This document shows, piece by piece, positions 1 through 64,000 of a DNA stretch of 64,000 nucleotides. The number at the start of each line of letters is the position of its first letter. Positions within the stretch are counted from its first letter, which is position 1. The position numbers and the translations under genes were made by a program. The stretch is from Hydrogenoanaerobacterium saccharovorans. GTDB taxonomy: Bacteria > Bacillota > Clostridia > Oscillospirales > Ruminococcaceae. Below the pieces are notes generated by a model. That model worked only from the letters and a program-made list of their open reading frames with translations. It was not told the DNA's origin and ran no database searches. The stretch spans positions 372,001-436,000 of the forward strand of contig NZ_JACSNR010000001.1 in NCBI RefSeq assembly GCF_016901815.1, read 5' to 3'.

Positions 1-334
1 GCACGCCGTCACCGTCTGCATCCTTGCGGTCCCAGGACAGACGCTCATACTCAGTATTGGTATCGCCCTGTACAACCTGCTCGTCGATCTCAGTGCCGGG
101 TACAGTCAGCCAGCCCACAACATCATTGTTGACAGCAAAGGCTGCGTTGATGTTGTCCAGAACGGTCTGCTCCGGCTCTACCGGATCACCGCTGGTGGGT
201 TCAGTGATGGGGTTGGAAATGCTGGAATCCTCACTGCTGCCCCGGTCACCGGTGCAGGAAGTCAGGGAAAACACCATAACGCCGCACATAGCCAGCGCAA
301 TGGCCTTACGAATGAATGAGTTCTTTGTTTCCAT
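1..334 (-). CDS. Sortase B-like lipoprotein, N-terminal part (runs off the window)
   Basis: The ATG at 334-332 overlaps the pyk stop codon by one base (TAATG), with AAAGGAG seven bases upstream inside pyk, so translation is probably coupled. The first 25 residues form a basic, then hydrophobic signal ending in a lipobox (L-T-S-C), followed by a Ser/Pro/Glu-rich linker. From about residue 66 the sequence reads NNDVVGWLTVPGTEID, the start of the class B sortase fold (family consensus D-V-V-G-W-I-x-I-P-G-T-x-I-D). The catalytic His, Cys and Arg lie beyond position 1 and cannot be checked. A sortase-like protein anchored by a lipobox instead of an N-terminal transmembrane helix is unusual. Alternatively it could be a non-catalytic sortase-fold lipoprotein. 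Confidence 0.75.
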   Translation of the reverse strand, partial: METKNSFIRKAIALAMCGVMVFSLTSCTGDRGSSEDSSISNPITEPTSGDPVEPEQTVLDNINAAFAVNNDVVGWLTVPGTEIDEQVVQGDTNTEYERLSWDRKDADGDGV

Positions 335-2103
335 TACTCTTCTCCTTTAAGTTCGCTATTGTTTCGGGAGGCCGCATTGTATACCAGGCCCTGGGATGCG
401 TCCACTCCCACCGAGATCCCGCCCCGCAGGATCTTGGTGGCATCTGTGGCTCCCACGATTACCGGAATGGCACGGGTGATCTCCTCCGTGTCAAAATCCA
501 GCTCCTCGGCTTCGGTAATCAGTCCGGAGGCCTTGCCAAGCAGGTCCAGAAGCGGTTTCCCGATTGCAGGTATTACTAATATATCATTTTGTTTGAATTT
601 CTGCAATGCCTCTTCCGCATTTTTTGCAACACAAAGATTGCCAACCGTTTTATGGCTGTTGAGCCCTCTGCCGCGCACCAGGCTGTATCCCGCTACCGCC
701 ACCTTGAGCAGGTTGGTGGTGCCGGGAATGCCCAGCGGCACACCGGCTGTGAGCACAACCAGATCCCCATCCCGGCAGAGCCCTTCCTTCATGGCAGCTG
801 CTACTGCCGCGTCAAAGAGCTCATCGGTGCTGGACTTCATCTGCATGATGATGGGAGTCACACCCCAGGCCAGGCTGAGCTGACGGAACACTTCCTTGGA
901 AGTGGTGCAGGCAATGATCGGTACACCCGGACGGAACCGGCTGCACATCCGGGCCGTCTGGCCCGACTGAGTCACACTGATGATCGCCGCCGCATTCAGA
1001 TCGTATGCCGTGGTACAGGTGGCATGGGAAATGGCATTGGTCACATCATCCGGATGGTAGTCATGGCTGTAAAACCGCCGGCGGTAGTCAATATCCTGTT
1101 CGGTGCGCCGGGCAATGGTTGCCATGGTCGCCACCGCTTCCACCGGATATTTGCCTGCCGCGCTCTCACCCGAGAGCATGATGGCACTGGTGCCGTCATA
1201 GATGGCATTGGCAACATCATTGGCCTCCGCCCGGGTGGGACGGGGGTTATTACTCATCGACTCGAGCATCTGGGTGGCAGTGATCACATGCTTGCCTGCC
1301 ATGTACGCCTTCTTGATCAGCGACTTCTGATGGATCGGCACATCTTCCAGCGGGATCTCCACGCCCATATCACCCCGGGCTACCATGACACCGTCCGAAA
1401 CCCGCAGGATCTCGTCGATGTTTTCCACGCCCTCGGCATTCTCGATCTTGGAGATGATCTTGATGCGGCGCCCGCCATGTTCCTCCAGGAACCGGCGCAT
1501 CTCACCCACATCTTCGGCAGTGCGCACAAAGGACGCCGCCACAAAATCAAAGCCGGTTTCAATGCCGAAGAGCAGATCCTGCTTGTCCGCTTCACTGAGG
1601 AAGGGCAGTGTCAGATGCACACCCGGCACATTGACACCCTTGCGGTTGGAAACCCTGCCGCCGCTCTTGACTGTGGTGTGGATCTCCCCCTTGTCGGTGA
1701 TATAATCCACCGTCAGTTCGATCAGACCGTCGTCGATCAGCACCCGGCTGCCCGGACGCAGATCCCGGCCCAGTCCGCCATAGGTGATGTAGGAACGTTC
1801 CTCTGTACCCGGCACCTGTTCCGGTGTCAGGATAAAGTGCGCGCCCGGCTGCAGCATAACCGCACCGTTTTCAAACACACCCAGCCGGATCTCCGGGCCC
1901 TTGGTGTCCAGCATGGTACCGATGGGGAGGCCGAGTTCCTCCCGCAGGCGATCCACAATCCGGAACTTTTCCAGATGTTCCTCATGGGTGCCATGGGAGA
2001 AATTGAACCGGGCCACATCCATACCCGCTTCCATCATACGCCGGAGAGTTGCCTCATCGGAACTGGATGGCCCCAGCGTACAGATAATCTTTGTCTTGCG
2101 CAT
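334..2103 (-). CDS. pyk: Pyruvate kinase with extra C-terminal domain
   Basis: Cytoplasmic glycolytic enzyme converting PEP and ADP to pyruvate and ATP. The product is 589 residues, starting MRKTKIICTLGPSS. It carries the metal and substrate loop VMVARGDMGVEIP (around residue 240), ITATQMLESM (around 280), and a C-terminal extension of about 110 residues ending in a PEP-utilizer-like swivelling domain (VIPAIGKPLLDL). That extra domain is typical of Firmicutes Pyk, usually 585-590 residues. I chose ATG 2103 over an upstream GTG at 2118 because GGTGA sits eight bases before it and the product then matches the family N terminus. The sortase-like gene follows with a one-base overlap. Confidence 0.97.
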   Translation of the reverse strand: MRKTKIICTLGPSSSDEATLRRMMEAGMDVARFNFSHGTHEEHLEKFRIVDRLREELGLPIGTMLDTKGPEIRLGVFENGAVMLQPGAHFILTPEQVPGTEERSYITYGGLGRDLRPGSRVLIDDGLIELTVDYITDKGEIHTTVKSGGRVSNRKGVNVPGVHLTLPFLSEADKQDLLFGIETGFDFVAASFVRTAEDVGEMRRFLEEHGGRRIKIISKIENAEGVENIDEILRVSDGVMVARGDMGVEIPLEDVPIHQKSLIKKAYMAGKHVITATQMLESMSNNPRPTRAEANDVANAIYDGTSAIMLSGESAAGKYPVEAVATMATIARRTEQDIDYRRRFYSHDYHPDDVTNAISHATCTTAYDLNAAAIISVTQSGQTARMCSRFRPGVPIIACTTSKEVFRQLSLAWGVTPIIMQMKSSTDELFDAAVAAAMKEGLCRDGDLVVLTAGVPLGIPGTTNLLKVAVAGYSLVRGRGLNSHKTVGNLCVAKNAEEALQKFKQNDILVIPAIGKPLLDLLGKASGLITEAEELDFDTEEITRAIPVIVGATDATKILRGGISVGVDASQGLVYNAASRNNSELKGEE

Positions 2104-2153
2104 CAAACCATTCACCACACCTTTCTCTACGCCGCTGTTGCAGTTCTGTTTTC

Positions 2154-2182
2154 ATTGTATCGCAGCAGCCTGGAAAATGCAA
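2154..2182 (-). promoter_or_regulatory. Promoter of pyk
   Basis: On the minus strand, TTGCAT (2182-2177), a 17-bp spacer, then TACAAT (2159-2154), about 50 bases upstream of the pyk start. Sequence-based prediction only. Confidence 0.6.
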
Positions 2183-2301
2183 CGGAAAATGCGCCTGGGC
2201 TGCAAAACCGCAGTCCTTTTACAAAGTGCCGTTCCCTGCCCATTTTACTGCATCTTTTTCGTTCCCTTTTTGGTCCCCGGGGGTTTTTGGCCCCCTCTCC
2301 C

Positions 2302-2363
2302 TTGACAAACGCTCCCGGCTGTATTATGCTTACTGTATTAGCTATATTAGTACACTAAGTACA
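2302..2363 (+). promoter_or_regulatory. Promoter and candidate GntR operator of the ABC operon
   Basis: TTGACA (2302-2307), 17 bp, TATGCT (2325-2330). Just downstream, TTAGT (2347-2351) and ACTAA (2354-2358) form an inverted repeat with a 2-bp spacer, flanked by TGTA (2334-2337) and two GTAC steps. YtrA-type GntR repressors usually bind short palindromes at their own promoter, so autoregulation is the likely reading. Confidence 0.65.
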
Positions 2364-2433
2364 GATGCCGGTGCACTCCTTCTATTATTATAGGGGAAGC
2401 GATCCGGCACTGTCCCGCAAGCGAGGTGAGCAG

Positions 2434-2808
2434 ATGTATCAGCTTGATTTACACAGCCGTGCGCCCATTTATCAGCAGCTCAAGGAGAAGATCCTGCGGC
2501 TGATTATGGCAGGCGCCATCGGTCCGGGTGATCCGCTGCCGTCGGTGCGGGTGATGGCCAGGGAACTGGGCATCAATCCCAATACGGTAGCCAAAGCCTA
2601 TCAGGACCTGGAAAAAAGCGGTCTGATCTATTCCGTAGCCGGCAAGGGCAGTTTTATCAGCGGGGAGGAAACCCTGGACCGGCAGGTTGCAGTTTCAGTG
2701 CTGGATCATCTTCGGGAAGCGATCCGGGAAGCCCGCAGTTCGGGGGTAGACCGTCAGACCGCTCTGATCCTGATCGATGAAGTATATAAGGAGGGGAACG
2801 CACAGTGA
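2434..2808 (+). CDS. GntR family (YtrA subfamily) transcriptional regulator
   Basis: 124 residues; start ATG 2434 after GAGGTGAG. The winged-helix DNA-binding domain occupies residues 1-70 (PIYQQLKEKILRLIMAG, then LPSVRVMARELGINPNTVAKAY, of which the helix-turn-helix is the second half). A short helical C terminus of about 50 residues follows, as in YtrA-type members that lack a ligand-binding domain. It overlaps the next gene by GTGA, with GGAGGGG just upstream, so the operon is translationally coupled. It probably represses its own operon through the inverted repeat at the promoter. The inducer is unknown; relatives respond to cell-envelope-active compounds. Confidence 0.92.
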   Translation: MYQLDLHSRAPIYQQLKEKILRLIMAGAIGPGDPLPSVRVMARELGINPNTVAKAYQDLEKSGLIYSVAGKGSFISGEETLDRQVAVSVLDHLREAIREARSSGVDRQTALILIDEVYKEGNAQ

Positions 2809-3704
2809 TCATCACACGGAATCTGACCAAACTCTTTGACCGCTATGAAGCGGTAAGCAATCTTTCGCTGGAGATCCAGCCCGGCTGTATCTATGGACTG
2901 GTGGGAACCAACGGTGCAGGCAAATCCACGCTGCTGCGGACTCTTGCCGGCATTTACCGTCCCAGTTCGGGGGAAGCCCTGCTGGACGACCATCCCATTT
3001 TCGACCATATCCCTGCCAAATCCCGGATCGTACTGGTCCCCGATGATCTGTGGTTCTTTGCGGGAGCCACCCTTTCGGAGATGGCAGCCTTTTACCGGGC
3101 CTGTTACCCCGGCTGGAATGAGGAAAAATACCACCGTCTGCTGACTGCCTTTCCGCTGCTGCCGGATAAGAAGCTCTCGGGATTTTCCAAGGGCATGCGG
3201 CGGCAGGCAGCCCTGATCCTGGCACTCTGCCGGGAACCGGATTACCTGCTGCTGGACGAGGCCTTTGACGGTCTGGACCCGGTGATCCGTCTGGCAGCCC
3301 GGAAGCTCATTGCCGACGAGGTATCCGGACGGGGCATGACCGCCCTCATCAGTTCCCACAACCTGCGGGAACTGGAGGACCTGTGCGACCATGTGGCGAT
3401 CCTCCATGAGGGACGCCTGCTCATGACCCGGGAGATGGACAATCTGCGCACCAGCTACTGCAAGGTGCAGACTGCTTTCAAACCGGCAGTGGAAACCCTG
3501 GATCTGCCCGGACTTTCCATTCTGCGCACCGAACGGGTGGGCAGTGTATGGACCCTTCTGGTCCGAGGCAGCGAGGAGGAAGTCTTTCAGGCGCTGCGTC
3601 CCCTGAATCCGGTGATCCTGGACTGCATCTCCCTTACCCTGGAGGAAGTATTTATCAGTGAAATGGAGGCTGTGGGCTATGACTACAATCACATCATCTT
3701 CTAA
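2805..3704 (+). CDS. ABC transporter ATP-binding protein
   Basis: 299 residues; GTG start overlapping the regulator's stop. It has Walker A GTNGAGKST (around residue 34), a signature region LSGFSKGMRRQ, Walker B LLLDEAFDGLDP with its catalytic Glu, and the H-loop SSHNL. The C-terminal 85 residues form the accessory region found in YtrB-type and other ABC-2 ATPases. Together with the downstream permease it should energise export or sensing at the cytoplasmic membrane. The substrate cannot be deduced. The signature has GFSKG rather than LSGGQ, which is common in this subfamily. Confidence 0.95.
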   Translation: MIITRNLTKLFDRYEAVSNLSLEIQPGCIYGLVGTNGAGKSTLLRTLAGIYRPSSGEALLDDHPIFDHIPAKSRIVLVPDDLWFFAGATLSEMAAFYRACYPGWNEEKYHRLLTAFPLLPDKKLSGFSKGMRRQAALILALCREPDYLLLDEAFDGLDPVIRLAARKLIADEVSGRGMTALISSHNLRELEDLCDHVAILHEGRLLMTREMDNLRTSYCKVQTAFKPAVETLDLPGLSILRTERVGSVWTLLVRGSEEEVFQALRPLNPVILDCISLTLEEVFISEMEAVGYDYNHIIF

Positions 3705-6015
3705 ATACGCCGGCCTGACAGCCATGCTCCGGCATGATCTGCGCCGCACCCGTCTGATGAGCGCCCTGTTCTTCCTGCTGGAATTCATCGCCCTGCCCCT
3801 GCAGCTGGCGCTCCTGCTCTTCAGCCGTCCGGAACGGGGATTTACCCTGCGCACAGCCACCTATGCACAGATCTACGGCAACCTCTCGGCTGTGCTGTTC
3901 CCCATGGTGATCATGCTGTCGGCAGCTGTCATCGCCATGCAGCTCATGAACTATAACTTCGGACGCCGCTCGGTGGATGTCTACTATGCCCTGCCCTTTA
4001 CCCGCCGGCAGATGATTCTTTCCCATCTCATCGCCGGTACCCTGGCAATTTCGGTGCCCATTGTCCTCAACCTGGCTATTACTGCCGGTCTGGCTCTGGT
4101 CATCAATCCGGCTGTGGGACTGGGCTGGCTCGCCAAGGACCTCCTGCTGTGGATTCTCGTGGGCTACTGCGTGTTTATCAGCATTATGCTCACCGCCACT
4201 CTCATGGGCAATGCCGTGGACACCGTCCTCTATGCCGGTATGCTCAACCTGGAACCGGTGCTGCTCTTCCTGGCAGTGCTGGCTACCCTGGGCAGCTTTG
4301 TGATCGGCTTCGATCCCTCCTCGCTGCTCAATCGCAATATCCTCTACCTCCACCCCATTCCCATGCTCATTACCCAGATCTTCAGTGACACCTGGGTTCC
4401 CCTGAGCGGCTGGGCTGTGGGAATCTGGACAGTGCTGATTATCGGCGGCACCCTGCTCACCGTCTGGTTCTACTCCCATCGGGACGCGGAACTGGCGGAA
4501 AATGTTGCCCGGGACAACTGGTTCCGGCTGATCCTCAAGATCACTTCCTCCTTCCTGCTGGCGACTGTCTTTGCCTATATGATCTTCGCTGTCATCACCA
4601 CCGGCGGCATCTACCGCTCCCCCTCGGAGGAAATGGCCTTCGTACTGGGCAGCGCTGCCGGCGCCGTCATCGGCTATCTGGTGCTGGAAGTCATCTTCGG
4701 ACGCGGCTTCAAGACTGTCCGCGGCAACTGGTGGATCTGCCTGGCAGACATCGTGCTGGCAGCAGGAATTGCCCTGATGGCAGTCACCGGCCTGTTCGGC
4801 TACGAAACCGCTGTGCCCTCTGTCGCTTCGGTGGAATATGCTGAAGTGGACGGTTATCTCAGCCGCTATTACCGGTCTCACTCCGGCCTGGATATTCAGA
4901 ATACCGTTCATTTTACCGATGAGAAGGCCATTGAGTCGCTGACCCAGCTGCATCAGAGCGCCATTGCCGCCGCCCAGTACCAGGCTGCGGAAGGCAATCC
5001 TGAATACAGCACCAGTGCCCGCCTGCGGGTGGTTTACCACCTCTACAACGGCAGCACTGTGACCCGCAGCTATTATGGCCTGGCCCTGCCCGAGGACGGA
5101 GCTGAGCGGTTCCGTGACCTGTACAGTACCGCCGAGGCTCTGGAACAGAAGAACCCCGTCATGCAGATCGGCAAGGACGAGGTCCGTCTGGGCGACATCA
5201 CCGTGATGAACCTTTCCGGCGCGGAAACTCTGGTCAGCGATTCCCAGACCGAGCGTCTGCTGGAAGCGGTGCGGCAGGACATCTTCGATACCGCCGCTGA
5301 AAAGATCAACCAGTCGGGCGAGCCGCTGATCTATCTGAACATCGGCTATCACTATCCTATGATGGAATACTATTACGATGCTGCGCTGGGAAAGAGTGTG
5401 GAGCATCCCGCCGGCGAGGGCAGCGATTCCATCCAGCTCCCGGTATATGAGAGCTTTGATACCACCCTGTCCCTGCTGGGTGAACTGGGTATTGAGGGTA
5501 AAGCCTTTGATCCCACTGATTATATTGCTGTTTACGGCGTCTATGACCACTATGATCTGTGGATGGATTCCGCCACCTTCCGTGCCAATTCCGGCCTGGC
5601 CTACTACTGGGTCGGCGACTATCAGGTTATGGGCGAGACCTATTCCGGCCTGGCAGACGACCCCTCCACCATGGAACTGGTAGATGTGGAATGGTCTGAC
5701 ACCCCGTCCCAGCCGGCAGGCAAACTCACCGCCGAGGAGATCCAGATGCTCTATGATCTCTCCTCCCCCTGCGGCGACGGAGAAGATGAGTACAGCAACT
5801 GCCTGCTGCTCTTCGACACCGGCATCACCGACAGCGACGGACGCAATCATCTGATGCTGATCCGCTTTATCCCGGAGGAAACCCTCCGCTCGCTGGACAC
5901 CGGTCTGCTGGAGCGCATGACCCTCTCGGTGGAAACAGATGCCGATGGACAGGTTTATATCGGACAGAACAACGCCCTGTACCTGAACAACTGGCCCCAG
6001 GCCAACCAGGACTAA
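3679..6015 (+). CDS. ABC-2 type permease with large extracytoplasmic domain
   Basis: 778 residues; ATG 3679 lies inside the ATPase gene (26-bp overlap), with GGAGG nine bases upstream. Residues 1 to about 390 contain six to eight hydrophobic segments (for example AVLFPMVIMLSAAVIAMQL and ILVGYCVFISIMLTATLMG). Residues from about 395 to the end are hydrophilic, rich in Tyr, Asp and Ser, and without membrane spans, so they are predicted to lie outside the cell. This resembles the YtrC/YtrD-type or DUF6449-type permeases encoded beside YtrA regulators. Substrate unknown. Confidence 0.85.
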   Translation: MTTITSSSKYAGLTAMLRHDLRRTRLMSALFFLLEFIALPLQLALLLFSRPERGFTLRTATYAQIYGNLSAVLFPMVIMLSAAVIAMQLMNYNFGRRSVDVYYALPFTRRQMILSHLIAGTLAISVPIVLNLAITAGLALVINPAVGLGWLAKDLLLWILVGYCVFISIMLTATLMGNAVDTVLYAGMLNLEPVLLFLAVLATLGSFVIGFDPSSLLNRNILYLHPIPMLITQIFSDTWVPLSGWAVGIWTVLIIGGTLLTVWFYSHRDAELAENVARDNWFRLILKITSSFLLATVFAYMIFAVITTGGIYRSPSEEMAFVLGSAAGAVIGYLVLEVIFGRGFKTVRGNWWICLADIVLAAGIALMAVTGLFGYETAVPSVASVEYAEVDGYLSRYYRSHSGLDIQNTVHFTDEKAIESLTQLHQSAIAAAQYQAAEGNPEYSTSARLRVVYHLYNGSTVTRSYYGLALPEDGAERFRDLYSTAEALEQKNPVMQIGKDEVRLGDITVMNLSGAETLVSDSQTERLLEAVRQDIFDTAAEKINQSGEPLIYLNIGYHYPMMEYYYDAALGKSVEHPAGEGSDSIQLPVYESFDTTLSLLGELGIEGKAFDPTDYIAVYGVYDHYDLWMDSATFRANSGLAYYWVGDYQVMGETYSGLADDPSTMELVDVEWSDTPSQPAGKLTAEEIQMLYDLSSPCGDGEDEYSNCLLLFDTGITDSDGRNHLMLIRFIPEETLRSLDTGLLERMTLSVETDADGQVYIGQNNALYLNNWPQANQD

Positions 6016-6058
6016 GCCCCCCAATCCCTCTCCCTCTGTGAGGGAGAAATCCCAATAC

Positions 6059-6111
6059 AAAAACCGGCAGCCCCTGCTTCCCGCTATGGGTCAGGGGCTG
6101 CCGGTTTTTTT
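6059..6111. terminator. Bidirectional intrinsic terminator
   Basis: A 13-bp GC-rich stem (6064-6076 with 6092-6104) has A-rich DNA on the left and seven Ts on the right. It lies between convergent permease and cls genes. A smaller stem, CTCCCTC/GAGGGAG, lies just before it at 6029-6045. Confidence 0.9.
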
Positions 6112-6253
6112 GCTCTCTGCCGGGCCGGAGAGTATATCACATACTGCGGCACATCCCGCAGAACACCCTGGGACAGAGCAGTGCACCAAAGCAAACGCCC
6201 GCTTTCCTCTCGTCCGGAGGAAAGAGCCGGGGCACTGGATTCGGTTGGGGGAA

Positions 6254-7834
6254 TCACATGAGCGGTGCCATCAGACGCAGCAGCTTGGTGAAAGCCCGGT
6301 GATGGAGCGGGGCACGGTTCAGCTCATCCAGTTCCACCGGCTGGCACACCTTCAGGGTCCGGAGAATATCGTCCCGCACCTTGGCAGCCATGGTGGACTG
6401 ATAGAACGAAACCCCGCATTCAAAGTGGAGATAGAAGCTGCGGTAATCCATATTGGCAGTGCCCACGATTGCCACCTGATCGTCCGATACGAACATCTTG
6501 GAGTGGATAAATCCGGGGGTGTACTCATAGATCTTGACGCCGCCCCGGATCAGCTGGGCATAATAGGAACGGGTCACCATGTGGACATACCACTTATCCG
6601 CCACATGGGGCGTAATGATGCGCACATCGATTCCGCTCTGGGCGGCGTTGATGAGCGAAGTGACCATTTCATTGTCCAGGATCAGATAGGGCGTCGTGAT
6701 ATAGACATAGTCATGGGCCCGGTTGATGATCTGCATATAGGCAGTTTCCGACACATTGAGGTTGTCCAGGGGGCTGTCGCCGAAGGGCTGCACAAAACCA
6801 TCGCTGGGCAGGTTCATGGTGGGACGGTACCGGTCAAAGTCCGCCTCCACTGTGGTGGTGAACTGCCACATCATCAGGAACATCAGCGTGAGGTTCCACA
6901 CCGCCTGTCCCCGGAGCATCACGGCGGTATCCTTCCAGTGTCCGTGCTTCTCATAGGCGTTGATATACTCGTCCGCCAGATTGAGTCCGCCGCAGTAGCC
7001 GATATTGCCGTCAATGACGGTGATCTTCCGGTGATCCCGGTAGTTCATCGCCATATTGAGATGGGGACGGAAGGGGTTGAAGATAGCTGTGCGGATGCCC
7101 GCCTTTTCCAGGGTGGAACGGTAGTTGGTGGGCAGGGTCTGGAGGGTGCCCACATCATCGTAGAGCAGCCGGACTTCCACACCGGAAGCCGCCTTCTTCT
7201 TGAGAATCTCCAGGATGGGGTCCCACATCTGGCCCTCCCGAATGATGAAATACTCCATGAAGATAAACTTCTGCGCCTTCTGGAGCTCCTCTTTCAGCGA
7301 TTCAAAGAACGCCTCACCAATGGGGAAATACTCACCCTGGGTGCCGTCCCATACCGGGAAGCCGGATACATTTTCAATATAGGCCGCTTCGGTGGCAAGA
7401 TCCCGGCCCACCTTGGAGAGATCCTCCCAGCAGCGGAAATTAGGGTGGACCCGCTGAATGGTGGCATCATAGAACTGCTGGATGCGGGCTTTCAGATCGT
7501 CCGGGGTGCGCTGGTTGCCGAACATCAGATAGAACAGCCCGCCGAATACCGGCACAGCTGAAATCAGCAGCACCCAGCTGAGTTTATAGGCAGGGTTGGC
7601 CTCGCCGGTGACCACCCAGACGGACACACCCACGCTGAGCACCAGCAGCAGCGGATAGGCATAGACCAGATGTCCTTCCAGGGTGACCAGCAGCGCCACC
7701 AGGAATGCCAGCTGCAGGAAGATGAGCACGCCCACAATGACCATCCGGCTGAACAGGAAGCGCAGGATCTTGCGCAGGGATATTTTCTGACGCAGGGTGC
7801 GTCGGTCATGCTTCTGTTTACTGCGCCTGCTCAT
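6254..7834 (-). CDS. cls: Cardiolipin synthase (phospholipase D family)
   Basis: 526 residues. Start ATG 7834 has AAGGAG eight bases upstream; an upstream in-frame GTG at 7843 sits too close to it. Two membrane helices lie at about 30-80, then a PLDc_N-type region and two HKD motifs: HRKITVIDGN (around residue 266) and HSKMFVSDDQVAIVGTANMD (around 443). It condenses two phosphatidylglycerols into cardiolipin and glycerol at the membrane. Both catalytic His/Lys/Asp sets are intact and the length is usual for the family. Confidence 0.95.
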   Translation of the reverse strand: MSRRSKQKHDRRTLRQKISLRKILRFLFSRMVIVGVLIFLQLAFLVALLVTLEGHLVYAYPLLLVLSVGVSVWVVTGEANPAYKLSWVLLISAVPVFGGLFYLMFGNQRTPDDLKARIQQFYDATIQRVHPNFRCWEDLSKVGRDLATEAAYIENVSGFPVWDGTQGEYFPIGEAFFESLKEELQKAQKFIFMEYFIIREGQMWDPILEILKKKAASGVEVRLLYDDVGTLQTLPTNYRSTLEKAGIRTAIFNPFRPHLNMAMNYRDHRKITVIDGNIGYCGGLNLADEYINAYEKHGHWKDTAVMLRGQAVWNLTLMFLMMWQFTTTVEADFDRYRPTMNLPSDGFVQPFGDSPLDNLNVSETAYMQIINRAHDYVYITTPYLILDNEMVTSLINAAQSGIDVRIITPHVADKWYVHMVTRSYYAQLIRGGVKIYEYTPGFIHSKMFVSDDQVAIVGTANMDYRSFYLHFECGVSFYQSTMAAKVRDDILRTLKVCQPVELDELNRAPLHHRAFTKLLRLMAPLM

Positions 7835-7893
7835 GGGGAACACTCCTTTTTCCTGAAATCGTCATACGGGAATACAATTTTTCATACAATTTC

Positions 7894-7922
7894 AGAATAC
7901 CACCCCTGTTTGACAAAATCAA
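7894..7922 (-). promoter_or_regulatory. Promoter of cls
   Basis: TTGATT (7922-7917), 17 bp, TATTCT (7899-7894) on the minus strand, about 60 bases before the start codon. Confidence 0.55.
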
Positions 7923-8013
7923 TCCATTCCCTGTAAATATTCCCAGGGGTTTCGGTTTTATGTGAACTCTAAGTAACAGTTTTTTGAATGGACTGGGCAG
8001 GGAAGGGATTTAT

Positions 8014-8022
8014 TGTTATAAT
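8014..8022 (+). promoter_or_regulatory. Extended -10 promoter for the HD gene
   Basis: TGTTATAAT is a perfect extended -10 element (TG-N-TATAAT). There is no good -35 at the usual distance. A leader of about 90 bases follows. Confidence 0.5.
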
Positions 8023-8119
8023 AAGGCTGGGAAAAAAACCGCAGCTTCTGTACCGGCACCGAAAAACTGCCGGGGATTTGAGTATAACAGACCACCAATC
8101 AGAAAGGAGAAACGACAAT

Positions 8120-8785
8120 TTGGAGAATATAACATTTGAACGCATCAAGAACGATGAAATTATCCGGGAATACATCCGCCGGGCTGACCGGAACCTGGCA
8201 GCCATGGGCTATACCAAGCATTCCTTCGGGCATGTGACCAAGGTAGCCGAAGGCGCCGCCGAGATCCTCACCGCCCTGGGCTATGACGAGCGCACTGTGG
8301 AACTGGCCCGGATCGCCGGCTTCCTGCACGACATCGGCAATGTGGTGAACCGGGCGGATCATGCCCAGTCGGGCGCCATTATGGCCTTCCAGCTGCTCAC
8401 CGGCATGGGTATGCCCGCCAAGGAGATCGGCTATGTGGTATCGGCAATCGGTCACCACGATGAGGGCACCGCCTTCCCGGTGAATGCCATTGCCGCCGCC
8501 GTGATCCTGGCAGACAAGAGCGATGTGCGCCGCAGCCGGGTGCGCAACAAGGAGAACACCACCTTTGATATTCACGACCGGGTTAACTACGCCGTGGAAA
8601 AGTCCTCGCTGATCCTCAACCGCAGCGCCCGCACCATTTCGCTGATCCTCTCCATCGACACCAGCATCTGTGCCGTCATGGACTACTTTGAGATCTTCCT
8701 CACCCGCATGATGCTCTCCAAGCGTGCGGCGGAATATCTGGATCTCTCCTTCAAGCTGGAGATCAACGGCACCCAGTTCCTTTGA
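8120..8785 (+). CDS. HD-superfamily phosphohydrolase
   Basis: 221 residues. I chose the TTG start at 8120 because AGGAG lies ten bases upstream; the reading frame extends further up without homology. The HD motif is intact: H in KHSFGHVTKV, FLHDIGNV (around residue 72) for the paired His-Asp, then IGHHDEGT and an Asp in ILADKSDVRR. This places it with metal-dependent phosphohydrolases acting on nucleotides or phosphate esters. Substrate not predictable. It forms a single-gene unit between a promoter and a terminator. Confidence 0.85.
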   Translation: MENITFERIKNDEIIREYIRRADRNLAAMGYTKHSFGHVTKVAEGAAEILTALGYDERTVELARIAGFLHDIGNVVNRADHAQSGAIMAFQLLTGMGMPAKEIGYVVSAIGHHDEGTAFPVNAIAAAVILADKSDVRRSRVRNKENTTFDIHDRVNYAVEKSSLILNRSARTISLILSIDTSICAVMDYFEIFLTRMMLSKRAAEYLDLSFKLEINGTQFL

Positions 8786-8802
8786 TCCCCTGCGCCCCAT
8801 CG

Positions 8803-8840
8803 CAAAAAAGCTCCCCTGGCGATGCCGGGGGGATTTTTCT
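8803..8840 (+). terminator. Terminator of the HD gene
   Basis: Stem TCCCC/GGGGGA flanked by AAAAAA on the left and TTTTTC on the right, 18 bases after the stop codon. Confidence 0.8.
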
Positions 8841-8947
8841 TTGCCCGGCATGATGAACCCGGCTGTGCGCCGGACCGCATCGGGGCCTCCCCGATTTCGC
8901 CGTATACCCGCACTCCCCGGCTTCCACCCCGCTTCTCCCTGCATAAT

Positions 8948-8981
8948 AAAAAGGTATGGCCCTCGCAGGTCATACCTTTTT
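8948..8981 (-). terminator. Terminator of the DUF3006 operon
   Basis: AAAAAGGTATG and CATACCTTTTT form a perfect 11-bp stem just past the stop of the minus-strand DUF3006 gene. It may work in both directions. Between the two terminators (8841-8947) I see nothing. Confidence 0.85.
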
Positions 8982-8986
8982 CTGTT

Positions 8987-9217
8987 CTATTCCGACTGTT
9001 CCCGGGATTTGCGCCGGAACAGTCCCGCTGCCCGGCTGTGGTTCTGCTGCCGCCGCCGGAGGGTTTCCTCCCGGTCGATCTGCCAGCTGCCGTCCACGCA
9101 GACCAGGCAGTCCCCTTCCCGCACCCCGGCGGGAAGTCCGGCAAGGGGCAGTTCCCTGCGCCCGTCCTCCGTTTCACAGACAGCAATGCCGCCTTCGATC
9201 CGGTCAATCACCAGCAT
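8987..9217 (-). CDS. DUF3006 domain protein
   Basis: 76 residues; ATG 9217 after a GGGGGAAGGGA ribosome site. It starts MLVIDRIEGGIAVCETEDG, then LPLAGLPAGVREGDCLVC, the usual DUF3006 pattern, a small beta-rich domain often encoded next to ComEC/Rec2-type metallo-beta-lactamase proteins. That hydrolase is 13 bp upstream here, so the pair probably works together, though the function is unknown. It ends in TAG, which shows that amber is a genuine stop codon in this organism. Confidence 0.85.
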   Translation of the reverse strand: MLVIDRIEGGIAVCETEDGRRELPLAGLPAGVREGDCLVCVDGSWQIDREETLRRRQQNHSRAAGLFRRKSREQSE

Positions 9218-9230
9218 GGTCCCTTCCCCC

Positions 9231-10196
9231 TTACAGGAGCTGTTCCGGCTCCCCGTTGTCACTCTCCACCCACAGGGAAACCCCATCGGTGGTGATGCGG
9301 ATCTCGCCCAGCAGGTCGGTGCGGTAAACCGGGCCATACTCATTCAGGCGCTCCAGCGTTGCCGCTGTGGGATGCCCATAGGAATTGCCCTCGCCCACCG
9401 AGATCACCGAGCAGACCGGGTCCACTTCCGCCAGGAAGTCCGCTGTACTGGAGGTGGAGGCGCCATGGTGTCCCACCTTGAGCACATCTGCCGAGAGATC
9501 CGCTCCGGCGGCGATGAGGTCATTTTCCGCCTTCTTCTCCATATCCCCGGTAAAGAGGAAGGAGCGGTCACCGGCGTCCACCCGGCATACCACCGAGGTG
9601 AGGTTGAGGTCATCATAGTCCGCCACCGGGCCGAGAATGGTGAGTGTCACCCCGTCGCCCAGGGAATAGCGGTCTCCGGGCTGTGCCGGGATTACTTCGG
9701 TTTCCGGACTCTGCTCCAGTGCTGTGAGCAGGTTCTCATAGACCCGGCTGGTGGGAGTGAGATCCTCCGGCAGCTCGGTCATGATGAAGGTCTTTGCCGG
9801 AACGGCTTCCAGCACCTCTGCCATACCGCCCATGTGGTCGGAATGCATGTGGGTGGCAATCACCAGATCCAGCTGTTCCACCCCGTACTCCTTCAGAGCG
9901 CCCACCACCGTATCGGCATATTCTGCCTCGCCGGTGTCAATGAGCACCGTCTGTTCCTGGGTGCGCAGCAGGAAGCTGTCCCCCTGCCCCACATCCAGGG
10001 CAATCATCTCAAACAGCCCGTCCACCGGCTCTGCCGGGGTCTGGCTCAGATCCGATACCGCATCACTCACTTCGCCCAGGGCGTCCGATACCGCCGGGAG
10101 GTCGATCCGTCCGCCCCGCAGCAGGGTTGCCGCCGCCATAAACAGACAGATCAGCGCTGCCGCCAGTCCGCCTTTATTCTTCTTTCGTTTTGCCAT
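9231..10196 (-). CDS. ComEC/Rec2-like metallo-beta-lactamase-fold hydrolase
   Basis: 321 residues. An N-terminal signal anchor (residues 9-25) is followed by a Ser/Asp linker and a metallo-beta-lactamase domain from about 62: LDVGQGDSFLL, the metal motif THMHSDHMGG, FTGDMEKKAE and LKVGHHGASTSS. This is the stand-alone version of the ComEC C-terminal nuclease-like domain, anchored and facing outside. Relatives act as extracytoplasmic nucleases or phosphodiesterases. No ComEC channel domain is present. It is cotranscribed with DUF3006. Confidence 0.88.
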   Translation of the reverse strand: MAKRKKNKGGLAAALICLFMAAATLLRGGRIDLPAVSDALGEVSDAVSDLSQTPAEPVDGLFEMIALDVGQGDSFLLRTQEQTVLIDTGEAEYADTVVGALKEYGVEQLDLVIATHMHSDHMGGMAEVLEAVPAKTFIMTELPEDLTPTSRVYENLLTALEQSPETEVIPAQPGDRYSLGDGVTLTILGPVADYDDLNLTSVVCRVDAGDRSFLFTGDMEKKAENDLIAAGADLSADVLKVGHHGASTSSTADFLAEVDPVCSVISVGEGNSYGHPTAATLERLNEYGPVYRTDLLGEIRITTDGVSLWVESDNGEPEQLL

Positions 10197-10207
10197 TGTG
10201 CCTCGCC

Positions 10208-12880
10208 TTATTCTGATTTCTGCAGTTTCATCTCATACCAGCGTTCCTTGCTGATGAGTACCTGCCGGGGTTTGGAGCCTTCAAACGGGCCTACAATGCC
10301 CATCTCCTCCATCTCGTCCACCAGACGGCCTGCCCGGGCATAGCCCACCTTGAGCCGCCGCTGGATCATGGAGGTGGAGGCTTGTCCGGCTTCCACAACG
10401 CATTCGATGGCGTCCATCAGGAGCTCATCGTGGTCGTCAAAGCCGCCGCCATCCTCACCGGAAGAGGACTTTGCGCCCTTCTCCGCCGGGATATTCTTTT
10501 CAATCTCTTCCATGACCTGATTGTCATAGCTGTGGGTCTGGCCTTCCTTGATGAAGTCCACCACCCGTTCCACTTCCTTATTGGATACAAAACAGCCCTG
10601 GACACGCACCGGCTTGGGCGAACCCACCGGCGCATAGAGCATATCGCCGCGTCCCAGCAGCTTTTCAGCGCCGCCGGCATCGAGGATGGTCCGGGAGTCC
10701 ACCTGGGAGGATACCGCAAAGGCAATCCGGGAGGGGACATTGGCCTTGATGATACCGGTGATGACATCCACCGACGGACGCTGGGTGGCAATCACCAGAT
10801 GCATACCCGCCGCACGGGCCATCTGAGCCAGACGGCAGATGGCGTCCTCCACATCCTTGGGGGCAGCCATCATCAGGTCGGACAGCTCATCGATGATAAT
10901 GACAATCTGGGGCATGGTGGGCAGTGTTTCATGGCTGCGGGCCATCTCATTGTAGCTCTCCAGGTCCCGGACATTGTTTTCCGCAAAGGTCTTGTACCGG
11001 CGGAGCATCTCACCCACTGCCCAGTTGAGGGCACCGGCTGCCTTCTTCGGGTCGGTGACCACCGGCACCAGCAGATGGGGAATACCGTTGTAAATACCCA
11101 ATTCCACCACCTTGGGGTCGATCATCAGCAGCTTGACCTCCTGATCGGTGGCCTTATAGAGAATGCTCATGATAATCGAGTTGATGCACACCGACTTACC
11201 CGAACCGGTGGCACCGGCAATGAGCACATGGGGCATCTTTGCCAGATCCGCCAGCATGATGTTGCCGGCAATATCCCGTCCCAGCGCCACCGAGAGCTTG
11301 CTCTTGGCCTCCACAAAGGCGCCCGAGTCGATGACCTCCCGCAGAGTGACGGTGGCAATATCCTTGTTGGGCACCTCGATGCCCACGGCGGGCTTGCCGG
11401 GGATGGGTGCCTCGATGCGCACGCCCGACGCCGCCAGATTCAGGGCGATATCGTCTGCCAGGTTGGTGATCTTGCTGATCTTCACACCGGCAGAGGGCTG
11501 AAGCTCATACCGGGTGACTGCCGGACCCCGGCTGATGTCGATGATCCGGGTCTGGACGCCGAAGCTCTGGAGGGTATCCACCAGACGCTGGGCATTCTGC
11601 TTGAGCTGCTCGCCGTCCAGTGCTGTATTGCGGGGCTGGGGCTCATTGAGCAGCGTAATGGACGGGAACACATAGCTGCGCTCGGGCTGGACCGCTGCCG
11701 GTGCCGCAGGCTCCAGGCTCTCCTGGGGCGCGGCAGGCTCTGCCGCCGGCTGGGGCACCACTGCCGCCGCTGCCGGTCGGGCTGCTTCCGCCTTCTCCCG
11801 GGCTGCGGCCTGCTTCTGGGCCATGCGCCGGATAATCTCGTCGATGTATTCGTGATCCGGCTCTTCCGGCACTTCCAGTTCCTTTTCTCCGGGCTCCGGC
11901 TCCACGGCCTGGGGCTCGGGCGCAGGGACTTCTACTTCTGCTGCCTCTGCCGCCTCCGGAACTTCCGGCTCCGCGGGAATCGCCTCCTCAGCAGGCTCCT
12001 CCCGGCTGCCGTCCCCGAAGGCTTCCGCTGTGGCGGAGACCTCCCGGCGGGCGGGCTGGGGCGCCGCTGTATCCGGCGAGAAGAACCGCCGTGCCGCCTC
12101 GGTCAGGGCATTGCGCGCGCCGGACTGCTCCGGCTCCGGTTCCTCCTCGTCCTCTTCCTCCGCCAGCGGGTCCACCGGCGGTTTGGTGGGCATGGGTACA
12201 TCAATATTGAACTTGGGACGCCGGGGCTCTGCCTCTGCCATGCGCTGGCTCAGGGTATCCACAGCGCCGCTGTATGCCTCGCTCACCTTCCGGGCGGGCT
12301 TTTCCACCATGCCGGAATAGAGTCCCACCAGGGTGGACCCGGTGAGGAACATCAGGCAGATAAAGATACCCAGCCCCAGGATCACCAGAGCGCCAACCTT
12401 GCCGCAGGCGTTCACCAGCGGCACACCCAGCAGCGAACCGATGAGTCCGCCGCCCTTCATGGCAGCGCCCTGGGCATAGAGCTCAGCGACCATCTCAGTG
12501 AACTTCTCACTTTCGGGGACAGTGCCGCCGCCCGCCTGTACCGCTGCCGCAATCAGCACCGCCAGCAGGGTGAGCAGGATCGCCTGCACCTTGAAGCGGG
12601 TATACCGGCTGTCCGAGGAGAGCACGGCCGCCAGATAGACCGGGATCAGTGCCGCACCCCAGGCCACGATTCCCAACAGGCCGAACATGGCTTTGTGCGC
12701 GGTATTCCAGATGCCTTCGCCGGGCAGGAACACCAGCGCGCAGAACAGCAGACCCACTGCCATCAGGATAATGGCGCGCATCTGCCGCTGGGCACGCAGC
12801 CGGGCTTCCCGGGCTTTGGCGCTCTCCCGGCGGCGCCCGGTGGATTTTTTGGTTGTGGATTTTTTTGTGCCAGTTGCCAT
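10208..12880 (-). CDS. ftsK: DNA translocase FtsK/SpoIIIE
   Basis: 890 residues; ATG 12880 with GGAGG eleven bases upstream. A basic N terminus precedes four membrane helices (about 35-185). An acidic Ala/Pro/Glu-rich linker (about 225-420) leads to the RecA-like motor with Walker A GATGSGKS (around 555) and Walker [13 protein letters not shown] (around 663). The C-terminal winged-helix gamma domain ([20 protein letters not shown]) reads orienting sequences. It pumps DNA at the division or sporulation septum. The position near tepA and ylzJ matches Bacillus spoIIIE, so this may be the sporulation-type paralogue. Confidence 0.96.
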
Positions 12881-12939
12881 GAACGGACGGGCCTCCTCTT
12901 TTATTACCAGACCGGAAAACGATCAAATCTATCCTTATC

Positions 12940-12968
12940 AGTATAACACAAATCCGGAGTCGAACCAA
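12940..12968 (-). promoter_or_regulatory. Promoter of ftsK
   Basis: TTGGTT (12968-12963), 17 bp, TATACT (12945-12940), with TGT making an extended -10. It lies between the uppP terminator and ftsK, so ftsK has its own transcription start. Confidence 0.65.
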
Positions 12969-12977
12969 GGGTGAAAC

Positions 12978-13014
12978 AAAAAAGGCGGACAGTCCCGAAG
13001 GAGGACTGCCCGTC
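12978..13014 (-). terminator. Terminator of uppP
   Basis: On the minus strand GACGGGCAGTCC, a 7-base loop, GGACTGTCCGCC, then TTTTTT. Confidence 0.9.
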
Positions 13015-13031
13015 AGAAAAACAGGGAAACA

Positions 13032-13913
13032 TCACGCCAGCATACCGGTGATAGCCTGCTGGATCACATGACCGGAGAACAGTTCGATGATGCCCAGAAT
13101 CACCACAATGGCACCGGCGATGAGGGTATAATAGGCGAAGTAACGGAACTTGTCGCTGACCACCAGCCGGTTGACCAGGGCGATTGCCAGCAGGCCGAAC
13201 ACCAGCGAGGTGACAAAGCCGATGATGACAATATGCAGCGGCAGGGCGAGGCCATTTTTCACCACTTCAGGGATCTCCAGGATCACAGCGCCCAGCACAG
13301 CGGGAATGCCCATGATAAAGGAGAAGGTGACGGCGAACTTCTTGCCAAGGCCCATCATCATGCCCACCGCCACGGTGGAGCCCGACCGGGAGATGCCCGG
13401 CATGGGGGCAATGGCCTGGGCCAGACCGATGGCAAGGGCATCGGAATACTTCATACTGGCGGCATTCTTGCCGGTATCGGGGCACTGGCAGGCCAGGGTG
13501 AGCAGGATACCGGTGACGATCAGGCAGAGGCCTTCCACAATGATGCCGTCATCGGTGGAGAAGCTCTCATAGAAGTCCTTGAGGAATACCACAAACACCA
13601 GCGGCAGCAGGGAAACGATGAGCAGGAAGATCATCTTGCGCTTGGGGGAGACCCGGCGGAAGGTAAACCGGCCCCGGAAAATATCCCCGAGCATGGCAAA
13701 GGCCTCACAGATCAGTCCCCAGATGGTGGGGAAGAAGGCGAGGATCACTGCGAACAGGGTTCCCAGATGCAGGACAATGGAGAAAAAGGCGCCGCTTTCA
13801 CCGGAAAGACCGGTGAAATACTGGAAGATGGAGAGATGTCCCGAGCTGGACACCGGCAGAAATTCGGTGAGCCCCTGGATCATTCCCTGCAGAATTGCTT
13901 GCCATACAGACAT
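13032..13913 (-). CDS. uppP: Undecaprenyl-diphosphatase
   Basis: 293 residues; ATG 13913 with AAGGAGG six bases upstream. A polytopic membrane protein of the BacA/UppP family, it dephosphorylates undecaprenyl diphosphate to recycle the lipid carrier for peptidoglycan. Both signature motifs are visible: GLTEFLPVSSSGHL near the N terminus and PGISRSGSTVAVG in the middle. It is inserted between ylzJ and ftsK, genes that are adjacent in Bacillus. Confidence 0.97.
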   Translation of the reverse strand: MSVWQAILQGMIQGLTEFLPVSSSGHLSIFQYFTGLSGESGAFFSIVLHLGTLFAVILAFFPTIWGLICEAFAMLGDIFRGRFTFRRVSPKRKMIFLLIVSLLPLVFVVFLKDFYESFSTDDGIIVEGLCLIVTGILLTLACQCPDTGKNAASMKYSDALAIGLAQAIAPMPGISRSGSTVAVGMMMGLGKKFAVTFSFIMGIPAVLGAVILEIPEVVKNGLALPLHIVIIGFVTSLVFGLLAIALVNRLVVSDKFRYFAYYTLIAGAIVVILGIIELFSGHVIQQAITGMLA

Positions 13914-14010
13914 AAGATGCCTCCTTATGTAAAACTTGCCGGCAGGGTCAGAGCCGCTGCCGGACTGAGCGGTCATCAGGTCCGGAACCGGGTCCCGGGC
14001 CTGTGCCTTT

Positions 14011-14223
14011 TTATGATTGATCTGCCTGTTCCGGCAGGGTACAGCCGGGCTGCCAATCCGCCCGGAGATAGTCTGCCGGGCAGGTGGAGCAGAGCCGGGT
14101 GATCCGCACCCCGCTCCCGCTGCGGATGCCTGTGAAATACCGTCCGTCCCGCTCCAGCGTGACCGGTTCAGGCTGCCGGACAGGAAAGACCATGTCCATG
14201 GGAACCGGAGTATAGAGAATCAT
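14011..14223 (-). CDS. YlzJ-like small protein
   Basis: 70 residues; ATG overlaps the stop of the upstream ClpP-like gene (ATGA). It starts [15 protein letters not shown], the conserved N terminus of the YlzJ-like family, which lies between tepA (ymfB) and spoIIIE in Bacillus. That neighbourhood is kept here. Function unknown; the overlap suggests coupled expression with TepA. Confidence 0.8.
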
Positions 14224-14966
14224 TCTCTCCCCTCCTCTTCCCGGCTGGAACGCTCCTCTTCGATCATGGTATAGAGGCAGTCGATGGCTTCCGCCAGCCC
14301 GCCCAGATGATCGATGAGCCCTTCCTCCACTGCGGCTTCGCCGTCCAGGACTGTACCCACATCCATCATCAGTTCGCCGGTGGTCATCATCAGTTCCCGG
14401 AACCGCTCCGGCGAGATGGAGGAATTATCGCACACAAAGCGGACGATACGCTCCTGCATCTTATCAAAATAGGAGAGGGTCTGGGGAACACCCAGCACCA
14501 GGCCGTTCATACGCACCGGATGGATGGTCATGGTGGCAGACGGCGCAATAAAGGACTGCCGGGCACTGACTGCCAGCGGCACGCCGATGGAGTGTCCGCC
14601 GCCCAGCACCAGCGAAACGGTGGGTTTGTTCATGCCGGCAATGAGTTCGGCAATGGCAAGGCCCGCCTCCACATCACCGCCGACGGTATTGAGAATCACA
14701 ATGAGCCCCTCAATCTGAGGGTCCTGCTGGATCGCCACCAGCTGAGGGATCACATGCTCATATTTGGTAGTCTTGTTCTGCGGAGGCAGGATATAATGCC
14801 CCTCCACCTGCCCGATAATCGTCAGGCAGTGGATCACATACTTCCCGCCCGCAGGTGTCACCGACCCGGTTTTCACGATCTGCTGATCCTGATCAGCCCG
14901 GCGTTCGGTGAGCAGTTCCTCTTCTGTTTCCTCCTCGCAGCTTTTCGGCTTCTGGTCCTTATCCAT
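14220..14966 (-). CDS. tepA: ClpP-like serine protease TepA/YmfB
   Basis: 248 residues; ATG 14966 preceded by AAAGGAGGAG. After a charged, probably disordered N terminus (about 45 residues) comes a ClpP/crotonase fold with [16 protein letters not shown], the nucleophile region GGGHSIGVP and TIHPVRMNG supplying a candidate catalytic His. TepA-type proteases differ from ClpP and are found beside YlzJ and SpoIIIE in sporulating Firmicutes. It probably degrades small peptides in the cytoplasm; the natural substrate is not established. Confidence 0.88.
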
Positions 14967-15106
14967 GCCAGCTCCTCCTTTGCACAAAATTCCGGTTTTT
15001 ACACCTTTATCCTGTGCACTGCCGCCGGTTTTATACCGGCACAGCGAAGGTCCGAAAATCAGAACAGAACCCGCTTCAAAAACGCGTCAGCATTTGCTGC
15101 CAGGAT

Positions 15107-15135
15107 ATTATAGCACACTCCCATTCCCGGTGCAA
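15107..15135 (-). promoter_or_regulatory. Promoter of tepA-ylzJ
   Basis: TTGCAC (15135-15130), 17 bp, TATAAT (15112-15107) preceded by TGC (extended -10). A leader of about 135 bases follows; I see no riboswitch in it. Confidence 0.6.
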
Positions 15136-15173
15136 TTTACCAGCCCCTTCGTTTTCAATATGTTCAAAATTGC

Positions 15174-15206
15174 AAAAAAAGAACCTCCCCCAGCCGGGGA
15201 AGGCTC
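15174..15206 (-). terminator. Terminator of the dCMP deaminase gene
   Basis: Minus-strand stem of CCTTCCCC with GGGGGAGG around a GCT loop, followed by TTTTTTT. Confidence 0.85.
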
Positions 15207-15222
15207 CTGGATCAGTACGGAC

Positions 15223-15711
15223 TCAATAGCCCCGTGTTTCCTCCAGGGATTCGTCCTGGAGAATGTACTGGTTGTGGACATTGTAGACCCGGAAATGTTC
15301 CTTGTCGTCCCGGATCACCACTGTTTCAATACCGGCGTTGATAATCATGCGCTTGCACATGGCACAGGGATTCGCCCCCTGGACATACTCGCCGGTCTGC
15401 ACTTCCCGTCCCACCAGGAACAGAGTGGAGCCCAGCATATCCATCCGGGACGCCGAAATAATAGCATTGGCTTCGGCATGGACCGAACGGCACAGCTCAT
15501 ACCGCTCTCCCCGGGGGATCTGCAGCTTTTCCCGGGTGCAGTAGCCCAGGTCACAGCAGTTTTCCCGGCCCCGGGGCGCTCCCACATACCCGGTGGAGAT
15601 GATCTGGTCGTTCTTGACAATGATCGCTCCGAAATTCCGGCGCAGACAGGTTCCCCGAGCCAGTACAGTTTCAGCAATATCCAGATAATAATTCAGTTTG
15701 TCCCGGCGCAT
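15223..15711 (-). CDS. comEB: Deoxycytidylate deaminase (ComEB family)
   Basis: 162 residues; ATG 15711 with GAGG six bases upstream. It is a zinc deaminase with SVHAEANAI (zinc His and catalytic Glu) and NPCAMCKRMI (two zinc Cys). An inserted Cys-rich stretch (NCCDLGYCTREK) is typical of the dCMP deaminase branch. It converts dCMP to dUMP for thymidylate synthesis; the dUTPase gene elsewhere in the window serves the same pool. It has its own promoter and terminator. Confidence 0.92.
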   Translation of the reverse strand: MRRDKLNYYLDIAETVLARGTCLRRNFGAIIVKNDQIISTGYVGAPRGRENCCDLGYCTREKLQIPRGERYELCRSVHAEANAIISASRMDMLGSTLFLVGREVQTGEYVQGANPCAMCKRMIINAGIETVVIRDDKEHFRVYNVHNQYILQDESLEETRGY

Positions 15712-15756
15712 GACAGTCCTCACTCTCTTGTTTTGACAAAATTCGGCTTTTCTCCT

Positions 15757-15785
15757 ATTGTACGGCAAAATGTTCTGGTCCGCAA
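15757..15785 (-). promoter_or_regulatory. Promoter of comEB
   Basis: TTGCGG (15785-15780), 17 bp, TACAAT (15762-15757) on the minus strand, divergent from the rsmA promoter. Confidence 0.55.
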
Positions 15786-15818
15786 CAGAAATCTATCATT
15801 CCGTGCCCGGTTCTTTTA

Positions 15819-15827
15819 TGCTATAAT
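15819..15827 (+). promoter_or_regulatory. Extended -10 promoter of rsmA
   Basis: TGCTATAAT with TTTTA before it. The same TTTTATGCTATAATA stretch recurs upstream of the methyltransferase at 29359-29373. No strong -35. Confidence 0.55.
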
Positions 15828-15904
15828 ATCCACAGAGAAAACGGTCCTGTATCAATCCCGACCGGTTCCCATCAAACGGCTTTGTCCGCTTTCAGGAGGC
15901 ATCC

Positions 15905-16795
15905 ATGCAGAATCTGTCCAATATCTCGGTGATCCGGGATCTGCTCACCCGCTATGGCTTCACCTTTTCCAAGGCCCTGGGCCAGAATTTCCTCATCAAT
16001 CCGTCGGTCTGCCCCCGTATGGCAGAACTGGGCGGCGCTGCGCCCGGCACCGGTATGATCGAGATCGGCGCCGGTATCGGTGTGCTCACAGCCGAGCTTG
16101 CCAAGCGGGCGGATAAGGTGGTCTGTGTGGAGATCGACAGCCGTCTGCTCCCCATTCTGGACGAAACCCTCGGGGAATTTGATAATATCAGAATTGTCAA
16201 CGACGACGTGCTGAAAGTGGATCTGCACCGGCTCATTGAAGAAGAATTCGCCGGCATGGAGGTGGCAGTCTGTGCCAACCTGCCCTACTACATCACCTCG
16301 CCCATCCTGATGCACCTGCTGGAGGAAAAGCTGCCCATCCGCTCCATTACAGTCATGGTGCAGAAGGAGGCCGCCGCCCGGCTCACTGCCGAGCCCGGCA
16401 CCCGGGAAGTGGGCGCCATCAGCATTGCTCTGCGCTACTACTGCACCCCGTCGGTATTGTTCCAGGTGAGCCGGGGCAGCTTCATGCCCGCCCCCGATGT
16501 GGACTCCACAGTGATCCGGCTGGATCTGCTGCCCGAACCGGCAGTGAAGGTCCGGGACGAAGCCCTCTTCTTCCAGACAGTGAAGGCGGCCTTTTCCCAG
16601 CGCCGCAAGACTCTGCCCAACTGTGTGAGCGGCTTCTTCCGCCTGCCCAAGGGGGAAGTGACTGCCCTGCTGGAGGCAGCGGGAATCCCAGCCACCGCCC
16701 GGGCGGAACAGCTCTCGATGGAACAGTTCGGCGCCCTGTGCGAAGCCCTGTATGACCATGGCCTCCGGGGAACTCCCGGCGCCTTTTCCGAATAA
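15905..16795 (+). CDS. rsmA: 16S rRNA (adenine1518/1519-N6) dimethyltransferase
   Basis: 296 residues; ATG 15905 with AGGAGG five bases upstream. The family start GFTFSKALGQNFLINP is followed by SAM motif I MIEIGAGIGVLT, CVEID, and the catalytic NLPYYITSPI. It dimethylates two adenines in the 3' hairpin of 16S rRNA during small-subunit assembly; loss gives kasugamycin resistance in other bacteria. Full length. Monocistronic, with its own promoter and terminator. Confidence 0.97.
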   Translation: MQNLSNISVIRDLLTRYGFTFSKALGQNFLINPSVCPRMAELGGAAPGTGMIEIGAGIGVLTAELAKRADKVVCVEIDSRLLPILDETLGEFDNIRIVNDDVLKVDLHRLIEEEFAGMEVAVCANLPYYITSPILMHLLEEKLPIRSITVMVQKEAAARLTAEPGTREVGAISIALRYYCTPSVLFQVSRGSFMPAPDVDSTVIRLDLLPEPAVKVRDEALFFQTVKAAFSQRRKTLPNCVSGFFRLPKGEVTALLEAAGIPATARAEQLSMEQFGALCEALYDHGLRGTPGAFSE

Positions 16796-16811
16796 CCCCA
16801 CAGAAAATCAG

Positions 16812-16851
16812 AACCGCCCGGCCTGTACAGATGCAGGCCGGGCGGTTTTTT
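16812..16851. terminator. Bidirectional terminator between rsmA and the XRE gene
   Basis: Perfect 13-bp stem ACCGCCCGGCCTG/CAGGCCGGGCGGT with an 8-base loop and TTTTTT on the right. Confidence 0.93.
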
Positions 16852-16856
16852 CTGGT

Positions 16857-17189
16857 TCAGCGCAGGTTCTCCCGGTTCAGGGCGTCCATCATATCGAGAA
16901 TGAACCGCTTCTGTGCCGGAGTACAGGCCTGGAACTTTCCGGTGAACTCATCGGCAAGATAGGCAGACTGCTCGGTGGCAGTCCCCAACAGGACTGCGTC
17001 CGGGGTAACTCCCAGGGCATCGCAGATCCGCACCAGCGTTTCCAGGCTGGGAATGGAATAGCTGCGTTCAATATGGGAGAGAAAGTTATTGGTGATCTCC
17101 GCCTTTTCTGCCAGACTGGCCTGGGTCATGCCCCTGCTTTTCCGCAGCTCGGCGATCCGTTTTCCGATCCGATTGTAGTCTACTGCCAT
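16857..17189 (-). CDS. XRE family transcriptional regulator
   Basis: 110 residues. The N-terminal helix-turn-helix runs over residues 8-62 (IGKRIAELRKSRGMTQASLA, then ITNNFLSHIERSYSIPSLET), followed by a short C-terminal helical part. No enzyme or sensor domain. It is divergent from a tiny membrane-protein ORF, and the 140-bp gap between them carries promoters in both orientations and a repeated AT-rich motif. It therefore probably controls itself and that ORF. Target range beyond this is unknown. Confidence 0.88.
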   Translation of the reverse strand: MAVDYNRIGKRIAELRKSRGMTQASLAEKAEITNNFLSHIERSYSIPSLETLVRICDALGVTPDAVLLGTATEQSAYLADEFTGKFQACTPAQKRFILDMMDALNRENLR

Positions 17190-17254
17190 CTTGCTTCACC
17201 TCTCCTGTTTAGGATAGTGCAGGACAATGGCGAATCAAACAAAATATAAGTACT

Positions 17255-17307
17255 ATTATACTTGTAATGATAATCAATCTGCTTTATAATACAATTATAC
17301 TTTTAAT
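17255..17307. promoter_or_regulatory. Repeated operator-like motif in the XRE divergent region
   Basis: ATTATACTTGTAAT (17255-17268) and ATTATACTTTTAAT (17294-17307) match at 13 of 14 positions, 39 bp apart. The first also sits in an inverted repeat AAGTA/TACTT (17248-17252, 17259-17263). They bracket the plus-strand promoter, as repressor sites would. Confidence 0.5.
17262..17290 (+). promoter_or_regulatory. Promoter of the small membrane-protein ORF
   Basis: TTGTAA (17262-17267), 17 bp, TATAAT (17285-17290), 38 bases before the GTG start. Confidence 0.7.
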
Positions 17308-17328
17308 TACAATCCTGGAGGCAGCCCA

Positions 17329-17463
17329 GTGTTCAAATCCTCCCGGACAGCGGACACCTTCTTTGAAAACCTTGTAAATATCTTTATCCATGCATGCGCT
17401 CTTTTGCCGATCCTGTTGACAGTTTTCGTGCTTGCGGTGATGTTCCAGCAGACTTTCTCCTAA
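17329..17463 (+). CDS. Small predicted membrane protein, 44 residues
   Basis: GTG start 17329 with GGAGG seven bases upstream; stop TAA 17461. The product starts MFKSSRTADTFFENLVNIF and continues into one hydrophobic helix (residues about 20-39: HACALLPILLTVFVLAVMF), so it is a single-pass membrane peptide with a basic N-terminal end. A good promoter, a good ribosome site and an immediate terminator argue that it is real. I do not recognise a family. Divergence from an XRE regulator suggests regulated expression; a toxin, a membrane regulator or a stress peptide are possible but unproven. Confidence 0.6.
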   Translation: MFKSSRTADTFFENLVNIFIHACALLPILLTVFVLAVMFQQTFS

Positions 17464-17502
17464 AAAATCGCAGCCCTGACAGCAGATACTGTCCGGGCTG
17501 CG
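17462..17502. terminator. Bidirectional terminator between the small ORF and gap
   Basis: CGCAGCCC-t-GACAG and CTGTC-c-GGGCTGCG form a long stem. Minus-strand transcripts (gap) then read a T run opposite 17462-17467. Confidence 0.85.
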
Positions 17503-17529
17503 CTTGCGTTTATGAATCTTTGGGGAACC

Positions 17530-18582
<1,053 letters not shown>

Positions 18583-18668
18583 TTATGAGCTTATGTTTAT
18601 TGTACCTGATTTGCCTGCGTTTTTCAATATATCCCGGAAATCCCTTCCGCAGAAGTTCAGCTGTCCGG

Positions 18669-18697
18669 TTGAAATCCGATTTCTCCTTCTGTATAAT
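18669..18697 (+). promoter_or_regulatory. Promoter of the histidine kinase gene
   Basis: TTGAAA (18669-18674), 17 bp, TATAAT (18692-18697). The same AT-rich patch could serve gap on the other strand through TATTAT (18698-18693). Confidence 0.65.
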
Positions 18698-18807
18698 AAT
18701 GGTATATGACAGTTTTCGACAAAATTCGACCATCTCCGGCTGATGGATCTGTACACCACGGGTTATACTAAGTTCCGGTTGATTTTTTCACTGCGGAGGA
18801 CAGCATC

Positions 18808-19914
18808 ATGCAGCAAACTCCCTCTCCCATCGAACAGATCAAAATACTCTATACCAATACCAATCTTCCAGCAGCTCTCTATGCGGCAGACGGCAGTGTG
18901 ATCTGGCAGAATGCTGCCGTGCTGTATCTGGCACAGCTTTTCCCCTGTGAGGAATGGTCCGCTGCGGCTGTCCGGGAAACTGCTGCCCGTATTGCCGGCA
19001 ATTCCGGACAGCCCCTGTCCTATCAGACCGTTTCACTGGCCCATTATACCCTCACTATCCTGCCGCTGGATCAGGAAGGCCCCTTCTTGATCACCTACCT
19101 GCCCGGCGTCCGGGAAGCCGAAACCCCGAACCTGATGCCGGCACTCCTGGCAGGGAATGCCCATCTGCGGCAGATCGTCGGGAGTCTCTTCTCGGCGGTG
19201 CTGGGACTGTGCAATGTGGAGGAGCTCTATGAGGATAAGCAGGGCTATCCGCTGATCCGGCAGATCAACCGGGACTGCCAGCGCCTGCTGGGCTCCGGGG
19301 AAAATCTGGAGCTCTATGCCCGACTGTCAGCAGGACAGTCCGGAGAACCGGAGGTCTTTGATCTCACCGCCCATCTGGAGGATCTCTCCCGGGCGCTGAC
19401 CTCCAAGCTGCGGCTGCAGCCCGGCATTGACTACTCGGACAAATTCTGCAAGGAACCGCTGGCAGTGCGCATCGATCCCCATCAGCTGGACTGCGCTGTC
19501 CTCAACCTGGTGGACAACAGCCTCCAGGCCCTGATGGAGAGCGAAGCCGCCACTCTGCGTCTTTCCCTGCGGCACAGCGGGGACGAAGCAGTCATCACCC
19601 TCACCGACAATGGCCCCAGCCTGCCTGCGGAATATGCCGAGCAGGTCTTTGAGCCCTTCTTCAGCCTGGACGAGAGCCGCCGCTCCCTGGGTCTGGGTTT
19701 GACTGTGACCCGCATGATCCTGGAACGCGCCGGCGGACGGGTGATGGCCTCCTTCCGGGAGGGCTACGGCACCACCATCTCGCTGATCCTGCCCCTCCAG
19801 CCCGGTCTGGAACTGCGCTCGGGCAAACTCCCCTCCGCCTCGGCGGACTACTTCGCCCGGGATTCGGTACTGCACACCCTGCTCTCGGACATCATCGAGC
19901 CGCCCATGCCGTAA
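18808..19914 (+). CDS. Soluble orphan sensor histidine kinase
   Basis: 368 residues; GGAGG eight bases before ATG 18808. No membrane helix. Residues 1-100 resemble a PAS-like sensor (LPAALYAADGSVIWQNAA). A helical region follows with H-L-R at about residue 118 where H-E-x-R is usual, then a clear HATPase domain: N box LVDNSLQAL (around 233), G1 LTDNGPSLP (around 267), EPFFSLDESRRSLGLGLTV, and GYGTTISLILP. A 35-residue tail follows. No response regulator lies nearby. The weak H box makes the phospho-acceptor uncertain, so it may act as a kinase or just an ATP-binding sensor. A sporulation-type kinase role is possible but unproven. Confidence 0.82.
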   Translation: MQQTPSPIEQIKILYTNTNLPAALYAADGSVIWQNAAVLYLAQLFPCEEWSAAAVRETAARIAGNSGQPLSYQTVSLAHYTLTILPLDQEGPFLITYLPGVREAETPNLMPALLAGNAHLRQIVGSLFSAVLGLCNVEELYEDKQGYPLIRQINRDCQRLLGSGENLELYARLSAGQSGEPEVFDLTAHLEDLSRALTSKLRLQPGIDYSDKFCKEPLAVRIDPHQLDCAVLNLVDNSLQALMESEAATLRLSLRHSGDEAVITLTDNGPSLPAEYAEQVFEPFFSLDESRRSLGLGLTVTRMILERAGGRVMASFREGYGTTISLILPLQPGLELRSGKLPSASADYFARDSVLHTLLSDIIEPPMP

Positions 19915-19931
19915 ATTTTTGCGCAAAACAA

Positions 19932-19982
19932 GAACAGCCTGTCCGCTCCGGCATAAACCGGACCTGCGGACAGGCTGTTTTT
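19932..19982. terminator. Bidirectional terminator after the histidine kinase gene
   Basis: AACAGCCTGTCCGC pairs with GCGGACAGGCTGTT, followed by TTTTATT. It also faces the minus-strand DUF4177 gene. Confidence 0.9.
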
Positions 19983-19991
19983 ATTCTGCTG

Positions 19992-20180
19992 TTATTCTGA
20001 GAGGTCGGATTTCTCCCGCTTGAAGAAGTAGAATCCATCCGCTTTCTGCACCAGTTCCCAGCCCTCGGCTCCCAGCGTATTGAGCAGATTCTCCAGTTCC
20101 TGGGCCTGCTGTTCATACTGCCGGGTGGTCAGCGCCAGATTCACTGCCGGTGCGATCACCTTGTACTCAAACTGTTTCAT
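19992..20180 (-). CDS. DUF4177 domain small protein
   Basis: 62 residues; AAGGAG eight bases upstream of ATG 20180. The pattern MKQFEYKVIAP, then LLNTLGAEGWELV and YFFKREK, fits DUF4177, a short soluble alpha-beta domain common in Firmicutes. Function unknown. It lies 15 bp downstream of the GH77-like gene and probably ends that operon. Confidence 0.85.
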   Translation of the reverse strand: MKQFEYKVIAPAVNLALTTRQYEQQAQELENLLNTLGAEGWELVQKADGFYFFKREKSDLSE

Positions 20181-20195
20181 GCCGTGCTCTCCTTT

Positions 20196-21512
20196 TTACT
20201 GCCGTCCGCCCCGGTCAAAGAGGCGGTTCATCCGGGCAATGCGCTGGGCCAGCCGGTTGGTCAGGCTGCCACGGCGCAGCCGCCAGGTCCAGTTGTCCGC
20301 CGGGTTCTCAAAGCCCGAAAGCCGGGACGAACTGCCCAGCTCCAGGAAATCCTGCACCGGCGAGAGGACAATCGCCGCCTGGCTCAGCCACATGGTGCGC
20401 AGCACCGACCAGGCCTGGTCCCGGGGCAATGCCGTGCCGATGTACTCATTGACATCCTGTGCTGTGGCCTTGTCCAGGGTCTTGATCCAGCCCCGGATGG
20501 TATCGTCCGAACAGGTGCCCACATAGGCAATGGCAGTGCGGTCATACCAGTGGGGCAGATGCCGGGCAGCCGCCCGTTCCCCGAACCCCTTCTGGAAGGC
20601 ATGGGTATAGCGGCCTGCCGCAGCCAGATCCCCGGCAGAGGCCCGTCCGATCTGCAGGAGGGTCTCGCAGAAGTCATCGGCTGTGACCCAGGTGGGCTCA
20701 TAGAAGGCAAAGACCTCCTCCCCGTCCACCCGGCGGTAGACCTTGGTAATATCATAGAGCCGGCGGCTCCAGGCAAGGCGCTGCTTCCAGCGGTCGGCAA
20801 AGGCGTCCCGGAAGCTCACATCATTGGCAGCGGGATCGGTCCACAGCTCCACACTGGTTTCGGGCAGCTCGAAGGTCATCGACCCCATGAGCCGCACACC
20901 CTTCTGGGCAGCATACCGCCGGAGCTGTCCCCACTGTCCATAGAACAGGTACTGCAGGTACTCATAGAACCGGATGCGCCGGTCCAGACGGATGCGCAGC
21001 CGGTCCAGCTCCGCATGGGAACGCCGGGCCACTCCATCTCCCCAGAGAGGCAGGGGCAGATACTGGAACTGCTCATAGATGGCGGCAAAGAGGGCATAGT
21101 CCTCCAGCCAGTCCTGATTGTCCTCCCGGAAGCGATCAAAGCTGCTGTCCGGCAGGGAACCCAGGGCATCAAATACCATTTCCAGCGCCTTGTATTTGGC
21201 GGCAGCTACCTTGGAATAGCTGATCTTGGCACGGTCCCGTCCCCAGTCCATCCGGGAGAGCTCCCGGCTGGAAAAGACACCCTGATCCACAAAGGGCTGC
21301 AGGTCGATGAGCAGGGGATTGCCTGCCCGGGCACAGAGAGCATTGTGCGGGGAGAAACTGCTGTCGGTATGGCAGATGGGCATGATCTCCCATACATGGA
21401 CATCCGCCGAAGCCAGGAAGTCGATGAAATCACAGGCATCCCGGCCCAGTGTTCCAATGCCGAAATCCGACGGCAGTGAAAAGATGGGCATTACCACTCC
21501 GCTTGTACGCAC
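20196..21512 (-). CDS. GH77 (4-alpha-glucanotransferase)-like protein lacking catalytic residues
   Basis: 438 residues from GTG 21512 (GGGGGGAGAT upstream), starting MRTSGVVMPIFSLPSDFGIG as MalQ proteins do. The barrel core is recognisable: FIDFLASADVHVWEIMPI, GNPLLIDLQP, then FYEYLQYLFYGQWGQLRRYA. However, the nucleophile motif (family R-I-D-H-F-R-G) reads KVYRRVDG. The segment that should carry the acid/base Glu (A-E-D-L-G) is missing, and the third Asp (family T-G-T-H-D-N-D-T) reads VGTCSDDT. It is about 60 residues shorter than usual. I infer a non-catalytic carbohydrate-binding or scaffold role, or a changed activity. It heads a run of small genes, not a glycogen operon. Confidence 0.8.
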   Translation of the reverse strand: MRTSGVVMPIFSLPSDFGIGTLGRDACDFIDFLASADVHVWEIMPICHTDSSFSPHNALCARAGNPLLIDLQPFVDQGVFSSRELSRMDWGRDRAKISYSKVAAAKYKALEMVFDALGSLPDSSFDRFREDNQDWLEDYALFAAIYEQFQYLPLPLWGDGVARRSHAELDRLRIRLDRRIRFYEYLQYLFYGQWGQLRRYAAQKGVRLMGSMTFELPETSVELWTDPAANDVSFRDAFADRWKQRLAWSRRLYDITKVYRRVDGEEVFAFYEPTWVTADDFCETLLQIGRASAGDLAAAGRYTHAFQKGFGERAAARHLPHWYDRTAIAYVGTCSDDTIRGWIKTLDKATAQDVNEYIGTALPRDQAWSVLRTMWLSQAAIVLSPVQDFLELGSSSRLSGFENPADNWTWRLRRGSLTNRLAQRIARMNRLFDRGGRQ

Positions 21513-21525
21513 AGATCTCCCCCCT

Positions 21526-21855
21526 TTATGATCGGCTCCGTCCGTCCCAGCCATACCGGCTGAGATCCACATGAAAATCCACCACTTCTACTCCTTCCGC
21601 CCGCAGACGCCGGGCCTGTTCCTGCCGGAAGGACCGGCTGGACAGTTCTCCCGAGGCGGACACCACCCGATGACAGGGCAATAGTTCCCCATAGGGATTG
21701 CGGGCCATGAGCATTCCCACCGCCCGGGCTGCCCGGGGACGCCCCGCCAGCAGAGCCAGTCCTCCATAGGTCACCACCCGTCCGGGCGGAACCTGCAGAA
21801 GCGCCTCTTCCACCCGCTGGGCAAAGGATGGTTCACTTGGATTCTTTGGTTCCAT
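21526..21855 (-). CDS. MGMT-family protein (alkylated-DNA Cys methyltransferase domain only)
   Basis: 109 residues. It is only the C-terminal DNA-binding/active-site domain of O6-alkylguanine transferases: VPPGRVVTYGGLALLAG, RAVGMLMARNP and the active-site PCHRVV with its Cys present, so it differs from ATL proteins that carry Trp there. It may repair alkylguanine directly or act as a damage sensor. It overlaps the DUF896 gene by 23 bp, with AAGGAG before ATG 21855. Confidence 0.87.
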   Translation of the reverse strand: MEPKNPSEPSFAQRVEEALLQVPPGRVVTYGGLALLAGRPRAARAVGMLMARNPYGELLPCHRVVSASGELSSRSFRQEQARRLRAEGVEVVDFHVDLSRYGWDGRSRS

Positions 21856-22063
21856 ACTTCTCCTTCATATAGGCCTTGATGGGAACGGCTTCCCCATTCT
21901 GTCCCGCTACGAATACGCCGTCCAGCATACCGTCCAGTCCGGCCCGGAAGGCTTTGACATACTCCTGACGCAGCCGCTGCTGTTCGGCCTTTTCCTCCTC
22001 GGTCAGACCCACAGTCCGGGATTTCTGTGCCAGTTCATTGATGCGCTTGACTCTTTCGTCCAA
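21833..22063 (-). CDS. DUF896 family protein (YnzC-like)
   Basis: 76 residues; TTG start at 22063 with AGGAG nine bases upstream. The conserved RINELAQKSRTVGLTEEEKA and LRQEYVKAFRAGL define DUF896, a short helical-hairpin family; Bacillus YnzC is the best known member and lies in the SOS region. Overlap with the MGMT-like gene would fit a DNA-damage theme, but this is inference. Confidence 0.88.
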   Translation of the reverse strand: MDERVKRINELAQKSRTVGLTEEEKAEQQRLRQEYVKAFRAGLDGMLDGVFVAGQNGEAVPIKAYMKEKYGTKESK

Positions 22064-22135
22064 ACCTGCACACTCCTGTTCCTATATAATAATAGTATTG
22101 TAACATAAAGTTCCGTTCCCGGCAACGGCGAACGC

Positions 22136-22173
22136 AAAAAGCACGAAACGGCAACGCAGCCATCTCGTGCTTT
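22136..22173 (-). terminator. Terminator of the symporter-amidohydrolase operon
   Basis: AAAGCACGA/TCGTGCTTT stem with TTTTTG following on the minus strand. Confidence 0.8.
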
Positions 22174-22240
22174 CTGCTCAACAGGAAAAAGAAAAACAGG
22201 GGACTCTCCCCGCTGAACGCAGGGAAATGAAGGGGAAAAC

Positions 22241-23683
22241 TTACTTCTTGGCGCCCATGGGACGGGGCTTTACACCTGCCGGAATGGGGCAGACATAGCC
22301 GTCTCCCACCCGGGCCGCATGCTCTGCCTTGGCCTTTTCCAGCAGCTCCGGGGACTCGAACAGATCAATGGCAGTTCCAGCCATGACCCGTCCGGCCTGA
22401 AGCATGGCGGCATGGGCCACCGGTGCCTTGCCCTGGGCTACCAGCTGCCAGGAATGTCCGGGAGTACCCGAAGCATAGCAGGCGGTATTCACCTGGGCAG
22501 TGGGACAAACCCAGCTCACATCGCCCACATCGGTGGAACCAGCCATTGCCAGCTCCGAAGAGTGATAGGGCACAATGAAATCGTTGAGCGGATCGCCCAG
22601 ATGCTTCCGGTAGAGCTCCTTCTCAGCGGGATCAGTGGCCTTGTCCAGCAGGGCTGCCACGGTGTCGCTCTTGTTCTCGATGCTCTCCCGGATCTGACGG
22701 GCAAATTCCCGGTCAGCGTCGGTGTGCTCCGGCAGGCCGGCTTCACACAGGTTCTTGTAGATCAGCTCCTCCATCACCGTATTGGGGATCAGGTTGGAGC
22801 AGGCTTTGTAGAAATCAATGGTCAGGTCGGTTTCGGTCATCATAGCCGCACCCTGGGCGATCTTGTTCACCCGGGCATAGATCTCCTGCACCTGGGCATT
22901 CTTGGGCGCCCGGATCAGATAGAGCACCTCGGCCTCCGGCTGCACCACATTGGGGGAATAACCGCCGGTATTGGTGATGGCATAGTGGATGCGTGCCTCC
23001 GGGATCACATGCTCCCGCAGGAACTGCACGCCCATGTTCATCAGTTCCACGGCGTCCAGGGCACTCCGGCCCAGATGGGGCGCCGCCGCTGCATGGGCTG
23101 CCACACCCTTGAAGTGGTAGGCCACCTGCACATTGGCAAGGCTGCTGCCGGTCATAACGGCATTGAGATCCGAAGGGTGCCAGGCCACAGCGGCATCCAG
23201 CTCGTCAAAGACGCCCTCCCGGGCCATGAATGCCTTGCCCGAACCGCCCTCTTCACCGGGGGTGCCGAAGTAGACCACCGTACCGCTGTGTCCGGTGTCC
23301 TCCAGGTACTTCTTGACGCCTACGGCGGCGGCAATGGAACCCACGCCGAACATATTGTGTCCACAGCCGTGACCGGCGGCGCCGGGACAGAGCGGCTCCC
23401 GAACCGCGCAGCCCGCCTTCTGGCTCAGGCCGGACAGGGCATCGAACTCGCCCAGGATACCGATCACCGGCTTGCCGCTGCCATAGCGGGCGGTGAAGGC
23501 GGTTTCAATGCCAGCCACCCCACGGGTGACGGCAAAGCCCTCCTTTTCCAGCTGCCGGCAGAGTGCCTCTGCCGACTGATGCTCGGTAAAGGCCAGTTCC
23601 GCATAGTCCCAGATGGCGTCGCTCAGCGCCGCAAACTCGGACGCTTTGGAATCAATCACCTCATACACTGCTTTTTTATCCAT
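22241..23683 (-). CDS. M20 family amidohydrolase (AbgB-like)
   Basis: 480 residues; ATG 23683 with GGAG eight bases upstream. Motifs of M20D zinc hydrolases are present: ILGEFDALSGLSQKAG, AAGHGCGHNM (metal Cys/His, around 111), FGTPGEEGGSGKAFM (catalytic Glu), WHPSDLNAVM, GVAAHAAAAPHLGRSALDAV and SSELAMAGSTDVGDVSW. The closest named relatives are subunit B of p-aminobenzoyl-glutamate hydrolase and similar N-acyl-amino-acid hydrolases. It sits directly downstream of a GltS-type symporter, which suggests import followed by hydrolysis. A paralogue faces away at 26102. Substrate not determined. Confidence 0.88.
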   Translation of the reverse strand: MDKKAVYEVIDSKASEFAALSDAIWDYAELAFTEHQSAEALCRQLEKEGFAVTRGVAGIETAFTARYGSGKPVIGILGEFDALSGLSQKAGCAVREPLCPGAAGHGCGHNMFGVGSIAAAVGVKKYLEDTGHSGTVVYFGTPGEEGGSGKAFMAREGVFDELDAAVAWHPSDLNAVMTGSSLANVQVAYHFKGVAAHAAAAPHLGRSALDAVELMNMGVQFLREHVIPEARIHYAITNTGGYSPNVVQPEAEVLYLIRAPKNAQVQEIYARVNKIAQGAAMMTETDLTIDFYKACSNLIPNTVMEELIYKNLCEAGLPEHTDADREFARQIRESIENKSDTVAALLDKATDPAEKELYRKHLGDPLNDFIVPYHSSELAMAGSTDVGDVSWVCPTAQVNTACYASGTPGHSWQLVAQGKAPVAHAAMLQAGRVMAGTAIDLFESPELLEKAKAEHAARVGDGYVCPIPAGVKPRPMGAKK

Positions 23684-23791
23684 GATACAGGCTCCTTCCA
23701 TCGGTTCTCCCCTGCCCCATACCCGGGACAGGAGCTGTATTGATACCTTTATTTATTGTAGCACGCTTTTTCACCGGGGAAAAGCGCTGCT

Positions 23792-25237
23792 TCAGTCTGC
23801 CAGAGTGGCGGTCTCCGCTGCGGGCGCAGTCCGGCGGGCGCTGACCCGGCTGCCCACAGTCACAACTGCCAGGATGGCCCAGAACACACCGGTCACAGCC
23901 AGCGAGAACAGGAAGTTCGCCATGGTGCTGCCCGAGGCGATCACTGCCAGGGTCAGGGGAGTGGTGATCAGGCCGGACAGGGACAGCAGCGAGAAGCCCA
24001 TGGAGAAGTCGGCCAGAGCGGGGGTCTCATAGTCGGGATCGCAGATCTTCAGGAGCATCATACCGGTGATCATAACGCCGGTGGCAGTACCCCAGGCAAT
24101 GATGGAACGCTCAAAGGCATAGTCGCCTTTGTAGACGATGTCCCCCAGCTTAAATACGAAGATGTAGGTGAGTACAAAACCGATAGCGCACATTACCAGG
24201 ATGGGCACAGCATACTCCATAACGGCCTCAACGGGCAGGCTGGCGATGGCGGCAGTAATGGCGAAGTCGGACATGGCACCGGAAATCCGGCTCTTGACCT
24301 TGGTATCGATGGCCCAGTCGAGGCCCAGCTTGATGATGAGGTGGTTGACGCCGAACATGATAACCATGGCATAGATCCACACGGGCATGCTGGAGAAGGC
24401 GGAGATACCGGTCTTGGCGAGGAGATCCAGCAGGCCATAGGCAGCGCCGCAGACGCCGAGAATGATGGCAAGGTGCAGGGAGATGGTCTCGATGGTGGAG
24501 GGCATGAAGGTCTCACGGCCCATGGAGGCGTGACGGCTGGTGTCGGCTACATAGCCCCTGGACATCTCAGCGGGAATATCGCCGGGCTTCTTGAGGACGG
24601 CGGTCTTACCCTTGGCAGCGGCGATGTTGATGAAGATGATGCCCAGCAGCATACCGCCGATGATGCCGATGGTGGCAGTGGTAACCGCTACGCCCTGAGC
24701 GGTAGCCCAGTAATCCAGGCCCAGGCCCTCAAGGATCTTGCCCACAGCGCCGGCAGTGCCGTGACCGCCGCAGAAGCCCTGGCTCAGCTCATAGCCGAAG
24801 GTGCGGTAGAGATCATAGTCACCGGTGCTGCTGAAGAACAGGTTGGTTCCGAAGCCGATGGCGGACTGCATGAAGCTCAGTGCCGCAAACAGGGCGAAAG
24901 CCTTGAGCACATTGGGAGCGGTCTTTTTGCCGCTCTCGGCCTTGGGGGAACGGTTCATGAACATTCCCAGGGGAACCGCCGCAAAGATGGGAACGATCAG
25001 GGTGCCGGGCAGCAGCGACCAGTCGTTGATGTAGGTCTCAGGTACCCGGAGAATGGCATAATCACCCAGAATCATCGGCCCGAGCAGCAGTCCGATGAAG
25101 CCGCCGATCACCGATGCGGGCAGGAAGAGTTTCTGGAACAGTTTGACCTTGGCCCGCAGGAAGGTCCCCAGCAGAAGCAGGCCGCCGATAATGGAAAGGC
25201 TGCAGAGCAGCTCGGTAAGAAGCGAAGATGTAAGCAT
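23792..25237 (-). CDS. gltS: Sodium/glutamate symporter (GltS family)
   Basis: 481 residues; GGAGG eight bases before ATG 25237. It has about ten to eleven hydrophobic helices. GltS hallmarks appear twice in inverted halves: FLPASVIGGFIGLLLGP and FCGGHGTAGAVGKILEGLG in the first, SDFAITAAIASL and FERSIIAWGTATGVMITGM in the second. It carries glutamate or a related anion with sodium into the cell. Beside an AbgB-like hydrolase it might import glutamate conjugates instead, but that is inference. Its leader holds a terminator hairpin and a Gln-rich ORF. Confidence 0.9.
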   Translation of the reverse strand: MLTSSLLTELLCSLSIIGGLLLLGTFLRAKVKLFQKLFLPASVIGGFIGLLLGPMILGDYAILRVPETYINDWSLLPGTLIVPIFAAVPLGMFMNRSPKAESGKKTAPNVLKAFALFAALSFMQSAIGFGTNLFFSSTGDYDLYRTFGYELSQGFCGGHGTAGAVGKILEGLGLDYWATAQGVAVTTATIGIIGGMLLGIIFINIAAAKGKTAVLKKPGDIPAEMSRGYVADTSRHASMGRETFMPSTIETISLHLAIILGVCGAAYGLLDLLAKTGISAFSSMPVWIYAMVIMFGVNHLIIKLGLDWAIDTKVKSRISGAMSDFAITAAIASLPVEAVMEYAVPILVMCAIGFVLTYIFVFKLGDIVYKGDYAFERSIIAWGTATGVMITGMMLLKICDPDYETPALADFSMGFSLLSLSGLITTPLTLAVIASGSTMANFLFSLAVTGVFWAILAVVTVGSRVSARRTAPAAETATLAD

Positions 25238-25255
25238 GATAATTTCCTCCAAATA

Positions 25256-25292
25256 ACAAAAAATGGGACTGTGCTTTGCATCGCACAGTCCC
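25256..25292 (-). terminator. Terminator hairpin in the gltS leader (candidate attenuator)
   Basis: Minus-strand GGGACTGTGC, 8-base loop, GCACAGTCCC, then ATTTTTTG, ending about 19 bases before the gltS start codon. Its position suggests conditional termination, or separation of the upstream small ORF from gltS. Confidence 0.75.
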
Positions 25293-25419
25293 TACACAAC
25301 AGTTTATAGATTTGCTATAAAGCTGCCTTGGGATTCACATGGCGTTTCAAAGACTTGAGCCCGCTGGCCCTCGTCTTTTATCCGCCCCTGCCAATTCCCT
25401 TGCAGCAAGGCGTTTTCGC

Positions 25420-25563
25420 TTAAGCCAGCGCCTTATTCTGATTTCGTTCGGTCCGCTGCTGTCGCTGCGGCTGCTGTTCAGGCAGCACAAACTGGCAGGA
25501 CTGCTGGCCCTGCTGTCGATTGGCATTATTCCGTACGAAATCAAAAGATCGGTCGCTAAGCAT
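25420..25563 (-). CDS. Glutamine-rich small ORF upstream of gltS, 47 residues
   Basis: ATG 25563 with AAGGAGG nine bases upstream; stop TAA at 25422-25420. The product starts MLSDRSFDFVRNNANRQQGQ and contains 11 Gln in 47 residues, mostly in pairs, with many Arg and Asn, so it is hydrophilic and probably unstructured. A consensus promoter precedes it and a terminator hairpin lies between it and gltS. The last codons (CGCTGGC) can pair with GCCAGCG downstream, as in leader-peptide attenuators. It may be a regulatory leader peptide sensing glutaminyl-tRNA, or simply a small protein gene. No family recognised. Confidence 0.5.
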   Translation of the reverse strand: MLSDRSFDFVRNNANRQQGQQSCQFVLPEQQPQRQQRTERNQNKALA

Positions 25564-25642
25564 GAGTGAAAACCTCCTTCTGGCTTTTGCTTTTTGGATA
25601 GACCGCTGCCGCCTTTTTGCACCGGCGGCTGGTTTATGTTTT

Positions 25643-25670
25643 ATTATACACACTTTGCTTCGCTTTGCAA
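25643..25670 (-). promoter_or_regulatory. Promoter of the Gln-rich ORF (and perhaps gltS)
   Basis: TTGCAA (25670-25665), 16 bp, TATAAT (25648-25643) on the minus strand, about 70 bases before the ORF. Confidence 0.6.
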
Positions 25671-26032
25671 GACTGAAATTTTCCGCCGCCTTTCGCAAGG
25701 TGAACCGCCGCACATTTCACTGTTGTATAAAATTTACAGTTTATTCAAATTATGCGAACGCTCTGTTGTTCACTTTATCGATTCACCATGATGAAATTCC
25801 GGCTTCCTTTGTAGATTTAGCTTGTTTGGCTTGGAAATTCACCGGCAAATGCAGTGATTTTTTACAAAATTTACAGAACACCCCTTTTTCCCATCAAAAC
25901 CGGCCTGAGTGTCTTGCCCGGATTTGTGTTCAGTTAAAGAACAGCTGTGCCCTGTCAGCGCAATTTTCTCTAAAAGAAGCCGCATAAAATTAGACATTTC
26001 GGCTATTTACAGTGCCAAAAATGAAATATCCC
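25671..26032. other. AT-rich intergenic stretch, no gene seen
   Basis: It is more AT-rich than its flanks. It contains ATTTACAG three times (25732, 25869, 26005, the third just upstream of the promoter of the plus-strand amidohydrolase). I see no credible coding frame with a ribosome site. Confidence 0.4.
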
Positions 26033-26061
26033 TTGCAGGAACATTCATGGTGGTATATAAT
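26033..26061 (+). promoter_or_regulatory. Promoter of the second amidohydrolase gene
   Basis: TTGCAG (26033-26038), 17 bp, TATAAT (26056-26061), 40 bases before the ATG. Confidence 0.7.
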
Positions 26062-26101
26062 GTTATTCAATCAAACCAAGTAGTGAAAGGAGATCAGTAT
26101 C

Positions 26102-27508
26102 ATGGGCAAGCAGAATATCAAGGCAAATATTGCCAAGCACAGAGAAGCTCTGGAAAAGATGGCTCTGGACATCTGGGCAAAGCCGGAGGCCGGCTTCCGT
26201 GAGTTCAATGCCACCAAGCTGCAGCAGGATTATCTGAAGAATATGGGAGCTAAGATCACTTCACCGGTGGATGTGGTTGAAACTGCTTTCATCGCTGAGT
26301 ATGGCAGCGGCAAGCCGATCATCGGTATTCTGGGTGAGTTCGATGCTCTGCCCGGTCTGAGCCAGAAGGCCGGCCTGACTGTTCAGGACCCGCTGGAGCC
26401 GGGTGCTTATGGTCACGCCTGCGGTCATAACCTGCTGGGTACAGCCGGTGTACTGGCATTCGCCGCTCTGATGGATACCATGAAGGAGGAAAATCTCCCC
26501 GGCACCCTGCGCTTCTATGCCTGTCCGGCAGAGGAGAACCTGTCCGGTAAGTCCTATATGGCAAGAGCCGGCGTCTTCAACGACCTGGATTGCTGCCTGA
26601 CCTACCATCCGGGCAACCAGGACGCAGTCAGCGGCGGCAGCAACAATGCCTATACACTGATGGAATTTTACTTCAAGGGTATCCCCGCTCATGCCGGCGG
26701 CGCTCCGTGGCTGGGCCGCAGCGCCCTGGATGCCGTAGAACTGATGAACGTGGGCTGCAACTACCTGCGTGAACACATCATCGACGGCGGCCGGATGCAC
26801 TATATCATCATCGACGGCGGTATGGCTCCCAACATTGTGCCCGCTACCGCTGCGGTACGGTACTCGGTACGCGCTCCCAAGATGGATCAGATGCAGGATA
26901 TTGTCCGCCGCCTGATCCTCTGCGCGGAAGGCGCTGCCCACATGACCGAAACCACCATGACCTACTCGGTCAAGAGTGTCATGCACAACATGATGCCCAA
27001 CTACACCATGAACGAAATTATGTATGAGAACCTCTGCCAGGTAACTCCCACCGAGTTCACCGACGAGGAAAAGAAGTTCATGGACGACATGGTTGCCACC
27101 TATGCTCCCGAAGCCATCGCGGCTGCCTGCAAGCAGTACGGATTCAGCCCGGCGGAACTGGAGCATGGCATGCGCATGAAGCCGGTTCTGTACGGCGACA
27201 AGAGCCAGTGCGGCGGCGGCAGCACCGATGTGGGCGATGTCAGCTACATCACCCCCACTGCCCAGTTCACCACAGCCTGTGCTCCCATTCCCGTATCGGC
27301 TCACACCTGGCAGTCCTGTTCCTGCTATGGTACTTCGGTTGGTACCAAGGGCATGATCCGTGCCGGCGAAGCTATGGCACTCACCGGCTATGACCTGTTC
27401 ACCGACAAGAAGGATGTCATTGAAAAGGCCAAGGAAGAGCTGAAGGCCGACCTGGATGGCGCCACCTACACCCCCATCCCCGATGACATGATGCCTTACT
27501 ACGATTGA
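26102..27508 (+). CDS. M20 family amidohydrolase (AbgB-like), second copy
   Basis: 468 residues; AAAGGAG nine bases upstream of ATG 26102. Same motif set as its neighbour: ILGEFDALPGLSQKAG, AYGHACGHNLLG (metal site, around 105), YACPAEENLSGKSYM, YHPGNQDAVSGG, GIPAHAGGAPWLGRSALDAV and GGGSTDVGDVSYITP. The GGGSTDVGDVS signature recalls AbgB and related carboxypeptidases. Many codons are T-ending (GGT, GCT), unlike the C/G-ending neighbours, which may mean high expression. It is transcribed alone, with its own promoter and terminator. Substrate unknown; an N-acyl amino acid or aminobenzoyl-glutamate is the best guess. Confidence 0.88.
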   Translation: MGKQNIKANIAKHREALEKMALDIWAKPEAGFREFNATKLQQDYLKNMGAKITSPVDVVETAFIAEYGSGKPIIGILGEFDALPGLSQKAGLTVQDPLEPGAYGHACGHNLLGTAGVLAFAALMDTMKEENLPGTLRFYACPAEENLSGKSYMARAGVFNDLDCCLTYHPGNQDAVSGGSNNAYTLMEFYFKGIPAHAGGAPWLGRSALDAVELMNVGCNYLREHIIDGGRMHYIIIDGGMAPNIVPATAAVRYSVRAPKMDQMQDIVRRLILCAEGAAHMTETTMTYSVKSVMHNMMPNYTMNEIMYENLCQVTPTEFTDEEKKFMDDMVATYAPEAIAAACKQYGFSPAELEHGMRMKPVLYGDKSQCGGGSTDVGDVSYITPTAQFTTACAPIPVSAHTWQSCSCYGTSVGTKGMIRAGEAMALTGYDLFTDKKDVIEKAKEELKADLDGATYTPIPDDMMPYYD

Positions 27509-27530
27509 TCCAGTGCTGTGATCCACAGCC

Positions 27531-27560
27531 AAAAAGCCCGGAAAAATTCCGGGCTTTTTT
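27531..27560 (+). terminator. Terminator of the second amidohydrolase gene
   Basis: AAAAAGCCCGGAA, AAA loop, TTCCGGGCTTTTTT. Confidence 0.93.
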
Positions 27561-27596
27561 ATATGCTCCGGCGGAGCTGGGGACAATCGCCGGGAT

Positions 27597-27634
27597 TTGA
27601 CAGCAGACGCGGAAATGCGGTATAATTTACCGCA
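27597..27634 (+). promoter_or_regulatory. Promoter with overlapping palindromic operator
   Basis: TTGACA (27597-27602), 18 bp, TATAAT (27621-27626). The perfect 7-bp inverted repeat TGCGGTA/TACCGCA (27616-27622 and 27628-27634) covers the -10, so a bound protein would block transcription of the ECF S-component gene. I do not recognise the regulator. Confidence 0.65.
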
Positions 27635-27656
27635 GAAACTTCACAGGAGGAACATT

Positions 27657-28202
27657 ATGACATCACAGAACATCCGTGTCAAAAACCTGGTGATGGCTGC
27701 GCTGTTCACCGCCATCGGAGTTGTGCTGCCCCAGGCTTTCCACATGATCCCCAACGCGGGAAGCATTATTCTGCCCATGCACATTCCCGTTCTCATCTGC
27801 GGCATGACTGTGGGTGGTTTTTACGGTGCCATTGCCGGAGCCCTCACTGTTTCCCTTTCCATTCTCATCAATGGAATGCCCCCGCTCTTCCCCACCGGTG
27901 TCTGCATGATCGTGGAACTGGCTGTGTATGGCCTGGTATCCGGCGTGGCCTATAAGGCCCTCGGCTGCCGCATGAACCGCAAGCGCACCTATGCAGCTCT
28001 GATCATCGCCATGCTGGCTGGCCGTGCCGCCAATGGCCTGGCAATGACTGCCGCTATGGGTATGGCTGGCAAGGCCTATACCCTGCAGGCATTCCTCACT
28101 GCCGCATTTGTCACCGCTCTGCCCGGCATCATCATTCAGCTGGTGCTGATCCCGCCGGTTGTGATGGCTCTGGAAAAGACCCATCTCACCGCAAATGCCT
28201 GA
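27657..28202 (+). CDS. ECF transporter S component
   Basis: 181 residues; AGGAGG six bases before ATG 27657. Five or six membrane helices. The N terminus contains MAALFTAIGVVLPQAFHMI and ILPMHIPVLICG, the pattern of a substrate-binding S subunit for energy-coupling-factor transporters. The shared A/A'/T energising module is not in this window, so it must use one encoded elsewhere. The vitamin or metabolite is not predictable. A folate-type substrate would suit the neighbouring AbgB-like enzymes, but that is speculation. Confidence 0.85.
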   Translation: MTSQNIRVKNLVMAALFTAIGVVLPQAFHMIPNAGSIILPMHIPVLICGMTVGGFYGAIAGALTVSLSILINGMPPLFPTGVCMIVELAVYGLVSGVAYKALGCRMNRKRTYAALIIAMLAGRAANGLAMTAAMGMAGKAYTLQAFLTAAFVTALPGIIIQLVLIPPVVMALEKTHLTANA

Positions 28203-28203
28203 T

Positions 28204-28239
28204 AAAAATCCCCCGGCTTTCCCGCCGGGGGATTTTTTT
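28204..28239 (+). terminator. Terminator of the ECF S-component gene
   Basis: AAAAATCCCCCGGC, TTTCCC loop, GCCGGGGGATTTTTTT. Confidence 0.93.
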
Positions 28240-28252
28240 GTGCGGAAAACCG

Positions 28253-28429
28253 CATGTGACAGGTACACTTGTAAAAACGAACACCCTGGACAGGGCAGGC
28301 GATGGACAGACTTCCGCTCCCGATTTCTGTATCTTCACATTGTGTTCCTTGCTCTCCTGCCAGTTTTTTGCAAAGAACACATGTGGGCAGGCACACCTGT
28401 AAAAACGAACACCCCGGACAGGGCAGGCG
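28253..28429. repeat. Imperfect 41-bp direct repeat, two copies 128 bp apart
   Basis: Copies at 28261-28301 and 28389-28429 match at 38 of 41 positions; all three changes are T to C. Both are preceded by CATGTG (28253, 28380). The shared core reads GTAAAAACGAACACC. The stretch 28240-28635 otherwise has no gene I can support, so this looks like a fragment of an interspersed non-coding repeat. Confidence 0.75.
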
Positions 28430-28635
28430 GCTGCTCGCCTCACTTCTCTGATTTCCGCATCGCCCTGCGGTCCCGCAGACCGGGAGGATTTTTGCGGGCA
28501 GTGTGCGCCAGACAGCCGGATCTGGAGGGCGGCGGTCACTTCCGCCGAGATGGTCTATCACCGGGCAGCTCCCCCTCTGGCAGAGGCGGGGGCATTCTGC
28601 TGAAACGGCTTCAGTCCGGCGGGATTTCTGTATAG

Positions 28636-28668
28636 AAAAAGGACAGGCCCGAAAGCCTGTCCTTTTTT
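28636..28668 (-). terminator. Terminator of rubrerythrin
   Basis: AAAAAGGACAGGC, CCGAAA, GCCTGTCCTTTTTT; symmetrical, so it can act in both directions. Confidence 0.9.
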
Positions 28669-28690
28669 GAATCGATGGGAAAAAGATCGA

Positions 28691-29233
28691 TTAATAGTTG
28701 GTTGCGTGGATCTGGAAGAATGCCTTGGGATGTGCACATACAGGGCAAACCTCGGGAGCCTTCTCGCCCTCGTGGATGTAGCCGCAGTTGGAGCACTGCC
28801 ATACAACCTTCTCGCTCTTGGCAAATACTTCGCCCTTCTCTACATTAGCCAGCAGCTTGAGGTAACGAGCCTCATGCTCCTTCTCGATCAGACCAACCTG
28901 CTCGAACAGGAAAGCAATCTTGGTGAAGCCCTCTTCCTTAGCCTCAGCAGCGAACTTGGCATACATGTCGGTCCACTCGTAGTTCTCACCAGCAGCAGCG
29001 GCCTTCAGGTTCTCAGCAGTGGTGCCGATGCCCTTCTCCTCAGTAGCCAGCTTGAACCAAATCTTGGCATGCTCCTTCTCGTTGCCGGCAGTCTCTTCGA
29101 AGATGGCTGCGATCTGATTGAAGCCCTCAGCTCTTGCCTTGGATGCGAAGTAGGTGTACTTATTGCGAGCCTGGCTCTCACCAGCGAAAGCTTCCCACAG
29201 GTTCTTTTCGGTCTTGCTACCCTTGAATTCCAT
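28691..29233 (-). CDS. rbr: Rubrerythrin
   Basis: 180 residues; AAGGGG before ATG 29233. The N-terminal ferritin-like four-helix domain has its metal Glu residues ([38 protein letters not shown]). A C-terminal rubredoxin-like domain has [10 protein letters not shown] and CPVCAHPK. It reduces hydrogen peroxide in anaerobes, taking electrons through the Cys4 iron site. Codons are strongly biased (many GCT, GAG), which suggests high expression. A Fur/PerR-like palindrome lies downstream of its promoter. Confidence 0.97.
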
Positions 29234-29252
29234 AGTTCAATACCCCTTTTCC

Positions 29253-29314
29253 AATAATGATAATTATTACTACTAATATATTTACAGTATAGCATCAAGG
29301 GCATTTTTTGTCAA
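29253..29314 (-). promoter_or_regulatory. Promoter and Fur/PerR-like palindrome of rbr
   Basis: TTGACA (29314-29309), 17 bp, TATACT (29291-29286). Between the promoter and the gene, AATAAT-GATA-ATTATT (29253-29268) is an inverted repeat resembling PerR/Fur boxes, which would fit peroxide control. Confidence 0.65.
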
Positions 29315-29363
29315 CAGATTCCCCCAAAATATTTTCATGTTATGGGACAAACGGTTCATTTTA

Positions 29364-29372
29364 TGCTATAAT
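29364..29372 (+). promoter_or_regulatory. Extended -10 promoter of the methyltransferase gene
   Basis: TGCTATAAT, with GGGACA 17 bp before the TATAAT as a weak -35. Confidence 0.55.
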
Positions 29373-29458
29373 ACCCTCAGCACACTGGATTTTCCGGCGG
29401 TTCTGTCCGCTGTTCCAACCACTGTTTTTTGTCCCATCTGACAGGAGGAGATTGATTT

Positions 29459-29620
29459 ATGCTCACCCGGCTTCAGCCGTTTTTTGACGAGCATTTTGTG
29501 TTCGCTACCCTGACCCAGCTCAAAAAGACCAGCTCTGCCCCCTACAAAAAAGTGCAGATCCGTCCATTCCTGCAGGGCGGGGAGCTCACCTTCCAGCTGA
29601 CCTATGTCTATGACAAGTAG
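29459..29620 (+). pseudogene. 5' part of the methyltransferase gene, ending at an in-frame TAG
   Basis: ATG 29459 follows an AGGAGG ribosome site and opens a 53-codon frame (MLTRLQPFFDEHFVFATLTQ and onward) that stops at TAG 29618-29620. The same frame continues with no other stop to 30619 and encodes the rest of the methyltransferase. The gene as a whole is therefore broken, or read through, at codon 54. The reading frame and codon use on both sides match. Confidence 0.75.
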
Positions 29621-30619
29621 GTGCTGCATGAAAACCTCTCGGCGCCTGAAGCAGCTGAGGCCGTTGCCGGACTGCTGGAGAACACCTTCTGCCAGTGCAT
29701 TCTGCACACCACCGAACACGACTACCACATGACCTGTTTCAGCCGGCTGAAGATCAAGACCCAGCCGCCTACCAAGGCCGGAGAACAGAACCTCTCCCAC
29801 AACAAGCAGAAGGCCTATGCCATTCCCGATGGGGAGCCCTGTGATTTCCTGATCCATCTCGGCGTGATGAATGCCGACGGACATGTACTCAAAGCCCACT
29901 ATGACAAGTTCCGGCAGATCAACAAATATCTGGAGCTGGTAGCCGGCTGCGTGGACAGCCTGCCCAAGGACCGGCGCATCCACATCGTGGACTTCGGCTG
30001 CTGCAAGAGCTATCTCACCTTCGGACTGTATTACTATCTGGTGCGGCAGCTGGGGCTCAATGTCAAGATCATCGGTCTGGACCTCAAGGACGATGTCATC
30101 CGCTTCTGTGAACAGGTGGCCCGGGATCTGGGCTATGACGGGCTCTCCTTCCTCACCGGCGACATCCAGAGCTATGTATCCGGCGAGCCCATTGATATGG
30201 TGGTCACTCTGCACGCCTGCGACGTGGCAACCGATGCCGCCATTGTTCAGGCCATCGGCTGGGACTGCCGTATCCTGCTCACCGTTCCCTGCTGCCAGCA
30301 TGAGCTGTTTCCCAAGATCAAGAATGACCGCATGAAGGTGATGCTCAAGCATGGCATCATCAAGGAGCGGTTCTCGGCGCTGCTCACCGACAGCATCCGC
30401 GGACAGCTCCTGGAAGCCTGCGGCTATGATGTGAACATCATGGAGTTCATCTCCCTGGAACACACCCCGAAAAATATCCTCATCAAGGCGGTGCGCAACG
30501 GTCGTCCGGACCGGCAGAAGTACCAGGAATACCTGGCCTTCGCCAAGGACTGGCAGATCCGCCCCTACCTCGAGGAAGAACTGGCGCGCATCGGACGGAT
30601 TCCGGAACGACAGGACTGA
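29621..30619 (+). CDS. SAM-dependent methyltransferase (Methyltransf_32-like), main part
   Basis: 332 codons in the same frame as the 5' fragment. It has INKYLELVAG, motif I HIVDFGCCKSYLTFGLYYYL, VKIIGLDLKDDVI, MVVTLHACDVATDAA and LTVPCCQHEL. These match the broad Methyltransf_32 family (putative RNA methyltransferases). In motif I the usual G-C-G reads G-C-C, a change that may affect SAM binding. The only start near the 5' end is a GTG directly after the TAG, without a ribosome site, so this part may not be made independently. Confidence 0.75.
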   Translation: MLHENLSAPEAAEAVAGLLENTFCQCILHTTEHDYHMTCFSRLKIKTQPPTKAGEQNLSHNKQKAYAIPDGEPCDFLIHLGVMNADGHVLKAHYDKFRQINKYLELVAGCVDSLPKDRRIHIVDFGCCKSYLTFGLYYYLVRQLGLNVKIIGLDLKDDVIRFCEQVARDLGYDGLSFLTGDIQSYVSGEPIDMVVTLHACDVATDAAIVQAIGWDCRILLTVPCCQHELFPKIKNDRMKVMLKHGIIKERFSALLTDSIRGQLLEACGYDVNIMEFISLEHTPKNILIKAVRNGRPDRQKYQEYLAFAKDWQIRPYLEEELARIGRIPERQD

Positions 30620-30630
30620 CTTTTATATGG

Positions 30631-30663
30631 AAGCTCACTGGGACTGTTTCCAGGGAGCTTTTT
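30631..30663 (+). terminator. Terminator after the methyltransferase gene
   Basis: AAGCTC-a-CTGG and CCAG-g-GAGCTT with TTT following. Confidence 0.75.
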
Positions 30664-30673
30664 ACTGCAACAA

Positions 30674-30707
30674 GAATCCCCCTGCCATTTTTCTGGCAGG
30701 GGGATTC
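30674..30707 (-). terminator. Terminator-like hairpin after aspS
   Basis: Perfect 14-bp stem GAATCCCCCTGCCA/TGGCAGGGGGATTC. The minus strand then reads TTGTTGC, a poor U tract. Confidence 0.65.
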
Positions 30708-30724
30708 TGTACATTCAGCGAATT

Positions 30725-32506
30725 TTACTTGTCGTCCTGAACCCGGATATGCAGTACATCCAGATCCTTCTGATCCACCGGCGACGGGCAGTCGGTCATC
30801 AGGTCGCTGGCGTTCTGTACCTTCGGGAAGGCAATGACTTCCTTGATGGAATCCTTGCCCAGCATGAGCATTACCAGACGGTCCAGACCGTAAGCCATAC
30901 CACCATGCGGCGGTACGCCGTACTTGAAGGCGTTCAGCAGGAAGCCGAACCGCTCCTGGGCCTGCTCATCGGTGAGGCCGATGGCCTCGAACATCTTCTG
31001 CTGGATCTCGGGGTCGCTGATCCGGATGGAACCGCCGCCCAGCTCTACGCCATTGAGGACAATATCATAGGCACGGGCATAGGTGTGACCGGGATCGCTC
31101 AGCAGCTTGTCCACATCGCTGAGCTTGGGCGAGGTGAAGGGATGGTGCATGGCTACCCAGCGGCCTTCCTCCTCGTCATATTCGAACAGCGGGAAGTCGG
31201 TTACCCACAGGAAGTCGAAGGTGCCTTCCTCATAGAGGTGCAGCATCTTAGCCAGATGGTTGCGCAGAGCGCCCAGGCTGTCGAATACCACCTTGTTCTT
31301 GTCTGCCACGATGAGCAGCACGTCGCCTTCCTCGGCGCCCATACGCTCATGGATGGCCTTGACCTCGTCCTCGGTGAGGAACTTCTCGAAGGAGGAGGAT
31401 ACACCGTCAGCGGTGAACCGGGTGAAGGCCAGACCCTTGGCACGGTAGGTCTTGACGAAGTCGGTGAGCTTGTCGATCTCCTTACGGGTCAGAGTGGCGG
31501 CAGCGCCCTTGACATTAATACCGCGGACGCTGTAACCCTCGGCAGTGGCGCCGGCAAATACCTTGAATTCGGTGTTCTTCAGAAGGTCGGTGAGGTCGCA
31601 CAGCTCCAGGCCGAACCGGGTATCCGGCTTGTCCACACCGTAACGGCTCATTGCCTCATCGTAAGGCATCCGGCGGAAGGGAGTCTGTACCTCCACACCC
31701 AGTACCTCATGGAATACCTTCTTGATGAAGCCTTCGTTCATGGTCATAACATCTTCTTCGTCCACAAAGGACATCTCGATGTCGATCTGGGTGAATTCCG
31801 GCTGACGGTCGGCCCGGAGGTCCTCATCACGGAAGCAGCGGGCAACCTGCATATAGCGGTCATAGCCCGAGAGCATCAGCAGCTGCTTGTAGAGCTGGGG
31901 CGACTGGGGCAGAGCATAGAACTCGCCGGGGTGTACACGGGAGGGCACCAGATAGTCACGGGCGCCTTCGGGGGTGGACTTGATGAGCACCGGGGTTTCG
32001 ATCTCCACAAAATCGTTCTTATCGAAGTAGTCACGGGCGATCTTGACGATGCGGTGACGGGCCATCAGAGCCTGCTGCATGGGGCTGCGGCGCAGGTCCA
32101 GATAGCGGTACTTGAGGCGCAGTTCCTCCTTGACATTGGTGTTGTCCACGATCTCGAAAGGCGGGGTCTCGCTCTTTGCCAGTACCCGCAGATCGGTCAC
32201 TTCGATCTCCACCTCACCGGTCTTGATCTCCTTGTTCACCGATTCACGGCGGCGCAGAACACCCTTCGCCATGAGGACATATTCGCCCCGGACACCGGCT
32301 GCCTTCTCAAAGATGGCACGGTCGGTCTTGTCGCCGAAGGCCAGCTGAACCACACCGCTGCGGTCCCGCAGGTCAATAAAGATCAGATTTCCCAGGTTGC
32401 GTGCCCGCTGTACCCAACCGGACACTACCACTTCACTGCCAATGACGGCCTCAGTCACTTCCCCGCAGTAATGGGTACGCTTGAGACCCTGCATTGTATC
32501 TGCCAT
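30725..32506 (-). CDS. aspS: Aspartyl-tRNA synthetase, bacterial type
   Basis: 593 residues; GAGGAG upstream of ATG 32506. It has an N-terminal OB-fold anticodon domain (VSGWVQRARNLGNLIFIDLRDRSG), class II motif 2 (FRDEDLRADRQPEFTQIDIE), the bacterial GAD insertion (about 290-420), and motif 3 (HGGMAYGLDRLVMLML). Charges tRNA-Asp with aspartate. It lies 61 bp downstream of hisS in one unit led by a T-box. Confidence 0.98.
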   Translation of the reverse strand: MADTMQGLKRTHYCGEVTEAVIGSEVVVSGWVQRARNLGNLIFIDLRDRSGVVQLAFGDKTDRAIFEKAAGVRGEYVLMAKGVLRRRESVNKEIKTGEVEIEVTDLRVLAKSETPPFEIVDNTNVKEELRLKYRYLDLRRSPMQQALMARHRIVKIARDYFDKNDFVEIETPVLIKSTPEGARDYLVPSRVHPGEFYALPQSPQLYKQLLMLSGYDRYMQVARCFRDEDLRADRQPEFTQIDIEMSFVDEEDVMTMNEGFIKKVFHEVLGVEVQTPFRRMPYDEAMSRYGVDKPDTRFGLELCDLTDLLKNTEFKVFAGATAEGYSVRGINVKGAAATLTRKEIDKLTDFVKTYRAKGLAFTRFTADGVSSSFEKFLTEDEVKAIHERMGAEEGDVLLIVADKNKVVFDSLGALRNHLAKMLHLYEEGTFDFLWVTDFPLFEYDEEEGRWVAMHHPFTSPKLSDVDKLLSDPGHTYARAYDIVLNGVELGGGSIRISDPEIQQKMFEAIGLTDEQAQERFGFLLNAFKYGVPPHGGMAYGLDRLVMLMLGKDSIKEVIAFPKVQNASDLMTDCPSPVDQKDLDVLHIRVQDDK

Positions 32507-32567
32507 GTTGTTTCACTCCTCTTATCTTCTCCGATGGGGACTTGCCCCGCCGGCAGTCATGCAAACT

Positions 32568-33908
32568 TTATTCCTGGCCCAGGACGCCGGAGAGCTCCTC
32601 CAGGCCGAACTGGGCATCGGCGATCTCGCCGTACAGACGGCTGGCTTCCTTTTCCATCAGCACATCCGCCAGACGGTCAAAGGCAACCTCCTGCTCCTCG
32701 CCGGAATCCATATCCTTCAGCCGTGCCTTGCCAGCCTCCAGCTCGCTGTCGCCGATCACTATGGTGTACCGGGCGCCGATCTTGTTGGCATACTTGAGCT
32801 GTGCCTTGAGGCTGCGGTTCATCAGGTCAGTTTCGGCATAGAAGCCATCGGTGCGCAGATCTGCCGCCATGGCGCTGCACCGCACCGAAGCCTTGGCTCC
32901 CAGCGGGATCAGGGCGATGTCGCACCGGGGCTCTTCCGGCATGGGAGCGCCGCAGGCCTCCATCACCAGCTTGAGCCGCTCCAGACCGATGGCGAAGCCT
33001 ACGGCCGGCTGCTTCTGACCGCCCATGAGCTCTACCAGGCCGTCATACCGTCCGCCGCCGCACACAGTGCCCTGGGCACCGATGGTCTCGGTCTTGAACT
33101 CGAACACGGTCTTGGTGTAGTAGTCCAGGCCCCGGACGATGGTGGGATCTACCTCAAAGGCAATGCCCATGGCCCGCAGACGCTCCTGGAGCTCCTCAAA
33201 GTGCTCCCGGCACTCGTCGCAGAGGTAGTCCAGGACGATGGGGGCATGTTCAGCCAGCTCGTGACAGTGCTCCTCCTTGCAGTCCAGGATACGCAGGGGA
33301 TTGCGCTCCAGACGGTCCTGACAGGTGGGGCACAGCTCATCATAGTGGGCGGAGTAGTAGTCCTTCAGCGCCTGCTGGAACTTGGGACGGCAGTTGGGAC
33401 AGCCGATGGAGTTGATGAACAGACGGATCTCAGTCACTCCCAGGGTATCCAGTGCCTCCTGTACCAGGCCGATGACTTCCGCATCGGCAGCCGAGCTCTG
33501 GGCGCCCAGCAGCTCCACGCCGAACTGATGGAATTCCCGGTAGCGTCCGGCCTGTGCCTTCTCATACCGGAAACAGGGGGTGATGTAGCTGAGCTTCAGC
33601 GGCAGGGCTTCTGCCAGCAGGCCCCGTTCCAGAGCCGCACGCACTGCGCCAGCGGTGCCCTCGGGCTTCAGGGTGATGGAGCGTCCCTTCTTATCCTCAA
33701 AGGTATACATTTCCTTCTGGACCACATCGGTGGTATCGCCTACCGAGCGGACAAACAGTTCGGTATGCTCAAAGGTGGGGGTGCGGATCTCGCCGAAGCC
33801 ATGCAGACCGGCGATGCGCATCAGTGTATCTTCGATATACCGCATCCGGGCGCTCTGGTCCGGGGTGAAATCCTGTGTGCCCCGGGGCGCCTTGGTAATC
33901 AGTGCCAT
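32568..33908 (-). CDS. hisS: Histidyl-tRNA synthetase
   Basis: 446 residues. Start APRGTQDFTPDQ, motif 2 CFRYEKAQAGRYREFHQFGVE, the histidine loops RGLDYYTKTVFEF and GGGRYDGLVELMGG, and a C-terminal anticodon domain. A mid-protein Cys-rich insert (GCPNC, LCPTCQ, LDCKEEHC, LCDEC) is typical of clostridial HisRS and may bind a metal. Charges tRNA-His. Transcription is governed by the T-box leader just upstream. Confidence 0.98.
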   Translation of the reverse strand: MALITKAPRGTQDFTPDQSARMRYIEDTLMRIAGLHGFGEIRTPTFEHTELFVRSVGDTTDVVQKEMYTFEDKKGRSITLKPEGTAGAVRAALERGLLAEALPLKLSYITPCFRYEKAQAGRYREFHQFGVELLGAQSSAADAEVIGLVQEALDTLGVTEIRLFINSIGCPNCRPKFQQALKDYYSAHYDELCPTCQDRLERNPLRILDCKEEHCHELAEHAPIVLDYLCDECREHFEELQERLRAMGIAFEVDPTIVRGLDYYTKTVFEFKTETIGAQGTVCGGGRYDGLVELMGGQKQPAVGFAIGLERLKLVMEACGAPMPEEPRCDIALIPLGAKASVRCSAMAADLRTDGFYAETDLMNRSLKAQLKYANKIGARYTIVIGDSELEAGKARLKDMDSGEEQEVAFDRLADVLMEKEASRLYGEIADAQFGLEELSGVLGQE

Positions 33909-33956
33909 AGTATTTCCGACTTCCCTTCCTCTTTGGTTTGATCATAGGTTTGATAT

Positions 33957-34240
33957 GAAAAAACTCCGTCCCCTGGCTTCCCGGTTGGTTCCGGAAAACG
34001 CAAGGGACGGAGAAAATTCCGTGGTGCCACCCTTGTTGAACCGGCTGTATGGACACAGTTCCGGTTCCACTCGAGAAATTCCCTTAACGCGGGAAGGATT
34101 CGGGCCGGTTTCGTCCCTGGGACGCACCAGCCGGCTGATCGGGTGTCCTTCCTCCCGGGTCAGATCGCAGACCGCTTTCAGCCGCGGCGGTCCTTCTCTG
34201 GTGCGGAGCCCGGGGATACTGCTCCCGTTTTAACGCCTTT
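33957..34240 (-). promoter_or_regulatory. T-box leader of hisS-aspS
   Basis: The minus-strand leader holds the hallmark T-box AAGGGTGGCACCACGG (34034-34019), which pairs with an uncharged tRNA end, then an antiterminator/terminator region with CTCCGTCCC/GGGACGGAG and a T run (ending about 33957). Upstream, CGCACCAG and CTGGTGCG can form the Stem I base, with an AGAGA motif next to it. A GGACACC stretch (about 34144-34138) offers overlapping GAC (Asp) and CAC (His) triplets as possible specifiers. Low charged tRNA should allow read-through into hisS and aspS. Confidence 0.92.
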
Positions 34241-34245
34241 ATGGT

Positions 34246-34274
34246 ATTATATCAGATTCTGCCGTGCCTGTGTA
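34246..34274 (-). promoter_or_regulatory. Promoter of the T-box-hisS-aspS unit
   Basis: TATAAT (34251-34246) preceded by TGA (extended -10), and a weak -35 TACACA (34274-34269) at 17 bp. Confidence 0.65.
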
Positions 34275-34278
34275 GGGC

Positions 34279-34303
34279 CCTCAGCGGAGATTTTCCGCTG
34301 AGG
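34279..34303 (-). terminator. Terminator-like hairpin after mgsA
   Basis: Perfect 10-bp stem CCTCAGCGGA/TCCGCTGAGG immediately after the mgsA stop, without a U tract. Confidence 0.45.
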
Positions 34304-34307
34304 AAGC

Positions 34308-34712
34308 TCATCTGCTGGGGTTGACAATGTCACGCCAGTCCAGGTCACCACGCTCCAGCGCATGGATCAGAGCTTCGGCTGTGGCGATGTTGGTTGCCAC
34401 GGGAATATTGTGGACATCGCACAGACGCAGCAGATCCGCACCATTCTTTTCAGCGGGACGGGGTGTAATGGGGTCCCGGAAGAAAAGCAGCAGGTCGATC
34501 TCATTGCAGGCAATCCGGGAAGCGATCTGCTGATCGCCGCCATGGGTGCCGCTCAGGAACCGGAAGATCTCCAGGCCAGTGGCCTCAGACACCATCTTGC
34601 CGGTGGTACCGGTGGCGCAGAGGTTGTGATGAGAAAGAATGCCGCTGTACGCAATACAGAACTGTACCATCAGTTCTTTTTTGGAATCATGAGCCATCAG
34701 GGCAATATTCAT
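34308..34712 (-). CDS. mgsA: Methylglyoxal synthase
   Basis: 134 residues; AGGAGG upstream of ATG 34712. [10 protein letters not shown]-type start ([13 protein letters not shown]), phosphate-binding [19 protein letters not shown] with the catalytic Asp region, [15 protein letters not shown] and [14 protein letters not shown]. It converts dihydroxyacetone phosphate to methylglyoxal, bypassing lower glycolysis when phosphate is scarce. Placement after cell-shape genes is common in Clostridia. Confidence 0.97.
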
Positions 34713-34983
34713 CTTCTCTCAGCCTCCTGTCAAATACTTCACCCGAAACAGTACAAATACATTTTTGCCGTTTCAGGGGATTTTTTCTCACAATTCATTT
34801 TATCATAGAAAAATGCAATGCACAATAGATTTTTCCAAATAAAAGACAAATCCGGCGCTTTTTCCAAGGGAAAATCCGCCGGACTGTCCAAAAGCAACGA
34901 AACCTTCTGAATCCCCGTTTTATGGGATCATTCAGCCGGTTCCGGTTTTCTGCATACAGAAAAACACGAAAAAGCTGTTTGAT

Positions 34984-35012
34984 ATTTTACAACCTTTTTC
35001 CTGGTCTGTCAA
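34984..35012 (-). promoter_or_regulatory. Promoter between mrdA and mgsA
   Basis: TTGACA (35012-35007), 17 bp, TAAAAT (34989-34984). The 270-base leader to mgsA includes a TCCGGCG/CGCCGGA stem around 34850-34884. Confidence 0.6.
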
Positions 35013-35022
35013 TCTTTTTCTG

Positions 35023-37101
35023 TCACGGGAGCAGAGTGCCCGACTGCTGGGGCTCCTGGGCTGTGACATCCGAAGAGAAGTAGGCATCCAGAATATCCCG
35101 GGCCACCGGGGCGCCGGTATAACCATGCCAGCCCTGTTCGATCACCACGCTGATGGCGATCTGCGGGTCATCTGCCGGTGCGAAGCAGATAAAGGTGGAG
35201 TTGGGCAGGTCAGCCGTTTCCGGGGTACCGGTCTTGGAGGCCACATCCACCGGATAGCTGCCGAAGTAGGAAGCAGCGGTACCGGTCCGGGACGCTGCCA
35301 CCATGCCCTCAAAGATGGGATCAAACAGCGACGGGTCCACTGTGGACTCCTGCAGCACTTCGGTTTCGTGCTCATACAGGGTATCGGACATGCTGTAATC
35401 CTTGATGCTCTTGAGAATGGTCACCCGGTTCTGGGTGCCCCGGTTGGCAATGTTCATGCAGTACACTGCCAGCTGCAGAGGGGTGTACTTGTTGAAGCGC
35501 TGTCCGATGGAGGACTGGAGCACATCACCATAGTACCAGTTCTCTCCCGCAGCCTCAGCGGCCTCGGGCGAGGAAATGGTGCCGGGGTTGGTCCACAGCT
35601 CGAAGCCGTTGTCCACGCCCAGGCCCAGCATCTTGGCAGACTCCACAATGGCGTCGATGCCCACCCGGCGTCCGGTATCATAGAAGAAGATGTTGCAGGA
35701 GTACTTGAGGGCGTCCATGACGGTGATGTCGCCATGATAGCCCAGACAGGTGGGAGTAAACGCCTGGGAACCATAGACCGAGGTGTAATAGGTATACACA
35801 TGGCTGCAGTTCACAATGCTTTCGGAGGTGATCTCCCCGCTCATCAGGCCAGCCAGTGCCACCACCGGCTTGAAGATGGAGCCGGGGGTGTAGGTATCCA
35901 GCAGCGCCCGGTTGCGCAGGGGCTTGTCCGGGTCGGCATTGAGTTCGGCATAGTCCTCCGAGAGGGTGTTGGGGTCATAGCTGGGATAGCTTGCCAGCAC
36001 CAGCACCTCGCCGGTCTTGACATCGATGGCACAGACCGCACCCGCATTGGCTTCCTTACCCTGTCCGGCCGGAGCGGTTTCATTGAGGTAGTGGATCTGG
36101 TCCTCCAGCGACTGCTCGGCGATCTTCTGCAGACGGCTGTCCAGGGTGAGCATGACGGTATTGCCCGCCTGGGGCTCCACCGAAATGGTGGAATCGGTCA
36201 CTTCGCCGTTCTCATTGACATAGACCAGCCGTTCACCATCCTCACCGCTCAGCTCCTCTTCATAGAGCTTCTCCAGCCCGTCCTGACCGATGATGTCGTC
36301 CAGCTCATATTCGATGCCGTTCTCCTCGAACTCCTGGATGTTCGCCTCGGTGATCGGTCCCACATGTCCGAGGATATGGGCTGCCATGCTGCCGCCCGGA
36401 TAGCTCCGGGCCGAGCCCTGCTCCACCGATACGCCCGGCGAGGCAATGCTGCGCTCCGAGATGATGGTGGCAGTGCGGGTGGAGATGTCCTCAGCGAAGG
36501 TATAGGGGCTGGAAAGGCTGAAGCCCTTGCGCTCCATGGTATACAGCACGCCAGCCAGCCGGCGCTGTTCCTGCTGGGTATAGATGCGTTCCGGGTCCAC
36601 CAGCTCGCCGTCTTCATTCTTCACCTGGGCATTGTCCAGGCCGAAGCGCTCCAGCAGCCAGTGCATGACCTCCTCGGCATCGGCATAGTCGTTGACCCCG
36701 GCGAACTTCTTGAGCGCCGCAATCTCCGAATCGGTGCCGTCAAAGGTATAGGGCTGGGTATCCGAAACCGGCAGTTCATCGATCCACTCCTCCCCGCTCT
36801 GCTCCAGCAGCTGCATCAGCGAGAGAATGATCTCATTCTGGGTCTCGGCGGGCAGGAAGGCCTTGTCCAGTACAATATTCATGCTCACCCGGTTGGTGAC
36901 AATGGGATTGCCGTACCGGTCGGTGATCTCACCCCGGGCCGCTTCCACGGTCTGGGTCTTGATGGTGCCCTTGTAGATCTGGCTTTCGTATTCATCGCCC
37001 TGGATCAGCTGCATCTGCAGCATCCGTCCGATGAAAAATACCAGCACCAGTCCAAAGGCCAGTACCAGGATATTATCCCGTTTTTTCAGAAATGCAGGCA
37101 T
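35023..37101 (-). CDS. mrdA: Penicillin-binding protein 2 (elongation transpeptidase)
   Basis: 692 residues; one N-terminal membrane helix (about 8-28), a PBP dimerisation domain with EAARGEITDRYGNPIVTN, then a transpeptidase domain with the three active-site motifs: SxxK in TPGSIFKPVV, SxN in KYSCNIFF, and KTG in VASKTGTPE. It crosslinks peptidoglycan during side-wall growth together with RodA. Last gene of mreB-mreC-mreD-mrdA. Confidence 0.96.
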   Translation of the reverse strand: MPAFLKKRDNILVLAFGLVLVFFIGRMLQMQLIQGDEYESQIYKGTIKTQTVEAARGEITDRYGNPIVTNRVSMNIVLDKAFLPAETQNEIILSLMQLLEQSGEEWIDELPVSDTQPYTFDGTDSEIAALKKFAGVNDYADAEEVMHWLLERFGLDNAQVKNEDGELVDPERIYTQQEQRRLAGVLYTMERKGFSLSSPYTFAEDISTRTATIISERSIASPGVSVEQGSARSYPGGSMAAHILGHVGPITEANIQEFEENGIEYELDDIIGQDGLEKLYEEELSGEDGERLVYVNENGEVTDSTISVEPQAGNTVMLTLDSRLQKIAEQSLEDQIHYLNETAPAGQGKEANAGAVCAIDVKTGEVLVLASYPSYDPNTLSEDYAELNADPDKPLRNRALLDTYTPGSIFKPVVALAGLMSGEITSESIVNCSHVYTYYTSVYGSQAFTPTCLGYHGDITVMDALKYSCNIFFYDTGRRVGIDAIVESAKMLGLGVDNGFELWTNPGTISSPEAAEAAGENWYYGDVLQSSIGQRFNKYTPLQLAVYCMNIANRGTQNRVTILKSIKDYSMSDTLYEHETEVLQESTVDPSLFDPIFEGMVAASRTGTAASYFGSYPVDVASKTGTPETADLPNSTFICFAPADDPQIAISVVIEQGWHGYTGAPVARDILDAYFSSDVTAQEPQQSGTLLP

Positions 37102-37114
37102 AGGGTCTCCTCTC

Positions 37115-37639
37115 TCAGATCTCCTCGGTGCGGCGGCTGAAATAGTCGAACAGCTTCCGCTCCCCGAAGTAGAACAGCGGCATCACAAGGCAGGTATACA
37201 GCACCCGCGGTGTGAGCTGGAACAGCAGTACCTGCCAGTTGCCCGCAAAGCCATACAGCAGGTAATAAAAGATGTATTCGATCAGCGCCATGCCTCCGGT
37301 ATACACCAGGCAGCAGAGCACTGCCGTTTTCCGGTCATTTTTCATCAGGTAGATGAGTGCCAGGCCCACCGCTGCCCCGTACAGGAACAGGGTGAGGGTA
37401 TAGAACCCATAAAAAGTATTGGCGCCCATATCACAGAGCATGCCGCCCAGCGCCCCATACAGCGCCCCGGTGAACTCCCCCTCCTGCATGGCGATGGCAA
37501 TCACCGCCGGGATCACCAGAAAGGGCTTGACGCCGAAGATCTGCAGAAAGCCCGGAGTGGTCTGCAGCACATAGCAGAAGATCAGCCCGAAGCAGTAGAT
37601 CAGATGTTTGCCGGCAATCAGTGCCCGTTTGCGTCCCAT
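37115..37639 (-). CDS. mreD: Rod shape-determining protein MreD
   Basis: 174 residues with five or six membrane helices and the MreD-type segment GEFTGALYGALGGMLCDMGA. Part of the elongasome membrane complex. Located between mreC and mrdA, 13 bp before the latter, which settles the identification of an otherwise weakly conserved protein. Confidence 0.92.
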   Translation of the reverse strand: MGRKRALIAGKHLIYCFGLIFCYVLQTTPGFLQIFGVKPFLVIPAVIAIAMQEGEFTGALYGALGGMLCDMGANTFYGFYTLTLFLYGAAVGLALIYLMKNDRKTAVLCCLVYTGGMALIEYIFYYLLYGFAGNWQVLLFQLTPRVLYTCLVMPLFYFGERKLFDYFSRRTEEI

Positions 37640-37669
37640 GGGTCTTTCCTTTCCCCGGCCCAGCCGGAA

Positions 37670-38524
37670 TTATTCAAAAACCTGTTCCCCCTGGCCTTCA
37701 AAGGAGGTGATCACCAGGACATCCTTGACCGTTTCAATATCGCTGAGCGGGTCGATGACCGCATACATGCTCATGCCGCTGGAATCGGTATGGATCTCGG
37801 TGACCTCGCCGATGGCAAGATCCTTGGGGTACAGTCCGCCGTAACCGGTGGTATAGATAAGGTCGCCCTGGCTGACCGTACAGTCCTTGGGCAGCATGTT
37901 GAGCCGGAGCTGTCCGTTCCGGGCCAGAGTAATATCGCCCGAGGTGGTGCCGATGTCCCGGGTACGGATGTCATAGGCGCCCACTTCGATGGTGGTATCC
38001 AGAATGGTGAGCACCTTGGCGTAATTCTTGCCCACTTCGCTCACCAGTCCCACCAGGCCATCCGATGTGATGACCGGGTCGAACTTCTCAATGCCCGCCT
38101 CACTGCCGGCATCGATGGTAAAGGAGTAGAACCGCTCGGCGGTGTCCCGTCCGATGACCGAAGCGCTGGCAAAGCTGAAATCGCTGTGCTCCTCCTTGAT
38201 CTCCAGATACTCCCGGAGCTGTTCATTTTCCCGGCGGTACCGTTCCAGGTCTGCCACCTGCTGGGTAAGGGTACGCACCTTCTCTTCCAGCTGGGCATTT
38301 TCCTCCTCGATCTCGCCGGCCTGGAACAGATGCCGGTACAGTCCGCCCACACTTTCGGAAACGCCCGAAGCTGCCGACTGCAGCGGTGTGGTGACCACCG
38401 AGAGCAGCTGGGAGGTGAGCGGAGTCAGGCCGCCGGACATGGTTGCCCGCAGCATGAACGCGCACAGCACGACAAATACTGCCGCCAGGATCTTGAATTT
38501 TGTACTCTGGAAGAAATCCTTCAC
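37670..38524 (-). CDS. mreC: Rod shape-determining protein MreC
   Basis: 284 residues. The GTG start at 38524 is chosen because AGGAGG lies eight or nine bases upstream; the frame is open further up but without conservation. One N-terminal membrane helix (FKILAAVFVVLCAFML), a coiled coil (about 70-105, EEENAQLEEKVRTLTQQVAD), then the beta-rich MreC domain (ASVIGRDTAERFYSF, DGLVGLVSEVGKNYAKV). It links MreB to PBP2 and RodA outside the membrane. Confidence 0.95.
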   Translation of the reverse strand: MKDFFQSTKFKILAAVFVVLCAFMLRATMSGGLTPLTSQLLSVVTTPLQSAASGVSESVGGLYRHLFQAGEIEEENAQLEEKVRTLTQQVADLERYRRENEQLREYLEIKEEHSDFSFASASVIGRDTAERFYSFTIDAGSEAGIEKFDPVITSDGLVGLVSEVGKNYAKVLTILDTTIEVGAYDIRTRDIGTTSGDITLARNGQLRLNMLPKDCTVSQGDLIYTTGYGGLYPKDLAIGEVTEIHTDSSGMSMYAVIDPLSDIETVKDVLVITSFEGQGEQVFE

Positions 38525-38654
38525 CCTTGGGGCCCTCCTGTGAATTGCGGGAATTTCCGACCAAATATGGAAATCCCCCTGATAAAACAAAACACTACTT
38601 CGTCAACCGCAAAATAGTGTTTTGGTCCTGATTCGAATGTGTCAAAAACGCCGC

Positions 38655-39686
38655 TTACAGCGAGCTGTCGTCATTGTCCAGCACTTCCCGGAGCTCGTCC
38701 AGGTTCTCCAGTACCATACCGGTACCCAGTGCCACACAGTCCAGCGGATTCTCAGCCACCCGCACCGAAATGCCGGTTTCCCGCTCCACCAGCTTGTCCA
38801 GACCCCGGAGCAGCGCGCCGCCGCCGGTGAGGACAATGCCGTTGTCGATAATATCAGCCGAAAGCTCCGGAGGAGTCTTTTCCAGGGTGCCCTTGATGGC
38901 ATCGATGACCGAAGCCAGCGGATCAGCCAGTGCTTCCCGGATCTCCTCGGGATAGATTTCGATATTCTTGGGCAGACCGTCTGCCAGGTTGCGGCCCTTG
39001 ATGGTGATGGGCTGCTCGTCCTCATAGGGATAGGCAGAACCGATCTTGATCTTGATCTCCTCAGCGGTGCGTTCACCGATGAGCAGGTAATACTTCTTCT
39101 TGATGTACTGGATGATGAAGTCGTCGAACTTATCGCCGCCGACCCGCACCGAACGGGCCGATACAATACCGCCCAGCGAGATGACAGCCACTTCACTGGT
39201 ACCGCCGCCGATATCCACTACCATGCTGCCCTGGGCCTCGGCAACCGGCAGACCGGCACCGATAGCCGCAGCCATGGGCTCCTCAATGATGGCAACCTTC
39301 CGGGCACCGGCCTTGATGGTGGCCTCCCGGACCGCACGGCGCTCCACAGCGGTAACACCCGACGGAATGCAGACTACCACATTGGGACGGGAGAAGAAGG
39401 AGCTGTTGGTGACCTTCTTGATGAAGATCTGCAGCATGTTGGCAGTGATGTCGAAGTCAGCGATGACGCCGTCCTTGAGCGGGCGCACTGCCACAATGGA
39501 ACCGGGAGTACGGCCGATGACATCCTTGGCCTCCTGGCCCACATAACGGACGGTATCAGTACGGGTATCCACCGCCACTACCGACGGTTCCCGCAGAATG
39601 ATGCCCTGACCGCGCATGAATACCAGGGTATTGGCAGTACCCAGGTCAATACCTATATCTTTTCCGAACGAAAAAATCGGACGCAT
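38655..39686 (-). CDS. mreB: Rod shape-determining protein MreB
   Basis: 343 residues. ATG 39686 chosen over an in-frame TTG at 39707. Actin-like ATPase with [15 protein letters not shown] (phosphate 1), [18 protein letters not shown] (phosphate 2) and [15 protein letters not shown] (adenosine). Cytoplasmic filaments orient side-wall synthesis by the MreCD-PBP2-RodA machine. Has its own promoter and a structured leader. Confidence 0.97.
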
Positions 39687-39724
39687 TTTCAGTTTTTCCC
39701 CTTTCAAATTCCAAGACCTCTCAC

Positions 39725-39758
39725 AAAAAGCCGTCCGGACCCGGAGGGTCGGACCGGC
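39725..39758 (-). terminator. Terminator-like hairpin in the mreB leader (candidate attenuator)
   Basis: Minus strand GCCGGTCCGACCC, TCC loop, GGGTCCGGACGGC, then TTTTTG. It lies between the promoter (39786-39814) and the mreB ATG (39686), so it could limit mreBCD-mrdA transcription. A 20-codon frame starts just before it (ATG at about 39766) and runs through the stem. Confidence 0.6.
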
Positions 39759-39785
39759 TGAAGCATTTTTTCAAGTTCCGAACCT

Positions 39786-39814
39786 ATTATACAATTAAAC
39801 ACCCATGATAACAA
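39786..39814 (-). promoter_or_regulatory. Promoter of mreBCD-mrdA
   Basis: TTGTTA (39814-39809), 17 bp, TATAAT (39791-39786). The region 39815-40052 upstream has no feature I can support. Confidence 0.7.
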
Positions 39815-40052
39815 CCGGAAATCCAAGGTTCGAAAAAAATTTACATTCTTCCGGGAAAATCCCCGTAAAAATCCGCTCTCTGCGCCATTTTCCACCGGCT
39901 GATCCGGTCCGGGGACGCCTCTGTGCGGCTCCGGTGCGGGTGCGGATTTCACACTGAAGAGCGCTGCCCCGGATGCCCCCGGGAAACACCGCCAGCCAGG
40001 ATGCCCCGCCCGCTCAAAACAGGCAGAGCATGCGGCACAGGCTTCCCCAGAA

Positions 40053-40120
40053 ATGCCTTAAATCGCACAGAGTTCAGGGCTCAGAGAATCAGGCCTCCTC
40101 TAAGATGCCTAAATCGCACA
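40053..40120. repeat. Short direct duplication at the 3' end of maf
   Basis: ATGCCTTAAATCGCACA (40053-40069) and ATGCCTAAATCGCACA (40105-40120) differ by one T. The second copy is within the last codons of maf. Confidence 0.6.
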
Positions 40121-40658
40121 AGGCCCGGTAGAGCATCTGCACCGGCAGGCCCATCACCGTGTAGTAATCCCCCCGGATGCCGGTGATGTACCGGCAGGCA
40201 TAGCCCTGGATGCCATAGGCCCCCGCCTTGTCCATGGGTTCGCCGGTGGACACATACCACTCGATCTCCCGGTCGGTCATGGGGGCGAAGTGCACCTCAG
40301 CCGTGCTCACCAGCGAACGACTGCCCGTCGGCGAGAGGATCTGCACCGCGGTGTGGACCCGGTGCTCCCGTCCGGACAGGCGCCGCAGCATGGAAACGGC
40401 CTCCTCCCGGCTGTGGGGCTTGCCGAGGATCTCCCCGTCCAGCTCCACCACCGTATCCGAACCGATGACCGCCGCCTCCGGGAACCGGGACGCCACTTCG
40501 GACGCCTTCTTCTCCGCCAGGCGGGCCACCATCTGTTCCGGCGAGAGGGTTTCAGTGACATGTTCATCCGCGCCGGATACCTCCACCCGGAAATCCGGGC
40601 AGATCAGTCCCAGCAGTTCCTTCCGGCGGGGCGAACCCGATGCCAGTATGATCTCCAT
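40089..40658 (-). CDS. maf: Maf-family nucleoside triphosphate pyrophosphatase
   Basis: 189 residues. Start IILASGSPRRKELL, the catalytic region VIGSDTVVELDGEILGKP with its Asp, and KAGAYGIQGYACRYITGI. It hydrolyses non-canonical nucleoside triphosphates (dTTP/UTP and modified pyrimidines in relatives) to monophosphates. Usually next to mreB in Firmicutes, as here. Confidence 0.95.
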   Translation of the reverse strand: MEIILASGSPRRKELLGLICPDFRVEVSGADEHVTETLSPEQMVARLAEKKASEVASRFPEAAVIGSDTVVELDGEILGKPHSREEAVSMLRRLSGREHRVHTAVQILSPTGSRSLVSTAEVHFAPMTDREIEWYVSTGEPMDKAGAYGIQGYACRYITGIRGDYYTVMGLPVQMLYRALCDLGILEEA

Positions 40659-40671
40659 ATCCGTTCCCTCC

Positions 40672-40935
40672 TCAGATCTTTTTCAGTGCCCAGCGATAGC
40701 CGAACAGCGACAGGATAATGCAGCCGATCTGGGCAATGGAAAGCCCCATCTCCAGGCCAAAGGCCACCCGTACCACCGCCAGATCCAGATAGGCGGGATT
40801 GGCAGTGGGAATGCCGATGGTCTCACTGTAAGCCAGCCAGGAGAGCATGGGCACTCCGGCTGCCGCCGACGCGATGAGCGAACCCACCATGGCACCAGCC
40901 AGGATAAAGAAAAGCAGCAGGATATTTTTCTTCAT
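40672..40935 (-). CDS. DUF4321 small membrane protein
   Basis: 87 residues with two hydrophobic segments (NILLLFFILAGAMVGSLIAS and SIAQIGCIILSLFGYRWALK). The pattern LDLAVVRVAFGLEMGLSIAQ is that of DUF4321, a clostridial family often beside maf and mre genes. Function unknown; a cell-envelope role is an inference from context. Confidence 0.82.
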   Translation of the reverse strand: MKKNILLLFFILAGAMVGSLIASAAAGVPMLSWLAYSETIGIPTANPAYLDLAVVRVAFGLEMGLSIAQIGCIILSLFGYRWALKKI

Positions 40936-40975
40936 GATCTGTATCTACACCTCGATTTTATGTCAAAACATACGG

Positions 40976-41407
40976 TCAGTTCCGACCGCTGGAACCAAAG
41001 CCCTTTTCCCCTCGTTCCGAACTGCCCAGATCATCGGTGAGGGTCAGTTCCGGGGTCAGCACCGGCACCACCAGCATCTGGGCGATGCGCTCGCCGGGCT
41101 GGACGGTATAGGGTTCGCTGCCCTGGTTGCGCAGCGGCACCTTGATCTCCCCCCGGTAATCCCAGTCGATGACGCCCACCGCGTTGGCGGGCACAATGCC
41201 ATGCCTGGCGCCCAGGCCGCTCCGCCCGAATACCAGACCGGCTGTCTGGGGCGGCAGGGCCACACCGATGCCGGTGGGCAGCAGCTTCGACTCCCCGGGC
41301 TGGATCACCTCCGGCTGGGACAGGTCAGCACTCAGGTCATAGCCGGCACTGCCCTCGGTGGCCCGGCGGGGCAGAGCCGCAGTTTCAGTAAATCGCTTGA
41401 TGAGCAT
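40976..41407 (-). CDS. dut: Deoxyuridine 5'-triphosphate nucleotidohydrolase
   Basis: 143 residues; GGAGG six bases before ATG 41407. Trimeric dUTPase motifs in order: SAGYDLSADL, FGRSGLGARHGI, GVIDWDYRGEIKVPL, PGERIAQMLVVP, and GSSERGEKGFGSSG at the C terminus. Hydrolyses dUTP to dUMP, keeping uracil out of DNA and feeding thymidylate synthesis. Confidence 0.97.
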   Translation of the reverse strand: MLIKRFTETAALPRRATEGSAGYDLSADLSQPEVIQPGESKLLPTGIGVALPPQTAGLVFGRSGLGARHGIVPANAVGVIDWDYRGEIKVPLRNQGSEPYTVQPGERIAQMLVVPVLTPELTLTDDLGSSERGEKGFGSSGRN

Positions 41408-41428
41408 GGACTTCCTCCTTCGATCCAT

Positions 41429-41476
41429 AAAAAAGCCCATCCGTCCCGGAGCGGTTCCCCCGGGGACGGACGGACC
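41429..41476 (-). terminator. Terminator between the U32 gene and dut
   Basis: Minus strand GTCCGTCCC with GGGACGGAT and neighbouring pairs, then GGGCTTTTTT. Confidence 0.85.
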
Positions 41477-41503
41477 TGACTGTCAATTTGATTCTGTCCG
41501 GAC

Positions 41504-43582
41504 TTACAGCACGGTCCGGTAATAGAGCCCACGGGTCTTTTCCGACGGCGCTCCGGGCATGGGTCTGCCCTCGGCATAGCTCTGCACCACCGCTTCGCAC
41601 TGGGCAGCCGATTCCCGGGTAAACCACAGGGTCAGGAAGGAGAGCCCTTCCAGCTCGCCAAGGCGGTCCGCCAGCCAGAGCGGCACGCTGTTGTAAAGCT
41701 CGCTCACCTGCCGGGGGTGACCGTCATGCCGTCCGCAGTCCACAGTGAAGCGGACCCCCTTGCGGTCGGTGAGGCTCTCATAGCCCCGGCACTTGCCGCA
41801 GCCGATGGCTGCCTTGATGGGACAGTTGCGCAGTGCCATCAGCGGCAGATAGCCATAGGCCAGGATTCCCTGGGGCAGGAAGCCGCCCAGGCTCCGGGCC
41901 CGGGTCACCGGCAGTTCAAAGCTCAGTTCGGTATCAGTAAGGCCCAGCGCCGCGTATTCCTGCACCGCCGCCGAATTGGTGATGTTGAGGCTGTAACCGC
42001 CCACCGGCGAAAGTCCGGCATTCCGGGCCATATCAATGGCGCCCAGGTTGCCGCACCAGGCCCGGGTCACACCCAGTTCCCTTGCCTGACGGAGCACTTC
42101 CAGCACCGCGTCGGTGCCCTCAAAGAGCAGCCGGGGAATCTCCACGATGAGCTGTTCCGGCTTTGCCTTGCCCGATGCGACTGCCTCCGCAATGTCCTCA
42201 TAGGGCAGGATCAGATCCGGGCACCGGGCAGCGATCTCCGGCGTGAGCTGGGAAAGCCGCAGCCGGGCCCGCAGGGTGGGGATCTTCCGGTCCCGGGTGC
42301 GGGGGAAGGCCCGCTGTGCCCGGTCGGTGAAGGCATGGGACTGCACATCGCTCCGGGCAGCGGTGAGCTGCTCCAGGGCCTCCCGGCGCAGGGCATTGAG
42401 CTCCGAAGCCGGAATCATCAGCCCATCGTCCAGATCGCAGTCCATTTCGTCCGCATAGAAGGGGGTGCCGCCGGTCTTGCCCAGATTCTGGGCTGCCCGC
42501 TCGGGTGTGGTGGGCTTGTTGATAGCTGCCTGGGGCACACTGCCCTCCACAGTGAAGGTGTGTCCGTCCCGGTCGGATACGGTCAGACGGGTGGGCTGTG
42601 CCGCACGGGCCTCCAGACGCATGGACACCGGCACCAGCGGATTTTCCCGGTCATAGAGCCGTGCCAGTTCGCCCAGCACGCCCGCCGCCGAGGTGACATC
42701 CTCCTTCTGGCGGTAGCCGAACATCTCCCGGTCGATGCGTCCGTCAAAGTAGCCCTTGGTGAAGCCGCTCCGGGAAAAGACGCTGCGCAGGGTTTCAAAG
42801 TCCACCGGACGGTCCTCGCAGGCAGTGCGGATGGCACTTACCGCCGCCGCCACATATTCCGGACGCTTCATGCGGCCTTCGATCTTCAGCGAGGCCACGC
42901 CCATTTCGGTGAGCTCGGCGATGCGGTCCGCCAGAGACAGATCCTTCAGGGAGAGCGCATAGGGTTTGCCGCCCTCGGCCTGGAAGGGCAGACGGCAGGG
43001 CTGGGCACAGAGTCCCCGGTTGCCGCTGCGTCCGCCGATCATCGAACTGAGATAGCACTGCCCCGACACCGACATACAGAGCGCGCCATGGACAAACACC
43101 TCCACTTCCAGCGGGGTGTTTTCACAGATATGGCGGATCTCGGCGGCGGTGAGCTCCCGGGCCAGCACCACCCGGGAAAAGCCCAGCTCCTCACAGAGCC
43201 GTGCGCCCTCGAGGTTGTGGATGCTCATCTGGGTGGAAGCATGCACCGGCAGGGTGGGAGCGCACTCCCGCACCATCCGGGCCACTGCCAGATCCTGGGT
43301 GAGCACCGCGTCCACACCGGCTTCGGCAGCGGTGCGGATGGTCTCCACCGCCTCATCGATCTCGTCCTCAAACATGACGATGTTGATGGTCTGGTAGACC
43401 TTTACGCCCCGCAGATGACAGTATTCCACTGCCCGGCGGAGTTCCTCGGCGTCAAAATTGCCGGCATTGCGGCGGGCATTCATACCCTTGCCGCCCAGAT
43501 AGACCGCATTGGCGCCGCACTGTACCGCAGCGATCAGCGAATCAAAGCTCCCGGCAGGTGCCAGGATCTCCGGATGCTTCAT
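41504..43582 (-). CDS. U32 family peptidase with DUF3656 (RlhA-like)
   Basis: 692 residues. N-terminal U32 barrel: PEILAPAGSFDSLIAAVQCG, VYLGGKGMNARRNAGNF, HASTQMSIHNLEGA, FVHGALCMSVSGQCYLSS and the Cys-rich GNRGLCAQPCRLPF. A DUF3656-type region (about 380-500) follows. Relatives include RlhA, which hydroxylates cytidine 2501 of 23S rRNA, and collagenase-like proteins. rRNA modification is more likely than proteolysis. Lies 12 bp after zapA. Confidence 0.9.
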   Translation of the reverse strand: MKHPEILAPAGSFDSLIAAVQCGANAVYLGGKGMNARRNAGNFDAEELRRAVEYCHLRGVKVYQTINIVMFEDEIDEAVETIRTAAEAGVDAVLTQDLAVARMVRECAPTLPVHASTQMSIHNLEGARLCEELGFSRVVLARELTAAEIRHICENTPLEVEVFVHGALCMSVSGQCYLSSMIGGRSGNRGLCAQPCRLPFQAEGGKPYALSLKDLSLADRIAELTEMGVASLKIEGRMKRPEYVAAAVSAIRTACEDRPVDFETLRSVFSRSGFTKGYFDGRIDREMFGYRQKEDVTSAAGVLGELARLYDRENPLVPVSMRLEARAAQPTRLTVSDRDGHTFTVEGSVPQAAINKPTTPERAAQNLGKTGGTPFYADEMDCDLDDGLMIPASELNALRREALEQLTAARSDVQSHAFTDRAQRAFPRTRDRKIPTLRARLRLSQLTPEIAARCPDLILPYEDIAEAVASGKAKPEQLIVEIPRLLFEGTDAVLEVLRQARELGVTRAWCGNLGAIDMARNAGLSPVGGYSLNITNSAAVQEYAALGLTDTELSFELPVTRARSLGGFLPQGILAYGYLPLMALRNCPIKAAIGCGKCRGYESLTDRKGVRFTVDCGRHDGHPRQVSELYNSVPLWLADRLGELEGLSFLTLWFTRESAAQCEAVVQSYAEGRPMPGAPSEKTRGLYYRTVL

Positions 43583-43594
43583 TCTCTTCTCTCC

Positions 43595-43951
43595 TTACAG
43601 CTTGGTCTGACCGTCCTCGGAACCGCCCAGCATTTCCAGACGGCGCTTCAGACGCTCATTTTCCCGCTTGGTTTCGTCCAGCTCGATCCGGGCCAGAGTG
43701 GCATCTTCCAGATAATCGGTGAGCTGGGTACGCATATTGTCAGCGCTTTCCTCGCTCTTTTTATAGGCATTGGCATAGTTGAGACAGCACAGCACCAGTG
43801 CATCGTTGAGGCTCACCCGGTCATTGCCGTCCATCAGCTGACGCACCTGGGCATCGATCTCCCGTCCCAGGGACAGCACCCGTTCTTCCCCTTCCGGGGT
43901 GGCGATTACATAACGGGACCCGGCGATTTCAATTCGTACCTTGTTGACCAT
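43595..43951 (-). CDS. zapA: Cell division protein ZapA
   Basis: 118 residues; GGAGGAG before ATG 43951. The N-terminal ZapA domain (NKVRIEIAGSRYVIATPEGE, VLSLGREIDAQVRQLM, ALVLCCLNYANAYKKSEE) is followed by a C-terminal coiled coil (about 65-108). It bundles FtsZ filaments at midcell. The zapA-U32 pair is a conserved clostridial arrangement. Confidence 0.92.
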   Translation of the reverse strand: MVNKVRIEIAGSRYVIATPEGEERVLSLGREIDAQVRQLMDGNDRVSLNDALVLCCLNYANAYKKSEESADNMRTQLTDYLEDATLARIELDETKRENERLKRRLEMLGGSEDGQTKL

Positions 43952-44178
43952 AATCTTCTCCTCCACATACGAGATGCAAAGCCGTTTTTTGCCGGAAAAC
44001 GACTGTCAGCTCAAAATCTGCTCTCCTTATTATATACTATTTTTCTCCGGCAAAAAAGGGGCTGTTTCCTGCTTTTTTCGGAAATTCTTCCCGATCCCGA
44101 CAATTTCCCTGCAGTAAAATTCTTCCTGCCTGTCACTATATGAATACACAATCGCCTTTTTGGAGGAGGAATGACCGG

Positions 44179-44709
44179 ATGAAACTGTTTCACCGTATGA
44201 TGATGCTCACCCTGATCCTGTGCCTGGTGTTCGGCCTGGGCGGCTGTACACAGGAGAACTCCCCGTCCGAACCGGAGCAAAGCTCCATGCAGACGGTGGA
44301 GCCCCCGGAAGAGCCCGGGACAGAACCCCTGACCTTTGAAAGTGCCGATCTGGGGATCTCTTTTGACCTGCCGGACAGCCTGCGGGGACATTCCAAGATC
44401 ATGGTGGGGGACCGGAACGCCGGGGAACACCGGGTGGACACCGTGACCGTCTACTATATGGAGAGCCCCGAACGGCAGGAGAAGGATATTCACCTGCTCA
44501 CCGTGGAGCTCTGGCCTGCCGGCGCCTGGGACGACAGCCAGTCCACCGGTACCCCCATCGGAGAATCGGCAGACGGACGCACCGCTGTGCTGCACACGCT
44601 CCAATCGAACCCCTTCAGCGAAGGGGACGAGGAATATGAGCTGTTCCAGACCCTGGGCAGCGAGATCGGCGTGGTATCCGAAACCTTTGCCTTCACCAAT
44701 GTGGGATAA
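44179..44709 (+). CDS. Predicted lipoprotein of unknown function
   Basis: 176 residues from ATG 44179 (GGAGGAGG upstream). Signal peptide with lipobox L-G-G-C at about residue 22, a Pro/Glu/Ser-rich linker to about 50, then a 125-residue domain starting FESADLGISFDLPDSLRGHS. This beginning resembles PsbP- or DUF1795-like folds that recognise I-S-F-x-L-P-x-S-W, but I cannot assign a family. Probably on the outer face of the membrane. Confidence 0.75.
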   Translation: MKLFHRMMMLTLILCLVFGLGGCTQENSPSEPEQSSMQTVEPPEEPGTEPLTFESADLGISFDLPDSLRGHSKIMVGDRNAGEHRVDTVTVYYMESPERQEKDIHLLTVELWPAGAWDDSQSTGTPIGESADGRTAVLHTLQSNPFSEGDEEYELFQTLGSEIGVVSETFAFTNVG

Positions 44710-44719
44710 TGCCCTGAGA

Positions 44720-44754
44720 GGGCAGCTGGTACCGGCAGCTGTCCTTTTTCTTTT
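44720..44754 (+). terminator. Terminator of the lipoprotein gene
   Basis: GGGCAGCT/AGCTGTCC stem followed by TTTTTCTTTT. Confidence 0.85.
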
Positions 44755-44825
44755 GACGTGGATGTGGTACAATAGTTCCAATGAAACCTCTGGCTCATCT
44801 GAACCATCGAAAGGAAGGAATAACT

Positions 44826-45341
44826 ATGCCGAACTTCAGATCCATTCTCCCGGCGGAGCTTTCGGGCAATGCCATCCAGCGCATCTCCAAGCAGTGGGCC
44901 CTTGCCTCTGCCCAAAAGCCGGACGGTGCTGCCAACACCATGACCATCAGCTGGGGCGGTCTGGGATACCTCTGGAATCAGCCGGTGGCATTCCTGTTTG
45001 TACGCCCCCAGCGGTATACCTATGAATTTGTGGAGTCCGCAGATGGATTCTCCCTCTGCTTCTTCCCGGAAAAGTACCGCAAGGAACTGCAGTACTGCGG
45101 CACCATCTCGGGCCGGGACGAGGATAAGATCGCACACTGCGGCTTTACTGTGGCCCATCAGGACGGTGTTCCCTATTTCGAGGAGGCCGAAGCTGTGCTG
45201 ATCTGCAAGAAGATCTACGCCCAGGATCTCACCGGGGACTGTGCCCTTTCGGAGCTGGTGACCAACCAGTATCCCACCGGCGACTATCACCGGATGTATG
45301 TGGGCGCCATCCAGACCGTTCTGGTGCGGGACGATGCGTAA
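44826..45341 (+). CDS. Flavin reductase-like (FMN-binding split barrel) protein
   Basis: 171 residues; AAGGAAGGA before ATG 44826. The region NTMTISWGGLGYLWNQPVAF and VRPQRYTYEFVE fits the flavin reductase-like family, cytoplasmic FMN/NAD(P)H split-barrel proteins. Its electron acceptor is unknown. It overlaps the next gene by 8 bp, so the two are likely cotranscribed although their functions look unrelated. Confidence 0.85.
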   Translation: MPNFRSILPAELSGNAIQRISKQWALASAQKPDGAANTMTISWGGLGYLWNQPVAFLFVRPQRYTYEFVESADGFSLCFFPEKYRKELQYCGTISGRDEDKIAHCGFTVAHQDGVPYFEEAEAVLICKKIYAQDLTGDCALSELVTNQYPTGDYHRMYVGAIQTVLVRDDA

Positions 45342-46080
45342 ACCCAACCGGGTCTGTCTGCTGGATGAGCTCCGGGGACTGGCAGTGCTGCTGATGATCT
45401 TCTATCACGGCGCCTATGACGCTGTGTACATCTTCCGGTTTACCGGCTCCGGCTGGTTCACCAGCGTCCCCATGGACTTCCTCCAGCGGTACATCGCTGT
45501 GAGCTTTATCCTCATCGCCGGCATTATGGGACGGTATTCCCGCAGCAACTTCCGCCGGGGTGTGAAAACCTTCCTCTGCGGCCTGCTGGTGACTGCCGTG
45601 ACCCTGCTGGTCATGCCCTCGGAACGCATACTGTTCGGCATCCTGCACTTTCTGGGCGCCGCCATGATGCTGCTGGGGCTCTGTGAACCGCTCCTGCGGA
45701 AAATACCGGCAGCAGCTGGCGTACTGTTCTCAGCGGTGCTGTACCTTGCCACCGATTCCATCGGACAGGGCTGGATCGGGCTGGGCCCCCTCCGGCTGGA
45801 ACTGCCCCGGGCGCTCTATGACGCGGGCTTTCTCTTCCCGCTGGGGCTGCACCCATTGATCTTTGCCTCAGCGGACTACTATCCGCTGCTGCCCTGGATC
45901 TTCCTGTTCCTGGCGGGCTACTGGCTGGGCGAGGCCTTTCTCCAGCGGCGTGCCCCGGAGTTCTGCTACCGGGAACACCTCCCGGCGCTGGGCTGGATCG
46001 GGCGGCATGCCCTCATCATCTACCTGGCGCATCAGCCGGTGGTCTATGGCGTGCTGTGGCTCGCCGACTGGCTTCTCTGA
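45334..46080 (+). CDS. DUF1624 membrane protein (acyltransferase-like)
   Basis: 248 residues with about six membrane helices. It starts RVCLLDELRGLAVLLMIFYH, the pattern of heparan-alpha-glucosaminide acetyltransferase-like DUF1624 proteins, and ends with IGRHALIIYLAHQPVVYGVL. It probably transfers an acyl group across the membrane to an envelope sugar. The start codon is inside the flavin reductase gene. Confidence 0.87.
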   Translation: MRKPNRVCLLDELRGLAVLLMIFYHGAYDAVYIFRFTGSGWFTSVPMDFLQRYIAVSFILIAGIMGRYSRSNFRRGVKTFLCGLLVTAVTLLVMPSERILFGILHFLGAAMMLLGLCEPLLRKIPAAAGVLFSAVLYLATDSIGQGWIGLGPLRLELPRALYDAGFLFPLGLHPLIFASADYYPLLPWIFLFLAGYWLGEAFLQRRAPEFCYREHLPALGWIGRHALIIYLAHQPVVYGVLWLADWLL

Positions 46081-46081
46081 T

Positions 46082-46124
46082 AAAACCCCCACTTCTGTTC
46101 CGCTGGGACAGAAGTGGGGGTTTA
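46082..46124. terminator. Terminator after the DUF1624 gene
   Basis: AAACCCCCACTTCTGT and ACAGAAGTGGGGGTTT form a perfect 16-bp stem. Confidence 0.85.
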
Positions 46125-46203
46125 TCATTCCCTGCATATTCCGGGACTGCGTTCTCCCCTTTGCGGAAAATTTCCGGTGGAAAGCATCGTCGCCGGAGCG
46201 TAG

Positions 46204-46247
46204 AAAAGCCCGTCCGTTCCCCTGATCGGGGACGGACGGGCTTTTTG
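46204..46247 (-). terminator. Terminator of the prsA-like gene
   Basis: AAAAGCCCGTCCGTTCCCC with GGGGACGGACGGGCTTTTTG; very stable, probably active both ways. Confidence 0.9.
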
Positions 46248-46271
46248 TTCTGTTTATTCCGGGAAAGGGGA

Positions 46272-47381
46272 TCAGCCGTTCTGACGCTTGTCGATCACTT
46301 CAGGGCTGAACTCCTCAACGGTCTTTTCGTTGACAGTGAGCTCGGGCAGGGCTGCGATCCACTCCTGTACCATGGCGTCAAATTCGTCAGACTTCATCTC
46401 CTGCAGCAGGCTCGACTTGCGGGCAGTCAGCTCGCTGCCGTCCGGGTCCAGCTCCAGCTTCTCTACCACATAGTAGTAGTTGTCGCTCTCGATGATCTTG
46501 ACCTCGCCCACTGCCATGGCATGGCTCTCGGTCCGGTATACCTCCGGCACCGAAGTATTGTTGATGCTTACCACATTGTCATACTCGGACGGATCGGTCT
46601 CTTCCTCAGCAGTTTCCTCGCCGTCGGTGGTCTCCTCCTCCGAATCCTGCTCCTGCTCGGCTTCCATCTCCTTGATGATGGTGATCATATCCTCGCCATT
46701 CTGGAGCCGTGCCAGAGCTGCTTCTGCCTGGGCCTTGCCGCTCTCAGGCAGGGTCTCGCCCTCCTCCAGCTCCGCTTCGGCTGCTGCCAGCTCGTCCTCG
46801 GTCATGGTGTCCACGCTGGTCTTGGCATAGCTTACCGCACGGGTACGGTCATAGTTGTCGTTAAAGTACTGCTTGTACTCCTCCTCGGTGGGAGCCAGTT
46901 CGCCGCCTTCGCCATAGAAATGCTGGAACAGATCACCGGTCTTGGCAGTGTACTCCAGCATCTTCTGATAGGAATCCCGGTTGACACCCATCAGGGTATA
47001 GGATTCACCATAGCTCTTCCAGACGCTGTCTACCATGCTCTGGATATTGGTGTTCTCCGCCTCGGTGAGTGTAAGACCCAGTTCATCAAACTTGAGGGTC
47101 ACTGCCAGATACTGCTTGGTGAGGTTCATGGCTGTATCCCGAATCCACTGATCGGCAGTCTTATCCTCGATGGAGCTTTCCAGCAGGGTATCACCGCCGG
47201 TGGCATACTGACCTGCCGCGCTGTATGCTGTATACATATTCTGTACATAGATGCCGGTGGGTACTTCCTGATTGTCATCGCCGTACTTGAGAATCCAGCT
47301 GGTGCTGCCCAGAGTACAGGCCGACAGGCTAAAGGACATTGCCACAGCCAGTGCCACGGCAGAGAGTTTCTTCATCATCAT
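46272..47381 (-). CDS. PrsA/SurA-like foldase lipoprotein
   Basis: 369 residues; ATG 47381 (first of three ATGs, GGAGG upstream). Signal peptide with lipobox L-S-A-C at about residue 20. The N-terminal helical SurA/PrsA-like region has NLTKQYLAVTLKFDELGLTL. The mid-region contains a long acidic stretch (Glu/Asp/Thr-rich, about 235-265) where a parvulin domain would be expected, and I cannot see a clear PpiC active site. Probably a secreted-protein chaperone, perhaps without isomerase activity. Follows mfd, as is common in Clostridia. Confidence 0.75.
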   Translation of the reverse strand: MMMKKLSAVALAVAMSFSLSACTLGSTSWILKYGDDNQEVPTGIYVQNMYTAYSAAGQYATGGDTLLESSIEDKTADQWIRDTAMNLTKQYLAVTLKFDELGLTLTEAENTNIQSMVDSVWKSYGESYTLMGVNRDSYQKMLEYTAKTGDLFQHFYGEGGELAPTEEEYKQYFNDNYDRTRAVSYAKTSVDTMTEDELAAAEAELEEGETLPESGKAQAEAALARLQNGEDMITIIKEMEAEQEQDSEEETTDGEETAEEETDPSEYDNVVSINNTSVPEVYRTESHAMAVGEVKIIESDNYYYVVEKLELDPDGSELTARKSSLLQEMKSDEFDAMVQEWIAALPELTVNEKTVEEFSPEVIDKRQNG

Positions 47382-47563
47382 TCGTTCTTCCCTCCAGTCC
47401 CATACAGGAAATAATCCTCCTGTCTGTGGGACTCCGATATTTTTGCAGGCAGAAAAATCCTGCTGTCCCGGCGCAGAATGCCGGATTTTCATACAAGTGC
47501 TATTCTACCACACCACAGTGGAAGAAGTCCACCGGCAGAGGGTAAAAAAGCATGAACTTTCTT

Positions 47564-50500
47564 TTAATTTCCAGCCGCCGGAGCCGGCAGGACAGATTCC
47601 ATGGCTGCCAGAGCTTCCTCAATGGCGGCAATGGGATTCTGTCCGGCCTTGGGACGCACCAGATAGTAGGGCTTCTGACCCGAAGCACCCACCATGACCC
47701 GTCCCTTGAGAGTGGAGGCCAGTCCTGAAGCCAGGGTCATATCCACCCGCTCGGGATAGAGGAACATACCCTGATCCCGCTGGGCGATCTCCCGGATGCC
47801 CAGAGCCGCGGCCCGGCCCCGGACCAGTGCCACATCAATGAGCCCCTGTACGGCCTTGGGCGGATCGCCGAAGCGGTCGATGAGCTCATCGGTGACATCA
47901 AAGGCATCGTCCTTATTCTGGATGGCAGCGATTTTCTTATACACATCAATGCGCTGGGACAGCCCCTTGATATAGCTCTCAGGGATATGGGCGCCGATGT
48001 TGAGATCCACCATGCACTCGGCACTGGTGCGCTCGGGGGCTTCGCCCTTCTGTTCAGCGATGGCCTCTCCCAGCAGCCGCAGGTACATATCATATCCCAC
48101 GGCCTCCATGTGTCCGTGCTGCTGGGCGCCCAGCACATTGCCGGCGCCGCGGATCTCCAGGTCCCGCATGGCAATGCGGAAGCCGGAACCGAAGGAGGTG
48201 AACTCCTTGATGGCGGAAAGCCGCTTTTCCGCCACCTCGGTGAGCTGCTTGCCCCGGGTGAAGGTGAAGTAGGCATAGGCCCGGCGGGTGGAGCGTCCCA
48301 CCCGTCCCCGGATCTGATAGAGCTGGGACAGTCCCATGCGGTCGGCGTCCTCGATGATGAGGGTATTGCAGTTGGGCACATCCACGCCGGTTTCGATGAT
48401 GGTGGTGCAGACCAGAATATCGATCTCCTGATCCACCAGCTGCTGCCAGATGCGGGAGAGCTGTTCCTCGCTCATCTTGCCATGAGCGGTGACGATCCGG
48501 GCATCCGGCGCCATCTCGGCGATCTTCCGGGCACAGGCGTCAATGCTCTCCACCCGGTTGTGGAGGTAGAATACCTGTCCGCCCCGGCGCAGTTCCCGGC
48601 GAATGGCTGCCGCCAGGATCTCCCGGTCATATTCCAGCACATAGGTCTGTACCGGGTGACGGTCCTGGGGTGCCTCCTCGATGACCGACATATCCCGGAT
48701 GCCGCTCATCGCCATGTTGAGGGTCCGGGGAATGGGGGTCGCCGAGAGGTTGAGCACGTCCACGGTGTGGAACATCTCCTTGAACCGCTCCTTGTGCGCC
48801 ACGCCGAACCGCTGTTCCTCGTCGATGATGGCAAGGCCCAGATCCTTGAACTGCACATCCTTCTGGATCACCCGATGGGTGCCGATGACAATGTCCACCA
48901 GGCCCCGGCGGATATCCTTGACAATCTCCTCCTGCTGCTTGGGGGTACGGAACCGGGAGAGCAGTTCGATGCGCACCGGATACCCCTCCATGCGCTGCAG
49001 GAAGGTCTGGTAGTGCTGCCAGGCCAGAATGGTGGTGGGCACCAGTACGGCGCACTGTTTGCTGTTCATCACGCACTTAAACGCCGCCCGGATGGCCACC
49101 TCGGTCTTGCCGAAGCCCACATCGCCGCAGAGCAGCCGGTCCATGGGCTGGGGGCGCTCCATATCGTGCTTGATCTCATCGATGCAGCGGAGCTGGTCAT
49201 CGGTCTCCTCATAGGGGAACCGGGCCTCGAATTCCCGCTGCCAGTCGTTGTCCGGGTCAAAGGCATAGCCCTTGGCCTGCATGCGCTGGGCATAGAGCCG
49301 GATCAGCTCATCTGCCATATCCGCCACAGCCTTCTTGACCCGGGCCTTGGTCTTGCTCCACTCGGCGGAGTTGAGCTTGTTGAGCCGGACGCCGCCGTCC
49401 TCTCCGCCGCCGATGTACTTGGACACCAGGTCCAGCTGGGTGACCGGCACAAAGAGCATATCGGTGCCGGCATAGCGGATCTTGATGTAATCCTTGACCA
49501 CCCCGTGGATCTCCCGCTTGATGATCCCCTCGAACACGCCGATGCCATGGGTGACATGCACCACATAGTCCCCGGGGGTGAGGTCTGCCAGCGAGCGGAT
49601 GGGGTCGGATTTCTGCTTTGTCTTGCGGCGCTTTTTAAGGGAGGCACCCACCCGTCCATGGGTGAATACCGCCAGTTTGATCTCCGGGTACTCAAAACCC
49701 GCGGACAGGCTGCCCGGCAGCACATAGACCTTTTTAGGGGTCAGGGCCGGGAGATCGGCGGCATAGTCGGCATTGTAGCCCTTGCCCACCAGGTCGCTGG
49801 TCAGGGCCCGCCCGGCCTTCTCGGTGCCCGCTAAGATGCAGACGGTATAGCCGCTGTCCAGATAGGCATCCAGATCCTCGGTGAGGTGGGCCAGTTCGCC
49901 GCCCCACACCGCCAGCTGGACGGCATCGATGTTGTAAAGCCCCTTGAGGGGAATATCCCCGATGCTCCGGGTAAAGGTGTCCATAAAGAGGGTGGGACGC
50001 ACCGCCGCTTCCTCGGCAATGCGGTTGTAATCCATGAGGTACCGGTCGCAGCCCTCAAACAGCACGCCCTCCTCGAAGAGCACCTTCATATCCTCGGTCA
50101 TCAGGCGGTTGGCGCTGCGCAGTTCCTCCCGGACTCCCGCCGGTTCGCACACAAAGAGCGGCGCGTCCTCGGGAAGATAGTCCAGCAGGGTGCAGCGGCG
50201 CTCATAGAGCACCGGCAGGTATTTGTCGATGTTCTGGAGGGTCAGGCCGTCCCGGAGCTTGCCCACATCGCTGAGCAGATGCTCCTTGGCCGGAGCCGAA
50301 TACTTGCCCCGGAGCTTCTTGGCCCGGGCTTCCAGATCATCGGCAAAGCTCTCCGGGGAGTCGTAGAGCACTTCCCGGGCCGGGGTGATCATACAGCGCT
50401 TGCAGTTGTCCTCCCGGCGCTGGGTATCGGTCTTGAATACGGCAATGCTGTCGATCTCGTCCCCCCAGAACTCCAGACGGAAGGGATCGGGCATGTGGGG

Positions 50501-51046
50501 CGGGTAGAAGTCGATGATGCCGCCCCGCTGGGAGAACTGACAGACGCCGTCCACCTGATCCCGGCGCTCATAGCCCGCAGCCAGCAGCCGGGCGATGACC
50601 TCCCCGGGAGAGATGGACTGACCGGCGGTGAGGGTAGTACAGTGCTGCCGGAGGGTTTCCGGGGGAATGGTGCGCTGGAGCGCTGCCTCGGCAGACGCCA
50701 CCACCACCATTTCCTCCCCCCAGGCCAGGGATTCCAGCACCCGCAGCCGGGCAAACTCATATTCCCGGGATACACCCTCCACCTCCCGGAAGGAGAACTC
50801 CCGGGTGGGAAAGACCACAGCCTTTTCCTCACCGTAAAAACGGTTGAGATCCTCTGCCATCCGCACAGCGGCAGGTTCGTCCGGGGTGAGCACCAGACGG
50901 CTGCCCCCGGTGAGCGCCCAGGCAAAATGCACCTTGTGGATCTGGGAAAGGCCGGTTGCCAGCATGGGAGTCACACCCTCTGCCAGGTTCCGGCGGATCT
51001 CCTCAAATGACCCCAGCCGCTCTGCCGCAGTCAAAAAGCCCTTCAT
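47564..51046 (-). CDS. mfd: Transcription-repair coupling factor
   Basis: 1160 residues, the usual length. UvrB-like N-terminal modules, an RNA-polymerase-interaction domain (PGDYVVHVTHGIGVFEGI, about 490), then a RecG-like translocase with Walker A LLCGDVGFGKTEVA (around 640), IIDEEQRFGVAHKE (around 742), and ISA-T motif VLNLSATPIPRTLNMAM. The C-terminal TRCF domain ends the protein. It removes stalled polymerase and recruits UvrA. GGAGGAG precedes ATG 51046. Confidence 0.98.
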   Translation of the reverse strand: MKGFLTAAERLGSFEEIRRNLAEGVTPMLATGLSQIHKVHFAWALTGGSRLVLTPDEPAAVRMAEDLNRFYGEEKAVVFPTREFSFREVEGVSREYEFARLRVLESLAWGEEMVVVASAEAALQRTIPPETLRQHCTTLTAGQSISPGEVIARLLAAGYERRDQVDGVCQFSQRGGIIDFYPPHMPDPFRLEFWGDEIDSIAVFKTDTQRREDNCKRCMITPAREVLYDSPESFADDLEARAKKLRGKYSAPAKEHLLSDVGKLRDGLTLQNIDKYLPVLYERRCTLLDYLPEDAPLFVCEPAGVREELRSANRLMTEDMKVLFEEGVLFEGCDRYLMDYNRIAEEAAVRPTLFMDTFTRSIGDIPLKGLYNIDAVQLAVWGGELAHLTEDLDAYLDSGYTVCILAGTEKAGRALTSDLVGKGYNADYAADLPALTPKKVYVLPGSLSAGFEYPEIKLAVFTHGRVGASLKKRRKTKQKSDPIRSLADLTPGDYVVHVTHGIGVFEGIIKREIHGVVKDYIKIRYAGTDMLFVPVTQLDLVSKYIGGGEDGGVRLNKLNSAEWSKTKARVKKAVADMADELIRLYAQRMQAKGYAFDPDNDWQREFEARFPYEETDDQLRCIDEIKHDMERPQPMDRLLCGDVGFGKTEVAIRAAFKCVMNSKQCAVLVPTTILAWQHYQTFLQRMEGYPVRIELLSRFRTPKQQEEIVKDIRRGLVDIVIGTHRVIQKDVQFKDLGLAIIDEEQRFGVAHKERFKEMFHTVDVLNLSATPIPRTLNMAMSGIRDMSVIEEAPQDRHPVQTYVLEYDREILAAAIRRELRRGGQVFYLHNRVESIDACARKIAEMAPDARIVTAHGKMSEEQLSRIWQQLVDQEIDILVCTTIIETGVDVPNCNTLIIEDADRMGLSQLYQIRGRVGRSTRRAYAYFTFTRGKQLTEVAEKRLSAIKEFTSFGSGFRIAMRDLEIRGAGNVLGAQQHGHMEAVGYDMYLRLLGEAIAEQKGEAPERTSAECMVDLNIGAHIPESYIKGLSQRIDVYKKIAAIQNKDDAFDVTDELIDRFGDPPKAVQGLIDVALVRGRAAALGIREIAQRDQGMFLYPERVDMTLASGLASTLKGRVMVGASGQKPYYLVRPKAGQNPIAAIEEALAAMESVLPAPAAGN

Positions 51047-51080
51047 CTCGTCTCCTCCCTCCTTTGGAGTCTCTCATTCC

Positions 51081-51503
51081 TCACAGGAATTTGCGCATCA
51101 TCTTGTGGGGCTGACCCTCATCATAGATCAGGTCCCCCTCTTCCTTATAGCCCAGTGCCTCATACATCTTCATGGCATGCAGCTGGGCGGAGAGTTCGAT
51201 CTCTTTGGCATCCAGGCCGCGGAGATACTCCTCCAGCTCCTGGACAGCCCGGCTGCCCAGCCGATGGCCCCGGCGCTCCCTGAGCACAGCCACCCGGCCC
51301 AGTACCCAGACGCCGTCCGGCTTCTGATAGCTGCGGGCAGTGGCAATGCCCTCTTCCCCGTCATAGATGCACAGATGCACCGCATCGGCATCGTGGTCGT
51401 CAAACTCGTTCTTGTAGCCCTGTTCCTCCATGAACACCGCAGTGCGCACCTTCCGGGCGCCGGGGTTCTCCTCCAGGGTACGGGTGATCCGTGTGGTGTA
51501 CAT
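51081..51503 (-). CDS. GNAT family N-acetyltransferase (ElaA/YjcF-like)
   Basis: 140 residues with the GNAT acetyl-CoA loop (VAVLRERRGHRLGSRAV) and ELSAQLHAMKMYEALGYKEE, as in YjcF/ElaA-type acetyltransferases. Substrate unknown. Between pth and mfd, 13 bp from pth. Confidence 0.9.
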   Translation of the reverse strand: MYTTRITRTLEENPGARKVRTAVFMEEQGYKNEFDDHDADAVHLCIYDGEEGIATARSYQKPDGVWVLGRVAVLRERRGHRLGSRAVQELEEYLRGLDAKEIELSAQLHAMKMYEALGYKEEGDLIYDEGQPHKMMRKFL

Positions 51504-51516
51504 AAAAACTGCCTCC

Positions 51517-52122
51517 TCAGCTGTTGTAGCGGTTCATGGCCTCGTCCAGCCGCCCGGCTACAAACAGCCGGACAATGTCATCGCAGTGGCTGCAGGCCTG
51601 TTCCAGTGCTTCGCCCTGCTCCTTGGTGAACCGGCCCAGCACCCAGTCTGCCAGGTCATAGTCAGGATGGGGCTTTTCTCCCACGCCCAGCTTCACCCGG
51701 GCAAAATCGTCCCGGCCCAGCAGATAGATGATATTCTTGAGCCCGTTGTGACCGCCGGCACTGCCCTTGCGGCGGATGCGCAGCCGTCCCGGTGCCAGGG
51801 AGATGTCATCACAGATCACCAGCAGTTTTTCCACCGGGATCTTGTAGAACTGCATGGCATCCCGCACCGATTCGCCTGAGAGATTCATAAAGGTGGACGG
51901 CTTGAGAAATGCCACCCGATGCCCGTCTATGACAGTATCGCCGATCAGGCCCTTGAATTTCAGGCGTTTGATGTCGAAGCCCAGTTTTTCTGCCAAAATG
52001 TCCATGGCAATGAAACCGGCATTGTGACGGGTGCATTCATATTGGGAGCCGGGATTTCCCAGCCCTACCACCAGATATTCCGGTGCCTGACCGGCAGTGG
52101 TTTTCTGTGAACGAAACAGCAT
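51517..52122 (-). CDS. pth: Peptidyl-tRNA hydrolase
   Basis: 201 residues; AGGAAAGGA upstream of ATG 52122. YLVVGLGNPGSQYECTRHNAGF with the catalytic His, FLKPSTFMNLSGESV, and RLRIRRKGSAGGHNGLKNI are all present. It releases tRNA from stalled peptidyl-tRNA. The order glmU-prs-pth-mfd matches Bacillus. Confidence 0.97.
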   Translation of the reverse strand: MLFRSQKTTAGQAPEYLVVGLGNPGSQYECTRHNAGFIAMDILAEKLGFDIKRLKFKGLIGDTVIDGHRVAFLKPSTFMNLSGESVRDAMQFYKIPVEKLLVICDDISLAPGRLRIRRKGSAGGHNGLKNIIYLLGRDDFARVKLGVGEKPHPDYDLADWVLGRFTKEQGEALEQACSHCDDIVRLFVAGRLDEAMNRYNS

Positions 52123-52169
52123 CTGTTTTCCTTTCCTGTGGGCAAAACTTTTTCTTGAGACGCCGCAAG

Positions 52170-52197
52170 GGCGGGATGGAGCGATCTCCACCCCGCC
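52170..52197. other. Hairpin between prs and pth
   Basis: GGCGGGATGGAG, CGAT loop, CTCCACCCCGCC. There is no U tract on either strand, so it may be an RNA-processing or stability element rather than a terminator. The gap 52198-52249 holds a second, weaker hairpin. Confidence 0.5.
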
Positions 52198-52249
52198 TGC
52201 AGCGGATATTGATTGATGGAAGCGTCCCGTCTTGGGAACGCCTGAAAAC

Positions 52250-53209
52250 TCAGTTAAAGAGGGGAGATACCGGCTGATCCTCATAGATGCGCTCAATGGC
52301 ATCGGCAAAGAGGGGGGCTACCGGCAGCTGAACGATCTTCTTGCAGGAGTTGTCGCGTACCGGAATGGTATCCAGCAGAACCATCTCCTTGAAGACGCTG
52401 TTCTCAATGCGCTCAATAGCCGGGCCGGACAGTACGCCATGGGTGGCACAGCCGTATACTTCCTTGGCACCGCCGCGCTCTACCAGAGCAGCTGCGGCAT
52501 TGCAGATGGTACCGGCAGTATCAATGATGTCGTCCACAATGATGCAGGTCTTGCCCTGTACATCGCCGATGATATTCATCACCTCGGACACATTGGGACG
52601 GGGACGGCGCTTGTCAATGATGGCAATGGGAGCGCCCAGACGGTCGGCGAACTTTCTGGCACGGGTAACCGAACCCAGGTCAGGAGATACTACAACCAGA
52701 TCCTCCCGGGAGAAGTCCTTGAACTTTTCCACGAAGTAGGGAGCCAGCAGCGGAACGCCCTGCAGATGATCCACCGGAATATCGAAGAAGCCCTGGATCT
52801 GTGCGGCATGGAGATCCATGGTGAGCACACGGTCAGTACCAGCGGCAGTGATCAGGTCTGCTACCAGCTTGGCAGAGATCGGGTCACGGCTCTTGGCCTT
52901 GCGGTCCTGACGGGCATAGCCGTAATAGGGGATAACTGCTGTGATGCGTCCGGCGGAAGCACGCTTGAAAGCATCGATCATAATGAGCAGCTCCATCAGG
53001 TGATCGTTGACCGGGCTGCAGGTGGACTGGACTACAAATACATCGGAACCGCGTACCGACTCGTTGATGGAAACCGCGATCTCACCATCCGAGAAGGTCT
53101 TGACTTCCGCGTCGCCCAGAGGCAGGCCCAGATGCCGCGCGATCTGCTCGGCAACATGCGGAACGGAGTTGGCTGCGAAAATTTTGATGTCCTTGCCGTG
53201 TAAATTCAT
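52250..53209 (-). CDS. prs: Ribose-phosphate pyrophosphokinase
   Basis: 319 residues, the class I length. [16 protein letters not shown], the flexible-loop region [55 protein letters not shown] and the PRPP loop [14 protein letters not shown] are intact. Makes PRPP from ribose 5-phosphate and ATP for nucleotide, His, Trp and NAD synthesis; Upp in this window uses PRPP. Confidence 0.98.
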
Positions 53210-53298
53210 CTTTCATTTCTCCCTCTTTTATATTCACTCCCCCGGAGGCGGACCCTCCGTCCCGGCGGTTGTGATCCCTGTTGATTTTCCCACCGGAT

Positions 53299-54675
53299 TT
53301 ACCGGCGGTATTTTCCCTTTTCCCTGGCCCATCCGGGTCTGGTCTCCTGACGGGCCCGGCCCACAGCCAGCGCGTCCTCGGGAATATCCTCGGTGACGGT
53401 GGTGCCGGCGGCGATCACACTGCCCGCTCCGGCTGAAACCGGTGCGATGAAATTGGTGTTGCAGCCGATGAAGGCCCGGTCGCCGATCCGGGTGCGGAAC
53501 TTCTGTTTTCCGTCATAGTTGGCGGTCACCACGCCGCAGCCCACATTGACTTCCTTTCCTACATCGCTGTCTCCCAGGTAGCTCAGATGGGCCACCGAGG
53601 TCTTTTCGCCGATCCGGGAGTTCTTGATCTCCACAAAGTTGCCGATCTTGGCGCCGGCTCCGATGCGGCTGCCGGGACGCAGACGGGCATAGGGCCCGAT
53701 CCGGGCGCCGCCCGCTACCTGGCTGTCCTCACCGGTGCTCTGTTCCACCCGGGCGCCCTCGCCGACCTCACAGCCGGTGAGCATGGTATACGGCCCGATC
53801 AGACACCCCTCGGCAATGCGGCTCCGGCGCAGAATGCAGCCGGGCAGCACCGTGGTATCCCGTCCGATGACCGTATCCGGGCAGATCACCACCGAATCCG
53901 GGAAGGGGATATTCACTCCCTGATCCAGCTGGCGTTCGATCACCCGCTTCCGGGCGATCTCATTGAGCCGGGCCAGTTCCTTCCGGCTGTTGGCGCCCAG
54001 AATCACATCGGGGCTCTCCGCCCGGTAAATCCCTGCCGGACGGTGCTCCGATACGGCAATCGCCACCGTATCGGTGAGATAGTATTCTCCCTGGGCATTG
54101 TCGGTGCCCAGTTTATTGAGGGCGTCCAGAAGGAACGCCGCCTCAAACCAGTAAATTCCCGAGTTGACCTCCTGGATCAGCCGGGTCTTTTCATCGGCGT
54201 CCCGCTGCTCCACAATGGCCCGCAGTCCGCCATTCTCGTCCCGGATAATCCGTCCGTAGCCGGTGGGGTCCTCCAGCCGGGCTGCCACCACCGTCAGGTC
54301 ATGTCCGTTCTCCCGGTGCTCCCGCAGTGCCCCCCGGATGGTCTCCTCATCCACAAAAGGCGCGTCGCCGCACAGCACCAGCACCGAACAGTCCCGGTGC
54401 TCTTCCAGAAAGTCCGCTGCCATCATCACAGCGTGTCCGGTGCCCAGCTTTTCTGCCTGTTCCGCTGTACGGCAGCCCTCGGGCAGCACTGCCCGCACCT
54501 CGTCGGCATCCGGAGCCACCACCACACACAGCTCCTCAATCTCCGCAAGCCGGCAGCTGTCAATGACCCAGCTCAGCATCGGCTTGAACAGTACTTCGCA
54601 CAGCACCTTGGGGTGACGGGATTTCATCCGTTTCCCGTCCCCCGCCGCCAGAACCAGCGCGCAGGTTTTATCCAT
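53299..54675 (-). CDS. glmU: Bifunctional UDP-GlcNAc pyrophosphorylase / GlcN-1-P acetyltransferase
   Basis: 458 residues; GGAGG upstream of ATG 54675. N-terminal nucleotidyltransferase with VLAAGDGKRMKSRHPKVL and KLGTGHAVMMAADFL; C-terminal left-handed beta helix with hexapeptide repeats and VAHLSYLGDSDVGKEVNVGCG. Makes UDP-GlcNAc for peptidoglycan. Upstream of prs in one transcription unit, 89 bp apart. Confidence 0.97.
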   Translation of the reverse strand: MDKTCALVLAAGDGKRMKSRHPKVLCEVLFKPMLSWVIDSCRLAEIEELCVVVAPDADEVRAVLPEGCRTAEQAEKLGTGHAVMMAADFLEEHRDCSVLVLCGDAPFVDEETIRGALREHRENGHDLTVVAARLEDPTGYGRIIRDENGGLRAIVEQRDADEKTRLIQEVNSGIYWFEAAFLLDALNKLGTDNAQGEYYLTDTVAIAVSEHRPAGIYRAESPDVILGANSRKELARLNEIARKRVIERQLDQGVNIPFPDSVVICPDTVIGRDTTVLPGCILRRSRIAEGCLIGPYTMLTGCEVGEGARVEQSTGEDSQVAGGARIGPYARLRPGSRIGAGAKIGNFVEIKNSRIGEKTSVAHLSYLGDSDVGKEVNVGCGVVTANYDGKQKFRTRIGDRAFIGCNTNFIAPVSAGAGSVIAAGTTVTEDIPEDALAVGRARQETRPGWAREKGKYRR

Positions 54676-54746
54676 TTTTCATAACACCTCCACAGAGAGT
54701 ATATGAACCGCCGGATTTCTCATGCCGCACGATCTTCTCTGCCTTT

Positions 54747-54775
54747 ATTATCGCAATATGCGCCGTTTTTTTCAA
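54747..54775 (-). promoter_or_regulatory. Promoter of glmU-prs
   Basis: TTGAAA (54775-54770), 17 bp, GATAAT (54752-54747) on the minus strand. Confidence 0.65.
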
Positions 54776-54862
54776 GAGGTTGCAGCGAACCCGTCAAATT
54801 TCCGGACAATTTCCCCAAGAAACGCCCCGGCACACCCGCTGAATTGTGAAATTCTTCACGCC

Positions 54863-55981
54863 TCACAGGGTGAAGAGCTTGCGGCTGTTGTGCATGGAAA
54901 CGCTCATGGCCAGTCCGATGCCCAGATAGGTCGCCACCACCGAGGTGCCGCCGCCCGAGAAGAGCGGCAGAGTGACGCCGATGACCGGCAGCACGCTCAG
55001 GCACATGCCCACATTCATCACCGTCTGGGCGGCAATCATCGAAAAGACGCCCACACAGATGAACCGTCCCAGCCGGTCCTTGGCCCGGCGGCCCACCTGC
55101 AGAACCCGCAGGCAGAGCGCCGAAATGATCCCCAGCACCGCCAGACAGCCGATAAAGCCCAGCGCCTCGCCGATGAAGGAGAAGATGAAGTCGTTGTACA
55201 TCTCGGGAACATACTGATGATTCCCGGAGAAGATGCCCTTGCCCCAGAGCTTGCCCGAACCCAGGGCAATGCGTCCCAGCCGCTGCTGATAGCCGCTGCC
55301 GGTAGGGTCGAGGTCGGGGTTAAAGAGGGTGATGAAGCGCATGCGCTTGTCCTCGTCCATGAGGCCGTACCAGATCACCGGCAAGGCGGCGATGGTCAGG
55401 CCGCCGGCGGTGAGGATATACTTCCAGGCCAGGCCGGCGGAAAAGAGCATGCCGCAGGCGATGAACAGAAAGACGATGGCAGAGCCATGGTCGCCCTGGA
55501 GCATGATGAGCAGCACCGGAGCGGCGGCATGGCAGAGCACCGGGATCAGGACGCCCGGCTGATTGAGGTTCTCCTCCACCTTCTGGAGGTGGTAGGCAAA
55601 GGTGACAATAAAGGAGAGCTTGAGCAGCTCCGAGGGCTGGAAGGTGAGCCCCACAAAGGGGATCTCCAGCCAGGCCATATCATCGGCACGCCCGATGCCG
55701 AGGATAAAGGTGAGCAGCACCAGGAAATAGGCGGCAGGCAGATGGAACCGCCACAGATCCGCCATGGTCTGGTAGTCGATGCGGGAGATCACCACCATGG
55801 CGCAGCAGCCCAGGCCGGCGGCGATGATCTGTACCACAATCCGGCTGGGCTGTACATAGCCCGAATTCCAGATGCCGGCGAGCAGCAGGACACTGAAGGC
55901 AGACGAAAACAGACACAGCCCCCAGATGATCTTATCGGTGAGTTTATAATAGCGGACGACGCCGCTCCAGATTTTTTTCAT
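54863..55981 (-). CDS. rodA: Rod shape-determining SEDS glycosyltransferase RodA
   Basis: 372 residues; GGAGG six bases before ATG 55981. About ten membrane helices of the SEDS family: FQPSELLKLSFIVTFAYHL, LIMLQGDHGSAIVFLFIA, QQRLGRIALGSGKLWGKG, FIFSFIGEALGFIG and LPLFSGGGTSVVATYL. Polymerises lipid II during elongation with PBP2. It is separated from mreBCD-mrdA by about 17 kb. Confidence 0.93.
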   Translation of the reverse strand: MKKIWSGVVRYYKLTDKIIWGLCLFSSAFSVLLLAGIWNSGYVQPSRIVVQIIAAGLGCCAMVVISRIDYQTMADLWRFHLPAAYFLVLLTFILGIGRADDMAWLEIPFVGLTFQPSELLKLSFIVTFAYHLQKVEENLNQPGVLIPVLCHAAAPVLLIMLQGDHGSAIVFLFIACGMLFSAGLAWKYILTAGGLTIAALPVIWYGLMDEDKRMRFITLFNPDLDPTGSGYQQRLGRIALGSGKLWGKGIFSGNHQYVPEMYNDFIFSFIGEALGFIGCLAVLGIISALCLRVLQVGRRAKDRLGRFICVGVFSMIAAQTVMNVGMCLSVLPVIGVTLPLFSGGGTSVVATYLGIGLAMSVSMHNSRKLFTL

Positions 55982-56036
55982 TTGTTCCCTCCACACCCGG
56001 ACAGAAGCCGGGAACGGGATTTTTCCCTGTCCTTTT

Positions 56037-56065
56037 ATTATAAGCCCCGCACCTTTCCGGCGCAA
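56037..56065 (-). promoter_or_regulatory. Promoter of rodA
   Basis: TTGCGC (56065-56060), 17 bp, TATAAT (56042-56037). Confidence 0.55.
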
Positions 56066-56121
56066 GCCGGTCAAGGGAGAATTCACAGTTTGGATACAGC
56101 TGACGGAAGGTGTTTCCTTTC

Positions 56122-56150
56122 TTGTATGGGAGCCGCTTTCGTGATATAAT
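56122..56150 (+). promoter_or_regulatory. Promoter of fhs
   Basis: TTGTAT (56122-56127), 17 bp, TATAAT (56145-56150) with TGA (extended -10). The roughly 155-base leader contains two hairpins (CCGG-rich near 56180-56220, CCTTTCGGATGAAAGG near 56231-56246) but no riboswitch I recognise. Confidence 0.7.
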
Positions 56151-56310
56151 ATCCCAAAAGCGGATATTACAGTTCTTTCCGGAAAATCCCGGGAATCTCT
56201 CCCGGCTTTTCCGCCGGATATTCCAGCAGCCTTTCGGATGAAAGGGTTTCCAGTGCCTCAGTGAAAAACAGTCAGAAAACAAAAGAAACGCAAGGAGGTC
56301 AAACGAAATC

Positions 56311-57978
56311 ATGCTCAGTGACATTGAAATCGCTTCCGCAGCCAAGATGCTGCCCATCGACCAGATCGCGCGGTCTCTCGGTGTGCTGCCCGAAGAACTG
56401 GAACCCTATGGACGCTATAAGGCCAAGCTTGCCGAAAGCATCTACAAGCGTCTGGCTGACCGGGAAAACGGCAAACTGATCCTGGTTACCGCCATCAACC
56501 CCACTCCCGCCGGTGAGGGCAAAACCACCACCACCGTAGGTCTGGGCGAGGCGATGCCCCGCATCGGCAAGAAGGCTATCATCGCCCTGCGTGAGCCCTC
56601 TCTCGGCCCGGTATTCGGCGTCAAGGGCGGTGCTGCCGGCGGCGGCTATTCCCAGGTTGTCCCCATGGAGGACATCAACCTCCACTTCACCGGCGATATG
56701 CATGCCATCACCGCCGCCAACAACCTGCTCTGCGCCCTCATCGACAACCACATCCAGCAGGGCAATGTACTGGGCATCGACCCCCGCCGCATTCTCTTCA
56801 AGCGCTGCCTGGATATGAACGACCGTGCCCTGCGTCACACCATCATCGGTCTGGGCGGCAAGGCAAACGGCACCCCCAGAGAGGACGGCTTCCAGATCAC
56901 CGTAGCCAGTGAGGTGATGGCGATCCTCTGCCTGGCTGCGGACCTGCCCGACCTCAAGAAGCGTCTGGGCGATATTCTGGTGGCCTATACCTATGCCGGA
57001 GATCCGGTCTACTGCCGGGATCTCAAGGCTGAAGGTTCGATGACTGCCCTGCTCAAGGACGCCATCAAGCCCAACCTGATCCAGACCCTGGAGAACACCC
57101 CTGCCCTGATGCACGGCGGTCCCTTTGCCAACATCGCCCACGGCTGCAACTCGGTGCGTGCCACCAAGCTGGCCCTGAAGCTGGCAGACTACTGCATCAC
57201 CGAGGCCGGCTTCGGCTCCGACCTGGGTGCTGAAAAGTTCATGGACATCAAGTGCCGCATGGCAGGACTGGCGCCGTCGGCTGTGGTGCTGGTAGCCACC
57301 ATCCGTGCCCTCAAGTATAATGGCGGCGTCGCCAAGGCCGATCTCTCCCAGGAGAATGTGGAGGCGCTGAAAAAGGGTCTGCCCAACCTGGAAAAGCATA
57401 TCGAAAACATGAAGAAATTCGGCGTGCCGGTAGTGGTTGCCATCAACCGGTTCGGCACCGATACCGATGCTGAAATCGCAGTCCTCTCCGAGGCCATGGA
57501 GAAGAACGGCGTAGCCTTCTCGCTGTGCGAACACTTTGCCAAGGGCGGCGAAGGCGCCATGGACCTGGCAGAAAAGGTCGTGGCTGCCTGTGAGGAGCCC
57601 TCGGACTTCCACCCCATCTATGAGCTGGATCGTCCGGTGGAGGAGAAGATCGAAACCATCTGCCGGGAGATCTACGGCGCTGCCGGTGTGGAATACTCCG
57701 CTGCCGCAAAGAAGGCCATCAAGGACATCACTGCCCTGGGCAAGGGCGGCCTTCCCATCTGCATGGCAAAGACCCAGTACTCCCTGTCGGACAACCAGAA
57801 GCTGCTGGGCCGTCCCGAAGGCTTCACCATCCATGTGGGAGAAGTACGGCTGTCGGCTGGCGCGGGCTTCATCGTCGTCCAGACCGGCGACATCATGACC
57901 ATGCCCGGCCTGCCCAAGGTACCGGCTGCCAATCAGATCGATGTGGACGAGGACGGTCAGATCCTGGGTCTGTTCTGA
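56311..57978 (+). CDS. fhs: Formate-tetrahydrofolate ligase
   Basis: 555 residues; AAGGAGGT eleven bases before ATG 56311. P-loop [19 protein letters not shown] (around residue 64), [22 protein letters not shown], and [18 protein letters not shown] near the end. It makes 10-formyl-THF from formate and ATP, for purine synthesis and one-carbon metabolism in anaerobes. Strong C-ending codon bias points to high expression. Followed closely by tsaE. Confidence 0.98.
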
Positions 57979-58009
57979 TTTTTCCCAAATCAAAAGGAGC
58001 GTAACCAAT

Positions 58010-58441
58010 TTGCAGAAATTCATCAGTTCCTCCCCGGCAGAGACCGAACAGATCGCCGCGGAGTTTGCAAAGACCCTCCGGGGCGGCGAAGTGCTGGCTT
58101 TCCGGGGCGGACTGGGCATGGGCAAGACCTGTTTTACACGGGGGCTTGCCGCCGGTCTGGGCATCGACCCCGCCGAAGTATCCAGTCCCACCTTTGCCCT
58201 GGTCAATGAATACCGGGGCGGTCGGCTCCCGCTCTGGCACTTTGATATGTACCGGGTGGAGAGCTTTGACGCCCTCTATTCCACCGGCTTTTTCGACTAT
58301 CTCGACCTCGGCGGCGTCCTGGCGCTGGAGTGGAGCGAAAATATCGACGGCGCCCTGCCCGAGGGCACTATCTACATCACCTTTGAACGCCTCGGGGACG
58401 AGAGCCGTTCCATCACCATTGAAGGAGGTGCCGGAAAGTGA
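58010..58441 (+). CDS. tsaE: tRNA threonylcarbamoyladenosine biosynthesis protein TsaE
   Basis: 143 residues; TTG start at 58010 with AAGGAG ten bases upstream. The P-loop region FRGGLGMGKTCFTRGLAAGL, SSPTFALVNEY, HFDMYRV and LEWSENI define this ATPase. It partners TsaB and TsaD in making t6A37. Overlaps tsaB by GTGA. Confidence 0.95.
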   Translation: MQKFISSSPAETEQIAAEFAKTLRGGEVLAFRGGLGMGKTCFTRGLAAGLGIDPAEVSSPTFALVNEYRGGRLPLWHFDMYRVESFDALYSTGFFDYLDLGGVLALEWSENIDGALPEGTIYITFERLGDESRSITIEGGAGK

Positions 58442-59148
58442 AGATCTTTGTACTGGATACCTCCTCCAAGGCGGCTTCGGCGGCGGTATGGGAGGACGGT
58501 CACCTGCTGGCGGACTGCTGGCAGAACACTGGACGCACCCATTCGGTCACCAGCCTGCCCATGGCAGAAAATCTGCTGGCAGACTGTTCCCGCACCCTGG
58601 AGGAGATGGATGCCCTGGCAGTCACAGCCGGACCGGGGTCCTTTACCGGACTGCGCATCGGTATGGCGATGATCAAGGGCATGGGCTTTGCCCTGGGCAA
58701 GCCCTGTATCCCCCTCTCCACTCTGGAGGGGCTGGCCTGGAATCTCCGGGGCTGGCCCGGACTGATCTGCCCGGTGATGGATGCCCGGGTGGGACAGGTC
58801 TACACCGCCCTGTTCCGGTGGGAAAACGGGAAAATGCACCGGCTGATGGACGACTGTGCCATTGCGGCGGACGAGCTGCGGGAACATCTGGCAGAATATG
58901 GGGCAGAACCGAAAATTCTGGTAGGCGACGGAGCCATGCTCTGTTATAATAAATTTGAAGGACAGCTGGAGAACCTCTCCATGGCGCCGGATCATCTGCT
59001 GCATCAGCGGGCAGGAGCCATGGCAGAGCTGGCGGCATCGCTGCTGGCAGAGGGCAAGACCGTTTCTGCCGGAGAACTGGCGCCGGTCTATCTGCGGCTG
59101 CCCCAGGCTGAACGGGAGCTCAAGCTCCGGCAGCAGAAAGGCGAGTGA
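58438..59148 (+). CDS. tsaB: tRNA threonylcarbamoyladenosine biosynthesis protein TsaB
   Basis: 236 residues; GTG start with GGAGG upstream in tsaE. ASKHA-fold start IFVLDTSSKAASAAV, the conserved VTAGPGSFTGLRIGMAMIKG, and VMDARVGQVYTALF. It binds TsaD and TsaE. TsaD is not in the window. Confidence 0.95.
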   Translation: MKIFVLDTSSKAASAAVWEDGHLLADCWQNTGRTHSVTSLPMAENLLADCSRTLEEMDALAVTAGPGSFTGLRIGMAMIKGMGFALGKPCIPLSTLEGLAWNLRGWPGLICPVMDARVGQVYTALFRWENGKMHRLMDDCAIAADELREHLAEYGAEPKILVGDGAMLCYNKFEGQLENLSMAPDHLLHQRAGAMAELAASLLAEGKTVSAGELAPVYLRLPQAERELKLRQQKGE

Positions 59149-59154
59149 GGGTTT

Positions 59155-59592
59155 ATGAAATTGGCACTTGGCTGTGACCATGGCGGTTATCTGCTCAAGG
59201 AAGAAGTAAAAAAACACCTGGACGAAAAGGGCATCGAATATGTGGACTTCGGCTGCCACAGCACCGAATCCTGTGACTATCCCGATATGGCGGATGCCCC
59301 CTGCAAAGCGGTAACCAGCGGCGAGTGCACCTTTGCGCTGCTGTTCTGCGGCACCGGCATTGGCATCTCCATTGCCGCCAATAAGCACAAGGGCATCCGG
59401 GCAGCCTGCTGCTCTGATTGCTTCAGCGCCCGTGCCACCCGCATGCACAATGACGCCAATGTACTGTGCATGGGCGGCCGTGTTGTAGGTCCTGGTCTGG
59501 CCTGCCAGATGGTGGATGAGTTCCTGTCCGCTTCCTTTGAGGGCGGACGGCATCAGCGCCGTGTGGATAAGCTCACTGCCCTGGAACAGTGA
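59155..59592 (+). CDS. rpiB: Ribose-5-phosphate isomerase B (RpiB/LacAB family)
   Basis: 145 residues. LALGCDHGGYLLKEEV, FCGTGIGISIAANKHKGIRA with the catalytic Cys, and RMHNDANVLCMGGRVVG. Interconverts ribulose 5-phosphate and ribose 5-phosphate, the Prs substrate. Six bp after tsaB. Confidence 0.96.
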   Translation: MKLALGCDHGGYLLKEEVKKHLDEKGIEYVDFGCHSTESCDYPDMADAPCKAVTSGECTFALLFCGTGIGISIAANKHKGIRAACCSDCFSARATRMHNDANVLCMGGRVVGPGLACQMVDEFLSASFEGGRHQRRVDKLTALEQ

Positions 59593-59657
59593 TTCCTGTA
59601 TGAGAAAAGGCGGTTCCGTCTTTTGCTGATAAACCTATATCGAGAGGAGTTTTTTAT

Positions 59658-60290
59658 ATGGCTATTACCCCCTTCATTGCGGACCATCCGCTGATCCAGC
59701 ACAAGCTGACCCTGCTCCGGGACAAGAACACCGGCTCCAAGGAATTCCGGGAACTGATCGCAGAGATCACCATGCTGCTCTGCTATGAAGCAACCCGTGA
59801 CCTCCCCCTCAAGGAAGTGGAGATCGAAACTCCCATGGCTGTCACCAAGACTCAGGTGATCTCGGGCCGCAAGCTGGCCTTTGTACCGATCCTTCGTGCC
59901 GGTCTGGGCATGGTGGACGGTGTTATGCAGCTGGTTCCTGCTGCCAAGGTAGGTCATATCGGTCTATACCGTGACCCCGAGACCGCTCTGCCGGTGGAAT
60001 ACTACTGCAAGCTCCCCAATGACATTGCCAACCGTGAAGTCATTGTCCTCGATCCCATGCTGGCAACCGGTGGTTCTGCCATTGATGCCATCACCCAGAT
60101 CAAGGCCCGGGGTGTCAAGAACATCAAGTTCATGTGCATCATTGCCGCTCCTGAGGGTCTGCGGGCTCTGCAGGACGCTCACCCCGATGTGAAGATCTAC
60201 TGCGCCTCTCTGGATGACCATCTGGACGAGCACAAGTACATCATTCCCGGTCTGGGCGATGCCGGCGACCGTATCTTCGGCACCAAGTAA
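59658..60290 (+). CDS. upp: Uracil phosphoribosyltransferase
   Basis: 210 residues; GAGAGGAG before ATG 59658. [14 protein letters not shown], the PRPP loop [18 protein letters not shown], and the uracil-binding C terminus [15 protein letters not shown]. Salvages uracil with PRPP to UMP. Highly biased codons (GGT, GCT, CGT) suggest strong expression. It follows rpiB by 65 bp. Confidence 0.98.
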
Positions 60291-60307
60291 TCCCTGTCGT
60301 GAATCAG

Positions 60308-60339
60308 AAAAGCGGAGGAAACTTCCTCCGCTTTTTTCT
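60308..60339 (+). terminator. Terminator of upp
   Basis: AAAGCGGAGGAA, ACT-containing loop, TTCCTCCGCTTTTTTC. Confidence 0.93.
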
Positions 60340-60362
60340 TTTATGGCATGGCTTCCATTCCC

Positions 60363-60751
60363 GGCTGTGTGATGCGGAAGCGTCCATAGCCCCACAGCGC
60401 CCGGCAATGGGCTGTGCGGTTTCCGGGACGGAGAGCTATAAAGCAGTGTTCCTCCGGCGGCTCTGCCGGAAAAGTCCCCTCAGCTTTCCTGCTTCCGGCT
60501 GGATGGTGTGAAAGCGCCAGTGCCCCCACTGCGCCCCGGCAATGGACTGTGCGGTTTCCTAAGCAGCGAGCCGTAAATCAGTGCCTCCAGCGGGCTCTGA
60601 CGGAAAAGCCCCCTCGGCTTTCCTGCTTCCGGCTGGGTGGCGCAGAAGCGCCAGTGCCCCGACAATGAGCCATGCGGTTTCCGGGGCGGAGAGCCATAAA
60701 GCAAGTGCCTCCAGCGGCTCTGGCGGAAAAGCCCTCGGCTTTCCCAGCTTC
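60363..60751. repeat. 134-bp tandem repeat, three copies
   Basis: Copies at 60363-60496, 60497-60630 and 60631-60751; the third has lost about 13 bp in its first half. Each begins GGCTG, includes TGTGCGGTTTCC (TGCGGTTTCC in copy 3), a CCTCC-GCGG-CTCTG block and CGGAAAAG, and ends in a GCTTTCC-GCTTC run. The period is not a multiple of three and no frame with a ribosome site runs through, so it looks non-coding. Confidence 0.85.
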
Positions 60752-60759
60752 TGCGCAGC

Positions 60760-60793
60760 AAAAAAGGGAGAGGCATTCCTGCCTCTCCCTTTG
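60760..60793 (-). terminator. Terminator of the cyclophilin gene
   Basis: Minus strand AAAGGGAGAGGCA, GGAA, TGCCTCTCCCTTTTTT. Confidence 0.93.
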
Positions 60794-60811
60794 ATCGTCC
60801 GGACAATCGGC

Positions 60812-61591
60812 TTAGCCGTTATACAGCTCGCCGAAGGTCTTGAACTCAATATTCTCGATGATGACATCATCCACGGGCATATCGTTTGCATCGGTTTCAA
60901 CGCCGGCAATGGCATCTACCACATCCATGCCCTTGATCACCTGACCAAAGACAGTGTGACGGTAATCCAGCCAGGGAGTGCCGCCGATCTCCTCGTACTT
61001 GGCGGCAACCTCATCGCCGAATACATCGGGCAGATCCTTCATCTGGCTGATCAGCGACGGGTCGGTGGTGTTGGCCTGTACGATGAAGAACTGGCTGCCA
61101 TTGGTGTTTTCACCGCTGTTTGCCATGGACAGGGCGCCGCGGAAGTTGTGCAGTTCCTTGGAGAACTCATCTTCAAACGGCTCACCCCAGATGCTCTGAC
61201 CGCCGGTGCCGTTGCCATTGGGATCGCCGCCCTGGATCATGAAGCCATCAATGACCCGATGGAACCGCAGGCCGTTGTAATACCCCTTTTCTGCCAGGGT
61301 AGTGAAGTTCTCCACTGCCTTGGGAGCCTGTTCGGGGAAGAACATGATCTGAATCTCACCCATGGAAGTGGTGACAACCGCAATCTGTGCGTCGTCAGCA
61401 GGTTTTGTGAACTGAAGCAATGTGGAACCCTCCTCAAAAAGATAATCCGAGCTGCCGGTGGTTTCAGCCGACTGGCTCTGGGACGATGAGCTGCTCTGGC
61501 TCTGGGAGGATTCCTCCCCCGACGGGCTGCAGGCTGTCACCAGACCCACTGTCAGCACCGCCGCAAGCAGCAATGCAAGCTGTTTCGGCAT
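60812..61591 (-). CDS. Cyclophilin-type peptidyl-prolyl isomerase lipoprotein
   Basis: 259 residues from ATG 61591 (GAGGAG eleven bases upstream). Signal peptide with lipobox V-T-A-C, a Ser/Gln linker, then a cyclophilin domain from about 80: FTTLAEKGYYNGLRFHRVI with the catalytic Arg, MIQGGDPNGNGTGG, ALSMANSGENTNGSQFFI, and HTVFGQVIKGMDVVDAI. Folds secreted proteins at the membrane surface. Confidence 0.96.
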   Translation of the reverse strand: MPKQLALLLAAVLTVGLVTACSPSGEESSQSQSSSSSQSQSAETTGSSDYLFEEGSTLLQFTKPADDAQIAVVTTSMGEIQIMFFPEQAPKAVENFTTLAEKGYYNGLRFHRVIDGFMIQGGDPNGNGTGGQSIWGEPFEDEFSKELHNFRGALSMANSGENTNGSQFFIVQANTTDPSLISQMKDLPDVFGDEVAAKYEEIGGTPWLDYRHTVFGQVIKGMDVVDAIAGVETDANDMPVDDVIIENIEFKTFGELYNG

Positions 61592-61766
61592 GCTTTGAAA
61601 TTCTCCTCTCCATCTGCCATGGCGCGCTGATTCTGTATCAGACAGACACCAGGCTTTTCTGGAATTTTGGTACCAGAATATTGTAGCGCAAAAGTCCTGG
61701 TTTGTAAAAGCCTTCCCCTGAAATTTTTTGTAAATAATTTTTGGCTGAATGTTAAAAAAGCACAGC

Positions 61767-61800
61767 AAAAAGCCACCTCATCATCTGGGGTGGCTTTTTA
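61767..61800 (-). terminator. Terminator of the orphan RNA
   Basis: AAAAAGCCACC and GGTGGCTTTTT are perfect arms around CCAGATGATGA (minus strand). Confidence 0.88.
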
Positions 61801-62344
61801 TATCGCAAAGTCTACATTCATTTATGATACCTGTCCATGGTCTGACTGACTAATCACTCCAGCCCGACCGGACTGCCTCTTTTTTCATTCGTGGTTTTCC
61901 GTTTTACGATTGGGCTTTTGTTTATGAATCCTTATTATGATCGGATCTTATGCGTTCATCGGACTCACCTTGTATCAAATTGTATCCTTGACTTTTGCTT
62001 CTTTATTATTCACTTGTCCCTAGACCTGAAAACATTGGCACTCTCATACCGTTTTCAAGTTGTCGTGTTCGGCCTGCTCTGCCAGGACATCCCGACTCTC
62101 TGTTATCGGGTCAGCCTGTGTTCTGTCGGACCGCTCCTTCGGCAAGCTATGGTTATCACCTGTGGATTATGGGGAGATCTGTTTCACTCATCTGTTTTTA
62201 CTCCCCGGATATTGCCCGTTGCGGCTATCGGTCAGAACCTGCGGTGCAGGCGTCTGAATGCTTCGGTTCCTCGTACATTGGCGACGCCTCCTATCTTTTG
62301 TTTTCCTTCTGACTCTTGCTCGGAAGCTCTGGTTGCTTTCCTTG
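61767..62344 (-). ncRNA. Large structured orphan RNA candidate, about 578 nt
   Basis: A transcription unit defined by a consensus promoter (62378-62350) and an intrinsic terminator (61800-61767). No long frame is credible on this strand. Many helices can form: GGCGTC/GACGCC (62249-62254 with 62283-62288), GGGGAG/CTCCCC (62171-62176 with 62201-62206), CCCGA/TCGGG (62091-62095 with 62106-62110), and a 10-bp stem at 62024-62033/62051-62060 topped by a second 5-bp stem. It includes AGGAGG before a 17-codon frame (ATG 62278). It lacks the signatures of RNase P, tmRNA and SRP RNA. The size is like the ROOL class of large ornate RNAs, but I cannot confirm membership. Confidence 0.6.
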
Positions 62345-62349
62345 TCTAT

Positions 62350-62378
62350 AATATAGCATTGTTAGTCGATATTGTCAA
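62350..62378 (-). promoter_or_regulatory. Promoter of the orphan RNA
   Basis: TTGACA (62378-62373), 17 bp, TATATT (62355-62350). The -35 and spacing are perfect, so the unit should be strongly transcribed. Confidence 0.8.
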
Positions 62379-62433
62379 TAGTTTTCCACGAATTTTATTT
62401 TTTATGTGAAGTTTTACTGCCGGCACTTTGTTA

Positions 62434-62462
62434 TTGACTTCTCATCACCGGCGAATTATAAT
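62434..62462 (+). promoter_or_regulatory. Promoter of the DUF1292 gene
   Basis: TTGACT (62434-62439), 17 bp, TATAAT (62457-62462), divergent from the orphan RNA promoter. Confidence 0.8.
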
Positions 62463-62528
62463 TATAGACAGTGATACGGAAACCCGTTCCGGATTACAAG
62501 CTCAAATGATTGTTTCAGGAGTACAGAA

Positions 62529-62831
62529 ATGGACAATACTATGGATTACGGCGCCGATATCCTCACCCTGGTGGATGATGACGGCGTAGAGCATCAGTTT
62601 GAAGTAGCCGATACCATGGACTATGAGGACCATCAGTATATGGCTCTGGTTCCGGTATTCGATGAAGCCGAAGAGCTCCTCGAGGACAGCGGCGAACTGC
62701 TGGTCCTGGAGATGGTAGAGCATGACGGCGAAGGCTACCTGGAGCCCATCGCAGACGAGGATCTCTTCAATACCATCGCTCATATGTTTATGGAGCGTCT
62801 GGAAGAGGAATTCGACTTCGTCGAGGAATAA
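62529..62831 (+). CDS. DUF1292 domain protein
   Basis: 100 residues; AGGAG seven bases before ATG 62529. Acidic, with DILTLVDDDGVEHQFEV and YMALVPVFDEAEE, typical of DUF1292 (YrzB-like), a small Firmicutes family. Function unknown. In Bacillus such genes lie with mltG and Holliday-junction genes; that context is absent here. The probable 6S RNA follows immediately. Confidence 0.9.
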   Translation: MDNTMDYGADILTLVDDDGVEHQFEVADTMDYEDHQYMALVPVFDEAEELLEDSGELLVLEMVEHDGEGYLEPIADEDLFNTIAHMFMERLEEEFDFVEE

Positions 62832-62834
62832 GGC

Positions 62835-63035
62835 CTGCGCGATTCCTGCTGTGTTCGCCTATAAGCTGTTTTATTTAATCCAACATGTTTAATTAGGGAG
62901 CTACGCTCCACCGGCAGACTTCAGACCTCCCGCCCCCAGGGCGGAAGAAGGGAGGACGAAACCGGCGGGCAGGCACCCACCTGTCTTTACGATGGGTTAC
63001 AATCATCAGCATTACGGCACAGCGGGTTTCTTTTA
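62835..63035 (+). ncRNA. ssrS: Probable 6S RNA
   Basis: The segment between DUF1292 and tcdA has no frame but folds into a long rod. A closing stem CCTGCTGTG (62845-62853) pairs with CACAGCGGG (63018-63026), enclosing about 180 nt, the size of 6S RNA. Inside is a weakly paired, AU-rich 5' strand (TTCGCCTATAAGCTGTTTTA) like the promoter-mimic bubble, and an apical stem with CCTCCC/GGGAGG and GCCC/GGGC. A terminator follows. In Bacillus, 6S RNA bsrA also lies just upstream of the tcdA homologue yrvM. 6S RNA sequesters sigma-A RNA polymerase. Exact ends uncertain. Confidence 0.6.
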
Positions 63036-63042
63036 CCTGCAC

Positions 63043-63076
63043 ACGGTCCCCGGTATTTTGGCCTGGGACCGTTTTT
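63043..63076 (+). terminator. Terminator after the probable 6S RNA
   Basis: ACGGTCCC and GGGACCGT around a 14-base loop, then TTTT; 45 bases before tcdA. Confidence 0.85.
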
Positions 63077-63120
63077 CTGTCTTAAAAAGCCGGCACAGCT
63101 GCCGGGAAAGGAGCATCAAT

Positions 63121-63852
63121 ATGGACAACTGGCTCGCACGCACCCGGCTGCTGCTCGGGGACGAAGCGGTAAACTCCCTCCGGCACAGCCGGGTGGCAGT
63201 CCTGGGACTGGGAGGGGTCGGCGGTGCCGCGGCGGAAGCCATCTGCCGCAGCGGCGTAGGAGCCATGCTGCTGGCGGACTATGATAAGGTGGACATCACC
63301 AACCTCAACCGGCAGCTCATCGCTGTGACCTCCACCGTAGGCCATGACAAGACCGAAGCAGCTGCCCGGCGGCTCCGGGACATCAATCCGGAGCTGGATC
63401 TCACCCTCCGGGAAGGCCGCCTCACCCCCGAAAACCTGCCCGAGGTGCTGGACTGGCAGCCCGACTATATTCTCGACTGCATTGACAATGTCACCGCCAA
63501 GCTGGCGCTCACCGTCCTCTGCCGGGAACGGGGCATCAGGCTCATCACCTGCCTGGGCACTGGCAACCGTCTGGACCCGTCCATGCTCCGGGTGGGGAAC
63601 CTCCCGGACACCGCCGGCACCGGCTGTCCCCTCTCCCGCATCATGCGCAAGGAACTGCGCCGCCGGGGCATCACCGACCTGACCGTGGTCTACTCCCTGG
63701 AGGTACCGGTGGAGCCTGCGGGCGTACCTGCCGCCGACAACGGACGCCATCCGCCTGCCAGCATGGCCTTTGTGCCGCCAGCTGCCGGATTCCTGATGGC
63801 CTCCTATGCGGTGCGGGACCTGCTGGGTTTGCTGCCCCCTGCCGGACGCTGA
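63121..63852 (+). CDS. tcdA: tRNA threonylcarbamoyladenosine dehydratase
   Basis: 243 residues; AAAGGAG seven bases before ATG 63121. ThiF/E1-like fold with VAVLGLGGVGGAAAEAICRSG (ATP site), DYDKVDITNLNRQ, ILDCIDNVTAK, and a catalytic-Cys region around LITCLGTGNRLDPS. Cyclises t6A to ct6A in tRNA, complementing TsaB/TsaE in the window. Confidence 0.95.
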   Translation: MDNWLARTRLLLGDEAVNSLRHSRVAVLGLGGVGGAAAEAICRSGVGAMLLADYDKVDITNLNRQLIAVTSTVGHDKTEAAARRLRDINPELDLTLREGRLTPENLPEVLDWQPDYILDCIDNVTAKLALTVLCRERGIRLITCLGTGNRLDPSMLRVGNLPDTAGTGCPLSRIMRKELRRRGITDLTVVYSLEVPVEPAGVPAADNGRHPPASMAFVPPAAGFLMASYAVRDLLGLLPPAGR

Positions 63853-63883
63853 ATCCCTTTCCCCCCCTTTATAAAAAACAAAG

Positions 63884-63925
63884 AACCGCCTGTCTGTCCT
63901 GACCGGGATGGACGGGCGGTTTTTT
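63884..63925 (+). terminator. Terminator of tcdA
   Basis: AACCGCCTGTC and GACGGGCGGTT with TTTT. The remaining bases to 64000 show no gene. Confidence 0.9.
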
Positions 63926-64000
63926 ATGCGCAAAAACGGCGGAAAATTCTGCCTCCGGCAAAAATTCCGCATAGAACCGGCTTTGCCGGTGAAACTACGG

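Follow-up and report, generated by a model that had tools for sequence, protein, structure and literature searches.

A conserved glutamine- and asparagine-rich leader ORF and terminator upstream of a GltS-type transporter gene, a candidate attenuator in Hydrogenoanaerobacterium saccharovorans and another genus

A short unit comprising a glutamine- and asparagine-rich open reading frame (ORF) and an intrinsic terminator precedes the gene for a GltS-type transporter in the window, the 64,000-nucleotide stretch of DNA analysed here from Hydrogenoanaerobacterium saccharovorans, a gut member of the Clostridia, and this unit is real, conserved and lineage-restricted. It is likely that the leader regulates gltS in cis. 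The best reading of its mode of action, a tentative one that draws on sequence comparison, is that it is a variant of the leader-peptide attenuator, acting in cis on gltS or on the gltS-amidohydrolase operon and sensing the charging of Gln-tRNA together with Asn-tRNA. The features that are new here are the Gln/Asn content, a long hairpin that encloses the ORF, and the lack of an evident antiterminator.

Organization of the leader locus

The elements of the locus in the window genome (G000) all lie on the minus strand, in the order promoter, Shine-Dalgarno (SD) sequence, ORF, terminator and gltS:

25670-25643, minus strand: promoter TTGCAA-16-TATAAT, from a pattern scan, with a repeat- or palindrome-like spacer
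25573-25579, minus strand: SD sequence AAGGAGG of the leader ORF, with an SD at the matching place in all four leaders
25420-25563, minus strand: leader ORF of 47 codons (ATG at 25563, stop ending at 25420), 11 Gln and 5 Asn, with relatives in G002, G102 and G241
25402-25583, minus strand: P1, a long hairpin enclosing the ORF (duplex -49.7 kcal/mol), in which the SD/start region (about 25583-25522) is base-paired to the final codons and to RNA after the stop (about 25460-25402)
25349-25378, minus strand: P2, a hairpin 3' of the stop codon (AAAGAC...GTCTTT), from RNA folds
25258-25292, minus strand: intrinsic terminator, from a pattern scan, with a 10-bp stem GGGACTGTGC/GCACAGTCCC at 25292-25265 and a T-run to 25258
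23792-25237, minus strand: GltS-type transporter gene (ATG at 25237; PF03616 Glt_symporter, E = 3e-13, 49.7 bits)
22241-23701, minus strand: M20 amidohydrolase, the next gene of the operon after gltS (TIGR01891, 268.6 bits)

The promoter, the 47-codon ORF with its AAGGAGG and 11 Gln codons, and the terminator hairpin just before the gltS start had each been proposed in an initial annotation of this DNA, and all are present; every one of the 11 Gln codons is CAG. With the terminator directly ahead of gltS and only 20 bases between the end of the T-run and the gltS ATG, transcripts from the leader promoter must cross the terminator. The Pfam score of the predicted transporter exceeds the gathering cut-off of 26 bits. 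Solved relatives of the M20 amidohydrolase include Xaa-Arg dipeptidase, HmrA, an aminobenzoyl-glutamate utilization protein and N-alpha-acyl-glutamine aminoacylase, and the substrate is thus not fixed by these similarities.

Conservation and distribution of the leader

The leader DNA matches two of the three genomes of the genus, the window's own included. In the congener (G002) the ORF MRYARYFDFANNANRQQGNQQMSCVFVQPQQPNQRQQRQRNQNNALA lies between the same promoter and a terminator ahead of an orthologous gltS, and in a genome of another genus (G102), the GltS of which is about 70% identical, the ORF MSLASGLFIGLFVYEQNNNQQGNQQLACQVELQENENNCNNEQNLIYKLNSSNDLRLSLV and a terminator again precede the orthologue. 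A fourth ORF, MSLIRDLLISLFVYEQGNNQQGNQQLAC in G241, runs into a contig end; its upstream neighbour gene is that of G102, gltS begins at the edge of a separate contig, and we infer that the two are linked. The promoter hexamers with their 16-nt spacing are identical in all four leaders, an SD and an ATG are present in all four, and both the stop codon and the terminator are found in the three complete leaders, that of G241 being cut by the contig end. In each of the four, the promoter spacer resembles a palindrome or repeat (TTGCAAAAATTTTTGC in G102 and G241, TTGCAAAGCGCTGCAA in G002) and is possibly a repressor site. In G000, G102 and G241 an amidohydrolase gene comes next after gltS; in G002 it does not, and an M20 gene is found upstream in divergent orientation instead. 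The window, too, has a second, divergent M20 gene at 26102-27508.

Among the genomes searched, the leader was found only upstream of this clade of gltS. At E <= 1e-60, 6 of 297 family genomes have a relative of GltS, and not every GltS-type gene comes with the leader: that of Merdimmobilis hominis (G006), 69% identical, lacks it, and Pygmaiobacter massiliensis (G165) likewise has none. When the upstream regions of 26 of 28 GltS loci were scanned (L023, which starts inside gltS, and L046, a partial match, were set aside, and L026 offered just 304 bases), the leader appeared only in L020 and L021, which duplicate the contigs of G002 and G102 and are not counted as extra cases. A profile built from the four leaders gave nine matches at E <= 0.05 in 396 family genomes, with convincing copies in only four genomes (E <= 3.4e-12); the weak matches in G108, G708, G226, G252 and G196 were rejected, four of them overlapping longer frames and one holding a stop. 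Across 394 genomes of the order the same profile returned the window itself and three weak matches, with no convincing further copy, as all three (G125, G661 and G653) fall within or overlap another gene. None of 118 leader candidates in the viral contigs scanned was confirmed, and two further matches were discarded, a protein match in G041 that lies opposite a longer ORF and a match of G002 C25 in L011, where a run of CAG lies opposite another gene. Within its own genome the leader occurs once; other matches span just 15-40 bases at E 0.14 or worse, and a repeat element was rejected on this ground. Conservation is read from a sample of only four genomes in two genera.

Composition of the leader peptide

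The leader peptide of the window genome reads MLSDRSFDFVRNNANRQQGQQSCQFVLPEQQPQRQQRTERNQNKALA. Its combined share of Gln and Asn (34%) is the highest among the 62 ORFs of the window that follow an SD and span 25-90 codons, the runner-up reaching 15%. Gln and Asn together make up 16 of 47 residues in G000, 20 of 47 in G002 and 20 of 60 in G102 (binomial P 1e-7, 3e-11 and 4e-9, the first against the large ORFs of the window), with respective Gln/Asn counts of 11/5, 12/8 and 8/12. Asn is thus enriched alongside Gln, and its codons are equally prominent in the other genus. A core N-x-N-(R/N)-Q-Q-G-(N)-Q-Q-x-(S/A)-C, gapped in G000, is common to all four leaders, and its Gln pairs, Gly and Cys are invariant. 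The conservation of Gln codons in relatives, on which the original proposal depended, is borne out by these Gln-rich ORFs in two genera, and chance Gln richness was rejected on the binomial enrichment together with the conservation in the second genus. The CAG-rich pattern as such is frequent in the genome (46 forward and 37 reverse occurrences) and uninformative.

Between the ORFs of G000 and G002 the indels preserve the reading frame, and 27 codons are identical, 7 differ synonymously and 10 non-synonymously. Substitutions fall on the three codon positions in the numbers 6, 8 and 9, and as they show no clear third-position bias, the comparison does not separate selection on the peptide from selection on the RNA.

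RNA structure of the leader

The whole leader folds far more stably than its shuffles (z -7), and P1, which ties the SD/start region to the end of the ORF, is its dominant RNA feature. The P1 duplex reaches -49.7, -45.4 and -41.8 kcal/mol in G000, G002 and G102, with none of 300 shuffles as good in any of them. When the amino acids and codon usage were held fixed, only 2, 7 and 0 of 500 synonymous-codon shuffles were as stable, and P1 is therefore more stable than its codons require. The sequences that pair are not the same in the two genera; of 45 ORF pairs compared between G000 and G002, 32 are unchanged, 3 compensatory, 2 one-sided, 5 broken and 3 gapped. In all three full leaders the stop codon is followed by a second hairpin, of the CUUU/AAAG type at the place of P2 in G002 and G102, and then by a strong terminator (-18 to -21 kcal/mol), which occupies the same place in G002 and G102. 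An Rfam search of the leader matched no family, neither T-box nor glutamine riboswitch aptamer, and a known RNA family was rejected as its identity. The window's only Rfam match at the gathering threshold is a 6S RNA (RF00013, 66.2 bits) at 62840-63032 on the plus strand.

Features of a trp-type attenuator that are present here are an SD-led ORF, a conserved codon enrichment and a terminator between the ORF and the gene; an antiterminator that is favoured by stalling and excludes the terminator was not found in the three leaders. A ribosome was modelled at each codon and the RNA ahead of it folded, using equilibrium models and a simple ribosome footprint. At each of the 59 stalls modelled on a Gln, Asn or stop codon, the terminator is predicted still to form with a probability of at least 0.999. 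Its 5' arm has no conserved partner either in the ORF (114, 4 and 199 of 300 shuffles as good in G000, G002 and G102), where a notable pairing occurs in G002 only, or in the RNA after the stop (243, 228 and 26 of 300). The mutually exclusive hairpins that the original proposal envisaged were accordingly not recovered. As for the pairing put forward for them, of CGCTGGC at the end of the ORF with GCCAGCG downstream, both sequences are there, but the strongest duplex between the ORF end and RNA beyond it is at chance level in two of the three leaders and modest in the third (122, 70 and 12 of 300 shuffles as good), and with 122 of 300 shuffles pairing as well in G000 this switch was rejected as a proven element. 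The stop codon lies 127, 130 and 63 nt from the terminator in G000, G002 and G102, and a stalled ribosome is therefore too distant to mask it. Given that no antiterminator is conserved, any link from stalling to read-through must be kinetic or factor-dependent; kinetic folding, a factor, or effects between ribosome and polymerase remain as routes.

Charging of Gln-tRNA and Asn-tRNA

Cells without glutaminyl- and asparaginyl-tRNA synthetases (GlnRS, AsnRS) make both Gln-tRNA and Asn-tRNA by means of GatCAB, with glutamine as the amide donor. GlnRS (TIGR00440) was above cut-off in none of five genomes, the four with leaders and G006, and AsnRS (TIGR00457) in none of the four leader genomes; AsnRS exceeds the cut-off in G006, the sole genome of the five without the leader, and GatB is present in all five. 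Since neither synthetase is recognisable and GatB is present, both tRNAs of the leader genomes are probably charged by transamidation. A shared GatCAB route would explain why a single ORF pools the codons for Gln and Asn. The association of the leader with the absence of AsnRS is weak, because a third of the family lacks the enzyme (above cut-off in 198 of 297 genomes, below it in 99) and the leader genomes represent two genera; G183, a congener of G102, has AsnRS. The window genome carries two bacterial-type AspRS genes, at 30725-32506 (minus strand) and at 224-1981 (minus strand) of L085, and one of them may be a non-discriminating enzyme for tRNA-Asn.

A possible mechanism and its alternatives

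Amide-tRNA charging is the most economical candidate for the signal, and we put it forward provisionally, from composition and gene content. A ribosome would load during transcription and read the amide tract. If Gln-tRNA and Asn-tRNA were plentiful, it would finish, the ORF would close into P1, and the terminator would end transcription. Were the amide aminoacyl-tRNAs scarce, the ribosome would stall in the tract, P1 would not close in the normal way, and more polymerase would read through into gltS. As GatCAB uses glutamine as the amide donor, the tract would report the supply of glutamine or amide nitrogen. If this is true, the leader would tie the import of glutamate-type compounds to the amide-nitrogen state of translation in bacteria that charge both tRNAs by transamidation. 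A more far-reaching version is doubtful: here the switch would read tRNA-dependent amidation itself through pooled Gln and Asn codons and act by way of the ORF-enclosing hairpin rather than a trp-type antiterminator, the hairpin sequestering the SD of the ORF and thereby leaving the sensing to ribosomes that load during transcription.

One alternative, rather unlikely, is that P1 and P2 form a structured element recognised by a ligand, by an antitermination protein or by a modified polymerase, with the ORF secondary. The very strong structure (leader z -7; P1 unmatched by 300 shuffles in all three leaders) and the failure to find a ribosome-compatible antiterminator would both be expected of such an RNA- or protein-sensed leader, whereas the retention of SD, ATG, frame and amide-rich core in all four leaders, a P1 sequence that varies between genera as a ligand pocket would not, and the lack of an Rfam match argue against it. 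The complete promoter-SD-ORF-terminator unit and its strong terminators (-18 to -21 kcal/mol) could also belong to a free-standing short transcript, encoding a small protein or acting as a dual-function RNA, with gltS fed by constant leak-through. This is a shade more doubtful still, as the searched genomes show the unit nowhere but ahead of this gltS clade, the peptide is short, of low complexity and conserved mainly in its core, and 20 bases are too few for a separate gltS promoter.

It is distinctly improbable that the core acts as a TnaC-like arrest peptide, stalling the ribosome on a small molecule rather than on uncharged tRNA: its Gly and Cys are as invariant as its Gln residues, but it lies in the middle of the ORF, ahead of a variable C-terminal half, and its codons form an apical GCAGG/CCUGC hairpin that could explain their conservation. 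A gene for a membrane-like peptide on the opposite strand (a 76-residue ORF at 25339-25569, plus strand) can be largely dismissed, for although Gln and Asn codons reverse-complement to those of Leu, Ile and Val and a hydrophobic in-register antisense reading exists in G000, G002 and, lacking a start codon, G102, its starts are inconsistent (ATG in G000 and TTG in G002, both without an SD, and none in frame in G102), it has no Pfam match, and promoter, SD and terminator all suit the minus strand.

Relation to known leaders

The trp, his and ilv leaders are ribosome-mediated transcription attenuators with a codon-rich leader ORF and a terminator, and the leader-peptide attenuator tentatively favoured here shares with them an ORF rich in particular codons, with an intrinsic terminator and then the regulated gene behind it. 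It differs in that the residues are Gln and Asn, that a transporter gene would be regulated, and that ORF and SD lie inside one long hairpin with no antiterminator alternative found. T-box leaders let Firmicutes sense the charging of tRNA upstream of genes for transporters or biosynthesis; here Rfam finds no T-box match. Glutamine riboswitches comprise the glnA and Downstream-peptide classes, and possible glutamine-linked control in cis is common to them and to the present leader, which, unlike them, has no Rfam match and carries its Gln signal in an SD-led ORF. The closest parallel found is the uORFC-8-2 motif upstream of cysS in Rhodobacterales, in which a uORF with two Cys codons is followed by a terminator and stalling is proposed as the signal (PMC8632094). 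In both, the first stem contains a uORF carrying codons for a single amino acid and a terminator lies behind, whereas the leader described here has many Gln and Asn codons and belongs to gltS in uncultured Clostridia/Oscillospiraceae. The literature searched, which mostly lies outside subscription journals, showed no leader-peptide control for glutamine, or for glutamine and asparagine, and within it the earlier suggestion that this is not a described attenuator stands.

Neighbouring features in the window

Beside the gltS operon lie the divergent second M20 amidohydrolase gene (26102-27508, plus strand) and then a gene for an ECF S component (27597-28202, plus strand) that is weakly FolT-like (34.4 bits, below the cut-off of 60). 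This gene neighbourhood suggests folate or aminobenzoyl-glutamate salvage as a possible function. Two near-identical small hairpins at 28282-28297 and 28410-28425, TGCCCTGTCC(A/G)GGGTG then TTCGTTTTTA, are likely to be copies of a short repeat.

Follow-up and report, generated by a model that had tools for sequence, protein, structure and literature searches.

Repeated start-stop minigenes in what looks like an undescribed class of orphan RNA beside 6S RNA in gut Clostridia

6S RNA, a mimic of an open promoter, binds RNA polymerase. What is known of minigenes comes from laboratory curiosities, toxins of phages and local elements of mRNAs. In phage lambda bar, axe-txe mg2 and the ycbK mini-ORFs they are two-codon frames with a Shine-Dalgarno sequence ahead and a stop after a single sense codon, and the inhibitory effect of minigenes, as well as re-initiation, is reportedly promoted by two-codon length, a strong Shine-Dalgarno sequence and UAA stops (PMC8708949). 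These known minigenes occur singly or in pairs within mRNAs or leaders, where they regulate the neighbouring cistron in cis, or they inhibit growth when overexpressed. The orphan RNA described here shares the Shine-Dalgarno plus two-codon design but repeats it within a dedicated RNA. Minigenes are known as single elements in mRNAs, but there appears to be no earlier account of an orphan RNA gene that has them in conserved arrays; our search of open-access papers found no description of such an RNA. We know of no large RNA class with this design.

Two further groups of RNAs invite comparison. ROOL, GOLLD, OLE and raiA are long structured orphan RNAs of several hundred nt from Firmicutes and their phages, and ROOL is found in prophages and phages near tRNA islands (PMC12286853). 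The present class resembles them in kind but is 0.4-1.4 kb long and poorly conserved in sequence between genera, and what it conserves is a translation-start motif in repeated copies. Dual-function sRNAs and leader-peptide RNAs also have a short 5′ frame with a strong Shine-Dalgarno sequence, whereas the peptide of the orphan RNA is only weakly conserved, mainly at its N-terminus, there is no regulated downstream gene, and the further frames are minimal.

By the window we mean the whole 64,000-nt stretch of DNA analysed; its relevant features are collected in Table 1. The original prediction placed here a large structured RNA with its own minus-strand promoter and, about 578 nt later, an intrinsic terminator, and a promoter scan, the sequence itself, the minimum free energy (MFE) fold and a hairpin scan confirm this arrangement. 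The terminator was missed by a simple consensus scan; its stem scores -14.1 kcal/mol in the hairpin scan and also folds in the MFE structure of the whole transcript. The RNA is chromosomal and lies between the cyclophilin gene and a pair formed by 6S RNA and a gene that we take to belong to family DUF1292, a setting that is kept in the genus and is not that of a phage or a tRNA island. Rfam covariance models gave no match to the RNA at gathering score, with sub-threshold matches only at E <= 10, and no match to ROOL, GOLLD, OLE or raiA even at E <= 10. RF00013 matches only the neighbouring 6S gene, which excludes 6S RNA as an identity. The RNA is also neither RNase P RNA nor tmRNA, as predicted, because both sit elsewhere in the genome (RNase P at C1:21014-21359, 280 bits; tmRNA at C23:152292-152641). 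The prediction of a free-standing long structured RNA of undescribed kind is thus supported by its own signals, its fold and the lack of an Rfam match.

Table 1. Features of the orphan RNA locus in the window
Feature	Position	Strand	Basis
Promoter TTGACA-17-TATATT, TG-extended -10	62350..62378	(-)	Promoter consensus scan, 11/12
Orphan RNA, ~578 nt, transcription start estimated	61767..62344	(-)	Promoter, terminator and fold; syntenic homologues in genus
Shine-Dalgarno AGGAGG of 5′ frame	62287..62292	(-)	GGAGGCG conserved in 3/3 genus genomes
5′ short reading frame MYEEPKHSDACTAGSDR*, 17 codons, ATG 62278 to TAG 62225	62225..62278	(-)	
CACAGGTGATAACC, extended Shine-Dalgarno motif copy without start codon	62151..62164	(-)	Conserved
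AAGGAGCGGTCCGACAGAACA, second motif copy without start codon	62119..62139	(-)	Resembles GGTGAGTCCGAAAGACAGT of other loci, by eye
Two-part stem, covariation-supported in G002	62025..62059	(-)	Comparison with G002
Extended Shine-Dalgarno motif AAGGTGAGTCC	61961..61971	(-)	Sequence search
Minigene ATG AAC GCA TAA (two sense codons)	61948..61959	(-)	Sequence
Intrinsic terminator AAAAAGCCACC...GGTGGCTTTTT	61767..61799	(-)	Sequence, whole-transcript MFE, hairpin scan
Gene taken to be of family DUF1292, transcribed away from RNA, syntenic anchor	62529..62831	(+)	
6S RNA	62840..63032	(+)	Rfam RF00013, 66.2 bits, E 7e-11

It had been claimed that no plausible protein lies between promoter and terminator. 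This holds for ordinary proteins, but a 17-codon frame conserved in position (ATG 62278) and a three-codon frame at 61959 are both present. The first of these, with its AGGAGG, had already been spotted, whereas the repeated start-stop minigenes, visible only by family-wide comparison, had been overlooked. The 5′ frame has 16 codons in the relative G001 and 17 in G002. In the upstream motif copy that has no start codon, CCACAGGTG.T.ACC is invariant in the three genus genomes. The motif that precedes the minigene is part of AGGTGAKTCCRATG, which has a single exact occurrence in the window, and motif and minigene together read AAGGTGAGTCC-G-ATG AAC GCA TAA (61971-61948). At the same site G001 has ATG AGA AGG TAA and G002 has a 23-codon frame instead. 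With one clear minigene, where other family loci have up to eight, the window RNA is a modest member of its putative class.

The window transcript is predicted to fold better than chance, with an MFE of -158.7 against -134.8 +/- 7.2 for dinucleotide shuffles (z -3.3), and none of 100 shuffles folded as well. The two-part stem that the original prediction drew at 62024-62060, with a G-U pair keeping the helix, proved real: in G002 it takes an 8+4 bp form in which five pairs have changed on both sides and the U-G pair has become C-G, as predicted. In this comparison 95.8% of cells pair, a share that falls to 46% or less once the partner is slid. The proposed covariation check on homologues gave five compensated pairs between two species in one stem; the stem is absent from G001 and alignable relatives are few. 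Covariation over the rest of the fold is limited to the two or three sequences that can be aligned, the structure not being alignable beyond the genus. The match of the stem at 62025-62059 in G002, with compensated pairs, points to conservation of the predicted structured transcript.

The host is an uncultured gut clostridium of the genus Avimicrobium, which we take to belong to the order Oscillospirales. In the other two genomes of this genus, one being Candidatus Avimicrobium faecavium, a related sequence occupies the corresponding position, and the gene order DUF1292-6S-ThiF-like, with 6S directly after the DUF1292 gene, is conserved in the genus. The genus alignment consists of islands, GGAGGCGTn.CCnATG..CGAnGAACCGAAGCA, CCACAGGTGnTnACC, AAGGTGAGTCCGATG and TAAATGAA....GACTTT, followed by the terminator. 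Scanning the whole collection for the 5′ motif yielded two members of the genus, Candidatus Avimicrobium faecavium among them, along with two chance matches. When 397 genomes of the family were searched with a covariance model of the 5′ domain (R1), no convincing relative turned up outside the genus; two weak extra matches had scores far from credible, and the one that was read, L024, lies in coding-looking sequence.

Similarity having failed, the search beyond the genus relied on synteny and covered 133 related loci, each inspected on the strand opposite to the DUF1292 gene. A strong TTGACA-17-TATAxT promoter lies within ~400 nt of the DUF1292 start in 73 of the 133, and at least 63 combine promoter and motif as in the window, most with a strong terminator 0.4-1.4 kb downstream. 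6S RNA follows the DUF1292 gene in the genus and in most of the other related loci tested, an association that is partly built into the sample, the loci having been collected by their DUF1292 neighbour. In one genome (G006:C3:1076871 and 1079832) two identically scoring copies of the DUF1292 gene lie 3 kb from each other, which suggests a tandem duplication at this locus.

The RNAs of the family vary greatly in sequence and length and are mostly 30-47% GC. Their hallmark is an extended Shine-Dalgarno motif, AAGGUGAGUCC-R-AUG, present in 1-8 copies per RNA, and the part that stays constant between genera is AAGGTGAGTCC-R-ATG with variants GGnGnnnCC-R-ATG. Within the order the exact 15-mer occurs mainly in this RNA class; outside the order, in a sample of the bacterial class, the exact motif is at chance level, with 2 forward matches vs 2 in reversed controls. 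One genome of another family of the order (L160) has a compact version of ~300 nt near 6S RNA, with promoter and terminator and with the frames ATG TAC ACG TAA and ATG TAC AGT TAA; it was the motif, and no neighbouring gene, that led to this locus. Four motif matches in G479 (L175, L182, L185 and L186) are not this RNA: they are dispersed multi-copy 5′ leaders in which AAGGTGAGTCCRATG and a short frame, MYVATEPVFF..., precede lipoprotein-like genes, the same translation-start motif in a different setting. L162 and L165 were likewise rejected. L163 and L164 (family f13) have a promoter and then AAGGTGAGTCCGATG, at which a 17-codon frame begins (MVDEQYW...); this 5′ frame resembles in type that of the orphan RNA, and the loci are possibly distant relatives of its 5′ part.

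The motif copies nearest the 5′ end behave differently from those further in. The 5′-most copies open frames of 14-34 codons in 51 family loci, the acidic beginning of these frames being loosely conserved (MYSDEP, MNSEEPK, MDSxE), and early stops are absent after all 51 copies that lie within the first 230 nt. Copies at least 230 nt into the RNA, which we call internal, number 104 in 53 loci and 39 genera, and 81 of them meet an in-frame stop within two sense codons, compared with 15 in the +1 frame and 6 in the +2 frame. For exactly one sense codon the counts are 64 in frame vs 4 and 2. When near-duplicates within a genus are collapsed, early stops are found in 57 of 79 copies in frame vs 13 and 4 in the other frames, and a stricter regular expression gives 55 of 70 vs 15 and 4, with per-genus means of 0.68 vs 0.28 and 0.07, a simple per-genus control and not a correction by full phylogeny. 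Dinucleotide shuffles of 43 loci contain 81 +/- 8 pairs of Shine-Dalgarno sequence and ATG where the RNAs contain 213, and 14 +/- 4 such pairs with a stop within two codons where the RNAs contain 85. These counts show selection on the in-frame stops of the putative minimal frames. The frames start with ATG, GTG or TTG, use 17 different second codons (TAC, AAA, GCA, GAA, GAT and 12 others; some copies have none) and interchange all three stops, UAA being the commonest. Starts, second codons and stops vary but the minimal frame persists, a pattern that is difficult to account for if the frame is not itself read. Across the family these frames have what defines a two-codon minigene, a Shine-Dalgarno sequence, a start, one sense codon and an in-frame stop, and the window copy has two sense codons.

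The spacing of the copies is also uneven. Adjacent copies lie 47-56 nt apart in 18 cases, never 60-89 nt apart, and then ~92-139 nt apart, as if the arrays were built from modules of ~50 nt. In L138 (genus g98), positions ~60-350 of the transcript form a near-perfect tandem repeat with a unit of ~120 nt, each unit having two minigenes, GGTCCAATG AAC TGT TAA and AGTCCGATG TGC TGA.

Taken as comparative sequence evidence, the anatomy of this apparent RNA class is well supported, and it suggests an RNA built to engage ribosomes and not to make a product. We tentatively favour, at somewhat less than even confidence, an orphan, non-protein-coding RNA whose functional, conserved parts are ribosome-binding sites and which may act as a ribosome decoy or translation brake. 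30S subunits would bind the extended Shine-Dalgarno sites, and ribosomes would start at the minigenes, terminate almost at once and could re-start on further frames, with the result that the RNA would carry ribosomes without yielding a product. Such an RNA would parallel the neighbouring 6S RNA, as "a 6S for ribosomes": both are stable-type RNAs of the same locus, and the proposed analogy is that of a mimic holding a central machine, but the orphan RNA is unrelated to 6S in sequence and presents ribosome-binding sites instead. We favour this reading because the motif fits extended pairing and the minigene features are those reported to be most inhibitory. In S. aureus, cryo-EM has revealed extended Shine-Dalgarno pairing proximal to the start codon, which the AGGTGAkTCC motif of the orphan RNA resembles (PMC13009471). 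Several observations count against the decoy or brake. The axe-txe minigene was neither effective nor toxic when supplied in trans (PMC8708949); the motif does not always come with a start codon; the predicted accessibility of the minigene sites is slightly lower than that of the rest of the RNA (0.36 vs 0.40), which speaks against an exposed decoy; and the window RNA has only one clear minigene, replaced in G002 by the 23-codon frame. The wider proposal, that a class of RNAs beside 6S in a large family of gut Clostridia idles ribosomes on minigene arrays as a global brake on translation, is more doubtful still.

The main rival to the decoy is local protection of the RNA by ribosomes, which we consider rather unlikely. 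Here the minigenes would act in cis, parked ribosomes shielding an AU-rich RNA, untranslated elsewhere, from nucleases or Rho while the folded parts do the job. There is precedent in axe-txe and the LEE4 leader, where protection of mRNA in cis by short frames with strong Shine-Dalgarno sequences is proposed or has been shown (PMC8708949), and the low GC content, the spread of copies at a pitch of ~50 nt or more, the better-than-chance fold and the covarying stem all accord with it. A folded functional domain should nevertheless be conserved, and outside the motif sequence and length hardly survive from one genus to another.

Some motif copies have no start codon (GGAGTGAGACCACC, GGTGAGTCCGAAAGACAGT), from which it follows that the motif may serve something besides initiation, and this keeps alive a reading in which GGUGAnUCC is the binding site of a protein or another RNA, the AUG merely comes along, and the quick stops only prevent unwanted translation. 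The CC between Shine-Dalgarno sequence and AUG, which initiation does not need, also points that way. Unwanted starts would simply be lost, however, whereas GTG and TTG replace ATG with frame and stop retained, and we regard a binding site as distinctly unlikely. It is less likely again, to the point of being improbable, that the minigenes deplete specific tRNAs through peptidyl-tRNA drop-off as the lambda bar minigenes do: the two-codon length, the strong Shine-Dalgarno sequence and the prevalence of UAA agree with the toxicity rules (PMC8708949), but with second codons so diverse, and absent from some copies, no single tRNA is targeted. Least credible, and already contradicted, are the two identities first put forward, a ROOL-like ornate RNA or a regulatory leader of the cyclophilin gene, which have in their favour a similar length, a structured RNA and a cyclophilin gene downstream on the same strand in the window and some genera, and against them the silence of Rfam, a chromosomal spot beside 6S RNA in many genera where ROOL would be in phages or near tRNAs, a terminator ~175 nt ahead of the cyclophilin ATG (61591), a separate promoter-like site for that gene at 61708-61680 in the promoter scan, and a downstream gene that in other genera is different or in the opposite, convergent orientation.

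If the ribosome decoy or brake is correct, a dedicated RNA of the chromosome, in which the set of minimal frames is the best-conserved property across dozens of genera, would be a new way of putting the ribosome to use without making protein. The division of genes into coding and non-coding misses such cases, two-codon frames being ignored by gene finders and the sequence being too divergent for covariance models. The orphan RNA also offers a concrete and testable case in which an RNA might control ribosome supply, beside the classic RNA that controls the supply of RNA polymerase.
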